Source of the DNA: Lachnospiraceae bacterium
Lineage (GTDB): Bacteria; Bacillota; Clostridia; Lachnospirales; Lachnospiraceae
Direction of reading: 5' to 3'
Length of the DNA: 43,989 nucleotides
Assembly: GCA_030540075.1 (NCBI GenBank)
Contig: JAUNWX010000017.1
Span: 1 to 43,989 of the forward strand
Of the stretch, positions 1 through 43,989 are shown piece after piece. The notes under the pieces are model-generated. The model did no database searches and had not been told where the DNA came from. It saw only the letters and a list, made by a program, of their open reading frames with translations. Made by a program: the position numbers and the translations under genes. Every line of letters begins with the position of its first letter. The stretch's first letter is position 1.

Positions 1-123
1 AAAATCCCATCCCTTAGAAGTACTTGGTGTATCTCTCCTTGGAACCCTCTGTCAACGCTGAGTTTTCATCAGGAAAACTCAGCGATTGCAGAGGGCCTAG
101 TACTTCTTAGGGATGGGATTTTA
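1..123 (+). repeat. Nested long hairpin element, copy 1
   Basis: Positions 1-27 pair with 97-123 (outer stem with AAAATC/GATTTT ends). Inside it a second stem pairs about 46-68 with 72-96 around the core CGCTGAGTTTTC/GAAAACTCAGCG. A bulge of about 17 nt lies only on the 5' side. A related element lies at 5331-5451 on the minus strand, with the same architecture and an identical core but compensating differences in both stems. It sits beyond the 3' end of the HtrA-like gene. It could be a structured RNA, a terminator variant or a miniature mobile element. The window begins at its first base, so it may extend further left. Confidence 0.75.
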
Positions 124-137
124 GAGTCTTCCGAGCT

Positions 138-173
138 CGGAGTACTGTGCTTCTGATGACAGCCCTCCGGGGC
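138..173 (+). repeat. CGGAGTACTGTG stem-loop, copy 1
   Basis: CGGAG (138-142) can pair with CTCCG (165-169) around a loop beginning TACTGTGCTTCTG. The 18-base string at 138-155 recurs exactly on the minus strand near 37.36 kb, and a shorter version lies on the minus strand at about 5290-5319. Copies 1 and 2 follow the long hairpin in the same order and orientation, so the stem-loop is probably part of the same element. Confidence 0.55.
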
Positions 174-194
174 CCTCGTGAAATTCTCATGAAA

Positions 195-1562
195 TTATCG
201 TGCGCCGACCGTCAGCTTATACTCGACCTCACTGTACTCGGAGCCGCGCTGGCGCTGCACCTTCACCCTGATGTCGTCGCCGACCTCGAGCTCGCCGAGC
301 ACCTTCCGAAAGGTCGGCATGTCATCGATCTCGCTGTCGTCGATCATCGTGAGGACATCCCCGCTCTGGATGCCTGCATTGAACGCCGGCGAATTCTTAT
401 CGCACTCCTGGATATAGAGACCGGCCGGAAGCCCTGCGCGGGCCATCTCGGACGTCACCTCCTGCGCATGGAAGCCGAGGTACGGATAAGCGATGCCGTT
501 CGACAGCTTCTGAATCTGTGCGAGGAAATCCGTCGCGACGGCGATGCGGTGATAGCCATCCACGGTGTCCCCGAGGCGGCTGCTCACCCAGCCGATCAGC
601 TCGCCCTTCGTATTCAGCACGAAGGCCCCGCTCTCCGGGCTTGCATGAAGATCCGCGATCATCGCGGCGATACTGCCATCGATGTAGGATGTGTTATAGC
701 TGATGGACGAAATCCTGCCGGTCGTGCAGGACGGATAGCTGTCATCCGGGGCCCCGACCGCGAGGAGCAGGTCCCCACGCTGCAGGCGGCCTGCGTTACC
801 GATGGTGATCGTCCGAAGCTCATGCCGATCCTTCGCGCTGAGCGTGTGCTGGGCGACGGAAACCACCGCGATCCCATCCGCCTGGTCCTGTGCCTTCAGC
901 TGTGCTTCATAGGAGGAGCCGTTCACACGCACCGTGATCCCGTCGTTCTCCTTTATGATGTCCGCGGAGGTGAGCACCAGAAGCTCATCGCCGGTGCGTG
1001 CGATCAGAATGCCGGCGGCCTGTCTGCCGGACTCCACCTCCATGCCGAACATGTCGGTGCTGGTCACGCGGCTCTCGACCTCGACGAGGCTCTGCTCCGC
1101 CTGCTGCGCGACATGCTTGAGCGCCGCGTTCAGCTTCTCGTAATCCGCCACCGTGTACGCATAGTCTGCGAGCTCCTGCCGCACGACGTCCTCAACCGGA
1201 CTCGTCTCCGGCGGGGCACTCGTTTCCGCGGCCTGCGCCACTTCTGCACCGGACTGTCCGGCTTCCCCGGATGCAGCGGATGTGGTCTCCGCTGCGGACG
1301 GAGCACTGCCCTCGCCTGTACTCTCCTCCGGAACTGCGCTGCTGTCCTCCGAGCCGGTCACTTCCGTTTCCAGGACGACGGCCTCGCTCTCCATCGGATG
1401 CAGGCGTTCCCGGATCGCCGGCTCCAGGCCGCCGAAGACAGCGGCACTGACGGAGCCAAACAGAAGTGCGGAAATCAGCACACGTGCATAGTGCCGCGTG
1501 CGCTTCTTCCAGTCCTCCTTCCGACCTACGATATTCTCTTTGATAAAGTCTTTTTCTGCCAT
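195..1562 (-). CDS. HtrA-like (S1C) membrane-anchored protein with PDZ domain, catalytic His missing
   Basis: A 455-residue protein with a short basic cytoplasmic N-terminus, one membrane segment (about residues 27-46), an Ala/Ser/Glu-rich stalk (about 60-125), a trypsin-like fold (about 150-350) and a C-terminal PDZ domain (about 355-455). The serine region around residue 311 (PESGAFVLN) aligns with the HtrA GNSGGPLLN motif and keeps Ser. The expected Asp position falls in QADGIAVV. The segment where HtrA has its catalytic His reads LVLTSADII, so the triad appears incomplete. The family normally degrades or holds misfolded envelope proteins; here a non-proteolytic or regulatory role is inferred. 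The ATG at 1562 lies 6 nt from a TATAAT box with no ribosome binding site, which suggests a leaderless mRNA. It is divergent from mutS2. Confidence 0.8.
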   Translation of the reverse strand: MAEKDFIKENIVGRKEDWKKRTRHYARVLISALLFGSVSAAVFGGLEPAIRERLHPMESEAVVLETEVTGSEDSSAVPEESTGEGSAPSAAETTSAASGEAGQSGAEVAQAAETSAPPETSPVEDVVRQELADYAYTVADYEKLNAALKHVAQQAEQSLVEVESRVTSTDMFGMEVESGRQAAGILIARTGDELLVLTSADIIKENDGITVRVNGSSYEAQLKAQDQADGIAVVSVAQHTLSAKDRHELRTITIGNAGRLQRGDLLLAVGAPDDSYPSCTTGRISSISYNTSYIDGSIAAMIADLHASPESGAFVLNTKGELIGWVSSRLGDTVDGYHRIAVATDFLAQIQKLSNGIAYPYLGFHAQEVTSEMARAGLPAGLYIQECDKNSPAFNAGIQSGDVLTMIDDSEIDDMPTFRKVLGELEVGDDIRVKVQRQRGSEYSEVEYKLTVGAR

Positions 1563-1629
1563 AGCACAATTATAACCATGAAGATATTTTCACGCAAGAA
1601 ATTTGCCTTCATGTGCTATACTGATAGGC
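1563..1629. promoter_or_regulatory. Overlapping divergent promoters, both predicting leaderless transcripts
   Basis: Minus strand: TTGCGT (1592-1597), 17 bp, TATAAT (1569-1574), then 6 nt to the ATG of the HtrA-like gene. Plus strand: extended -10 TGC-TATACT (1614-1622), then 7 nt to the mutS2 ATG at 1630; its -35 would fall at about 1594-1599, overlapping the other -35. In both directions transcription would start at or next to the A of the start codon, and neither gene has a good ribosome binding site. Confidence 0.6.
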
Positions 1630-4116
1630 ATGAATGAAAAAGTATTACACACACTCGAATTTAATAAGATCAAGGATCGCCTGACCGACTGTGCAAGCTC
1701 CCAGGAGGGACGTAAGCTGGTGCAGGCACTGCTGCCATCGACCGATCTCGCCGAGATCGATCGAAATCTCGCGGAAACCGACGCGGCCATGCTCCGCATC
1801 GGTCTCTATGGCACGCTTTCATTTTCCGGCGTGAAGGACGTCCGCGACAGCCTGAAGCGGCTCGAGATCGCGGCCTCTCTTTCCGCGGCAGAGCTGCTCT
1901 CCATCAGTGGCGTACTGACCGTCGCCGGTCGTGCAAAGGCCTATGCCCGTGACAGCGAGAAGACGCCGGAGGCACCGAAGCCGGTGCCGCGGGCGGTGCG
2001 TTTAAGCGCCCACTACACGAAGAATCAGCCGGATCCGGAGAAGCTCCGGGAGGAAACGGCAGACGACGCACTGTCGCCGTACTTCCGCGACATCGAACCG
2101 CTCTCTCCGGTCAATAAGGAAATCGTCCGCTGCATCCTCTCGGAGGATGAGATCGCCGACGATGCGAGTGCCGGTCTCTTCAGCGTACGTAAGAAAAAGC
2201 ATGCGCTGGAGGAGCGCATCCACACGACGCTGAACGGCATTCTGAATGGCAGCCGTGCCCTGCTGCAGGACGCGGTCATCACCATGCGCGATGGTCGCTA
2301 CTGTCTCCCAGTGAAGGCGGAGTATAAGTCGAGCTTCCCGGGCATGGTCCACGACCAGAGTGCGACGGGATCGACGCTCTTCATCGAGCCGATGAGCATC
2401 GTCAAGCTGAATAATGACATCCGTGAGCTCGAGGCCGACGAAAAGAAGGAGATCGAGAAGGTCCTGGATACCCTGTCCGGCTCCCTGATGCCATACACTG
2501 AACAGATTCGACAGGATATCGAGATCCTCGCGCACCTCGACTTCGTCTTCGCGAAGGCGAAGCTGGCGACCTCCATGCGGGCCACCCGTCCGGTACTGAA
2601 CGATCACTACTACATCAACATCCTGCAGGGTCGTCATCCGCTGATCGACCCGAAGAAGGTCGTGCCGATCACGGTGTACCTCGGAAAGGAATTCGATCTT
2701 CTCGTCATCACGGGACCAAACACCGGTGGTAAGACCGTGTGCCTGAAGACCATCGGTCTCTTCCAGCTGATGGGCCAGTCCGGTCTCTTCATCCCGGCGG
2801 CCGAGGGCTCGGAGCTCGGTGTGTTCGAGGAAATCTTCGCCGACATCGGTGACGAGCAGTCCATCGAGCAGAATCTGTCGACTTTCTCCGCGCACATGAC
2901 GAACACCGTCCGTATCCTGAGCGAAGCCGACAGCCACAGTCTCTGTCTCTTCGATGAGCTCGGTGCCGGTACCGATCCGACCGAGGGTGCGGCGCTCGCG
3001 ATGGCGATTCTGAACTTCCTTCATAATATGAAGACACGGACCGTCGCGACCACCCACTACGCAGAGATCAAGGTCTATGCCCTCTCCACCGAGGGCGTCG
3101 AGAACGCGAGCTGCGAGTTCGACGTGAACACCCTGAGCCCGACCTATCGTCTGCTGATCGGTGTCCCTGGTAAGTCCAATGCGTTCGCCATCTCACAGAA
3201 GCTGGGCCTGCCATCCTACATCATCGACGATGCGAAGAGCCGCCTCGAGAACGAGGATGTCAAGTTCGAAGATGTCATCGCGAGTCTCGAGGAGAGCCGC
3301 GTGACCGTCGAGCGGGAGCGCGAGGAGATCGCACGCTATAAAGCGGAGATCGAGGAGTACAAGCGGCGTGCACGGGAGAACTCCCGCGGCGTCGAGAAGG
3401 GCCGTGACAAGATTCTCCAGAAGGCCCGTGAGGAGGCTGCACAGATCCTGGCGGACGCCAAGGAAACCGCGGACTCCATCGTGAAGGAGCTCCGGAAGCA
3501 GGAGCAGAACGGTGCGGCGGTCTTCGAGGCCGACCAGACCCGCTCCACGCTGAATAAGAAGCTGCGGGAGACCCAGGCGAGCCTCTCCGCCGCCCAGAAG
3601 GTGAAGGGCCCGGCCCAGCCGGTATCCGCGAAGAGCCTCCGCATCGGCGACACCGTCCATGTGGCTTCGATGAACCTGAACGCCACGGTATCGACGCTGC
3701 CGGATCGAAACGGGAAGCTCTATGTCACCGCCGGCATCATCCGCACCCAGGTATCGGTGCGCGATATCGAGCTCGTGGATACCGGGAAGGTGTCCGGTCC
3801 GGGTCTCGAGCCGACGAAGAAGGGAAAGAAGTCCCATGCCGGCAATATCCGCATGCAGAAGACCATGAGCATCTCTCCGGAGATCAATCTCATCGGCCAG
3901 ACCACTGCGGAGGCGATCCCGGAGCTGCAGAAGTATCTCGACGACGCCTACCTCGCGCATCTGCCGCAGGTCCGTGTCGTTCACGGACGCGGTACCGGCG
4001 TGCTCCGGAAGGCGGTGCATGCACAGCTGAAGAAGCTGAAATACGTGGATTCCTTCCGCCTCGGTGAGTTCGGCGAGGGCCAGGATGGTGTCACGATCGT
4101 TATGTTTAAGAAGTAA
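1630..4116 (+). CDS. mutS2: Endonuclease MutS2
   Basis: An 828-residue MutS2 counted from the ATG at 1630. It has a MutS-like core domain, the P-loop GPNTGGKT, the Walker B segment LCLFDELGAGTDP, a long Glu/Lys/Arg-rich coiled coil after the ATPase, and a C-terminal Smr domain with the HGRGTG motif. Length and order match the family. MutS2 acts on branched DNA and stalled ribosomes and limits recombination. The usual LDLRG motif at the start of Smr reads INLIGQTT, a tolerated variant. An upstream TTG at 1603 is in frame, but it would place the start upstream of the -10 box, so 1630 is preferred. The start has only a weak GATAGG upstream. Confidence 0.95.
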   Translation: MNEKVLHTLEFNKIKDRLTDCASSQEGRKLVQALLPSTDLAEIDRNLAETDAAMLRIGLYGTLSFSGVKDVRDSLKRLEIAASLSAAELLSISGVLTVAGRAKAYARDSEKTPEAPKPVPRAVRLSAHYTKNQPDPEKLREETADDALSPYFRDIEPLSPVNKEIVRCILSEDEIADDASAGLFSVRKKKHALEERIHTTLNGILNGSRALLQDAVITMRDGRYCLPVKAEYKSSFPGMVHDQSATGSTLFIEPMSIVKLNNDIRELEADEKKEIEKVLDTLSGSLMPYTEQIRQDIEILAHLDFVFAKAKLATSMRATRPVLNDHYYINILQGRHPLIDPKKVVPITVYLGKEFDLLVITGPNTGGKTVCLKTIGLFQLMGQSGLFIPAAEGSELGVFEEIFADIGDEQSIEQNLSTFSAHMTNTVRILSEADSHSLCLFDELGAGTDPTEGAALAMAILNFLHNMKTRTVATTHYAEIKVYALSTEGVENASCEFDVNTLSPTYRLLIGVPGKSNAFAISQKLGLPSYIIDDAKSRLENEDVKFEDVIASLEESRVTVEREREEIARYKAEIEEYKRRARENSRGVEKGRDKILQKAREEAAQILADAKETADSIVKELRKQEQNGAAVFEADQTRSTLNKKLRETQASLSAAQKVKGPAQPVSAKSLRIGDTVHVASMNLNATVSTLPDRNGKLYVTAGIIRTQVSVRDIELVDTGKVSGPGLEPTKKGKKSHAGNIRMQKTMSISPEINLIGQTTAEAIPELQKYLDDAYLAHLPQVRVVHGRGTGVLRKAVHAQLKKLKYVDSFRLGEFGEGQDGVTIVMFKK

Positions 4117-4228
4117 AGGCGCAGGCCAGCGGTCGTAGCGCGCACGAAGTCCCGGTAAGGAAACATCGGCGGGCGGGTGCCTGCGACAGCGCCGGAAGCA
4201 TTGGCCGAAGAACGAGGAGGAAAGCCGG
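4117..4228. other. mutS2-response regulator intergenic region with CATTGGCC motif
   Basis: A 112-bp spacer. It contains GCATTGGCCGAAG at 4198-4210, the same 13-mer that recurs at 29710-29722 (other strand) and 36270-36282. A strong AGGAGG ribosome binding site for the next gene lies at about 4215. No clear promoter or terminator was found, so mutS2 and the regulator may be co-transcribed. Confidence 0.5.
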
Positions 4229-5278
4229 ATGGCGGAGAAACAGAAAATTCTGATCGTGGATGATGACGCTTCAATCTCGGAGCTCATCTCCCTCTATCTC
4301 GAAAAGGAGATGTTTGATACGCGCTGCGCCGCGGATGGCGAGGAGGCGCTGCAGCTCTTTCCGGAATACCAGCCGAATCTCGTGATTCTGGATCTGATGC
4401 TGCCGGGCATCGACGGCTATGAGGTCTGCCGGCGGCTCCGGGCGAGCTCGCAGGTGCCGGTGATCATGCTGTCGGCGAAGGGCGAGACCTTCGATAAGGT
4501 GCTCGGGCTCGAGCTCGGCGCGGACGACTACATGGTGAAGCCGTTTGAGTCGAAGGAGCTCGTGGCGCGGGTGAAGGCGGTGCTTCGTCGCTACCAGCAG
4601 GCACAGGCACAGGTCAATGCTGCCGTCGATGCGGCCCTCTCTGCCCGGCAGGCGCAGGCGGGCGCAGGGCTCGCGATGAATGGCGGCACGGCGGGTGCAG
4701 GTTTCCCGATGAATGGTGCGGCAGGTGCAGGCTTCCCGATGAACGGCGGGGCCGGCGGCGCAGCGCAGGCACGGATGGGCGCGGGCTTCCTCGATACGAC
4801 GGGGCTTCCGGCGGCGGATGCGGATGGCAACATCACCTTCCGGGCGTACGCCGAGGGCGACAGCGGCTCCGGCGAGCTGTACACCTACAACGGGCAGACC
4901 GGACAGCTGCATCGCGGCGGTACCGGCGCTTCGGACGCGCGGGCGCATGCGACGGATATGCTCGACGCCTACCGGAATGGTGACTACATCGAATACAAGG
5001 ATCTCATCATCAATAAGTCGAATTACGCGGTCTACTACAGTGGTCATGTCGTGGAGATGCCGCCGAAGGAGCTCGAGCTTCTCTACTTCCTGGCGTCCTC
5101 ACCGAATCAGGTCTTCACGCGTGAGCAGCTCCTCGATCACATCTGGGGCTATGAGTTCGCCGGGGATTCCCGTACGGTCGATGTGCACATCAAGCGGCTG
5201 CGCGAGAAGCTGCCGGGGAATCCGGACTGGGAGATTTCCACGGTCTGGGGCATCGGCTACAAGTTCAGAGTCATATAA
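4229..5278 (+). CDS. OmpR/PhoB-family response regulator with unusually long Gly/Ala/Met-rich linker
   Basis: A 349-residue two-component regulator. The receiver domain (residues 1-121) has the acidic pair at DDD11-13, phosphoacceptor Asp55 (VILDLMLPG) and conserved Lys104 (VKPF). The C-terminal winged helix (about 256-349) has the FTREQLLDHIWGYE and RTVDVHIKRLREKL segments of the OmpR/PhoB class. The two are separated by about 130 residues, where the family usually has fewer than 20. The linker contains near-repeats of AGAGFPMNG that are also repeated at DNA level (about 4660-4790), so it seems to have grown by tandem duplication. A consensus AGGAGG precedes the ATG. The gene is convergent with a sensor kinase, a plausible but unproven partner. 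Confidence 0.92.
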   Translation: MAEKQKILIVDDDASISELISLYLEKEMFDTRCAADGEEALQLFPEYQPNLVILDLMLPGIDGYEVCRRLRASSQVPVIMLSAKGETFDKVLGLELGADDYMVKPFESKELVARVKAVLRRYQQAQAQVNAAVDAALSARQAQAGAGLAMNGGTAGAGFPMNGAAGAGFPMNGGAGGAAQARMGAGFLDTTGLPAADADGNITFRAYAEGDSGSGELYTYNGQTGQLHRGGTGASDARAHATDMLDAYRNGDYIEYKDLIINKSNYAVYYSGHVVEMPPKELELLYFLASSPNQVFTREQLLDHIWGYEFAGDSRTVDVHIKRLREKLPGNPDWEISTVWGIGYKFRVI

Positions 5279-5279
5279 A

Positions 5280-5506
5280 CGCCGCCGGGGGAGCCTTCCG
5301 GAACACAGTACTCCTGCGGCGGAAAAATCTAAAATCGGAGTCCTAAGAATCACTAGGCCCCCTGCAATCGCTGAGATTTTCTTTATGAAAACTCAGCGTT
5401 GCAGGGGGTGCTAAGGAAAATCATCCAAGTGATTCTAAGGACTCCGATTTTGATTTTTCACGTCCTCGGTGTATGGTTCCGGGAGGCTCCCCCGGCGGCG
5501 TTTTTT
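5280..5506. terminator. Very long GC-rich inverted repeat between convergent genes
   Basis: The arm at 5280-5304 pairs with 5476-5500 with one mismatch in 25, and is followed on the plus strand by six T residues (5501-5506). It lies exactly between the 3' ends of the response regulator and the sensor kinase, so it probably terminates transcription, at least on the plus strand. The loop is about 170 nt and contains the second copy of the nested hairpin, as if that element sits inside a terminator loop. Confidence 0.75.
5331..5451 (-). repeat. Nested long hairpin element, copy 2
   Basis: Read on the minus strand, this aligns end to end with copy 1 (1-123). The AAAATC/GATTTT ends, the one-sided 5' bulge with TCCTTRG, and the core CGCTGAGTTTTC are kept. 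The outer stem is GGAGT/ACTCC here but CCATC/GATGG in copy 1, and the inner stem is CCCCTGC/GCAGGGG here but CCCTCTG/CAGAGGG there. Pairing is preserved while sequence changes. The GGAGTACTGTG stem-loop follows at about 5290-5319 on the same strand. Confidence 0.75.
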
Positions 5507-6917
5507 ATGACTCTGGCACCTCATAGCTGGCCTGCGGAAGTGTGAAGGTGAACTCGGTGCCGACGCCTTCGGTGGAGACGCAGTCGATGTTCTCGCCGTG
5601 CGCGGTGATGATGGACTTCACGATGCTGAGGCCGAGGCCGGTGCCGTGCTTGTCCTTGCCGCGGGACTGGTCCGCCTTATAGAAGCGATCCCAGATCTTC
5701 GCGAGGTCGCGCTTCGGGATGCCGATGCCAGTGTCCTTGATGGAGACGAAGACCTTCTGGCCGCGGATGCCGGTGCGGATCGCGATCGAGGATTTCGGAT
5801 TACTGAACTTCAGTGCGTTGTCGATCAGGTTATAGAGCACCTGCTGGATCTTACTGTAGTCCGCGTAGACCATCTCCTTTTTCTCGGCGAAGGTCAGCTC
5901 GAAGACGAGCTCCTTCTTCTGGCAGGTCATCTCGAAGCTCGCGCAGACATCACGGATCACGCGGTTCACGTCGAAGTTCGTCCGGCTGAGGAAGCCCTTC
6001 TTATCCAGGGTGCCCAGACTCAGCATTGACTGTGTCAGCTTCGTGAGACGCTCCGTCTCGGAGATCAGGCGCATGAGGTACTTCGGTTCCAGCTCCTTCG
6101 GAATCGTGCCGTCGAGGATGGCCTCTAGGTAGCCCTTGATGGAGGTCAGCGGGGAGCGGAAGTCGTGGCTCACGTTCGCGATGAACTGCTTCTGATAGTC
6201 GTCGGACTTCGAGATCTCATCCGACATGAAGTTCAGAGTCTCCGCAAGGTAGCCCATCTCATCTTCCGAGTTCGTCGTGATCTTGTAGTGATAGTCACCG
6301 GCGGCGTACTTCGTGGCCCCCTCCGTGATTCGCTTCAGCGGACGGTAGACGATGACATAGAAAACGGCCATGATCAGCAGCGAGAGCAGGAAGAGGATGA
6401 GTGCCGTGAGGTAGACGATGTTCAGGATGTCGTTCTGTGAAGCGACGATGTTGGCGACCGGCTCATGGATGAGGACGTAGCCGCCGGTCGTGTAGCCACG
6501 GGTCACCGGGGCCATGACCGAGAGGACATCGTCCGGATACAGCTCGTGATAGCGGCCGAGCTTATAGCGCATGCCGGTCATCGTGCTGTCGAAATCCGGA
6601 ATCTCGATGTTCTTGTGCGCATCATCTGCGGTGTCGCTCAGCACCTTTCCGTTCCGGTCCACGATCCAGATGTCGACATCGAGGAAGGTGGAGACCGCCT
6701 TCATCTGCTGACTCACCGTGTCGGTGCTCAGATTCAGGTTACCCGTCTCGGAATAGGTCGAGGAGATCAGGGTCGCCTCACTGTAGAGGCTGTTCGCCTG
6801 CTCCCGGATCAGGTAGCGGTAGGTGAGTCCGGAGGACAGGAGCGCCACGACCATGAAGCCCAGCACACCGAAGACGATATACGCCACGATAAATTTTACA
6901 AACAGGGATCGTTTCAC
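5505..6917 (-). CDS. Sensor histidine kinase (HAMP, HisKA, HATPase_c)
   Basis: A 470-residue membrane kinase. Membrane segments lie at about 9-30 and 165-190 and enclose an extracytoplasmic sensing domain of about 130 residues. HAMP (about 190-240) follows, then HisKA with phosphoacceptor His251 (NVSHDFRSPLTS). The HATPase domain has the N box (NLIDNALKFSNP, about 363-374), G1 (DTGIGI, 395-400) and G2 (GTGLGL, 425-430). The start is GTG at 6917 and overlaps the glucokinase stop by 4 bp (GTGA), suggesting translational coupling. It sits tail to tail with the response regulator at 4229-5278. Encoding the kinase behind a glucokinase and convergent with the regulator is unusual for a cognate pair. 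Confidence 0.93.
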   Translation of the reverse strand: MKRSLFVKFIVAYIVFGVLGFMVVALLSSGLTYRYLIREQANSLYSEATLISSTYSETGNLNLSTDTVSQQMKAVSTFLDVDIWIVDRNGKVLSDTADDAHKNIEIPDFDSTMTGMRYKLGRYHELYPDDVLSVMAPVTRGYTTGGYVLIHEPVANIVASQNDILNIVYLTALILFLLSLLIMAVFYVIVYRPLKRITEGATKYAAGDYHYKITTNSEDEMGYLAETLNFMSDEISKSDDYQKQFIANVSHDFRSPLTSIKGYLEAILDGTIPKELEPKYLMRLISETERLTKLTQSMLSLGTLDKKGFLSRTNFDVNRVIRDVCASFEMTCQKKELVFELTFAEKKEMVYADYSKIQQVLYNLIDNALKFSNPKSSIAIRTGIRGQKVFVSIKDTGIGIPKRDLAKIWDRFYKADQSRGKDKHGTGLGLSIVKSIITAHGENIDCVSTEGVGTEFTFTLPQASYEVPES

Positions 6918-7864
6918 TTCGTCAGAACCAGCTTCGCGCTGCCGTAGATGCCGGCGTCGTTGCCGAGGGTGGCGAGCACGATGTCTGCTTTCTTCGAGAG
7001 GAGCGGCGTGTAGTCTGCATAGTGCTTCTTCACGAGGTCGATCAGGTACTGACCGGCTCTGGAAACACCGCCGCCGATGACATAGATTTCCGGATCCGCC
7101 ACCATGGAGATGGTCGCAAGGGCACGGCCGAGGTAGTACATGCTGGTGTCGATGGTCTTCACCGCGAGCGGATCGCCGGCCTTCGCACAGTCGCAGACAT
7201 CACGGGCGCTCAGCGCATCACCGAAATCACGCATCGTGGAGGCTTCGTCGCTCGCCGCGAGATTCCGCTTCGCCTCACGGACGATACCGGTCGCGCTGGC
7301 CACCTGCTCGAGACAGCCATGGCCGCCGCAGTTGCAGGCCTCCTGCTCACCGTCACGCACCTGGATATGGCCGATCTCCGCGCCGGCGCCATGGACACCT
7401 GCGATGATCTGACCGTCGATGATGAGTCCGCCACCGACACCGGTGCCGAGGGTCACCATCACGAGATTATCGTGGCCCTTACCGCCACCCTGCCACATCT
7501 CGCCCAGGGCGGCAACATTGGCATCGTTTCCGACGGCACAGCGGATCTTTCCGCCCATGAGCTCCTGCATCTCCTTTGCCGGCCAGTGATCATGCCAGCC
7601 GAGGTTGACACAGATGTGCACATAGCCGTTTGGCTCGACCGGCCCCGGCACACCGATACCGATGCCCTCGATGTCCGTGAGCTCGATGCCCTTCTCCTCG
7701 AGGCGCTTCTTCAGCGCATCCGCCACATCCGGGAGGATATACTTTCCGGCTTCTTCCTTACGGGTCGGCACCTCCCACTTATCCATCAGAACACCGGTGA
7801 GTGTGAAGATACCGCACTTCACCGTCGTTCCACCTACATCAACACCTACACAATACTGATTCAT
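6914..7864 (-). CDS. glk: ROK-family glucokinase
   Basis: A 316-residue ROK sugar kinase that phosphorylates glucose at the entry to glycolysis. Visible features are the N-terminal ATP motif VGVDVGGTTVKCGIF, the substrate region IGIGVPGPV and AVGNDANVAALGE with the catalytic Asp, the second phosphate motif MVTLGTGVGGGLI, and the zinc-binding CxCGxxGCxE motif (CNCGGHGCLE). Length is normal. A strong GGAGGGGG lies ahead of the ATG. Sugar specificity is inferred from similarity to Firmicutes glucokinases. The histidine kinase gene overlaps its stop codon, so the two are co-expressed. Confidence 0.9.
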   Translation of the reverse strand: MNQYCVGVDVGGTTVKCGIFTLTGVLMDKWEVPTRKEEAGKYILPDVADALKKRLEEKGIELTDIEGIGIGVPGPVEPNGYVHICVNLGWHDHWPAKEMQELMGGKIRCAVGNDANVAALGEMWQGGGKGHDNLVMVTLGTGVGGGLIIDGQIIAGVHGAGAEIGHIQVRDGEQEACNCGGHGCLEQVASATGIVREAKRNLAASDEASTMRDFGDALSARDVCDCAKAGDPLAVKTIDTSMYYLGRALATISMVADPEIYVIGGGVSRAGQYLIDLVKKHYADYTPLLSKKADIVLATLGNDAGIYGSAKLVLTK

Positions 7865-7879
7865 ATGAGCCCCCTCCTG

Positions 7880-9169
7880 CTACTTCAGCTTTACAGATTC
7901 CATCGCACCCGCACTTCCGATGAGCAGATCGAGGCCCAGCGGATTCTTCATGCCATGCGCCACACGCGCTCTGGAGATCGAGGTATCGATGTTGCCGCTG
8001 TACTTCAGTGTGCCGCTCATGTCGTAAAGCTGGAGCGTGGTATTATTATAAACCAGGACCCTGTCCTGATCGATATCGAAGTTCGTATAGTTCAGCTGGA
8101 ACGGCGTCGAGAACACCGTCTGGCCGTTCAGCCGGTATATGGTCAGCATATACGGATCCGCGGAGGTCTCCGAATCGCTGTTATCCGTGATGACGCCAAT
8201 GTAGTCGTCCGCATAGGTAATCGCCTGGATCGTCTGCTCGATCTCGACCTTCTGGCTGAGCTCCGGACTCGTCAGCACCTTCGTACTGAAGAACGCGATG
8301 CCGCCATCATAGAAGGCCTGCGCATGCGTATCGTCCGAGAAATGCACCCGGCCGGCGAGATGTCCGCTGAAATCGTCGGTAAAGCCGCCCACAACACGGT
8401 TGCTGCCGGCATTCTGGCCGATCTCACTCAGGTTATAGAAGATAACCTTATTCTGAAGTGTTCCGTTCTCGATGTAGGCGAAGGACGCGATCAGCTCCGT
8501 GCCGTCCGGCGATACCGCGATATCCACCGGATATCCGTCGCCGTCGAGCACCGACTTGATGGAAATATCCAGCGCCGCCCCCTCCTTCGAGAAGACGGTG
8601 ATGTAGCTCGCCTTCGAATCCTCGAGAAGCGCATAAGTGACGCCGGTACCGGCCACCGAGATCTTCGTGATCGGCAGATTCGTCTCCGCCTGTCCGGTGG
8701 TACCGGTCTTATTCATGATGTAGATCGCGGTCTTGCCCTGATCGGCGATCGCGCAGTAGTCTCCGCTGATGGACACATACGGACTGTTCATCTCGTAGGA
8801 CTGATTCCAGATGGTTTTCCCGGACGAATCGATGTAGGTCGCACCGTCCCGGGTCACCTTCAGGAAGCCGTCGCCGAAGATCTCGTAATCCTCATAGTCC
8901 GACTCGCTCACACCGTTCTCACCGGTGAAGCTGTTCCGCCAGTTCTGCGAAAAACCCGTATACGGTCGCTTCATCATGTAGATCGCACCCGCCACGAGCG
9001 CGCCGAGCACCAGCACCACGGCGAGAAAAACGAGGAGGCGGCGACGACGCTGCCTCCGTTTCCCCTTCTCCTGTGCCTGCTCCGCCTCCTGCTGCTGCAG
9101 CAGGTCCTTCGTATCGACGACGCGACGACGCAGCTCCTGTTTTCGATTTTCTCTCTCAATATCTGCCAT
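7880..9169 (-). CDS. DUF5711-type membrane-anchored beta-propeller-like protein
   Basis: A protein of about 429 residues with an N-terminal Gln/Glu/Arg-rich segment, a run of Arg, one membrane segment (about 45-66), then a long exported domain of repeated beta-rich strands (GDYCAIADQGKTAIYIMN, VSPDGTELIASF) typical of propeller-like folds. I recognise the pattern as the DUF5711 family of Clostridia; function is unknown. ATG at 9169 is chosen because AGGAG lies 10 nt upstream. A GTG three codons earlier would sit only 2 nt from that site. It is 15 bp upstream of glk, so likely in the same operon. Confidence 0.75.
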   Translation of the reverse strand: MADIERENRKQELRRRVVDTKDLLQQQEAEQAQEKGKRRQRRRRLLVFLAVVLVLGALVAGAIYMMKRPYTGFSQNWRNSFTGENGVSESDYEDYEIFGDGFLKVTRDGATYIDSSGKTIWNQSYEMNSPYVSISGDYCAIADQGKTAIYIMNKTGTTGQAETNLPITKISVAGTGVTYALLEDSKASYITVFSKEGAALDISIKSVLDGDGYPVDIAVSPDGTELIASFAYIENGTLQNKVIFYNLSEIGQNAGSNRVVGGFTDDFSGHLAGRVHFSDDTHAQAFYDGGIAFFSTKVLTSPELSQKVEIEQTIQAITYADDYIGVITDNSDSETSADPYMLTIYRLNGQTVFSTPFQLNYTNFDIDQDRVLVYNNTTLQLYDMSGTLKYSGNIDTSISRARVAHGMKNPLGLDLLIGSAGAMESVKLK

Positions 9170-9245
9170 AAAGGGCACTACTCCTGCTTTTCAGACTGCT
9201 CTGCATCCCGTGCTGGTCCGACTGTCCGCACAGGACGAATGCTTT

Positions 9246-10166
9246 TTAATATAAGCTGTGAGGATATACGCCCTGGTCTACGAGCTCCTGTAAGGACTGC
9301 TGCACGGCTTCCTTATCCTCTGCGTAGGTTACGCCGAACCAGCGGTCATGATCCTTCAGCACCTTGACCGTCGCCTTGCCTGCGAGCATCAGCTTCGAAA
9401 GCTCTGCCGGAAGGAGATACTCACTCTTCATCTCCTGACCGTGCTCGTCGAGCCAGGCCGGGAAGTTCTCGATGAGCACATCCAGGTACTTCTCCGGAAG
9501 ACCGAACATGTTCATGGAAACGATGGCATCCCCATCGACCTCGACCGGATGTCCATCGCCGTCCTTTCCCATGGGCTTTCCATCCGCCTGCTTTGCAATG
9601 TCGTAGGTCTCGTCGATCTCATGGAGATAGCCGCCCTCGCCCATCACACAGACACCACGGTTTACGGTACCGTGATCAGACAGGGTGTTCCCCACGATGT
9701 AGCCGGCCATACACATATCGAAGGCCGGTGCATCCTCGTCCATGGTATTCACGAGGTAGTCGTGAATCAGCTTAAAGCCCTCACGGCCATAGAAATCGTC
9801 GGCATTGATGACCGCGAACGGACAGTCGATGAGATCCCGCACCTGGATCAGTGCATGTGCGGTACCCCACGGCTTCTTTCTGCCCTCCGGTACACTGTAG
9901 CCCTCCGGCAGCTTATCGATCTCCTGGAAGGCATACTTGCACTTCGCGATCTTCTCGACACGGTCGCCGATGATCTCACGGAAATCTTTCTCGATATCCT
10001 TACGGATGATAAACACGATCTCATCAAATCCGGCCTCCAGTGCATCGTGGATGGAATAATCCATGATGATCTCACCACTCGGTCCCAGCTTCGCCAGCTG
10101 CTTGATACCACCGCCGAAACGGGATCCCAGACCTGCCGCCATAATTACCAGTGCCGTTTTCTTCAT
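9246..10166 (-). CDS. Sugar-phosphate nucleotidyltransferase-like protein
   Basis: A 306-residue member of the NTP-transferase (GT-A) superfamily. The N-terminal nucleotide-binding loop is MAAGLGSRFGGGIKQL, the acceptor region has PWGTAHAL, and the metal-binding segment is INADDFYG. These enzymes form NDP-sugars from sugar 1-phosphates and NTPs in the cytoplasm. The exact substrate cannot be told, and there is no left-handed helix acyltransferase domain. It lies 76 bp upstream of the DUF5711 gene on the same strand. Confidence 0.82.
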   Translation of the reverse strand: MKKTALVIMAAGLGSRFGGGIKQLAKLGPSGEIIMDYSIHDALEAGFDEIVFIIRKDIEKDFREIIGDRVEKIAKCKYAFQEIDKLPEGYSVPEGRKKPWGTAHALIQVRDLIDCPFAVINADDFYGREGFKLIHDYLVNTMDEDAPAFDMCMAGYIVGNTLSDHGTVNRGVCVMGEGGYLHEIDETYDIAKQADGKPMGKDGDGHPVEVDGDAIVSMNMFGLPEKYLDVLIENFPAWLDEHGQEMKSEYLLPAELSKLMLAGKATVKVLKDHDRWFGVTYAEDKEAVQQSLQELVDQGVYPHSLY

Positions 10167-10321
10167 TTTACTTTACTTCCTCTCTCGTCCGCATATCGCG
10201 GGCAGCTTCTTATACTCTTCGCTTATTTATGTTTCTCCGGCGTTCATGCCGGATGCTTCCGATAAACTGCATCTCCCGATCGTCACACATCGGCGGGTCC
10301 AAGAAGTGCATCTATGTCGTA

Positions 10322-11509
10322 TCAGTACCCGAGCCACGCGCCGTCTGCGCCGACGTGGAGCCCATCCGGGGTCGTCGTGTTCGTCAGCATTGCCCCGAAG
10401 GTGCCGTCGTGCAGCTGGTTGAAGTAGTAGAACTTATCGTTGATCTTCCACCAGCCGTGGAGCATCGCGCCGTAGGTGGCGCCCTCGGTCGTATTCAGCA
10501 GGTACCAGCGGCCATCCACGCGCTGGAGGCCGGTCAGCATCGCGCCGTCCGAACCCATGAGGTACCAGTTGAGGCCGTCCGGACAGATCCAGCCGGTCAG
10601 GAACTGATTGCCGGCGATGTAGTACCACTTATTCATGTACTGCATCCACTGTCCGCTGCCCGTGCCGGTCACACCGGTCGGATTCAGGGTGCTCGCCGGA
10701 CTGCCCTGCTGGAGGTTGAAGCCCGGGCCGAAAACCTTCTCCGCGTTGTTCTTTACTTTGACGGTCGAGTTACTCGTCACGATTGCGTTCGAACGCGCGG
10801 TCGGGATCGAGAAGCTGTAGTCGGACTCGGTCTTGTCACCGTCGATCGTCGCATCATCACAGACGTACATGGACTTCGCGATGAAGCCGCCGCCATCGCC
10901 GGAGGCCGCGGCCTGCACGGAGATGTGGTCGACCGAGCGGCCACCGGAGCTGTAGCTGGAGACATTGATCGCGTGCTTCGGACCGGTCACCGAGGTCTTA
11001 TTTTCGTGAACATCACCGTCGGCGTCCGTCCAATAGATGTAGACATTGTACTTCGTCGCGTAGGCTACCTTGTCCCAGCTGATCTCGTCGCCGTTATGCT
11101 CAAAACCGGTCGGGTTCTTCAGTACGTAGAACGGGTAGGTGGTGCAGCGGAGGCGGATCGCGTTTTCGTTCCGGCTCAGCATCTCGACCTTCGTCGCGCC
11201 GAGGACCTCGACCGCACAGGTTTCGGTGAAGCTGTTGCCCGTCATCGGATGGACCTCGATCGTGTAGGTGTAGGACTTGCCCGGCTTCGTACGGTCGCCG
11301 GAGGTGCTGTAATCATACACGAAGTAGAGATGATCGTAGGTCGCCGGCTCCTCACCGCTCGACATGTCGCCGGCGGTCATGCTGCTCTCCTCTTCCGGGG
11401 CCAGGTCGATACGGACCGTGCTGATCCCGGCCGCCAGCGCCGTCACCGCGCTCATCGCGGACAGCATCACACAGGCTGCCGCCGTCAGGAAAAACGTACG
11501 GAGTTTCAT
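10322..11509 (-). CDS. Secreted protein with C-terminal cell-wall-binding repeats
   Basis: A 395-residue exported protein. The signal peptide covers residues 1 to about 27 (Lys/Arg start, hydrophobic core, cleavage after ALA). The middle is beta-rich with fibronectin-like segments (KPGKSYTYTIEVHP, YATKYNVYIYWTD). The C-terminus (about 285-395) has four to five aromatic/Gly repeats (NKWYYIAGNQFLTGW, GRWYLLNTTEGATYGAML, DKFYYFNQLHDGTFGAML) of the choline/glucan-binding type, which usually tether proteins to the cell wall or polysaccharide. No catalytic domain was recognised. AAAGGAG precedes the ATG, with a promoter and a perfect leader hairpin further upstream. Confidence 0.85.
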   Translation of the reverse strand: MKLRTFFLTAAACVMLSAMSAVTALAAGISTVRIDLAPEEESSMTAGDMSSGEEPATYDHLYFVYDYSTSGDRTKPGKSYTYTIEVHPMTGNSFTETCAVEVLGATKVEMLSRNENAIRLRCTTYPFYVLKNPTGFEHNGDEISWDKVAYATKYNVYIYWTDADGDVHENKTSVTGPKHAINVSSYSSGGRSVDHISVQAAASGDGGGFIAKSMYVCDDATIDGDKTESDYSFSIPTARSNAIVTSNSTVKVKNNAEKVFGPGFNLQQGSPASTLNPTGVTGTGSGQWMQYMNKWYYIAGNQFLTGWICPDGLNWYLMGSDGAMLTGLQRVDGRWYLLNTTEGATYGAMLHGWWKINDKFYYFNQLHDGTFGAMLTNTTTPDGLHVGADGAWLGY

Positions 11510-11539
11510 CCTCGCTGCTCCTTTCTTTTCTATATCATG

Positions 11540-11612
11540 AACCTTTTCGAAAGGTTCGTAAAGTGTCGCTAATGCATCATCTTATTGTACCAAGTTATGC
11601 GGGGGTTTTCAA
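11540..11612 (-). promoter_or_regulatory. Promoter and leader hairpin of the cell-wall-binding protein gene
   Basis: Minus strand: TTGAAA (11607-11612), 17 bp, TACAAT (11584-11589). Downstream in the leader is the perfect palindrome GAACCTTTTCGAAAGGTTC (about 11540-11558), which could be an operator or an mRNA hairpin. Confidence 0.65.
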
Positions 11613-11669
11613 TAAGAGGGGAGGGGAAGCGCAGACGGCCAGGAGCCGCCATCAAAATCTTTAAATCAG

Positions 11670-11698
11670 TTGGCTTTAATGCCGTGCAGTGCTAAAAT
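11670..11698 (+). promoter_or_regulatory. Promoter of the threonine-aldolase-like gene
   Basis: TTGGCT (11670-11675), 17 bp, extended -10 TGC-TAAAAT (11693-11698). The predicted leader is about 50 nt, with AGGAGG at about 11738. Confidence 0.65.
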
Positions 11699-11753
11699 GC
11701 TTCCTATGTATGTTTCCGCACGGGGCGGAAAAAATCCAGGAGGGCGATGTATC

Positions 11754-12797
11754 ATGCTGAATTTTGCGAGTGATTATACAGAGGGATGTCATCCGAAGGT
11801 GCTGGATGCACTGACACGGACGAATATGGAGCAGCTGACGGGCTACGGCACCGATATCTACAGTGACCGCGCGAAGGAGAAGATCCGCGCATTTATCGGG
11901 CATCCGGAGGCGGAGATCTTTTTCCTGACCGGTGGTACGCAGACGAATCAGACGGTGATCGATACGACGCTTCGGATGTACGAGGGCGTGGTCGCCGTGC
12001 AGTCCGGTCATGTCAACTGCCATGAGGCGGGTGCCATCGAGTTCACGGGGCACAAGGTCCTCGCACTTCCGAGCCACGACGGCAAGATGGATGCCACGGA
12101 GCTCGACCACATGGTGGCAGCGTTCTATGCGGACGGTGACCACGACCACATGGTCTTCCCGGGCATGGTCTACATCAGCCATCCGACCGAGTACGGCACG
12201 CTCTACCGGAAGGCCGAGCTTGAGGCGATCGCCGAGGTCTGCCATAAGTGGAAGCTTCCGCTCTTCCTCGACGGCGCACGTCTCGGCTACGGACTCATGA
12301 GCCGCAACACCGACGTAACGATCGAAGACATTGCCCGACTCACGGACGTGTTCTACATCGGTGGCACGAAGGTCGGCGCACTCTGCGGCGAGGCGGTCGT
12401 GTATCCACACGGTGGAGCACCGAAGCAGATGGTGACGATGATCAAGGAGCACGGCGCGCTGCTCGCGAAGGGCCGTCTCAACGCCGTGCAGTTCGACGCG
12501 CTGTTCACCGACAGCCTCTACACGGAGATTTCGGTCAATGCCATCGACCGCGCAGAGGAGCTCAAGGCGGTTTTCCGTGACCGCGGATACGCGTTTTTCC
12601 TGAACTCCCCGACGAACCAGCAGTTCGTGATCCTGCCGAAGACGACGCTCGAGGCGCTGAAGGCACGGGACGTCATCTGCACCCCATGGGAGCCGTACGG
12701 CGAGGACCAGATGGTCGTCCGCTTCTGCAGCTCCTGGGCGACCACGAGCGCACAGGTCGCCGCCCTCGCGGAGATTCTCGACGAAGTGAAGAAATAA
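11754..12797 (+). CDS. Low-specificity L-threonine aldolase-like PLP enzyme
   Basis: A protein of 347 residues counted from the ATG at 11754, which has AGGAGG 10 nt upstream; longer in-frame starts overlap the promoter. It belongs to the beta-eliminating lyase/threonine aldolase fold. Landmarks are FLTGGTQTNQTVI (cofactor phosphate region), FLDGARLGYGL with the cofactor-binding Asp, and FYIGGTKVGALCGE with the likely Schiff-base Lys. The family cleaves L-threonine or allo-threonine to glycine and acetaldehyde. The stereospecificity cannot be read from sequence. It is monocistronic, between its own promoter and a terminator. Confidence 0.85.
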   Translation: MLNFASDYTEGCHPKVLDALTRTNMEQLTGYGTDIYSDRAKEKIRAFIGHPEAEIFFLTGGTQTNQTVIDTTLRMYEGVVAVQSGHVNCHEAGAIEFTGHKVLALPSHDGKMDATELDHMVAAFYADGDHDHMVFPGMVYISHPTEYGTLYRKAELEAIAEVCHKWKLPLFLDGARLGYGLMSRNTDVTIEDIARLTDVFYIGGTKVGALCGEAVVYPHGGAPKQMVTMIKEHGALLAKGRLNAVQFDALFTDSLYTEISVNAIDRAEELKAVFRDRGYAFFLNSPTNQQFVILPKTTLEALKARDVICTPWEPYGEDQMVVRFCSSWATTSAQVAALAEILDEVKK

Positions 12798-12836
12798 AAA
12801 AACCGGAAGGCACTGCACGGGTGTCTTCCGGTTTTT
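12798..12836. terminator. Bidirectional rho-independent terminator
   Basis: The stem AAAACCGGAAG/CTTCCGGTTTT is flanked by A and T tracts. It lies between the convergent aldolase and HIT genes. Confidence 0.9.
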
Positions 12837-12840
12837 AATT

Positions 12841-13287
12841 TTACTTTCCGAGAATCGCGTCGCGAAGCGGTGCAGCGATCTTCTCGAGCTCAGCCTCGTC
12901 GGTGATCTTGTTCATGTTCGGATCCATCGCAAAGGTGCCTCCCCACTCGAACTGATCCTTATACTTCGGAACGAGGTGCATGTGAAGATGGCAGCCCGTG
13001 TCGCCGTACATACCGTAGTTCAGCTTGTTCGGGTGGCATACCGCATGAATCGCATTTGCAACGGTCACGACATCCGCGATAAATGCTGCGCGATCTGCCT
13101 CGCTGAGCTCCAGCATCTCGGATACGTGGTGCTTCGATGCCACGATGCATCTGCCCGGATGGCTCTGCTCCTTAAAAAGATAAACGGTGGAAACCGGAAG
13201 CTCACAGATCTCATAACCGAACTTCTTTACCAGCTCGCCCTTTGCGCAGTACGCACAGTCTGGATGTTCCTTCGCCATATCTGCCAT
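12841..13287 (-). CDS. HIT-family hydrolase
   Basis: A 148-residue histidine-triad protein. The triad motif HLHMHLV follows GDTGC, and an N-terminal Cys pair (DCAYC) may bind zinc. HIT proteins hydrolyse nucleoside phosphoramidates or dinucleotides in the cytoplasm. The ATG at 13287 is chosen because AAAGGAGG lies directly upstream; the reading frame stays open 40 codons further, but nothing there looks like protein. It ends at the shared terminator. Confidence 0.9.
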   Translation of the reverse strand: MADMAKEHPDCAYCAKGELVKKFGYEICELPVSTVYLFKEQSHPGRCIVASKHHVSEMLELSEADRAAFIADVVTVANAIHAVCHPNKLNYGMYGDTGCHLHMHLVPKYKDQFEWGGTFAMDPNMNKITDEAELEKIAAPLRDAILGK

Positions 13288-13411
13288 ATCAAATCCTCCT
13301 TTTTCATGCCAATGCTGTCGACCAGCACGCTTATGTTCATTCTCTACGATTATATCACCGATGGTGCAGTATGGAAAGCGCTTACAGTGTGATGTTTCTG
13401 CTAACACTTTT

Positions 13412-14647
13412 TTATTCTGACAACTCTTTCAGCACATCACAAAGCAGTTCAAAGCCGGTCTGTATATCCGTTACAGCGGTGGCTTCTGCCGGATTATGAC
13501 TGATGCCTCCGATGCTCGGCACGAAAATCATCGCGGTCGGGAAATGCTTTCCGAACACCATCGAGTCGTGACCGGCACCGCTGTTCATATGCTTATACGC
13601 CAGATGTTTCTCTTCACAGTGGCGCTCGATCACCTGAATCAGCTTCGGATCCATTTTGGCGGACTTCAGGCAATGGTTCTGTATAAGCCGGGTCTGAAAG
13701 CCCTTGTTTTCGATAGATGCCAGCGCACGTTTCAGAATAATTTCATCCTGAAGCAGTTCCTCTTCGCAGCCATCGCGCATATCGATGCTCAGTTTTACTC
13801 GATCTGCAATGACGTTCTGCATTCCCGGAAAGACCTGTAACATACCATAGGTGAGGGTCGCAGACGGGGCCTGCGCCATCATCTGACGGGTAGACTCTGT
13901 GATAAATTCCGCCGCAGCCACCACAGGATCGTGCCGTAAAGGCATCGAGGTGGTGCCTGCATGGTTCTGGTTTCCCTGAATGGTCAGCTCATAGTTAAAG
14001 ATACCGACGATGTTGTCTACAATACCGATCTGCTTCTGCTCACTCTCAAGCACCGGTCCCTGTTCGATATGCAACTCAACGATCGCTCGAATATCGTCAC
14101 GTTTCACGCTTTTCAGCGCTTCCGGCTGATACCCGGCAGATACCAGTGCTTTACGAAGTGTGACGCCATCACGGCTGAGCTCCTCGAGATCCTCTTCTTT
14201 CAGCGTGCCACAGATCGCGCGGCTCCCCTGACAGCCGGAAGGGAAACGACTGCCCTCTTCCTCCATCAGACCGACCACTTCCAGGCTGTGCTTCGGAACG
14301 AAGCCGGACTGTTTGAGGTATCCCAACGCAGCTACACCGGTCACAACGCCCAGTGCACCATCATATTTTCCACCGTTCTTTACGGTATCCAGGTGGGATC
14401 CCGTCAGTACAGTGCCCGGCTCTGTCCCCGGAAGCCGCCCATACACGTTGCCGATCGCGTCCTCTCTGTATTCAAGCCCCAGCTCTTCGATCCACTCACG
14501 CAGGATCTTCTTCGCGATTTTGTCTTCCGGGGTATACGCCGCACGCCAAATCTCTCCGTCGATGCGCGTCGCATCGGCCAGCTGGCACAGCATTTCTTCA
14601 ATTCTCAATCCGGCTTCGTTTCCCATCACAGATATCCCCTCTTTCAT
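13412..14647 (-). CDS. M20-family Zn-dependent amidohydrolase (allantoate/N-carbamoyl-amino-acid hydrolase type)
   Basis: A protein of about 411 residues. Metal ligands and catalytic residues of the M20 amidase group are visible: GSHLDTVKNGGKYDGALGV (His and bridging Asp), LMEEEGSRFPSG (catalytic Glu pair), ELHIEQGPVLE, SGAGHDSM, and GGISHNPAE near the C-terminus (last ligand). It probably hydrolyses a ureido or carbamoyl amide bond; the substrate is uncertain. The ATG at 14647 has AGAAGG upstream; an ATG at 14626 with AGAGGGG is nearly as good. It starts 13 bp after hsdR ends, so it may be read from the restriction operon. Confidence 0.85.
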   Translation of the reverse strand: MKEGISVMGNEAGLRIEEMLCQLADATRIDGEIWRAAYTPEDKIAKKILREWIEELGLEYREDAIGNVYGRLPGTEPGTVLTGSHLDTVKNGGKYDGALGVVTGVAALGYLKQSGFVPKHSLEVVGLMEEEGSRFPSGCQGSRAICGTLKEEDLEELSRDGVTLRKALVSAGYQPEALKSVKRDDIRAIVELHIEQGPVLESEQKQIGIVDNIVGIFNYELTIQGNQNHAGTTSMPLRHDPVVAAAEFITESTRQMMAQAPSATLTYGMLQVFPGMQNVIADRVKLSIDMRDGCEEELLQDEIILKRALASIENKGFQTRLIQNHCLKSAKMDPKLIQVIERHCEEKHLAYKHMNSGAGHDSMVFGKHFPTAMIFVPSIGGISHNPAEATAVTDIQTGFELLCDVLKELSE

Positions 14648-14660
14648 CGTCTGCCTTCTT

Positions 14661-17600
14661 TCAATATTTCTTCGTATTCTTCCCCTGCGCGACCTCTCGT
14701 TGCGTATAATCAGGTATGGCATGATAATTTATGTTGACGACATTCTTCGGTTTGTCGTCTGAAAACTCTTCATAATTTTCCACCTGCTCCATCACTTTTT
14801 TAAACACTTCCGGGCTATACTGAGGTGGATATCCATTCGTCACCAGACAAACCTTGATATCAAACTTCAGCTGATTTCGCACATTCTGATTATTCAGCCA
14901 GTCCGTAAACGACGATTGTGTATCGATGACCTCCTTCACCTTCTGTGCCAGCTTCTTACACTTTTCATTGATGATGACGCCATCCACCTCTCTGTCCTCT
15001 CCGTACTCAAAATTATATTGATCACGAAGAGACATCAGGATGTCATAGAAGGCCTTTTCTTCGAAGGTTAGTCCGATTTTTCGGAAGCTTTCTCTGCTTT
15101 CGTTCATCTGTCGCAGAATCTTCAGTGCCTGCTCGGTTGCCGCCTTTACGATGTCTTCCGACGCCCGCTCCTGCGTTTCGCCCGTCTCCTCCGCACTCAG
15201 ATGCTTCCGGCGTTCATGGTACTCTTCAATCGTCTTTTCCAGCATCTCCTGGAATGACTTCGCCGCCACCTGATTCACTCTTCCATACTCTGTAATCTGC
15301 TTACGAAGCATCTTTACAAGCAGCTCCAGCTTCGTCGCAGGCATCCGCACATCCGAAAGCTTCTCAAAGAATTCCAGTGAAAAGAGGTCTTCCTCCTCTC
15401 CGCTTTCCAGCACACTTTCTACCTGATTATACTTCAGTGCCTCTTCGACCATCTTCGACACGACACGATTCATCGTATCTGCATCGACCTCACTGGTTCC
15501 GCTCATCTTTCGAACAAAACCGGCGATGGCCATAAAGCACTGCGCGAGCGCAGACTCCTCCTCGCTCAGTTCACCGGATGGCTGACAGATATCGTATGCG
15601 CTTCTCATCCGCTTCACGGTTTTCAGGAAATAGGTCTTGAAGGAGACTGTCTTCGTTCCCTTCTTCCCCTCCGAAGCCAGCTCCTCCGTCGATATAAATA
15701 CATATTCTGCCGCCTTTGAAAGCAGCTTATACCGCTCCATCGGCTCGCAATTCGGATTCAGAAACGGCGATAAATCATAGCCCACAAATAGTCTTTTCAG
15801 TATTTCGAGCTCTTCTCTGAACACAGATGTTGCCTGCTCAACATCATCCTTCGTCGGTGCCACCGAGGTATCACCGCCATACATCTTCATCGCTTCGCGC
15901 ATGTTATCGCGTATGCCAATGTAGTCGACCACCATGCCGTATGCTTTCCCCGGATATTTCCTGTTCACGCGACTGATCGTCTGAATAAGCAGGTGCTTCT
16001 TCAGCGGTTTATCATTGTAAAGATACGTCAGACACGGAACATCGAAGCCGGTGATCCACATATCGACGACGATCACGATATGAAAGTTCGATTTCTCCTG
16101 TTTAAAAGTAGCGTCCATCTCCTCGGAGCGCTTATCATTCTTCACGCCGCCCAGGTACTCATACATTTCCTTTTCATCATTACTGCCGACGCTGGATACC
16201 ATCGCGATAAACGGCATCGGTTTCAGTCCACGTAGCTCTTCCTCCGTTACCGCCGCTCCATCCGGCGCTTTTTTCTCGATGAACCACTCCGGATACTTCT
16301 CCTTGAATTTCTGAAGCAGCGCATAGGCAATCTTACGATTCGAGCAGGTGATCATCGCCTTCTGCACCCGATCCGGATCTGCATCACATGACGCAAGGTA
16401 ATGATCATGGATATCGACTGCCAGACGTTCGAGTCGTGATGGTTCCCCGAGGATCATCTCCATCGAGCTCATCGCTTCCTTGCTGGCTTCCATATCTTCA
16501 CGCGTTGCACCATCCTGTGCACAGCGCTCGTAGTATCGTTCGATTTTCTTTACTTTCTCTTTATCCAGTAGAACCCTGGCGATACGCGGATGATACTTGA
16601 TAGAAACCGTGAGTCCATCTGCTACCGCCTGGTCCATGGTATAGCGATCGATTTCATCACCGAAGGTCTGATACGTTTCCTGAATCGGTGTTCCTGTGAA
16701 GCCGACGAAGGTAGCCTTCGGGAATGCCTCCTTCAGTACCTTCGCGTATGGCTTCGATACCATCGCCCGCATATTTTCGTCTGCATCTTTACTGAACTGT
16801 ATCTTTTTCGAATGCTCCAGCTGGGTTCTGTGCGCTTCATCGGAAAAGCAGATGATATTCGAGCGATCATTGATCAAACCGATTTTATCATCTTCACGAT
16901 CACAGAATTTCTGAATCGTACAGATATAAAATCCACCACTCTGACGCGCACCGAGCTCCTGTCGAAGCTCCGCCCGGTTTTTCACGACCGCTACGTCACC
17001 GAGATTAAGATACTCTGTACTCTTTTCGAAAAGTCTGGCACCTTGCTTCTGCAGTTCATCCCGGTCGACGATCAGAATAATCGTCGGCGAGCCGATCTCC
17101 GGGATATCCGTACAGCGAAGAGCCAGCTGTCTGGCAAGAAAGACCATCGTATAGGTCTTCCCACAACCGGTGGCACCGAAATACGTTCCGCCCTTTCCAC
17201 TCCTCGACTGTACCGATCGCACGATGCTCTGTTTTAAAAGTCTGGTCGCAAAAAACTGCGGATATCGGCATACGATTTCCACTTCATTTCGATCATAAAT
17301 GCTATCCTGAAAATAGATGTAGTCTCTGAAAATCTCCAGAAAACGTGCCGGCGCATAGACGCCATGAATCATCGTCTCCGCCTCTTCAAACGGAAGCGTC
17401 GATACCGTATCCTCCTCATTCACCCTGCGCCAGGCATAGAAATGTTCATATGGCGTCCGAACCGTACCTAATCTGGTTTTTACACCATCCGAGATACATG
17501 CGAGTGGGCAGTAATGTAAAAGATGCGGAATATCTCTCCAGTAGCGGATATTGATCTGCTCCCAGGCATCATAGATGGTCGCCTTATCATCCGCCGGATT

Positions 17601-18080
17601 TTTCAGCTCGATCACACAGAGCGGCAGACCATTCACGAACAGCAGCACATCCGGTCTACGCGTTTCCTTCTGTCCGTTATTCGTGTACTCGACAGAAAAC
17701 TGATTCACCACTCGGAAGATATTATTTTCCGGGCACTCGAAGTCAATGAGCGGCACCATCTGGGCCATCCCATTCTGAGCTGTGAACTGGATACCATCCA
17801 CCATCCAGCCATATACCCTGTGTAAGGTTGCAAAATCACTTTCCGTACCCACGAGACGCACCGTATCGTAAATCTGCGTTACCTCGTCTGCCGTTAGATT
17901 CGGGCTGGTCTTCCTGACGAAATTTCGGAAATCATCTGCAATCAGTACATCCCGTCTGGTCTTTCGATTCACCTTCGTCCCCAGTGTATATTCCCAGCCC
18001 ACCTTCTCCAGGAATCCGATGAAGGCATACTCATACTCTGATTCACAGTAGTGACCATAATAATCTTTTAAACGAGCCAT
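14661..18080 (-). CDS. hsdR: Type I restriction enzyme R subunit (HsdR)
   Basis: A 1139-residue restriction and translocase subunit. The N-terminal PD-(D/E)xK nuclease core is visible as RRPDVLLFVN with downstream CVIELKN. It is followed by a superfamily 2 helicase motor with Walker A GATGCGKTY, DEAH box SDEAHRTQ and motif III GFTGTPI. Helicase motifs V/VI lie around DMWITGFDVP and TISRVNRKYPGK. The C-terminus is helical. With HsdM and HsdS it cuts unmethylated DNA after ATP-driven translocation. It starts 3 bp after hsdS with GGAGG inside the hsdS tail. Base composition is visibly lower in GC than the flanking housekeeping genes, as expected for an acquired system. No disruption is seen. Confidence 0.96.
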   Translation of the reverse strand: MARLKDYYGHYCESEYEYAFIGFLEKVGWEYTLGTKVNRKTRRDVLIADDFRNFVRKTSPNLTADEVTQIYDTVRLVGTESDFATLHRVYGWMVDGIQFTAQNGMAQMVPLIDFECPENNIFRVVNQFSVEYTNNGQKETRRPDVLLFVNGLPLCVIELKNPADDKATIYDAWEQINIRYWRDIPHLLHYCPLACISDGVKTRLGTVRTPYEHFYAWRRVNEEDTVSTLPFEEAETMIHGVYAPARFLEIFRDYIYFQDSIYDRNEVEIVCRYPQFFATRLLKQSIVRSVQSRSGKGGTYFGATGCGKTYTMVFLARQLALRCTDIPEIGSPTIILIVDRDELQKQGARLFEKSTEYLNLGDVAVVKNRAELRQELGARQSGGFYICTIQKFCDREDDKIGLINDRSNIICFSDEAHRTQLEHSKKIQFSKDADENMRAMVSKPYAKVLKEAFPKATFVGFTGTPIQETYQTFGDEIDRYTMDQAVADGLTVSIKYHPRIARVLLDKEKVKKIERYYERCAQDGATREDMEASKEAMSSMEMILGEPSRLERLAVDIHDHYLASCDADPDRVQKAMITCSNRKIAYALLQKFKEKYPEWFIEKKAPDGAAVTEEELRGLKPMPFIAMVSSVGSNDEKEMYEYLGGVKNDKRSEEMDATFKQEKSNFHIVIVVDMWITGFDVPCLTYLYNDKPLKKHLLIQTISRVNRKYPGKAYGMVVDYIGIRDNMREAMKMYGGDTSVAPTKDDVEQATSVFREELEILKRLFVGYDLSPFLNPNCEPMERYKLLSKAAEYVFISTEELASEGKKGTKTVSFKTYFLKTVKRMRSAYDICQPSGELSEEESALAQCFMAIAGFVRKMSGTSEVDADTMNRVVSKMVEEALKYNQVESVLESGEEEDLFSLEFFEKLSDVRMPATKLELLVKMLRKQITEYGRVNQVAAKSFQEMLEKTIEEYHERRKHLSAEETGETQERASEDIVKAATEQALKILRQMNESRESFRKIGLTFEEKAFYDILMSLRDQYNFEYGEDREVDGVIINEKCKKLAQKVKEVIDTQSSFTDWLNNQNVRNQLKFDIKVCLVTNGYPPQYSPEVFKKVMEQVENYEEFSDDKPKNVVNINYHAIPDYTQREVAQGKNTKKY

Positions 18081-18083
18081 AAA

Positions 18084-19229
18084 CTATGCCTCCTTCACAC
18101 GCCTCGCTTCCTCGATGGAACCCTGGATGAGGATCGGACAGATATCCTTCATCTGTGCTTTCAATCTTTCATTGATCGACTTACGCGTGTTGTATGCATG
18201 ATAAATATTCACGATATCCTGCTGAATCCGGATATCCGGGATCGGGATGCGAACATCACACATCTCACTCCAGTCAAATGTTTCTCGTGCACTGCCCCAT
18301 GAGTTAAATCTGGAATATCTATTAAACTCATCACGTCCAAATAACATGGACAGATATTCTGGAAGCAGGACGCTCGTATCATTGACTTTAAAGACAATAT
18401 AGGACGAAGAACAGATATACGTATCATCACTATCATTTCTTGCTAGTGAGATTTTTCCACCATTACGCGAAGTGACACTCACGTAAGCAAACTCATCTGG
18501 TTTTACAAGCGCATAAGGTTTTAACGATACACCATCCATATTGGCTTTCGTATCCATGAAGCGTTTCTCGTTCGAAATACCTCGTACTGAATCCACTCCA
18601 TATTTTAAATCCTCATTCTTCGTATCACATAACGAGATGAAATCTCCAAGTTTTTTCAACTCCAGCTTATTTCTCAACTCGTCGATATACGCATCACAAG
18701 TCAGCTTTAAATCCTCCAGCCCATGCTCATAGCTTTTCTGATTCTCAAGCATTGCGTTGTAGACATTGACATATTTCTGCTGGATGCCGATAGGCGGAAG
18801 GTCAATTTTAATGTCGCACATCTCTTCCCAACTAAATGTTTCACGAGCACTGCCCCAAGAATTAAAGCGTGAAAATCTGTCAAATTCAGGTCGCTTGAAA
18901 TACATAAAAAGATAATCGGTTAGGAGTTTATTTGTATCGCGCACTCTAAAAACACTGTAGGATGATGAAACTATATATGTATCACAGGTATCATTATGTG
19001 CAATAGTGATTTTTTCGCCATTTCGTGATGTTACCGTAACATAAGCAAAATCGTTCTGTTTCACCAGTTTATATGGCCTTAATGATACACCGTTCATGTC
19101 AGCCTTTGTTTCTATAAAAACCTTTTGAATAGATATTCCCTTCACATCATTAATCGTATAGATCAAGTTATCATTCCGCTCATCACACTGTTCTATCAGC
19201 GCGCCTAATTTATACTCACTCAATTCCAT
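18084..19229 (-). CDS. hsdS: Type I specificity subunit (HsdS) with two near-duplicate recognition domains
   Basis: A 381-residue HsdS made of two target-recognition domains (about 10-150 and 190-340), each followed by a conserved helix (central helix about 155-190, C-terminal about 345-375). The two domains are homologous over nearly their whole length; a hand alignment gives about 60% identity, including the exact shared block SRFNSWGSARETF. Most type I S subunits have two unrelated domains that read different half-sites. Here both halves should read similar sequences, which predicts a symmetric or near-symmetric bipartite target. The start overlaps the end of hsdM by 14 bp. Confidence 0.93.
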   Translation of the reverse strand: MELSEYKLGALIEQCDERNDNLIYTINDVKGISIQKVFIETKADMNGVSLRPYKLVKQNDFAYVTVTSRNGEKITIAHNDTCDTYIVSSSYSVFRVRDTNKLLTDYLFMYFKRPEFDRFSRFNSWGSARETFSWEEMCDIKIDLPPIGIQQKYVNVYNAMLENQKSYEHGLEDLKLTCDAYIDELRNKLELKKLGDFISLCDTKNEDLKYGVDSVRGISNEKRFMDTKANMDGVSLKPYALVKPDEFAYVSVTSRNGGKISLARNDSDDTYICSSSYIVFKVNDTSVLLPEYLSMLFGRDEFNRYSRFNSWGSARETFDWSEMCDVRIPIPDIRIQQDIVNIYHAYNTRKSINERLKAQMKDICPILIQGSIEEARRVKEA

Positions 19230-20823
19230 ACCCTATTCCCTTAAATGCATCTTCCAACATCTGCTGGGACTTCTTTTCCTGCTTCATGATGTCCTGCATT
19301 TCCTTCCGGATGCGGGTCATCTCCTTCTCATAGTCGATTTCCAGGTCGTGATCGATGAACTCGATGTATTTACTCGGTGTCAGCGCCCAGCCATTACGTT
19401 CGATTTCTTCGATGCCCACACTGCGGTACAGCTCCGGCACTTCATACTTCGTCCCATCGGTCCCTTCACTCTGCCAGGTATGATAAATCGCCGTGGCACG
19501 TTCGATCTGCTTCTCGTCCAGGCGTACCTTCTTTTTACTTTCTCCCTTTACCGGATTTTCAGTCCATGTACGCAGATCCATAAAAAGAATCTCGTGCTCG
19601 CGGTTACGAAGTGTTCGGTCGTGATATCTGCCACCCTTCTTATTCTGATTCAGAATCCAGAGGGTTACGCTGATATCTGTCGTGATAAATAATTCTCGCG
19701 GCAAAACGATGATGGCCTCGACCTTATCATTTTCAATCAGCTTTTTACGGATGTTCACTGTATCCTCATCATTCAATGCACCATTGGCAAGCAGGAAGCC
19801 TGCCACACCGTCCGATGGCTTCAGATGATAGAGCATGTGCAGAATCCAGGCATAGTTTGCATTGCCGTCAGGCGGAGTCTCATAATCTGCCCAGCGCGCG
19901 TCATTCTTTAACTCGCTGTCATACCAGCCCTTCAGATTAAAAGGCGGATTCGCCATGATATAGTTGAAATACAGCCCCTTGTGCAGGTCATGTGTAAAGG
20001 ACGAGTCATTAGTCGGCCCCAGGTTATGGCTGATGCCGCGTAACGCAAGATTCATTTTCGCCAGTCGATACGTGGTCGGGTCCTTTTCCTGTCCATAGAC
20101 ATTGATGCCATTTAGATTTCCCTGCTTCGATTTCACCAGCGCTGCACTTTGAATAAACATACCTCCAGAGCCGCAGCACGGATCGTAAAGTGTGCCATCG
20201 TATGGCTCGATCATTTCCGCAATCAGCCGAACCGCATCATGTGGTGTGTAGAATTCTCCCTCTTCCTTGGTGGAGTTTACAGCAAACTCCTTCAGGAAAT
20301 ACTCATATACTCGACCGATCAGATCCTTCTCTTCACCGAAGGTCTTGTGGCTGATTTTATTGACTTCATCCACGATTTTCTTCATATCATTGCCCGCGAG
20401 ATTACGCGTGGTGAAGGTACCCTTGATGAAGCAGCCTTTTAACTGCGGATCCTCTTCTTCGAGTCTCGCCAATGCTGTATCGAGCGCAACATTCATCTTC
20501 GTCGCCGGTGTATTGATGATGGTCGACCATCTGGACTCTGGTGGCAGATTATAGGTTCCATCTGTAAATGATGCATCATCAAAAAATGCCGCACGAATAT
20601 TCTCGTCATCCGGATTCAATCCCTGCTTTATGAGCTTCTGTCGAAGCGCCTCTATTCCATCCTCATATTTTTCGCCGATAAACCGAAGAAATACCAGCGT
20701 GAGCATCATATCTCTCTTCTCGAAAAACGAGCCGGAGTTTCGCGCCGCACGTAAATAATCTCTACAGTTAAATAAGATGCTGTCTAAGTTCAATGCTTTT
20801 TCAGCCGTTTTCTTCTTCGCCAT
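19216..20823 (-). CDS. hsdM: Type I DNA methyltransferase subunit (HsdM)
   Basis: A 535-residue N6-adenine methyltransferase. The N-terminal helical HsdM domain leads to the SAM-binding motif I DPCCGSGGMF and the catalytic motif IV NPPF (IMANPPFNLKGW). The C-terminus has coiled-coil character (KEMTRIRKEMQDIMKQEKKSQQ) for contact with HsdS. It is the first gene of the hsdM-hsdS-hsdR operon. AAAGGA lies ahead of the ATG. The methylase protects host DNA and is needed with HsdS for recognition. Confidence 0.96.
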   Translation of the reverse strand: MAKKKTAEKALNLDSILFNCRDYLRAARNSGSFFEKRDMMLTLVFLRFIGEKYEDGIEALRQKLIKQGLNPDDENIRAAFFDDASFTDGTYNLPPESRWSTIINTPATKMNVALDTALARLEEEDPQLKGCFIKGTFTTRNLAGNDMKKIVDEVNKISHKTFGEEKDLIGRVYEYFLKEFAVNSTKEEGEFYTPHDAVRLIAEMIEPYDGTLYDPCCGSGGMFIQSAALVKSKQGNLNGINVYGQEKDPTTYRLAKMNLALRGISHNLGPTNDSSFTHDLHKGLYFNYIMANPPFNLKGWYDSELKNDARWADYETPPDGNANYAWILHMLYHLKPSDGVAGFLLANGALNDEDTVNIRKKLIENDKVEAIIVLPRELFITTDISVTLWILNQNKKGGRYHDRTLRNREHEILFMDLRTWTENPVKGESKKKVRLDEKQIERATAIYHTWQSEGTDGTKYEVPELYRSVGIEEIERNGWALTPSKYIEFIDHDLEIDYEKEMTRIRKEMQDIMKQEKKSQQMLEDAFKGIGYGIE

Positions 20824-20860
20824 AATAAATGTAATCCTTTAATTTTTACCTTTTAGACAA

Positions 20861-20886
20861 ATTATAGCACGTCACTTCCGCTCAGG
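20861..20886 (-). promoter_or_regulatory. Promoter of the hsd operon
   Basis: Extended -10 TGC-TATAAT on the minus strand (TATAAT at 20861-20866), without a good -35. The leader is about 35 nt. Confidence 0.55.
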
Positions 20887-21345
20887 CATTACTCCGCTCG
20901 CCGATGCAGGGCGATGCAGGGCGAAAAATGCCCGAATACCTAAGTTACAGTTCAACTCGCACTTCGCTCTCTTAGGGAGTTTGAGGCTGCGTCTCATTCA
21001 CCCATGAAATCCGTGGATACCTGCACGTTATAATCCTGCCCATGCTGTATCTTTTTGGATGTTTTGTATGATGATGACTGGGCAGTCTGAGAAAAATGCT
21101 GCATCATCTGGGCAGAATTCTTCACTGATGCCAACAACGAGCTTCTATTCCTCTTGATTTTTGTTGGCATCAGCTTCATTTTCAGCCGTTTTGATACAGC
21201 ATCATGGCCTCCAAATCCCCACTTACCGTTAGCATCAGAGCAGTTTTTCGCTGTTTTGATACAGCATCACCCGCTCGAGCTAGGACAAGCAGGAATCGCA
21301 GCAAGCCAAAACGCCAGATGGTGGCTATCACCTGCTTGAAATAAA
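20887..21345. other. Repeat-rich non-coding region
   Basis: About 460 bp without a convincing gene. It holds a 10-bp tandem duplication (GCGATGCAGG, about 20903-20922), the inverted pair CCTAAG/CTTAGG (about 20939-20976), and two direct copies of GTTTTGATACAGCATCA (about 21187 and 21257). The second of these leads into the dispersed repeat that follows, and a similar GATACAGCAT stands beside the copy at 32.6 kb. A 61-codon minus-strand frame (20994-21179) lacks a ribosome binding site and is not accepted as a gene. Confidence 0.5.
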
Positions 21346-21469
21346 GCAGGCGGCGATTTTTTGTTTGCCTGCATGGGGCGGGACCCATATGTAAGTAGAT
21401 AAAAGATGTACCCTGGGGGGTGGGCAGGCAAACCAAAAAGAGACGCCTGGTATGGACATCCTTGAAAAT
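21346..21469 (+). repeat. Dispersed palindromic repeat (GTTTGCCTGC family), copy A
   Basis: A block of about 124 bp with inner inverted ends GTTTGCCTGC (21363-21372) and GCAGGCAAAC (21424-21433) and an outer pair CAGGCG/CGCCTG. The centre reads ATATGTAAGTAGATAAA. An inverted near-full copy lies at 32596-32716 and a decayed copy at 33391-33466. It resembles a MITE or REP-type element with no coding capacity. Confidence 0.8.
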
Positions 21470-21629
21470 CCGCCGAGCCCAGACTTAATATGGCTGATTG
21501 TTACATTCATAAAAATATCGTAAGAATCGGTAAGCTTCTCTCTATAGCATTTTCCGTTCGGATTCGTTAACATAGAGATAGTTAACTTCGCGGGAGGTGT
21601 GTTCCCGGGAGTTTTGAGAGGGTGGATAT

Positions 21630-22826
21630 ATGAGAAAGAGTATGAAGAAGTATCTGGCGGCGGTTGTGGCGATGAGCGCGCTGCTGCAGCTGACCGCTTA
21701 TGCGGGGCCTGGATTTTCGGCGAGTGCCTCACGGGAGGCCGCGGCGGCGGCAAACACGCAGTATGAGGCGATGTACGGGGCGCAGGTGACGGTGCCGCTC
21801 ACGCCGGGGCCGACGGTTCCAGCACAGAGCGCCAATGCTGACGCTCAGATGGCCGCCCAGCAGGCAGCTCAAGCGGCGGCAGCCCAGCAGGCAGCGGCCC
21901 AGCAGGCGGCAGCTCAACAGGCGGCGGCTCAGAAAGCGGCGCAGCAGAAAGCGCAGGCGGCAGCGAAGGCGCAGAACAGTAAGGGCTCCGGTGGTGCTTC
22001 CATCGACATGAACGCCATCAATCAGAATACCGTATCCCCGGCGGAGGCCATGGTCATCGGCCAGAAGCTCGCCACCGTGAACGGCATGAGCGTCACCTAC
22101 CAGATGCCGAATAAGCAGACGGAGGTCCTCGATGGTCTGACGATCGCGTCCTGGGTCAACGGCAGCAAGGGCCTGACCGTATCCGTCGATGCGGCGAAGG
22201 TGGCCGACTACGTGCAGGGGCTCCGAAATAAATATGATACCCCGACCGGTACACAGACCTGGCAGAGTGCGGATGGCACGACGAAGTCCATCAAGACGAA
22301 TTATGGCTGGCACATCGATCAGACGAAGGAAACCGAAGCTCTGATTGCGAACATCCAGAGTCTTCAGTCCGTAACCCGCGAGCCGGTCTACTCGTCCCGC
22401 GCCGCACAGACTGCGATGCCGCAGTGGGGAAAGACCTTCGTGGAAATCGATATCTCCTCCCAGCATGTCTACTTCTATCAGGATGGCAACTGTGTCTGGG
22501 ACAGCAAGTGCGTGACCGGTACCGCGACGGATCCGGACCGTGCCACCCCGACCGGTGTCTTCGCGCTCAAATACAAGCAGCGCGACCGTGTCCTCCGCGG
22601 ACGCATCAATCCGCAGACCGGCAAGCCGAGCTATGAATCTCCGGTCGCCTACTGGATGCCGTTCAACGGCAACATCGGCCTTCATGACGCGAACTGGCGC
22701 TCCAGCTTCGGCGGAAATATCTACCTGAAGAGCGGCAGCCACGGCTGCATCAACCTGCCACCGAAGAACGCGAAGACGCTCTACGAGCTCATCACGCCGG
22801 GCACCGTCATCGTGGTATGTGACTGA
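21630..22826 (+). CDS. Secreted L,D-transpeptidase (YkuD) with Gln/Ala-rich spacer
   Basis: A 398-residue exported enzyme. Signal peptide 1 to about 25 (MRKSMKKYL, then a hydrophobic core ending in AYA). A low-complexity Ala/Gln/Lys spacer lies at about 60-120, followed by a domain of the kind often found ahead of YkuD (about 130-250). The C-terminal catalytic YkuD domain (about 272-398) has GLHDANW and the nucleophile motif SHGCINLPP. These enzymes make 3-3 peptidoglycan cross-links or attach proteins to peptidoglycan outside the membrane. The spacer consists of near-repeats of AAAQQ and probably varies in length between strains. GAGGGTGG precedes the ATG. Confidence 0.93.
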   Translation: MRKSMKKYLAAVVAMSALLQLTAYAGPGFSASASREAAAAANTQYEAMYGAQVTVPLTPGPTVPAQSANADAQMAAQQAAQAAAAQQAAAQQAAAQQAAAQKAAQQKAQAAAKAQNSKGSGGASIDMNAINQNTVSPAEAMVIGQKLATVNGMSVTYQMPNKQTEVLDGLTIASWVNGSKGLTVSVDAAKVADYVQGLRNKYDTPTGTQTWQSADGTTKSIKTNYGWHIDQTKETEALIANIQSLQSVTREPVYSSRAAQTAMPQWGKTFVEIDISSQHVYFYQDGNCVWDSKCVTGTATDPDRATPTGVFALKYKQRDRVLRGRINPQTGKPSYESPVAYWMPFNGNIGLHDANWRSSFGGNIYLKSGSHGCINLPPKNAKTLYELITPGTVIVVCD

Positions 22827-22907
22827 CGAAAGGCCGGAGACATTGACCAAAGCCAGCGTGTTTTCTGCTTTCAGAGCCCCATACAAAGATTTGAATCATC
22901 CTTGCCA

Positions 22908-22960
22908 GAAAGGCCGGCCCGTATCAACGAAGATTAGTTAAGCGGTCCGGCCTTACTTTT
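22908..22960. terminator. Terminator overlapping the end of the AAA/DUF4143 gene
   Basis: The stem AAGGCCGG/CCGGCCTT is followed by ACTTTT on the plus strand. Its right arm overlaps the stop codon of the convergent ATPase gene. Confidence 0.7.
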
Positions 22961-24248
22961 CCAGTATCTGCGGATCCAGAAGGAAGTCATAAATATTCAC
23001 AGTCAGGATACCATACTCATCGTAATATGGCTGAACGATGTCTTTGGTAACAACGATTTTCTTGAAAGAATCATCAATCTTTCTGAACGGTCTGATTTCC
23101 TGAGTGCGCTTTGCTTCATCTGGCAGCGAGTATGCAGACTGGATATAGTATCTGAGGGAACCAAGATTGCATACAAAATCAACCTCAAGTTGTTTGCGAA
23201 TAACTTTACCGTCCTGATCACGATCTGCAATGGGGATTACACCTACATCCACACTGTAGCCACGCATACGAAGTTCATTATAAATTACGTTCTCCATAGA
23301 ATGGGTTTGTTCAAACTGGCGGAAATTGATTCTTGCATTGCGAAGTCCAAGATCGGAAAAATAGTATTTCTTTGGAGTTTCGATATAATCCTTTCCTTTA
23401 ATGTCATATCTTTGTGCTGATTCAATCAGGAAAGAATCCTCAAAACAATCCAGATATTTCTTAATGGTAGCGGAAGTAATTCTGGATTTCTTAACCGTCT
23501 TAAAAGTATTCTTCAATTTTTCCGGATTGGTCAGTGAACCAATGGCAGAGGAAAGAATGTTCAAAAGGTCTTCCAGTTCTCCAATGTTCTTCACTCGGTT
23601 ACGCTTGATAATATCTCGAAGATAAATTTCATTGAACAGATTCTGTAATACAACTGCCTTCTCGTTTGCTCCCTCGCGAAGAACAACCAGAGGGATACCT
23701 CCATATAGCATATATTCAGATAATCCCATGTATTTATCACCGTTATAAATGGTCATAAACTCGGCAAAGCTCAGAGGATACATATGAACCTCGTCGCCAC
23801 GACCGGCGAACTCGGTGGCAATGTCTTTGGACAGGAGCTTTGCATTACTTCCAGTCACAAATACATCCATATTATCTTTGCGCAGATAACCATTCAGAAC
23901 AGCCTCAAAGCAATCCAACATCTGAATTTCATCAAGAAGCAGATAATACATTCCTTCGTCTACGACTTTGGAATGGATATATGCCATGAACTTTTCGGGT
24001 TCAACTCCACGCTTTTCCTTTTCAATCTGAATCAGGCTTTCGCCAATCAGATAAAGATCATCTGCTGAGTCAAAGGCAAAGCGAATGATGTGGTCATCAT
24101 CGACTCCGTTTTCCAGTAGGTGATGATAAAACAGATTATTCAATAAATAGGATTTGCCACATCGACGAATACCGGTAATTACCTTAATCAGTCCATTGTT
24201 TTTTCTTTTTATCAACTTATCCAAATAAAAATCTCTGCGTATCTCCAT
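22953..24248 (-). CDS. AAA ATPase with C-terminal DUF4143 domain
   Basis: A 431-residue protein of the common AAA_14-DUF4143 architecture: Walker A GIRRCGKSY (about 26-34), Walker B YLLLDEIQ, sensor region VFVTGSNAKLLS, then a winged-helix/DUF4143 segment with a nuclease-like core (QLEVDFVCN). The function of the family is not established; copies are mobile and variable between strains. The gene is clearly more AT-rich than its neighbours, suggesting transfer. AAGGAG precedes the ATG. Two near-identical palindromic boxes lie upstream. Confidence 0.85.
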   Translation of the reverse strand: MEIRRDFYLDKLIKRKNNGLIKVITGIRRCGKSYLLNNLFYHHLLENGVDDDHIIRFAFDSADDLYLIGESLIQIEKEKRGVEPEKFMAYIHSKVVDEGMYYLLLDEIQMLDCFEAVLNGYLRKDNMDVFVTGSNAKLLSKDIATEFAGRGDEVHMYPLSFAEFMTIYNGDKYMGLSEYMLYGGIPLVVLREGANEKAVVLQNLFNEIYLRDIIKRNRVKNIGELEDLLNILSSAIGSLTNPEKLKNTFKTVKKSRITSATIKKYLDCFEDSFLIESAQRYDIKGKDYIETPKKYYFSDLGLRNARINFRQFEQTHSMENVIYNELRMRGYSVDVGVIPIADRDQDGKVIRKQLEVDFVCNLGSLRYYIQSAYSLPDEAKRTQEIRPFRKIDDSFKKIVVTKDIVQPYYDEYGILTVNIYDFLLDPQILEK

Positions 24249-24270
24249 ATCAAAGTCTCCTTACGAAAGA

Positions 24271-24383
24271 TTTTTGCAACATGTTGCACTTTTCTATTTT
24301 ATTATGTCCAGATAGACTTCAAAAATCAATATGGCAGCAAGAAATCAGAATAGATTTTTGTAACTTGTTGCATTTTTCTATTC
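24271..24383. repeat. Duplicated palindromic box upstream of the AAA/DUF4143 gene
   Basis: Two direct copies of about 29 bp begin at 24271 and 24355, 84 bp apart, each shaped TTTTTG-AAC-TGTTGCA followed by TTTTCTATT. The first contains the perfect palindrome GCAACATGTTGC; the second differs at two positions in the left arm. They look like paired operator sites or the ends of a small inserted module. Confidence 0.6.
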
Positions 24384-24547
24384 TACAATCACATTATATG
24401 CTGATGAGGTCGATGCGAACAGGTCGGTCATGGGTTGAACACTTCGCCACCCAGGCGTGCAACAACGCTTTTTTCGGCCCGAATATATTATTTCGTCCGA
24501 TTTATGGGGTCAGAAATCGATAATTATCATACATTTGCCTCCTCACC
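24384..24547. other. Spacer between the AAA gene and the symporter
   Basis: No gene is seen. It contains a weak hairpin around GGCGTGCAACAACGC followed by TTTTTTC (about 24454-24476), which could terminate plus-strand transcription. Confidence 0.35.
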
Positions 24548-24576
24548 TTGCCTTTATCGCTTTAAAGTGCTATAAC
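24548..24576 (+). promoter_or_regulatory. Promoter of the symporter operon
   Basis: TTGCCT (24548-24553), 17 bp, extended -10 TGC-TATAAC (24571-24576). The leader is about 40 nt, ending in AAAGGGGA. Confidence 0.65.
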
Positions 24577-24622
24577 GATAGCTGTTTACTATCTTTCAGC
24601 CATAAGTGGAAAGGGGAAAATT

Positions 24623-25867
24623 ATGAGTACTGAAAAGCAGAGTAAGTGGGAAGCCTACAAGCAGCCGGTGATTCTGATCGCCTGTGTGCTGGTGGGTGCG
24701 GTTCTCGGCATCGTGCTGGGCGACAAGGCAGCGTTTCTATATCCGATCGGTCAGATCTGGCTGAACATGCTCTTCGTTCTTCTGGTGCCGCTGATTTTCT
24801 TTTCGATTTCGAGCTCCATCGCCGCCATCGGAGATACGCGCCGTGTCGGAAAGCTGCTGATCATGACGATCGCGATGTTCATCATCACCGCTGCGATTGC
24901 GGGTGCCATCATGTTCATCGTCACGGCGATCTTCAAGCCGGACACCAGCATCACGATCGAGACGACGAGTGCCGCCGTCGAGAGCGCAGAGCAATCCATC
25001 GGTGACCAGATCGTCAATACCTTCACTGTCAGTGACTTCCCGGATGTCATCACCCGTGCACACATCCTGCCGCTCATCGTATTCACCGTTTTCTTCGGTA
25101 TGACCGTATCAACCCTCGGTGAGAAGGGCCGTGCCGTTTCCGAGTGGCTCGCGAACATGTCCACCGTGTTCTACCAGATGGTCAACATCCTCATGAAGTT
25201 CGCACCGATCGGCCTCGCCTGCTATTTCGCAAACCTGACCGGTACCTACGGCCCGGAGCTTCTCGCCTCCTACGGTCGCGGCCTGCTCATCTACTATCCG
25301 ACGATGTTTGCGTACTTCTTCATCTTCCTCGGCCTCTATGCCTTCGTAGCTGCCGGACGCTGGGGCGTACAGCATTTCTTTAAAGAAATTTTCGTGCCGG
25401 CCCTGACCGCGCTCGGTACCCGTTCCTCGGCCGCCGCGCTGCCGCTTCAGCTTCGTGCCTGCGACAACATGAACGTGCCGCGTGAGGTCTCCTCGGTCGT
25501 ATGCCCGATGGGTGCGACGATGCACATGGATGGTGCCTGCCTCGCGACGGTCTATGAGATCGTGCTCTGCTGCGCGCTCTTCAATCATCCGCTGAACGGC
25601 CTCGGTGACTATGCGTATGCACTGGTCATCGCCGTCGCCGCTTCCATCGCCGTTTCTTCCGTACCGGGCGGTGGCGCTGCCATGGAGACCATGCTGATCT
25701 CGAGCTTCGGCTTCCCGAGTGCGGCACTGCCGATCCTCATCATGATGACCCAGCTCTTCGACCCGGGCTGCACCCTCGTCAACTCCTGCGGTGACACCGT
25801 CGCATCCATGATGGTCAGCCGCTTCCTGTATGGTAAGGACTGGTATAAGAAGACGCCGGAGGTTTAA
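24623..25867 (+). CDS. Dicarboxylate/amino acid:cation symporter (DAACS family)
   Basis: A 414-residue inner-membrane carrier with about eight transmembrane helices and two re-entrant loops. Family signatures are the serine-rich hairpin ALGTRSSAAALPL and MGATMHMDGACLATVYEI, the counterpart of the PxGATxNMDG motif in helix 7. A C-terminal VNSCGDTVASMMVSR segment corresponds to the substrate-binding helix 8. It imports C4-dicarboxylates or acidic or neutral amino acids with Na+ or H+. The alpha/beta hydrolase gene follows with no gap, so the two are co-expressed. Confidence 0.92.
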   Translation: MSTEKQSKWEAYKQPVILIACVLVGAVLGIVLGDKAAFLYPIGQIWLNMLFVLLVPLIFFSISSSIAAIGDTRRVGKLLIMTIAMFIITAAIAGAIMFIVTAIFKPDTSITIETTSAAVESAEQSIGDQIVNTFTVSDFPDVITRAHILPLIVFTVFFGMTVSTLGEKGRAVSEWLANMSTVFYQMVNILMKFAPIGLACYFANLTGTYGPELLASYGRGLLIYYPTMFAYFFIFLGLYAFVAAGRWGVQHFFKEIFVPALTALGTRSSAAALPLQLRACDNMNVPREVSSVVCPMGATMHMDGACLATVYEIVLCCALFNHPLNGLGDYAYALVIAVAASIAVSSVPGGGAAMETMLISSFGFPSAALPILIMMTQLFDPGCTLVNSCGDTVASMMVSRFLYGKDWYKKTPEV

Positions 25868-26719
25868 ATGCATCAGAATCGCGACTACCTGTTTCGGGAT
25901 CCGGACTACAGCGCCGATCCAACGAAACGAATCCCATATGAAGATACGCTGGACTTTTTCGTCGAAGGTTCCGAGCTGTACGGCGAGGTCTATGTACCGG
26001 GTGAGATTTATGAACGCCCACTGCCGACGGTGCTGCTCGTACATGGCTTTCCGGGCATCGTCTCGAGCGACGACCTCGCCCAGGCGCTCTGTCGTGCCGG
26101 CTTTCTCGTGATGCGCATGAATCACCGCGGAGCCTGGAATTCCGAGGGCAGCTACGCCATCTCCGGCTGCATCACGGACGCCATCGCCCTTGCAAAGTAT
26201 GCGGCGAGCGAGGGCGCGGAGCGCTATGGTGCGGATCCGGACCGGATCTTCTTCTGCGGACACAGCATGGGCGGCAACACCGTCCTCAATGCGACGCGGG
26301 CACTTCCGTGGATCCGTGGCACCATCATGATGGCACCGTATGACCTCGCCTATGCCTTCACTAAACAGAAAGAGTCGCAGCTTCGCAGCATGATCGCGTC
26401 CTCGGATGGTCGTCTTCTCCATCTCAACACGAAGGAGGAGCAGGAGCGTGTCTTCCGGGACGCTGAGGCGCACTGGCAGATATTTCACTTCACCCAGGCC
26501 GTGCAGAGCATGAAGGATCGAAACCTTCTGATGATCGGTGGCACCTTCGATCAGATCGCACCGGTGCAGGAGATGATCGAGCCGCTTTGGACCGAGCTCG
26601 AGAAGCTCGGCACCGCCGCAAACCACCGAAAGGTCTACCTCCCGGGCGACCACGGCTTCCAGAGCTGCCGCATCGCCCTCATCGAAACCATCGCCGACTG
26701 GCTGCTGGAGCTGATCTGA
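25868..26719 (+). CDS. Alpha/beta hydrolase
   Basis: A 283-residue serine hydrolase. The nucleophile elbow is GHSMGG (FFCGHSMGGNTV), the oxyanion region is LLVHGFPGI, and the C-terminal His lies in PGDHGFQS. It has no signal peptide, so it acts in the cytoplasm. An esterase or acyl-peptidase role is likely, substrate unknown. Its ATG directly follows the symporter TAA, with GGAGG inside the symporter tail, indicating translational coupling. Confidence 0.87.
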   Translation: MHQNRDYLFRDPDYSADPTKRIPYEDTLDFFVEGSELYGEVYVPGEIYERPLPTVLLVHGFPGIVSSDDLAQALCRAGFLVMRMNHRGAWNSEGSYAISGCITDAIALAKYAASEGAERYGADPDRIFFCGHSMGGNTVLNATRALPWIRGTIMMAPYDLAYAFTKQKESQLRSMIASSDGRLLHLNTKEEQERVFRDAEAHWQIFHFTQAVQSMKDRNLLMIGGTFDQIAPVQEMIEPLWTELEKLGTAANHRKVYLPGDHGFQSCRIALIETIADWLLELI

Positions 26720-26740
26720 ATTTCATACATCATAAAACAA

Positions 26741-26788
26741 CCCCGGCGGTAAACCATTAAGAAATGTGGTTTACCGCCGGGGTTCTTT
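26741..26788. terminator. Bidirectional rho-independent terminator
   Basis: A near-perfect stem CCCCGGCGGTAAACCA/TGGTTTACCGCCGGGG lies between the convergent hydrolase and MATE genes, followed by TTCTTTGT on the plus strand and ACAA-rich sequence on the other side. Confidence 0.88.
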
Positions 26789-26801
26789 GTCATCATTCTT
26801 C

Positions 26802-28118
26802 TTATCTTCTGCTTTTCCGTATCGCGACGACGAGCAGCGCAGCGGTGATGGCTTCGGCGGCGGTGAAGGCGAGCCAGATGCCGGTCATGCCGAAGAGCCA
26901 GGCCAGGAGGAGGGCGCAGAGGATGATCGCGACGATGCCGCGGACGATGGAGACGAGGAAGGACCACATCGCGGATTCGGTCGCGGAGAGGTAGCCTGCG
27001 CCAACGATATTGAAACCCGCGAAGATATAGCCGAGGAAGTAGAGCCGCATACCCTGCACGCCGAGCCGCGCCATATCCGGATTCTGCTCCGTGTTAAAGA
27101 TCGCCACGATCTGCGCCGGGAAGAGGTTGAACACGAGCAGGAACAGGAGCGCAAACACCAGCGACGAGATCATCGCGAGCCGCAGCGTTTCACTGACCTG
27201 CTTCGTCATCCGCCGACCGTAAAAATCACTGAAGAGCGGCTGCGCACCCTGCGCGATACCGCCGAAGACCGCCGTTTCCACGAGGGCAATGTTGCAGACC
27301 ACACTGAAGGCGGCGACGCCGACATTGCCCGTCAGCGAGAGGATCAGGAAGTTGAAGACCAGCATCGTCACGCCCGACGCGATGTCGCCGACAAACGCCG
27401 AGGTTCCGAGCTGCGAGGCCTGCAGAATCATGCGCCACGACGGCTTCCAGTTCTTCATCCGGATCGAACACTTCTTCGTAAACATATGCGTTCCGCAGAC
27501 CGCACAGCTCACGATCGGTGAGATACCGGTGGCGAGGGCGGCACCCGCGATGCCGAGCTTCATCGGGAACATGAAGATATAGTCGAAGATGATGTTGAAA
27601 ACGCCACTCAGGAACACCGCAACCATCGCGGTACGCGGCGCACCATCGTTCCGGGTGAAGGCGCTCACGCAGCGGTTCAGCATAAAGAGCGGTGAAAACA
27701 TCATGAAGATCCGGGTATACGGGATACCCACCGCAGCGACCTCCGCATCCGCGCCGAGGAGCTGCAGGATCTGCGGCACACAGAAGAGTCCGAGCAGCAT
27801 GAACGGGATGCTGCAGATCATCGACCATACGATGGAATTCGTGAAGTAGCGGTCCGCCTCGTCCTCGCTACGTGCACGGCAGATTGTGAAGCGCGTCGCC
27901 GATCCCACCGAAAACATATCACCGAAGGCGAAGATCAGATTATAGATCGGGAGCACCAGGTTCAGTGCCGCCATGCCGGTCGCACCCCCCGCGATGGAGA
28001 TGAAGAAGGTGTCCACCAGGATGTAGGCTGACATGCCCATCTGCCCGATGATATTCGTCGCGACGTATTCCGTAAAAAGCGCCGGGACGCTCTGCGTCCG
28101 CGCGTGATTCTGATTCAT
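26802..28118 (-). CDS. MATE-family efflux transporter
   Basis: A membrane protein of 438 residues with about twelve hydrophobic helices in two six-helix halves. It shows MATE features such as DTFFISIAGGATGMAALNLVLPIY and GIAQGAQPLFSDFYG. It probably exports cationic drugs or metabolites using a Na+ or H+ gradient. The ATG at 28118 is preferred because GAGG lies 5 nt upstream; the in-frame ATG at 28136 has no such site. No regulator is adjacent. Confidence 0.9.
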   Translation of the reverse strand: MNQNHARTQSVPALFTEYVATNIIGQMGMSAYILVDTFFISIAGGATGMAALNLVLPIYNLIFAFGDMFSVGSATRFTICRARSEDEADRYFTNSIVWSMICSIPFMLLGLFCVPQILQLLGADAEVAAVGIPYTRIFMMFSPLFMLNRCVSAFTRNDGAPRTAMVAVFLSGVFNIIFDYIFMFPMKLGIAGAALATGISPIVSCAVCGTHMFTKKCSIRMKNWKPSWRMILQASQLGTSAFVGDIASGVTMLVFNFLILSLTGNVGVAAFSVVCNIALVETAVFGGIAQGAQPLFSDFYGRRMTKQVSETLRLAMISSLVFALLFLLVFNLFPAQIVAIFNTEQNPDMARLGVQGMRLYFLGYIFAGFNIVGAGYLSATESAMWSFLVSIVRGIVAIILCALLLAWLFGMTGIWLAFTAAEAITAALLVVAIRKSRR

Positions 28119-28185
28119 AAAAACCTCACTATTCATTACAATGTTGTGGCGGGCCCCCGGAGCGCCGGGTTCCCCATCTAAATCA

Positions 28186-28770
28186 TCATCTTTCAGCGAT
28201 GTACTCGGCGGTCGTCATCAGCTCGACGTGCAGTGGGCTCAGTCCCTGCAGGATCGTCTGTACCGCGCGCTCGCTGTCGGCATCCACCCCGGCGCAGGCG
28301 TCGGTGAGATACACGAAGCGGTAGCCGGCATCCGTGCCCTCGAAGAAGGTCGAAAGGACGCAGCACTCCGCCACGACACCCGTGAGGACGACGCGTCCGC
28401 CGTGCACCATGCTGCGGTCCGCGGCGACGCGCACGTACTCATTCGAGAAGCAGCTGTAGGTGCACTTGTCGATGTACGGGAACTCCTCCACGTAGCGGGC
28501 GATCGCCGGGATGAACTCGTTCATGACCGGATTCTCATTGATGGCACGGTTTTCGCGATTGTAATCGGCCCAGACGCCCTGCGCATCCTCGTCTGCCGCC
28601 GCGATGTAGCGGGTCAGCAGGACGCTCGGCGCGTCGCGAAGCTCCAGCACATGGTCGAGGAGCGTCGCGATCTGCTGCGCGGCCTCGTTCACGTGCGCGC
28701 AGGCCCAGGGATTTCCCGGCTGGTAGACCTTCTGCATATCGATTACCAGGATCGTGTCTTCTTTTCTCAT
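28186..28770 (-). CDS. Isochorismatase-family cysteine hydrolase
   Basis: A protein of 194 residues counted from the ATG at 28770, which has AAGGA 8 nt upstream; an ATG three codons earlier is too close to that site. The Asp-Lys-Cys triad of the family is visible as LVIDMQ (Asp), YIDKCTYS (Lys) and GVVAECCVLST (Cys, after the cis-peptide region). Members hydrolyse nicotinamide, isochorismate or N-carbamoyl compounds; which applies cannot be read here. It lies downstream of no obvious partner and is divergent from the ECF transporter. Confidence 0.88.
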   Translation of the reverse strand: MRKEDTILVIDMQKVYQPGNPWACAHVNEAAQQIATLLDHVLELRDAPSVLLTRYIAAADEDAQGVWADYNRENRAINENPVMNEFIPAIARYVEEFPYIDKCTYSCFSNEYVRVAADRSMVHGGRVVLTGVVAECCVLSTFFEGTDAGYRFVYLTDACAGVDADSERAVQTILQGLSPLHVELMTTAEYIAER

Positions 28771-28944
28771 CGCTTCCATCCTTTCTGACGCACAGTGTCC
28801 CGAAGCGTACCATATATTTGTAAAAAGTCACGCGGCAATAGCGCCGAATTCCCTCGCAAAAGCATCACCCGCTTGTGTGATTCTTAACAAAGATTTCGAA
28901 ACATCCGCTCTTTTCAGTAAAATGAATGTAAATTATGGTACTTC

Positions 28945-28998
28945 ATGGTATAATCTTGTGTAACTATAGCATATTTTAGCGTTGAGCTATAGACCTGT
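28945..28998 (+). promoter_or_regulatory. Promoter and leader hairpin of the ECF S-component gene
   Basis: Extended -10 TGG-TATAAT (TATAAT 28949-28954), poor -35. The leader of about 57 nt contains CTATAGC/GCTATAG arms around an AT-rich loop (about 28964-28992). No known riboswitch consensus was recognised. Confidence 0.5.
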
Positions 28999-29015
28999 AT
29001 GAAAAGGGGAGAATC

Positions 29016-29618
29016 ATGGGAAAGCTTTTTAAAACAAACTTCACCACACCTGTCATCGTTCTGATCCCGGCCTGTATCGGTATCAACTACCTCGGTAAGC
29101 TGTTCGCAGCGGTACTGAAGCTGCCACTCTGGCTCGACTGTATCGGTACCTGCATCGGCGCGATCCTGGGCGGTCCGATCATCGGCGGTATCTGCGGCGC
29201 GGCCAACAACCTGATCTATGGCTTCACCACCGGCGACAACATCACACTCGTGTATGCACTGACGTCTTTCTTCATCGGTATCGCGGTCGGCGTGATGGCA
29301 CGTCTCGGCTACATGAAGACGCTGCCGAAGGCGATGCTCACCGCCTGTGCCGGCGGCTTCGCAGCGGTTCTGGTTTCCACTCCGCTCAACATCATCTTCT
29401 GGGGTGGTACCACGGGTAATGTCTGGGGCGACGCTGTTTTCGCAGCGACACAGGCAGCGAAGATGCCGGTCTTCCTCGGTTCTCTCCTCGACGAGATCGT
29501 GGTCGATGTACCGGATAAGATCATCACCCTCGCGATCGTGTACTTCATCATCAAGGGTCTGCCGAAGAAGCTCACGGCGCTTTATGATGCGTCCAGCGAT
29601 ATCCAGTCGCTCGACTGA
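29016..29618 (+). CDS. ECF transporter substrate-binding (S) component
   Basis: A 200-residue integral membrane protein with about six helices, typical of S components. The helix LPLWLDCIGTCIGAILGGP is followed by GGICGAANNLIYGF, a pattern found in S components annotated as CD3073-like in Clostridia; that link is from memory. The substrate is not known. It should bind a vitamin or nucleoside-like ligand and deliver it through the T and A components encoded just downstream. AGGGGAG precedes the ATG. A terminator-like hairpin separates it from ecfT. Confidence 0.82.
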   Translation: MGKLFKTNFTTPVIVLIPACIGINYLGKLFAAVLKLPLWLDCIGTCIGAILGGPIIGGICGAANNLIYGFTTGDNITLVYALTSFFIGIAVGVMARLGYMKTLPKAMLTACAGGFAAVLVSTPLNIIFWGGTTGNVWGDAVFAATQAAKMPVFLGSLLDEIVVDVPDKIITLAIVYFIIKGLPKKLTALYDASSDIQSLD

Positions 29619-29662
29619 TGCACAAATATCTGCTACAATAAAAACTGAACATTGAAACATGG

Positions 29663-29699
29663 GCGGTCATCGAATCTGGGTGGCCGCCTTTCTTTTAAG
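29663..29699 (+). terminator. Terminator-like hairpin between S and T genes
   Basis: GGCGGTCA pairs with GTGGCCGCC (with G-T pairs) and is followed by TTTCTTTT. It could let the S gene be expressed above T and A. Confidence 0.6.
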
Positions 29700-29788
29700 A
29701 TTCCGTCTGCTTCGGCCAATGCATCCATCGGGATGCCCACCCGTCCGGGACCGAACGCCACCGCAGCAGAATCGACAGGGTAAACATC

Positions 29789-30562
29789 ATGAAATCCATC
29801 TCTCTTTATACGAACAACGGCTCCTGGCTGACGAAGCTCCATCCGTTCTCGAAGATTTTCTATCTCGTCGCGGCGATCGCGGTGCCGCTGATTTCCGGGC
29901 ATCTCCCGGTCTTTCTCGGCGTGATTCTGCTCAGCATCCTACTTCTGAAGAGTGCGGGGCTCGTGCATAAGGCCTTCCCGCTTCTGGCCTTCTCCTTCAC
30001 GATCATCCTGACCGTCGTGATCATCCAGGGCATCTTCAACCAGAAAAACATGACCGTCCTCTTCTCCCTGGGCCCGATTCACTTTTATAAGGAAGGACTT
30101 CTCTACGCTGCGCACATCGGCCTCAATATCCTGAACATGCTGCTCAGCTTCGCAATCCTCGTGCTGACCACGAGTCCGTCGGAGCTGGTCGAGGAGCTCG
30201 AGAAGAAGGGCTTCAGTCCGAAGTTCGGCTACATCATCAATTCCGTGTTCCAGATCATCCCGCAGATGACCGGCACGATGAATACGATCTCCGACGCCCA
30301 GAGAAGCCGTGGCATGGAGACCGAGGGCAGTCTCCTCACCCGTGCGAAGGCATTTCTGCCGCTCATCTCCCCGGTCGTCATGTCCGCGCTGACCTCGACC
30401 CGTGAGCGTGCCATCGCCCTCGAGGTGCGTGGCTTCGGCGGCTCGGCGAAGAAGACTTATCTCTACAGCCACCCGTACTCGAAGGCGGACCAGGTACTGA
30501 AGGCGCTCAGCATCCTCGCCGTGGTGGTGACCATCGTGCTGCGCGTCGTCCACGTACTGTGA
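29789..30562 (+). CDS. ecfT: ECF transporter transmembrane component (EcfT)
   Basis: A 257-residue membrane protein with four to five helices, followed by a cytoplasmic coupling region with the two Arg-Gly motifs of the family (DAQRSRGM and ALEVRGF) that dock on the ATPases. It links S component and ATPase movement. The ribosome binding site is weak (AGGG). The position between the S and A genes marks a dedicated (group I) ECF transporter. Confidence 0.88.
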   Translation: MKSISLYTNNGSWLTKLHPFSKIFYLVAAIAVPLISGHLPVFLGVILLSILLLKSAGLVHKAFPLLAFSFTIILTVVIIQGIFNQKNMTVLFSLGPIHFYKEGLLYAAHIGLNILNMLLSFAILVLTTSPSELVEELEKKGFSPKFGYIINSVFQIIPQMTGTMNTISDAQRSRGMETEGSLLTRAKAFLPLISPVVMSALTSTRERAIALEVRGFGGSAKKTYLYSHPYSKADQVLKALSILAVVVTIVLRVVHVL

Positions 30563-30604
30563 CGGCCGACAGCATTGGCCCAGACAGATGCTGCCGGGGC
30601 CGGA
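30562..30604 (+). other. Hairpin between ecfT and the ATPase gene
   Basis: CGGCC-GACAGCAT pairs with ATGCTG-CCGGGGCCG. The loop carries GCATTGGCC (30572-30580), the over-represented 9-mer. There is no T-tract, so a processing or attenuation role is only possible. Confidence 0.4.
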
Positions 30605-30675
30605 CCATCATGGGGTTATAAAGCGGGCCCGCCACGTGTGGTGAGCATCGCGTAATTTCGAAATCGGAGGAAATC

Positions 30676-32490
30676 ATGTCTCTCATCGAAGTGAAGGATC
30701 TTAAATATCGTTACCCGGGAACGACGGAGCTCGCGCTCGACGGCGTCAGCTTTACGGTCGAGAAGGGCGAGTTCATCGGCATCGCCGGTGAGAACGGCGC
30801 GGGCAAGAGTTCGCTCAGTCAGGCGCTGCTCGGGCTCATCCCGCAGTTTTACAAGGGCGCGTACGGTGGCTCCGTCACGGTCTGTGGCATGGACGCGCGG
30901 AACACGCCGGTATCCGAGCTCTGCCGCCACGTCGGCCTCGTCTTCCAGAATCCGTTCAATCAGCTGAGCGGCGCGAAGGACACGGTCTACGACGAGGTCG
31001 GCTACGGTCTTCAGAACCTCGGCTTCCCGCCAGAGGAGATCCGCACCCGCGTCGAGTCCGTGCTCCGCTGCTTCGGTATCTGGGAGTACCGCGACCGGAA
31101 TCCGTTCGATCTGTCCGGCGGCCAGCTCCAGCGCGTGGCCATCTGCTCCGTGCTCGCGATGAATCCGGACGTCCTCATCCTCGATGAGCCGACCTCCCAG
31201 CTCGACCCGGAGGGCTCCGAGGAGGTCTTCCATACCGTCGACGAGCTCACGAAGATGGGCATCACGATCATCATGATCGAGCAGAAGATCGAGAAGCTCG
31301 CCGGCTACTGTGACCGCGTGCTCCTCATGCACCAGGGCCAGGTCGTCGACTACGACACGCCGCGGAAGATTTTCTCCCGCGAGGATCTCTATGATCTCGG
31401 CGTGAATCCGCCGGCCTACACCCGCTTCGCCCGTGCCAATGCACTCGTCTTCGAGGATGGCACCCTCCCGGTGACGCATGCGGAAACGTTGGAGCTCGTG
31501 AAAGCCTCCGGCGCGGACCGAGCAGCGCTCATCGCGTCGCTCCGCGGGATGACCGCCGGGGTACAGATGGATAAGCAAGGGGACGGCGCTGCTGACGCAG
31601 CACCGCACTCGGGTACCGGTAGTAACGCCGATATGTCCGAGGCCGGCAGACAGCCTGCGGGCGCTGGCGAAGAGGCAGTTGCCGCCGAAGTTTCCACTTC
31701 GACGGGCGGCCGCAGCGCTTCGGAAGGCGCCGGCGCGGCAGCGACCTTCCAGGTGCAGGATCTGCGCTTCTCCTATGTGAAGGGCCGGGAGGTGCTGCAT
31801 GGGCTGAACCTCGCGCTCGATCATCGCCCGACAGCGATCATCGGTCAGAACGGTGCCGGCAAGACGACCCTCGTGCGTGTGCTGAAGGGCCTGCTGAAGC
31901 CGGACAGCGGCGAGATCCGCTACCAGGGCGAGAACCTCGAGACGAAGACCGTGGCGGAGCTTGCCTCCCGCGTCGGCTATGTCTTCCAGAATCCGGACGA
32001 CCAGATCTTCAAGTACAAGGTACTCGAGGAGGTCATGTTCGGTCCGCTGAACATCGGCATGTCCCCGCAGGAGGCCGAGGCGAGCGCCCACGAAGCACTG
32101 CGCATGGTCGGCCTCGATGAGAAGGCCGACGAGAATCCATACGACCTCGAACTCTCCGACCGGAAGATGGTCGCCATCGCCTCGGTGCTTGCGATGAACA
32201 CCGACGTCATCATCCTCGACGAGCCGACCATCGCCCAGAGCTGGAACGGTCGCGAGAAGATCCGCGAGATCATCCAGACCCAGGCCGCGCAGGGGAAGCT
32301 CGTCATCGCGATCCTCCACGACATGGACTTCGTCGCGAACTCCTTCGCCCGCGTCATCGCGATGGCCCACGGCGAGATCCTCGCCGACGGCGCACCGGCC
32401 GAGGTCTTCCGGAACCACCCGGTCCTCGAAAAGGCCGCCCTCGCCGCCCCGCCACTCTACGAGCTGCTGGAAGAACTGGAAGCGATGTGA
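30676..32490 (+). CDS. ECF transporter fused double ATPase (EcfA-EcfA')
   Basis: A 604-residue protein with two ABC domains. NBD1 (about 1-240): Walker A GENGAGKSS (38-46), signature LSGGQ (146-150), Walker B LILDEP with Glu171, but Gln203 in place of the H-loop His. NBD2 (about 357-590): Walker A GQNGAGKTT (390-398), Walker B with Glu516, H-loop His548, but the signature reads LELSD (491-495). An Ala/Gly/Ser-rich linker (about 295-356) joins them. Both defects fall in the composite site made by the NBD1 P-loop and NBD2 signature, so one ATP site is predicted weak and the other intact. GGAGG precedes the ATG. It energises the adjacent T and S components. Confidence 0.92.
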   Translation: MSLIEVKDLKYRYPGTTELALDGVSFTVEKGEFIGIAGENGAGKSSLSQALLGLIPQFYKGAYGGSVTVCGMDARNTPVSELCRHVGLVFQNPFNQLSGAKDTVYDEVGYGLQNLGFPPEEIRTRVESVLRCFGIWEYRDRNPFDLSGGQLQRVAICSVLAMNPDVLILDEPTSQLDPEGSEEVFHTVDELTKMGITIIMIEQKIEKLAGYCDRVLLMHQGQVVDYDTPRKIFSREDLYDLGVNPPAYTRFARANALVFEDGTLPVTHAETLELVKASGADRAALIASLRGMTAGVQMDKQGDGAADAAPHSGTGSNADMSEAGRQPAGAGEEAVAAEVSTSTGGRSASEGAGAAATFQVQDLRFSYVKGREVLHGLNLALDHRPTAIIGQNGAGKTTLVRVLKGLLKPDSGEIRYQGENLETKTVAELASRVGYVFQNPDDQIFKYKVLEEVMFGPLNIGMSPQEAEASAHEALRMVGLDEKADENPYDLELSDRKMVAIASVLAMNTDVIILDEPTIAQSWNGREKIREIIQTQAAQGKLVIAILHDMDFVANSFARVIAMAHGEILADGAPAEVFRNHPVLEKAALAAPPLYELLEELEAM

Positions 32491-32497
32491 TGATAAT

Positions 32498-32559
32498 AAA
32501 AAGTGGCCGTCCGACAAGCAGATTGGAAATCAATTCACTTGCCGGACGGCCACTTTTTG
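32498..32559. terminator. Bidirectional terminator after the ECF operon
   Basis: The stem AAAAAGTGGCCGTCCG/CGGACGGCCACTTTTT ends in a T-tract. Confidence 0.88.
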
Positions 32560-32595
32560 TAGCAGTTCAGCCGGGGTGATTTTGTAACCCGGATC

Positions 32596-32716
32596 ATTTT
32601 CAAGGAATCTCCATACCAGGCGCCTCTTCTCGTTTGCCTGCCCACCCCAGTATACATCCTTTATCTACTTACATATCGGCCCCGCCCCGTGCAGGCAAAC
32701 AAAAAATCGGCGCCTG
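32596..32716 (-). repeat. Dispersed palindromic repeat (GTTTGCCTGC family), copy B
   Basis: On the minus strand this matches copy A (21346-21469) nearly base for base, including the ATATGTAAGTAGATAAA centre, with inner ends at 32632-32641 and 32691-32700 and an outer GGCGCC pair. The match continues into GATACAGCAT and CCGCTC beyond 32716, as at copy A. Confidence 0.8.
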
Positions 32717-32794
32717 TTTTCGTTTGAGCGGATAATGCTGTATCGCATGTTGATAAAGGCTGGCATCGGTTTTTTCACAAATTTGCTTTATCCG

Positions 32795-33260
32795 AATCGT
32801 ATGCCATTAGGCTTTTTCACAGTTTCCTTTCCTGGCGAGTCTATGACATTAAGTCCCGTCACTCTCGCTCAGTAAAATCCGAGTGAAATCTCGATTTTTG
32901 ACGCAAAAGCCCTCAATTTCGAGGCAGTGACTTTATCTTCTTCTCTGATTTTCTTCTGCAAACCAACAGCTGAGCCAGCCTCGACGCCGCATACTTAATG
33001 TCACAGTTCAAAAAATTTCCCTGATTGTGAAATAATCTAATGGCATGACTCTCTGAAATCCACGATCTGTAAAAGTCACTTAATGTCACGAAATCTGAAA
33101 CCAGCCTGTTTGTAACAAACTCTGGAAAATCTAATGGCATCTCCCTTAGAAAAACTCATTTTGCGAAAACCACTTAATGGCACGATATCTAAAAATGTCC
33201 TGTTTATAACAAATTCCAGAAAATCTAATGTCATGTCTCCTGGAAATCCACTCTTTGCGA
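32795..33260. repeat. Imperfect tandem array with CTTAATGKCA sites
   Basis: Alternating boxes CTTAATGTCAC and CTAATGGCATG recur at about 32993, 33035, 33079, 33131, 33173 and 33225 (spacing 42-51 bp), with related boxes in the opposite sense at about 32800 and 32842. The intervening sequence also repeats (CCTGTTTGTAACAAACTCTGG and a variant), giving units of about 93 bp. Minus-strand frames through it encode a repeated LDFxEFVxNR peptide, but no ribosome binding site was seen and a protein is doubtful. It lies upstream of an ATPase gene. Confidence 0.7.
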
Positions 33261-33390
33261 AAGAATGCCAATGACCAGGGGGGAGTGCAGCAATGCTGTT
33301 TTCGAAGAAACTGCAATTTATAAATCTCATGTAGTGGAGCTCCTGATATTCCCTCGCCCGATTATGATATTGAATACCTCCGCGGTAAAA

Positions 33391-33466
33391 GCGTCGATTT
33401 TTTGGTTTGCTTGCATGGGGCGGGGCCGCTATGTGAATAGATACCCTCCGGGTCCCCTGCCTACCT
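33391..33466 (+). repeat. Dispersed palindromic repeat, decayed copy C
   Basis: It shares CGATTTTTT, GTTTGCTTGCATGGGGCGGG and the ATGTGAATAGATA centre with copy A. The right end has diverged and the inverted end is lost. Confidence 0.65.
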
Positions 33467-33596
33467 GAACTGTCTGCGAAAACTTGACATAAAACTGAGC
33501 TGATATTAAAATCAGATATAACAAGATATAACAAAAGTATCTCTAATAGGGGATATCACTACAACTGCCGCAATAAAAATAAGAAGGGAGGAGCTG

Positions 33597-34631
33597 ATGG
33601 GAAATCCATTTACATTGAATTTCGGACTGGAGCCTGCAAGCTACATTTCGAGGAAGCAACAGTCCGATGAAATCATCCGCAATTTTTCATCGGATCCGTC
33701 ACCAGCGCATCTGTATATGGTGACCGGTATTCGTGGCGTGGGAAAAACGGTTTTTATGACTGAAATCGAAGAACTCTTTAAAAAGCAAGGGTGGATCGTC
33801 TGTGATCTCAGTATCGAAGGGGACCTTCTGAAGTCATTCGCTGCAAAGCTTTATAATGAAGAAAAACTGAATGCTTTATTTTTAAGTGCAAAGCTGAATC
33901 TTTCCTATTTTGGTCTTGGAATTCATATCGATGATAATCCGGCGATTACTGATCTTTCCATCGCCATCGAGCGCATGCTGAAAATCGTTGCAAAGCAGAA
34001 CAAAAAGGTGTTGATCGCCATCGATGAGGCTGTAAATTCTGCATCTATGCGCCAATTTGCCAGCGAATTTCAGATCTTTCTTCGGAACAAATATCCGATT
34101 TATCTTCTGATGACTGGATTATATGAGAACATTTATGAACTTCAGAATGAAAAAACGCTGACCTTTTTGTACCGTGCACCGAAAATCACGCTGGAACCGC
34201 TGAATATGCTTGCTGTGGTGGATGGATATCAGAAGATCTTTCAGAATACGGAAGAGGAAGCCCGTAAGATGGCGCTGCTGACGCAGGGCTATTCCTATGC
34301 ATATCAGGTGGTGGGATATCTCTGCTGGGAAGCCGGTGTGAAGACCATTAATGACGACATCGTCCGTCAGTTTGATATCAACATGGATGAGTATGTATAT
34401 GGCAAAATCTGGGATGAGCAGTCCGAGCTGAAACGAAAAATACTACTTGCGATGGTCGAGACATCCTCCGGTTCCGTCACCGACATACGAGAAAAAGTCG
34501 GCATGACGCCTTCTCAGTTTTCGGTGTATCGAAGTCGCCTGATTCGTCAGGGACTGATCCGAGCGGACGGATATGGACAGCTGGCATTTACGCTGCCTCG
34601 CTTTGATGAGTTTTTAAAAAGGCAGTGGTGA
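33597..34631 (+). CDS. P-loop ATPase with C-terminal winged helix
   Basis: A 344-residue AAA/STAND-like ATP-binding protein. Walker A TGIRGVGKT (about 43-51), Walker B VLIAIDEAVN (about 139-148), sensor-like LLMTGLYEN, and a C-terminal winged helix (about 280-344, SVTDIREKVGMTPSQFSVYRSRLIRQGLI). Proteins of this kind occur in many Clostridia with no fixed function. It is more AT-rich than its neighbours and lies behind the tandem and dispersed repeats, which suggests a mobile or defence-related locus, but no partner gene is present. A strong GGGAGGAG precedes the ATG. Confidence 0.8.
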   Translation: MGNPFTLNFGLEPASYISRKQQSDEIIRNFSSDPSPAHLYMVTGIRGVGKTVFMTEIEELFKKQGWIVCDLSIEGDLLKSFAAKLYNEEKLNALFLSAKLNLSYFGLGIHIDDNPAITDLSIAIERMLKIVAKQNKKVLIAIDEAVNSASMRQFASEFQIFLRNKYPIYLLMTGLYENIYELQNEKTLTFLYRAPKITLEPLNMLAVVDGYQKIFQNTEEEARKMALLTQGYSYAYQVVGYLCWEAGVKTINDDIVRQFDINMDEYVYGKIWDEQSELKRKILLAMVETSSGSVTDIREKVGMTPSQFSVYRSRLIRQGLIRADGYGQLAFTLPRFDEFLKRQW

Positions 34632-34663
34632 ACGTTCCGAACTCAAATAAGCAGTATAAAAAA

Positions 34664-34730
34664 AGAAAGTGGGTTGTCACACGACTGGATTTAACGGATT
34701 TAACTGGTCGTGTGGTAGCCCACTTTTCTG
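34664..34730. terminator. Bidirectional terminator after the ATPase gene
   Basis: The stem pairs AAAGTGGG and CACACGAC with GTCGTGTG and CCCACTTT and is followed by TCTG; A-rich sequence lies on the left side. Confidence 0.8.
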
Positions 34731-34796
34731 TATCAGGATTTTATGTTGATTTTATCGTTCAATCATCGTGGCAAGCTGTGCGTTCGGGATAGGGTA

Positions 34797-35408
34797 TCAT
34801 GAAAACATGATCGTGATGTCGCACTTTTCCTGGATGCCCATGCGTTCGATGTAGATGTCTGTCTTCGGGATCCACTTGTCGATATAATCGTCGAGCTCGG
34901 CGGTTCCCTCGCGGTCGATGACATTCTCGATCTGCTGCGGGTACTTGATGTCCATGAAGATGCGAAGATCATATGGATCGCCGAAGTACGGGTTCATGCA
35001 GTAGGTGCCCTCGATGATGTTCAGGCGCTTCACCGGAACCTCGCGGGCAAACTCAGCGTCGAAGTCCATCGTGTGGTAGTTGAACGGACGATAGTACACG
35101 ACCTCCTTCCGGAGCACAGGCTCCAGCACCTCGGCCTTAAAACGCTCGTAATCGACATTGCCCCCGACCTCCCGCAGACGCTCCGGTGTGCGCTGGTGCG
35201 CCTGGAGATAATAGTCGTCGAGATGAAACAGATTTCCACCGAACTTCTGGTGCAGATACTTCGAGATGGTGGTTTTTCCGGCACCCGTACGGCCATCGAT
35301 TGCGATCAGTAGCGTATCATCCTCGGTACGTATCAGCTCTTCTATTGCGAGGACCACCGGCATGAAACGCTCGCGATCCCGCTGTTGCTGCTCATATGAA
35401 CTTGCCAT
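34797..35408 (-). CDS. Uridine kinase-like P-loop kinase
   Basis: A protein of 203 residues counted from the ATG at 35408, which has AGAAGGA 6 nt upstream. Walker A GRTGAGKTT follows LLIAID, the HLDDYYL motif is typical of uridine/phosphoribulokinase-like kinases, and IIEGTYCMNPYF matches the acceptor region. It probably phosphorylates uridine or a related nucleoside. It is shorter than Udk and could act on another small molecule. It has its own promoter and a leader of about 180 nt. Confidence 0.82.
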   Translation of the reverse strand: MASSYEQQQRDRERFMPVVLAIEELIRTEDDTLLIAIDGRTGAGKTTISKYLHQKFGGNLFHLDDYYLQAHQRTPERLREVGGNVDYERFKAEVLEPVLRKEVVYYRPFNYHTMDFDAEFAREVPVKRLNIIEGTYCMNPYFGDPYDLRIFMDIKYPQQIENVIDREGTAELDDYIDKWIPKTDIYIERMGIQEKCDITIMFS

Positions 35409-35593
35409 AATTTTCCTTCTGGAACTCCCACCCGTGCCGGACAAAACCCTCGCGGGCCCTGCGCTTTCCACTGTCTTCGCAGGCGAATGTCTACATGAGT
35501 GAGCTCCCCGTCGCCACAAGTGCACCGGCCGTGGCCTCGATACAGACCGCGCCTGTGCGTTTTACGCAGATTTTACTCTGCAGAATCTTTTAG

Positions 35594-35622
35594 ATTGTAG
35601 GCGCTTCCGAAATTTATGTCAA
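35594..35622 (-). promoter_or_regulatory. Promoter of the uridine-kinase-like gene
   Basis: Minus strand: TTGACA (35617-35622), 17 bp, TACAAT (35594-35599); a near-consensus housekeeping promoter. The leader is about 180 nt, with no recognised element. Confidence 0.75.
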
Positions 35623-35698
35623 GTTTAACAGCCCGTTCGTCGTTTCATCTGGTGCGCGCGGACGGCTTCCGCGTACGTCCGGTATCCTGAAATTTGCT

Positions 35699-37318
35699 TT
35701 ACAGCTCGAGCATGCGGGCGGCTTCTGCGCGGAGGGTGCTGCGCTGGTCGCGGAGGAGCAGGAACTGGTTGTACTGGTAGTACGCGTCGTTGCCGCACTC
35801 CTTGATGAAGCGGAGGCAGGCGCTGCTGGCGTTCAGGTTCGAGAGGAAGATGACGATTTCCTGGCCGTCAGAGAAGGCGTCGTGGAGGAAGCCGAAGGCG
35901 TTCGTGAGCTCGGTTCCGGTCTTCTCGATCGCGGCCTTGCGGGCGCTCTCCCGCTTCGTGAACCACTGCTTCGCGAGTGCGTACAGCGCGTCGTCCGTGG
36001 TGGCCGTTCCGTCGCCGCGGGCAATGCTGAGATCATGCATGAGCTCCTCGAGTGCGAGGATAACCTTCCGCTCGATGCGCTCCGCGCGGTGGCTGAGCAG
36101 GTGCGCCTTCTGCTGGCGCTGGAGCTCGGCGACCATCGCGTCGTGGTCCGCCGCGAGCTGCACCTGGAGACCGCCTGCTGCAGCACTGCTCGTGCCCGAT
36201 GTGGTCGATGGACGGTCCGTGGCCGGGGCCGTCGAGGCAGCCGGCGCGGTATGTACGTTCTGGTCGACGGCATTGGCCGAAGGAAGGGCGTCGCGGAGCT
36301 TCTTCATCTCGGTGAAGACGGCGCGCTGGATATCCACCTGCTCGCCGTAAGCACGGAAGCCCTGGCCGAGGGCGTCGGTGAGCAGGCCGATCAGGGAGAG
36401 CTTCTCGTCGAACGGGGCGCTGACGAGGGCGTGGATGTCGGTCGGCCGCTGGCCGGCGAGGATCTCCGGCACATGGTAGCTCGTGCGGTACTTCTGGTAG
36501 AGGTCGTAGTAGGTCGCGAAGTCGCGCGCCACCTCCGGGTCCTCGAGGTACTGGAGTACGAGCTCGCGTGTGATCGGGAGGCCCATCTCCTCGTAGACCG
36601 TCATGATGCGGCTCAGGTCCTCCCAGCCACGGGCGGTGACGAACTGCTGGCCCGCGAGGTCGGCCTTCACGATGTAGAAGTTCTCCTTCTTGATGTCGAG
36701 GTAGGCGAGGATCGCGCCGTGGACGCCCATCTGGTAGGCGTAGCGCTTCCAGGCCTCGACATCCGCAGTGATATCGAGCCTCTTCACACGGTCGAGGGTC
36801 ACGATGTCGAAGTCGCGCACCGAGCGGTTGTACTCCGGCGGGTTGCCGGCGGTGACGATCACGAAGCCGTCCGGGACCTTGTGGGTGCCGAAGGTCTTGT
36901 ACTGGAGGAACTGGAGCATCATCGGGGCGAGGGTCTCGGACACGCAGTTGATCTCGTCGAGGAAGAGGATGCCTTCGTGGATGCCGGAGCGCTCGATCTG
37001 CTCATAGACCGCAGCGATGATCTCGGACATGGTGTACTCGGTGACGGAATACTCTTCACCGCCGAAATCGCGCTTCGAGATGAACGGGAGGCCGATGGCG
37101 GACTGGCGCGTGTGGTGCGTAATGGTGTATGACACGAGGTTGATGCCGAGCTCCGACGCGATCTGCTCCATGATGGCGGTTTTGCCGATGCCCGGCGGGC
37201 CCATGAGGAGCATCGGGCGCTGCTTCTCGACCGGGATCCGGTAGGCGCCGGTCTCGTCCTTCAGGAGGTAGGCGCGGACCGTGTTGATGATTTCCTGTTT
37301 TGCTTCGATGATGTTCAT
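35699..37318 (-). CDS. MoxR-type AAA+ ATPase with low-complexity insert
   Basis: A 539-residue protein counted from the ATG at 37318 (AAAGG 7 nt upstream). The N-terminal MoxR-like AAA+ module has Walker A GPPGIGKT (40-47), Walker B ILFLDEIN (117-124), sensor 1 IVTAGNPPEYN (about 154-164) and an arginine-finger region near RVKRLD. A helical C-terminal half is interrupted by an Ala/Thr/Ser-rich stretch (about 347-382). MoxR ATPases work with VWA-domain partners as chaperones or metal insertases; the partner is encoded immediately upstream. It is the last gene of the lon-SGNH-LRR-VWA-MoxR block. Confidence 0.88.
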   Translation of the reverse strand: MNIIEAKQEIINTVRAYLLKDETGAYRIPVEKQRPMLLMGPPGIGKTAIMEQIASELGINLVSYTITHHTRQSAIGLPFISKRDFGGEEYSVTEYTMSEIIAAVYEQIERSGIHEGILFLDEINCVSETLAPMMLQFLQYKTFGTHKVPDGFVIVTAGNPPEYNRSVRDFDIVTLDRVKRLDITADVEAWKRYAYQMGVHGAILAYLDIKKENFYIVKADLAGQQFVTARGWEDLSRIMTVYEEMGLPITRELVLQYLEDPEVARDFATYYDLYQKYRTSYHVPEILAGQRPTDIHALVSAPFDEKLSLIGLLTDALGQGFRAYGEQVDIQRAVFTEMKKLRDALPSANAVDQNVHTAPAASTAPATDRPSTTSGTSSAAAGGLQVQLAADHDAMVAELQRQQKAHLLSHRAERIERKVILALEELMHDLSIARGDGTATTDDALYALAKQWFTKRESARKAAIEKTGTELTNAFGFLHDAFSDGQEIVIFLSNLNASSACLRFIKECGNDAYYQYNQFLLLRDQRSTLRAEAARMLEL

Positions 37319-37325
37319 TTCTATA

Positions 37326-37376
37326 CCTTTCTTGCCAGGGGCTCGGAGAACCGGCAACAGAAGCACAGTACTCCGG
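37326..37376 (-). other. Hairpin between VWA and MoxR genes, with TACTGTG loop (stem-loop copy 3)
   Basis: CAGGGGC-CGGAG pairs with CTCCG-GCCCCTG around a 22-nt loop starting TACTGTGCTTCTG, identical in its first 13 bases to the loop at 143-155. With no T-tract it may modulate rather than stop transcription into the MoxR gene. Confidence 0.55.
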
Positions 37377-37404
37377 GCCCCTGTCTATGTGTCTACATGG
37401 GAAC

Positions 37405-38012
37405 TCAATCTTTCAGGTAGAGTTTCAGCGCCCAGTCCGGGGCGGCCTGGTCGTCGATGTCGGCCCAGGGGTCGAAAACGAAGGCGGTCTGGTAATCAGT
37501 CGGCTTCGTCGGGTACGGGCCGTGGCCGTCGGTGAAGTACATGAGTCCGCGGAGCTCCGGCAGGGCGCCCTGGGCGCGCAGCTCTTCCACGTACTGAAAA
37601 ACGGGTCTGAAGTCGGTGCCGTAGCCGCCCTTCATCTCGAAATGCGCGGCGTAGTCCTCAATCTCCTCCGGCTTCGTCAGCACGATGTCCTCCTGGACGC
37701 GGTCGTCGCAGAGGATGAGGTGCACGCGGATCCGCTGGAAAAAGTTCGTGCGCCGACGGAGGATCGCGGCGGTTTCGTCGAGGAAGCGCTGGACCTGTCC
37801 CTGCTCGGTCGAGGCGGAGGTGTCGATGGCGATGATGAGGTCCGAGATGCGGCGCTCTTCGCGGAATTCGTTCTCTTCGATGAGCGGCATGTTGCCGTAG
37901 ACCTCCATGCCGTAATTATAGTAGCCGTAGTCGAAGCTGTCCGGGTCAACGTGCGTGACTTCGCGGAGCACGGTCAGCTTCTCAAGAAAGTCGCGGAAGT
38001 CGGTCTCCTGCC
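37405..38012 (-). CDS. VWA-domain part of a frameshifted DUF2201 protein
   Basis: This is the C-terminal part of the protein that begins at 38939, now in another frame. It has a von Willebrand A-like domain with the MIDAS residues DLIIAIDTSAST (DxSxS), GGYGTDF (Thr) and MYFTDGHG (Asp). Protein-like sequence starts at QETDFRDFLEKL, directly after the break at about 38011. Restoring one base (GGCAG to GGCCAG on the coding strand) would join it to the upstream part as ...DETGQETDF.... It is probably one gene with the N-terminal half, needed as the partner of the MoxR ATPase. Confidence 0.75.
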
Positions 38013-38939
38013 GGTCTCGTCCGACGCCTCCGCGCCGAAGGTCGTGAGCTCGGTCTGCAGGCGCTCCGCCGTGTCCTTCCACTGCTCATCGAGCGCCGAC
38101 TCGTCTACCTGGGCCAATGCTCCTGTCCCGTTCTTCGGTGGCGCAGCCGGGTCCGGCTCGGCGACCGGCGGGGTGTCGGGGGTTCCGGCATCCGGGGCGT
38201 TTGAAGGCGGCGTCGGATGATCCGGGTCCTGTGCGTCCTGGGCGTCGGCGTTCGGATCCGCGGAGCCATCTGCGTCCGGGTCGCCTGCATTGGCGTCAGG
38301 AGGCTGGGGTGCACCCGGCGGGGTCGAGGCGTCGTCCAGAAGATCCTCCGGAATCTCCGGCTGGCCGCCGCCCTTCTGGTCCTCCATCCGCTTCCAGAAC
38401 TGATGGTCACATTTGTGAAACTCGAGGGTCAGCTGCTGCAGTGTGTCGAGGTCCGGCTTGTTCAGGTGAAAATAGTGGTAGATGCGCTCGGCGCTCAGCA
38501 CGCGGCACTCCGACCGCAGGCGCTCATACCACTCCTCGCGGAAGGGATAGGCCGGGCGGTTGATGATGTCGTAGTCCATCGAGTCGAGGACGGACTCGAC
38601 CTGGATGTCCGCGGCGAGGTCCCAGAGCACCGGATCCTCGTACTGGTCCGAGCTGAACATGTGCCGGAAGATGCAGTGCAGGAGGATGTGAAGGTAGAGG
38701 CGGTCCAGCTTCTGCGGGCTCTCGAGGAAAAGCGCGAAGACGAAGTTCGGGTTATAGTGGATCGTCCGCGCGTCAGTGCCCATGGACTGCGTCGCGAGGT
38801 CCATCGTGTAGCCGAGGCTGTCGAGCGCACGCGCCATGAAGCGGAGATGGATGTAGAGCTCGGTCCGCGCTTCGTTCAGTATTCGGTTTCCGAAATCAAT
38901 CAGGTCCTGATGGGCCCGCATGCGTTCAAGCTTCGCCAC
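37974..38939 (-). CDS. DUF2201 N-terminal metallopeptidase-like part, frameshifted; catalytic Glu absent
   Basis: Starts at GTG 38939 with AAAGGAG 5 nt upstream. The helical putative-metallopeptidase domain contains HILLHCIFRH (residues 84-93), which keeps the three His of HExxHxxxxH but has Ile85 in place of the catalytic Glu. A Pro/Asp/Ala-rich disordered segment (about 205-275) follows, with repeated DANA/PNAD-type units. After DETGR the frame leaves the homologous sequence and ends about a dozen residues later. The real product is probably a single protein of about 510 residues spanning 37405-38939. Either a sequencing error or a genuine mutation explains the break. Confidence 0.8.
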   Translation of the reverse strand: MAKLERMRAHQDLIDFGNRILNEARTELYIHLRFMARALDSLGYTMDLATQSMGTDARTIHYNPNFVFALFLESPQKLDRLYLHILLHCIFRHMFSSDQYEDPVLWDLAADIQVESVLDSMDYDIINRPAYPFREEWYERLRSECRVLSAERIYHYFHLNKPDLDTLQQLTLEFHKCDHQFWKRMEDQKGGGQPEIPEDLLDDASTPPGAPQPPDANAGDPDADGSADPNADAQDAQDPDHPTPPSNAPDAGTPDTPPVAEPDPAAPPKNGTGALAQVDESALDEQWKDTAERLQTELTTFGAEASDETGRRPTSATFLRS

Positions 38940-38960
38940 GACGGCTCCTTTCTATAATTA

Positions 38961-40133
38961 TTACAGTTCGAAGATTTCCGGGCCGCTGCTTGAGGCAGCG
39001 GCGAAGTGCTTCCGGTTGTAGTCCATGAGGAGGGCAGCGCTGGTGATGTCCTGCACTTCGGTGCAGACGTCGAGGGCCGGCTGGATGGCTTCCTCGAGGA
39101 TGAGCTCGTGGGTCACCAGGAAGCTGAGACGCTCAGCGGTTCGTGTCGGGTCCTGCGGGATCCAGCGAAGCTCACCTTCATGACCGAAGCGCTCCTCGCG
39201 CTCGCCGCGCAGCATGCGTGGCAGGATCGTCGGGCTCTGCACGCGTAGGTAGTCCTCGTACTGTGCACGGAACGCGGGTTCCAGACGATAGGGATGCATC
39301 AGACGACCGAAGGCGGCATTGACCGCACTCGCGGGTTCATCGTAGGTGAAGCGCGGGAACTGGCGGTCGTAGCCCTGGAAGTCGATGCCGGTCCGGGTGA
39401 CGAGCTGGCGTGTCGCGTAGCCGGCCCCCTCGATGTGCTCGTGGATCGCGCGGGCCATCGTGTCCTCCTGGTAGTTGTCGGCATAGGATGGGAAGGTCAG
39501 CGCCGCGGTCGCGTAGTAACGGCCATCCGCACGCGACTGAACAAGCGGCGTAGCGTCCAGATCGACAGTGATGCCGGCAGACGTGGATGCGAAGGTGGTG
39601 AGCGATGATGCAATGCTATGGGACGCTGAAGCGGCGCCCGGCAGTGTCAAATCCTGTCCGGTGCCAGACGAAGCCACAACGCTGCCCAGCAGGAGAAAGT
39701 GCTCGTCTGCGCGGGGATGCTCCGGGTCAACCGGGAAATGGATCGTCAGGGGGAGCATCGCGTCGCTGTCGCCGACGAGCTCCTTCAGGAGGCGAAAGTG
39801 GCCCGGGGTGTGGAGCGTGAGCTCGATGTCCTGGAGCTCCGGGCACTGGCGGAGCGCACCGTCATAGTAGTCGACGACGCTGTCGCTCAGCTTCACATAA
39901 TGGAGATGGGCGCAGTTGTGGAAGGCAAACGAGCGGATGCAGCGGATGCTTTCCGGGAGGATCAGCTCCTCGAGGTCTGCGCGGGAAGCGAAGGCACGGC
40001 CGGCGATCTCCTCGACCGGGATGTGGTCCGCGGTTTCTGCCGGCACAAAAAGCGTCCGCACCGGGCCGTCATAGCCCGTCACGGACGCAAAGGTACGATT
40101 TCGTTCGGTTTTGATTTCAAAAGTAAATGGCAT
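38961..40133 (-). CDS. Cytoplasmic BspA-type leucine-rich-repeat protein
   Basis: A 390-residue protein with no signal peptide. An N-terminal LRR_5/BspA-like region (about 25-115) shows the repeating pattern IAGRAFASRADLEELILPESI and IRSFAFHNCAHLHYVKLSDSV. A Ser/Thr/Ala-rich insert lies at about 155-195. The C-terminal part (about 200-390) is not recognised. BspA repeats usually occur on surface proteins, so an intracellular form between lon/SGNH and VWA/MoxR genes suggests a substrate adaptor; this is inference. The gaps to its neighbours are 21 and 30 bp, consistent with one operon. Confidence 0.75.
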   Translation of the reverse strand: MPFTFEIKTERNRTFASVTGYDGPVRTLFVPAETADHIPVEEIAGRAFASRADLEELILPESIRCIRSFAFHNCAHLHYVKLSDSVVDYYDGALRQCPELQDIELTLHTPGHFRLLKELVGDSDAMLPLTIHFPVDPEHPRADEHFLLLGSVVASSGTGQDLTLPGAASASHSIASSLTTFASTSAGITVDLDATPLVQSRADGRYYATAALTFPSYADNYQEDTMARAIHEHIEGAGYATRQLVTRTGIDFQGYDRQFPRFTYDEPASAVNAAFGRLMHPYRLEPAFRAQYEDYLRVQSPTILPRMLRGEREERFGHEGELRWIPQDPTRTAERLSFLVTHELILEEAIQPALDVCTEVQDITSAALLMDYNRKHFAAASSSGPEIFEL

Positions 40134-40163
40134 ATATGATGTAAAGTCCTGTAGGTTTCAATT

Positions 40164-41003
40164 TCAGATATGAACGCCGTGGGAGATCCAGAGTCCTGTC
40201 GTTTCGTAATTCGGATACTTCTGGCGGAGCTCCTGGAGGGCAGCTGCCTTCGAGGCGCGCTCAGCGGCCTGGTACTGGGTGGCCTGCTGGAAGAGGCGGT
40301 TGTTTTCTGCCTGCACTTCCGGAGAAATCGGCTCAACCGGTGCCTCCACATAGGTAGAGGTCCCCTGCATTGTCCGAAGCACGAGCTGCGCCAGCTTGCC
40401 GTACGCGGTGGCGGTGAGGTGCAGGCCGTCGCTCAGGTAGTCCTCCGGATGACCGAGGAAGAGGTAGTACGGGTTGATCACGGTCGCCGGGAGCTGCTGT
40501 CCGAGGGTCATCACCGGCTGAATCGTCTGCTGGATCAGACCGAAGTGAAGGTCGTGGGAATCCGGCGCGATGATGAGATAGATCTTCGGGTTCTTCTTCG
40601 TCTGCCGGAAGCTGTCGATCAGCTCCCTGTACTGATTCTGGAAGTAGAGCGGCGTGAAGTTGTAGGCGCCCACATCATTGGACCCGAACATAAAGATCAG
40701 GATGTCGGCGTCGTACTGGATGGCCACGCTGTAATCCTCTGTGTTCCGGTACTCGACCGGGCCGTCGTCGATGACGTAGCTCGAGGTATGACCGAAGTTC
40801 CGCACCTCGTACTGTGCGCCCAGGAGCTGCTGGAGCTGCGCCGGGTAGGACTGCGCATCCTCGAGGAGATAGCCGCGCGTCAGCGAATCCCCGACGCAGG
40901 CCACCTTCGTTTTCGTGTTCGTCTGCGCACAGACGCTCATCGTGAAGGTCAGAGCGAACAGTGCGCTGAGGACGATCTGCTTCATATTCACTAAAGATTT
41001 CAT
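40164..41003 (-). CDS. Secreted SGNH/GDSL hydrolase
   Basis: A 279-residue exported hydrolase. The signal peptide spans about residues 7-27 (MKQIVLSALFALTF, cleavage near VCAQ). SGNH blocks are CVGDSLTRG (nucleophile Ser), GSNDV (block III, Asn) and SDGLHLT (block V, Asp and His). The C-terminus is a Gln/Ala-rich helix. The family removes acyl groups from polysaccharides, lipids or peptidoglycan. GAGGAG lies 7 nt before the ATG. It is 34 bp downstream of lon, so it probably shares its promoter. Confidence 0.88.
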   Translation of the reverse strand: MKSLVNMKQIVLSALFALTFTMSVCAQTNTKTKVACVGDSLTRGYLLEDAQSYPAQLQQLLGAQYEVRNFGHTSSYVIDDGPVEYRNTEDYSVAIQYDADILIFMFGSNDVGAYNFTPLYFQNQYRELIDSFRQTKKNPKIYLIIAPDSHDLHFGLIQQTIQPVMTLGQQLPATVINPYYLFLGHPEDYLSDGLHLTATAYGKLAQLVLRTMQGTSTYVEAPVEPISPEVQAENNRLFQQATQYQAAERASKAAALQELRQKYPNYETTGLWISHGVHI

Positions 41004-41037
41004 GCTTGAACTCCTCGTTAAATATAGGCTTCCATGT

Positions 41038-43542
41038 TTAAGAGTTTACGCCTTTCTTCTTCAGGATGCCAAGTGCGATCAGCACTTCTTCGATGCTTTC
41101 CACCGGGATGATCTCGAGCCGGTCGCGGACTTCGGCGGCGACGTCGCGGAGGTCGTCAATGTTCTCCTTCGGGATGAAGACCTTCTGGACGCCGGCGCGC
41201 TCTGCGGCCATGAGCTTCTCCGGGAGGCCGCCGATGGCGCTGACAGCGCCTTCGAGGGAAACTTCACCGGTCATGGCGACGTTCGGCGGTACCGGGATGC
41301 CGGTCACGAGGGAGGCGATGGCGGTCGTCATGGTGATGCCGGCCGATGGGCCGTCCTTCGGGGTCGAGCCGTCCGGTACGTGGATGTGCAGGTCGTTCTT
41401 CTCGAAGCGCTCGGCCTGCTCCGGGAAGCGGGACTGTACAAGGGCCTGCGCGATGGCGCTGGATTCCTTCATGACGTCGCCGAGCTGGCCGGTGATGATC
41501 GTCTTGCCGCTGCCCTTCGTGAAGAGGCTTTCGATGTAAAGGATCTCGCCGCCGACCTGGGTCCAGGCGAGTCCGGTGACGACGCCCGGCTGAGCAGAGG
41601 CCTTCACCTTATTATGCGGGAGGGCGTGCATGTCGAGGAAGTCGCGGAGGTTCTCGCGGGTCACCTGGATGACCGGATGCTTCTCCGCGGCTGTGCCCGT
41701 CGGTACTGCAGGGGACGCTGCAGACGCAACGGTCGTCGTGCCGGCTTCCGTCTGTGCAGCATTGGTGGCTTCGGCGTTCGTCTCAGCATTGGCCGGGGCC
41801 GAAGCGGCGGTCGTGTCGGCTTCCGGCTGTGCAGCCGTGGTGGCTGCGGCGGTCGTCTCAGCATTGGCCGGAGCAGAAGTGGTGGTCTCCTCTGCCTGGA
41901 TGTACTTCACCGCGGCGATACGGCAGAGGGTGTCGAGGCGCTTCTTGAGGCCACGGACGCCGCCTTCGCGCGTATAGTCCGAGATGATCGTGTCGAGGAC
42001 GTCATCCGCGAGCGCCACATCGCCCTCTGCGAGGCCGACGTTCTTCAGGGCCTTCGGGAAGAGGTGACGCTTCGCGATCTCAAGCTTCTCGCTCGGGGTG
42101 TAGCCCTGGAACTCGATGACCTCCATACGGTTCAGCAGCGGAGACGGGATCGTGTCGAGGGTGTTCGCGGTGCAGACGAAGAACACGTCACTGAGATCAT
42201 ACGGTACGTTCATGTAGTGATCGGTGAAGGTGTTGTTCTGCTCCGGATCGAGGACCTCGAGGAGGGCGCTCGCCGGATCACCGTTGAAGGAGCTCGAGAG
42301 CTTGTCGATCTCGTCGAGCACCATAACCGGGTTCGACACGCCGGCCTTCGCGATGCCATCCATGATACGCCCCGGCATCGCGCCGATGTAGGTACGACGG
42401 TGGCCGCGGATATCCGCCTCATCGCGTACGCCACCGAGGGAAACGCGCACGTACTTGCGGTGCAGCGCCTTCGCGATGGACTTGCCGATCGAGGTCTTAC
42501 CGGTACCCGGGGCACCGACGAAGACGAGGATGGAGCCGGCCTGGGACTTTCGGAGGTTCATCACCGCGATCTGCTGGATGATACGCTCCTTCACCTTCTT
42601 CATGCCGAAATGATCCTCATCGAGGATCTGCTGGGCCTCGCCGAGGTTGATGGTCTCCGGCGCTTCCTTCTTCCAGGAAAGACCGGTCACGAAATCGAGG
42701 TAATCGTAGAGCATGCCGGACTCGGCGGAATTGGCCCCGTCGTTCTTCACGCGGTTGAGGACCTTCGTCGCTTCGCGCTTCGCCTCCTCGTTCATGCCGG
42801 ATTCCTCGATCTTCAGCTCATACTTCCGCGCATCGGATACCTGCTCCGGGTGCATCTCGTCGAGCTCGTTCTGGAGATAATCAATCTGCTTACGAAGTGC
42901 CTGCTCCTTATACGCCTTCTGGTAATCCTCCTGCTGCGCCGACTGGGCGTCGGAGGTCACCTTCGCGACCTCGGAATACTCATAGATGATACGCTCGAGG
43001 CGCTCGAAACGCGTCTTCGCCGAATCCTCCTGCAGCAGGCTGTAGCGCTCCTCGTTCGAGAGGGTGAGCCATGAGCTGAGCACCGACGCGGCCTCCTCGA
43101 TCGAGCTGTACTGATCGATGTAGGTACGCATCATGTCGCCGAAACGGAAGCGGGACACCATCTCGCGGAGGCCTTCCTTGATCTTCGCGAGCTTCATGTG
43201 CGCCTCGGCCGGATCCATATCCATGATGTCTGCGCGCTTCGTCGTCTCGACGAAGATCTCGCGGTTTTCATTGACCAGCACCTGATGCACGTCGACACGC
43301 GCCGCGGTCTGCACGACGACATAGCCGTCCGTACTGATCTCCTCGACGACGCCCTCGACGCCGATCGGATAAAAGCTCTCCGAGTTCATCTCCTCGCGCG
43401 TCTGCTGCTCCCGGAGGACGAGGATGGTCACCTCATCGCCCTGGTAGATGTTGTTGCCGGCCATCGCACGGAAGGCCTGGGTCTGGAAAAATATATTGGA
43501 GTGCGGTAACACCAGCACGTTGTAAAGTGGTAAAACTTTCAT
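41038..43542 (-). CDS. lon: ATP-dependent Lon protease with Ala/Thr-rich insert
   Basis: An 834-residue Lon. N-terminal substrate domain (about 1-200), coiled coil (about 200-245), AAA+ module with Walker A GAPGTGKT (343-350) and Walker B VMVLDEID (406-413), and a protease domain with Ser733 (KDGPSAG) and Lys776 (GGLPEK). An Ala/Thr/Asn/Glu-rich stretch (about 551-622) with tandem repeats at protein and DNA level (about 41690-41890) is inserted between the AAA+ and protease domains, where Lon normally has a short link. Lon degrades misfolded and regulatory proteins. AGGAG lies 8 nt before the ATG. It is the first gene of the minus-strand block. Confidence 0.96.
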   Translation of the reverse strand: MKVLPLYNVLVLPHSNIFFQTQAFRAMAGNNIYQGDEVTILVLREQQTREEMNSESFYPIGVEGVVEEISTDGYVVVQTAARVDVHQVLVNENREIFVETTKRADIMDMDPAEAHMKLAKIKEGLREMVSRFRFGDMMRTYIDQYSSIEEAASVLSSWLTLSNEERYSLLQEDSAKTRFERLERIIYEYSEVAKVTSDAQSAQQEDYQKAYKEQALRKQIDYLQNELDEMHPEQVSDARKYELKIEESGMNEEAKREATKVLNRVKNDGANSAESGMLYDYLDFVTGLSWKKEAPETINLGEAQQILDEDHFGMKKVKERIIQQIAVMNLRKSQAGSILVFVGAPGTGKTSIGKSIAKALHRKYVRVSLGGVRDEADIRGHRRTYIGAMPGRIMDGIAKAGVSNPVMVLDEIDKLSSSFNGDPASALLEVLDPEQNNTFTDHYMNVPYDLSDVFFVCTANTLDTIPSPLLNRMEVIEFQGYTPSEKLEIAKRHLFPKALKNVGLAEGDVALADDVLDTIISDYTREGGVRGLKKRLDTLCRIAAVKYIQAEETTTSAPANAETTAAATTAAQPEADTTAASAPANAETNAEATNAAQTEAGTTTVASAASPAVPTGTAAEKHPVIQVTRENLRDFLDMHALPHNKVKASAQPGVVTGLAWTQVGGEILYIESLFTKGSGKTIITGQLGDVMKESSAIAQALVQSRFPEQAERFEKNDLHIHVPDGSTPKDGPSAGITMTTAIASLVTGIPVPPNVAMTGEVSLEGAVSAIGGLPEKLMAAERAGVQKVFIPKENIDDLRDVAAEVRDRLEIIPVESIEEVLIALGILKKKGVNS

Positions 43543-43638
43543 ATTTTATGCTCCTGAAAAGAGTTTGTGTGAACACAAGGCTTTTTGAATCACACTCCCC
43601 TGCTGCAGGCCGGAGCCTGTTAGCAGTCTGTTTATACG

Positions 43639-43684
43639 AGTGCCAATTCTATAAAAGAATACCACTCGCCCTATGTACTGTCAA
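43639..43684 (-). promoter_or_regulatory. lon promoter with overlapping imperfect palindrome
   Basis: Minus strand: TTGACA (43679-43684), 17 bp, TATTCT (43656-43661), leader about 107 nt. An inverted repeat AGTG..AATTCT/AGAAT...CACT (43639-43666) covers the -10 and start region and could be an operator. It is not CIRCE, since the GAGTG and CACTC halves are in the opposite order. Confidence 0.65.
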
Positions 43685-43799
43685 TTAGTCGCCGGGAGTT
43701 CATCGTTTTTTTAGAACTCGCTTCGGCCAATGTTTCCGCCGGTCAGCAGATGACCGCTCGGGGACGTTTTCTTCCCGAGCAGCCATGCCGACACACGCT
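43685..43799. other. Spacer between the lon promoter and the dehydrogenase fragment
   Basis: No gene is seen. It contains CTTCGGCCAATGT (43721-43733), one mismatch from the 13-mer repeated elsewhere, and a small CGGTCA/TGACCG hairpin (about 43740-43757). Confidence 0.4.
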
Positions 43800-43958
43800 T
43801 CACTTCTTCCTGATCCGGTGGAGCTGCGGGCGCAGGATGATCTCCGGGACGCAGGTGCCGGCGCGGGTGGTCAGCGCGTACTCGACGGCGTCGGCGACGT
43901 CCTCTGCTTCGAGGTGCGCGTCCATCGCGGGATCCCGGGTCTTTGACACCCCAAAACG
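43800..43958 (-). pseudogene. 3' remnant of a short-chain dehydrogenase gene
   Basis: The minus strand encodes about 52 codons ending at TGA (43800-43802). The segment LEAEDVADAVEYALTT followed by VPEIILRPQ is the usual C-terminus of a classical SDR oxidoreductase. The frame is closed upstream by TAG at 43959-43961, right where a terminator-like hairpin begins, so the Rossmann domain and catalytic Tyr/Lys are missing. It is a truncated remnant, or the sequence is joined wrongly here. Confidence 0.6.
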
Positions 43959-43962
43959 CTAG

Positions 43963-43989
43963 AAGGCGCTCCACGCCTTATTTTTTTGT
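43963..43989 (+). terminator. Terminator-like hairpin at the window edge
   Basis: AAGGCG pairs with CGCCTT and is followed by ATTTTTTT. No plus-strand gene precedes it in this window. Confidence 0.6.

What the first reader, a model, noticed from the sequence alone, without database searches (positions are those of the whole stretch)
1..5451. Two-copy nested hairpin element with compensatory changes in both stems
Copies at 1-123 (+) and 5331-5451 (-) align end to end, yet their outer stems (CCATC/GATGG against GGAGT/ACTCC) and inner stems (CCCTCTG/CAGAGGG against CCCCTGC/GCAGGGG) differ by paired substitutions. The central CGCTGAGTTTTC hairpin and a one-sided bulge are unchanged. A plain MITE would keep its terminal sequence; preserved pairing with changed sequence points to selection on structure, i.e. 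a non-coding RNA or a DNA hairpin recognised by a protein. A TACTGTG-loop stem follows both copies in the same order.
Basis: partly seen in the sequence, partly recalled or inferred. Interest (0 to 1): 0.8.

Follow-up and report, generated by a model that had tools for sequence, protein, structure and literature searches.

The report
Oribacterium hairpin transposable element, covarying DNA
The two hairpins are copies of a roughly 260-base non-coding mobile element present at least fifty times in this Oribacterium genome; its arms change in matched pairs as a structured RNA would, but the pattern fits folded DNA better than RNA.

Summary
The two stretches are copies of a 237-position nested hairpin, 256-262 bp between target duplications here. 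The DNA held from the window's genome has 51 non-redundant copies; 10 of 17 genus genomes carry it. Of 299 genomes drawn from the family, two others gave weak hits. Covariation is massive: 48 of 64 pairs have changes on both sides, score 0.451 against 0.061-0.134 for slid partners. Fixed asymmetries sit inside the covarying stems: a T.T mismatch in 46 of 46 sequences, another in 44 of 46, and a one-sided bulge.

Intact copies end in GTAACAGTTCAG inverted repeats; exact 8-bp duplications flank 4 of 49 G000 copies and one of 92 others. The same ends bound other non-coding elements of 45-1231 bp. It is MITE-like and protein-free; no transposase was found.

RNA is disfavoured: wobble pairs 2-3% (tRNA 11%) and G.T against A.C mismatches 105 to 98, though two biased or smaller counts lean to G.U. 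I read the pairing as kept at DNA level by arm-to-arm copying or gene conversion, plus selection on hairpin shape.

The parts
1..177 (+). Copy 1 of the element, cut by the contig start (model positions 61-237 of 237)
   Evidence: cmsearch R1 176.8 bits, E 5.7e-48, 5' cut off
1..123 (+). Core nested hairpin of copy 1
   Evidence: Fold -71.8 kcal/mol, z -12.34; blastn finds 40 places in the genome including itself, with 40 of 55 candidates scored
15..108 (+). Ends of the conserved T.T mismatch T15.T108 (CTTAG facing CTTAG)
   Evidence: alignment columns 78/176 are TT in 46 of 46
25..98 (+). Second conserved T.T mismatch T25.T98
   Evidence: alignment columns 89/166 are TT in 44 of 46
28..44 (+). 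One-sided bulge of copy 1
   Evidence: Unpaired in the G.U-free fold; the bulge columns include invariant or nearly invariant T and C positions
143..149 (+). TACTGTG, 3' strand of the outer internal loop, copy 1
   Evidence: Sequence; aligned in G000 copies
5276..5511 (-). Copy 2, full model match, between the ends of two convergent genes: a response regulator (4229-5278 +) and, by order and orthologues, a histidine kinase (5505-6917 -); gene names by eye and context, no family search was run
   Evidence: cmsearch R1 215.9 bits, model 1-237; ORFs
5330..5451 (-). Core nested hairpin of copy 2
   Evidence: Fold -73.4 kcal/mol, z -12.32
5345..5437 (-). Ends of the conserved T.T mismatch T5437.T5345 in copy 2
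5304..5310 (-). TACTGTG, copy 2
   Evidence: Sequence
5266..5275 (+). CAGAGTCATA: palindrome arm running into the last codons of the response-regulator gene
   Evidence: Arm alignment; C-terminus FRVI here (sequence), FRVG in 9 of the 14 orthologues whose end was found, of 15 loci read
5506..5515 (-). Matching CAGAGTCATA arm at the end of the convergent gene
   Evidence: Arm alignment

Best explanation
The finding is two copies of a non-autonomous, protein-free transposable element (a foldback MITE) of the genus Oribacterium. Full copies are one large imperfect palindrome: outer inverted repeats GTAACAGTTCAG(CC), a variable outer stem, an internal loop, a long core stem with two fixed T.T mismatches, a one-sided bulge, and an apical hairpin. 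Shown: ends, target duplications in a few copies, copy number, covariation, fixed mismatches, position at gene 3' ends. Inferred: it is moved as DNA by a transposase acting in trans that makes 8-bp duplications (IS66-like by its ends, not identified). Its arms stay complementary because the palindrome is handled as DNA: one arm can serve as template for the other during replication, and copies can convert one another, so changes appear in pairs. Also inferred: selection keeps the hairpin shape with its directional CTTAG motifs, mismatches and bulge, most simply because a protein recognises the folded or asymmetric DNA. Insertions survive mainly just downstream of genes, because those that separate a promoter from its gene are lost.
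For: 51 copies in the G000 DNA held and 10 of 17 genus genomes. Ends: the 14-mer GTAACAGTTCAGCC with up to 2 mismatches occurs 32+35 times in G000 against 3+2 for the reversed control, and 90+96 against 9+10 in G004. Exact 8-bp duplications directly outside the ends of L015, L020, L023, L025 (G000) and L054 (G016), of 7 of 13 elements read in G004 and of 4 of 13 in G000/G013. DNA-level pairing: GU pairs 104 of 4670 (sense) and 133 of 4683 (antisense) in 51 G000 copies, 203 of 8205 and 194 of 8229 in 92 others; single mismatches in a G.U-free fold G.T 105, A.C 98 (p 0.67); 20 tRNAs 56 of 495 GU on their own strand, 20 of 442 on the other. The palindrome runs into both neighbouring reading frames at copy 2. 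A second hairpin type in longer elements with the same ends has exchanged stems around similar loop strands, 16 distinct cases, 2 GU in 201 stem pairs (the loop strands were the search pattern, so their conservation is by construction, and no control was run). Divergent gaps 2 of 48 with the element against 30 of 144 without; convergent 14 of 48 against 12 of 144.
Against: No transposase with these ends was found. Only 4 of 49 G000 and 1 of 92 other copies show a duplication at the expected place; six copies of other species with well-kept ends (L047, L189, L194, L214, L228, L238) show none. Two counts lean to RNA: on RNAalifold-chosen pairs G.U exceeds A.C (82 to 37; 39 to 25 if the structure is chosen on the other strand), and between orthologous copies single changes to G.U are 36 against 21 to A.C (p 0.06). 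In the G.U-free fold the 92 non-G000 copies alone give G.T 65, A.C 46, p 0.09. Those copies also fold better on the sense strand (70 of 92). The RNase P control does not separate strands: 11 of 98 GU on its own strand, 15 of 96 on the other. Arm-to-arm copying alone would erase the T.T mismatches.
Confidence: 0.6

Rival explanations
1. A structured non-coding RNA (or structured 3' UTR element) amplified through the genus; stems covary because the RNA fold is selected.
For: Strong covariation; conserved internal loops and mismatches; location directly after stop codons, median 18 nt from the model edge to a facing gene 3' end, so it should be transcribed; orientation bias 61 to 31 among tandem contexts, p 0.002, orthologous copies counted separately; single changes to G.U over A.C 36 to 21 between orthologous copies and 82 to 37 on RNAalifold pairs.
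Against: Wobble pairs 2-3% against 11% in tRNA; G.T and A.C single mismatches balanced in the G.U-free fold, 105 to 98; no Rfam match at gathering score in the window, and in seven loci only RNase P; both orientations occur at orthologous sites.
Confidence: 0.16
2. Purely mutational: an old palindromic MITE whose arms are homogenised by template switching and whose copies are homogenised by gene conversion, with no selection on the structure at all.
For: Template switching is a proposed and documented source of multi-base compensatory changes (PMC8794818, passages seen). Some orthologous copies show coupled double changes, e.g. L040/L196 11 kept double changes against 8 single ones. Three simple palindromes of 100-101 bp with the same ends also differ by paired changes, by eye (L281, L283, L288). 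The palindrome runs into both coding ends at copy 2.
Against: A T.T mismatch is kept in 46 of 46 copies from seven genomes and another in 44 of 46; the bulge is kept too. CTTAG occurs on the sense strand in 136 of 143 copies (three times in 76), CTAAG in 10. The 61-bp palindromes with the same ends show mostly single changes, by eye, and several orthologous pairs are dominated by single changes (L052/L206: 1 kept double, 29 single).
Confidence: 0.2
3. A host-useful 3'-end element (terminator or mRNA stabiliser, REP/ERIC-like) that has been domesticated.
For: Enriched between convergent genes and rare in divergent gaps. At copy 2 it stands where G015, G016, G010 and G014 have plain terminator-like hairpins by eye, and its outer stem is flanked by A and T runs. 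Some sites are shared between distant species.
Against: By eye most of the copies printed lack a T run after the outer stem. Purging of insertions near promoters explains the distribution equally well. Shared sites could be independent insertions.
Confidence: 0.15

Closest known systems
ERIC (enterobacterial repetitive intergenic consensus), a 127-bp MITE that folds as one long stem-loop
   Same: Non-coding, intergenic, many copies, single long hairpin with a shared predicted secondary structure (PMC2267715 and PMC10969869, passages seen); ERIC at gene 3' ends can affect transcripts
   Different: Different clade; ends, size and nested form differ; sequence relation to ERIC was not tested
IS66-family insertion sequences and their derivatives
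   Same: Ends begin GTAA and duplications are 8 bp, as in IS66 (PMC11946415 and PMC3281130, passages seen) and as in an IS66 copy of this genus (L299, ends GTAAGCGCC, duplication AGTTCATA)
   Different: IS66 ends are given as GTAAGCG; here GTAACAG. No IS66 genes were found between such ends in the stretches read
Correia/NEMIS elements (Neisseria)
   Same: Short intergenic MITEs; inversion of the element has been reported (PMC10969869, passage seen), as the flipped orthologous copies here suggest
   Different: Correia lies mostly upstream of genes, this one downstream; ends not compared
REP/REPIN/BIME palindromes
   Same: Extragenic palindromes that avoid promoters (the avoidance is recalled, not from a call)
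   Different: REPs are 20-40 bp and tied to REP-associated tyrosine transposases (titles and abstract openings only); here 237 model positions with terminal repeats and duplications

Membership tests
MITE (non-autonomous DNA transposon) | Terminal inverted repeats | tested here: met
   GTAACAGTTCAG-like sequence at both ends of intact copies; enrichment over the reversed control
MITE (non-autonomous DNA transposon) | Target-site duplication | tested here: met
   Exact 8 bp at the expected place in 4 of 49 G000 copies (L015, L020, L023, L025) and 1 of 92 others (L054); the rest show none there
MITE (non-autonomous DNA transposon) | No coding capacity, high copy number | tested here: met
   237-position hairpin, 51 copies in the G000 DNA held
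MITE (non-autonomous DNA transposon) | Autonomous relative with the same ends | tested here: inconclusive
   No transposase between such ends in the stretches read; several G004 contigs break inside elements with these ends, so absence is not proven
IS66 family derivative | Ends start GTAA and 8-bp duplication | tested here: met
IS66 family derivative | Ends GTAAGCG and IS66 transposase genes | tested here: not met
   Ends GTAACAG; IS66 transposases exist in the genus, but in the loci read no such ends were found beside them
Structured non-coding RNA | Covarying stems with tolerated G.U pairs on the transcribed strand | tested here: inconclusive
   Covariation met. G.U share 2-3% and no G.T over A.C excess in the G.U-free fold, but excesses (82 to 37; 36 to 21)
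Structured non-coding RNA | Member of a curated Rfam family | tested here: not met
   0 matches at gathering score in the window; in 7 loci one match, RNase P, not the element
Structured non-coding RNA | Stable transcript | not testable with these tools
   No RNA-seq available
Integron attC-like folded DNA site | Recombinase acting on the folded strand | not tested
   Considered by analogy only (recalled)

The most novel reading that the evidence does not exclude
Oribacterium carries a whole family of protein-free mobile elements, at least 45-1231 bp, sharing GTAACAGTTCAG ends. Their recognised signal is folded DNA: hairpins whose loops, bulges and mismatches are fixed while the stems are free to change in Watson-Crick pairs. 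They would be the DNA counterpart of a structured RNA, and an unknown enzyme would read the shape.
Probability: 0.25. Interest if true: 0.75.

Novelty: new variant of a known kind. Interest (0 to 1): 0.46.

Why it matters
It is a case in which a covariance model built on pairing alone would announce a new structured RNA, while most of the data fit a DNA element. Low wobble use and balanced G.T and A.C mismatches suggest a simple test that could be applied to other repeated 'ncRNA' candidates. If the fixed mismatches are read by a protein, the family would give a natural set of variants of a DNA-hairpin substrate. The many copies just after stop codons also bear on how 3' ends of genes evolve in this genus.

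Tried and rejected
Two-copy element: rejected, 51 copies in the DNA held. Known RNA family: 0 Rfam matches at gathering score in the window; with the loose threshold 8 matches over 5200-5560, all below their gathering scores. Phage origin: one viral record matched the DNA pattern but not the model at E 0.01. Wider distribution: of 77 stretches matching the pattern in genome contigs, 27 were tested with the model together with the viral record, and two matched: Oribacterium P6A1 and an uncultured Lachnospiraceae bacterium. The other 50 were not tested with it in that call. Family-level hits in G284 and G328 are weak (27-35 bits) and I take them for chance. IS66 as the partner: no matching ends at the IS66 loci read. 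Autonomous element between distant end pairs in G004: ordinary genes by eye, no transposase recognised, no family search run. The wobble count on RNAalifold pairs favoured RNA (82 G.U to 37 A.C); I judged it biased by the choice of pairs and repeated it with G.U forbidden. The orthologue count (36 to 21) is not biased in that way and also leans to RNA without reaching 0.05. The small controls (tRNA G.T 4, A.C 0; RNase P G.T 0, A.C 1) are too few to use. The energy difference between strands in other species I ascribe, by inference, to the fixed T.T mismatches. Rows left out: L001, L004, L012, L022, L025, L028, L036, L042 and L052 are not in alignment A1; L022 was also left out. Two low-scoring loci (L072, L081) are counted among 'others' without a genome label. 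Three G011 places listed (C288:3987, C248, C296) were not fetched, nor anything beyond its capped list.
Full report
Observation. Blastn in the same genome found 40 places (40 of 55 candidates scored). Related records named by a DNA pattern are mostly Oribacterium (KHPX15, NK2B42, WCC10, RUI013, P6A1), and the genome search puts genomes whose contigs have the lengths of such records in the window's genus. From 46 copies of seven genomes I made alignment A1 (tally) and model R1 (237 positions, 64 pairs). R1 hits 10 of 17 genus genomes. Of 299 genomes drawn from the family, 3 had a hit: the window's genome and two weak ones. In the DNA held, R1 gives 51 non-redundant copies in G000, among them 1-177 (cut by the contig start) and 5276-5511 of the window. 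I collected 143 copies in all.

Covariation. RNAalifold predicts 64 pairs, of which 48 have a kept change on both sides. 94.3% of cells pair against 77.5% after shuffling; the covariation score is 0.451 against 0.159 shuffled and 0.061-0.134 slid.

What stays fixed. Inside the covarying stems, columns 78/176 are T and T in 46 of 46 and columns 89/166 in 44 of 46; columns 121 and 153, in an internal loop, are both A in 46 of 46. The first T.T arises because CTTAG faces CTTAG (sequence). CTTAG is on the sense strand in 136 of 143 copies (three times in 76), CTAAG in 10. A one-sided bulge with invariant or nearly invariant C and T positions is kept. In a palindrome whose arms were simply copied from one another these would vanish, so I read them as constrained.

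RNA or DNA. If one RNA strand were selected, G.U should be tolerated and A.C not. GU pairs are 104 of 4670 (sense) and 133 of 4683 (antisense) in 51 G000 copies, 203 of 8205 and 194 of 8229 in 92 others. Twenty tRNAs from the loci have 56 of 495 (20 of 442 on the other strand); RNase P has 11 of 98 (15 of 96 on the other strand, so it does not separate strands). Against my reading: on RNAalifold-chosen pairs G.U exceeds A.C, 82 to 37, or 39 to 25 if the structure is chosen on the other strand, and single changes between orthologous copies go to G.U 36 times and to A.C 21 times (p 0.06). With G.U forbidden in the fold, single mismatches are G.T 40 and A.C 52 in G000 (p 0.25), 65 and 46 elsewhere (p 0.09), together 105 and 98; T.T is 254 and A.A 20. 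I take the last count, with the low wobble share, as the best guide and conclude that pairing is kept mainly at the DNA level; a weaker RNA effect is not excluded.

Ends and mobility. Arm alignment runs past the model to GTAACAGTTCAGCC in intact copies. Exact 8-bp duplications sit outside the ends of L015, L020, L023 and L025 in G000 (elements of 256-262 bp between them) and of L054 in G016 (282 bp). In all, 8 of 49 G000 copies share some exact 8-mer across the flanks (1.96 expected from mismatched pairs) and 11 of 92 others (5.55 expected); these five have the right geometry. The 14-mer end is strongly enriched. In G004 it bounds elements of 47-61, 100-101 and 348-569 bp, 7 of 13 with exact duplications. 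In G000 and G013 it bounds elements of 308-1231 bp, 4 of 13 with exact duplications, the longest stop-free stretch being 167 codons. An IS66 element of the genus has GTAAGCGC ends with an 8-bp duplication (L299); published IS66 ends are GTAAGCG with 8-bp repeats (PMC11946415, passages). The signature is IS66-like, but the transposase is not identified. IS66 transposase hits at E up to 0.001 occur in 8 of the 10 genomes with the element and 2 of the 7 without.

How the pairs change. In orthologous copies, double changes that keep pairing can be common: L040/L196 (flanks 88 and 95% identical) 11 kept, 1 broken, 8 single; L033/L042 (97 and 98%) 1 kept double change among 3 substitutions. Other pairs are dominated by single changes: L052/L206 1 kept double against 29 single. 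Over the pairs with fewer than 60 gap columns the totals are 61 kept and 18 broken double changes, 106 single breaks, 36 to G.U, 21 to A.C. Some orthologous sites hold versions differing by an about 80-nt insert, and some hold the element flipped (L194/L243, L053/L236, L037/L181, L003/L199, L169/L198/L208). At copy 2 the palindrome continues as CAGAGTCATA into the last codons of both convergent genes. The response regulator ends FRVI here but FRVG in 9 of the 14 orthologues whose end was found, of 15 loci read. Template switching can make such multi-base paired changes (PMC8794818, passages). Gene conversion among copies is an alternative source; I could not separate the two.

Where it sits. 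Of 143 copies, 133 have a called gene within 400 nt on both sides: tandem -- 61, ++ 31, convergent 34, divergent 7 (orthologous copies counted separately). In 51 Oribacterium 8-kb loci, not cleared of overlap, gaps of at least 50 nt with the element are divergent in 2 of 48 against 30 of 144 without (p 0.006), and convergent in 14 of 48 against 12 of 144 (p 0.0009). Median distance to a facing gene 3' end is 18 nt (n 169), to a facing 5' end 113.5 nt (n 110). My gene calls are a simple codon-usage script. Where copy 2 lies, G015, G016, G010 and G014 have plain terminator-like hairpins by eye, and G009 has a shrunken remnant (18.6 bits, E 7e-4).

The wider family. Seven of the eight long G000 elements read carry, near one or both ends, a hairpin with loop strands CCCACCC and G(G/A)NCC..CCC and differing stems; 16 distinct cases were found, two of them in this window. 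The loop strands were the search pattern, so only the exchanged, still pairing stems are a result, and no control was run. Two long elements fold as DNA better than all of 20 shuffles, z -4.12 and -7.46. This repeats the design of the nested hairpin and is why I keep the novel reading at 0.25.

Literature. Searches combining Oribacterium with RNA or repeat terms listed no paper with an Oribacterium mention among the 20 shown in each; the library is open-access only. Closest in kind are ERIC and other MITEs (passages).

Verdict. Real, large, so far seen in one genus, and better explained as a protein-free DNA mobile element with covarying arms and fixed asymmetries than as an RNA. Transposase, transcription and any binding protein are untested.

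Noticed in passing
window 32559-33476: Another non-coding element with like ends (GTAGCAGTTCAGCC on the left, a decayed CTGAACTGTCTG on the right), holding the CCCACCC/GCCCC hairpin and repeated TAATGGCA-type modules.
   Followed up: partly
window about 20944-21504: A third element of this kind, left end GTTACAGTTCAA and a right end decayed beyond the pattern, with the same hairpin at about 21360-21430.
   Followed up: partly
L337-L344 (G000), L345-L349 (G013), L276-L285 and L287-L289 (G004): A zoo of non-coding elements of 45-1231 bp bounded by GTAACAGTTCAGCC, 11 of 26 with exact 8-bp duplications; several hold tandem hairpin repeats; no coding member seen among these.
   Followed up: partly
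L201, L202, L203, L204, L208, L246, L247, L248 (matches of 312-315 nt); also L036, L145, L206, L243: An about 80-nt multi-hairpin insert inside the nested hairpin, seen aligned near the apex in L204 and L208 and, by eye, at other places in L036 and L243; may be a second small mobile element that enters hairpins.
   Followed up: partly
window 4229-5278: The response regulator carries an about 100-residue Gly/Ala-rich insert that 15 of 16 relatives lack: their matches break at about residues 130 and 235 and their frames are 248-277 aa; in G003 only a paralogue-like match was listed.
   Followed up: no
L123:6514-6560 against L189: At what looks by eye like an orthologous site G013 has the full hairpin element and RUI013 only a 47-bp palindrome of the two ends, as if the inside had been deleted.
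   Followed up: partly
L309, L311 (G011, G013), after the response-regulator gene: A different nested palindrome (AAAATGCAAGGG... / ...CCCTTGCATTTT) sits after the gene; its outer sequence also appears beside L214.
   Followed up: no
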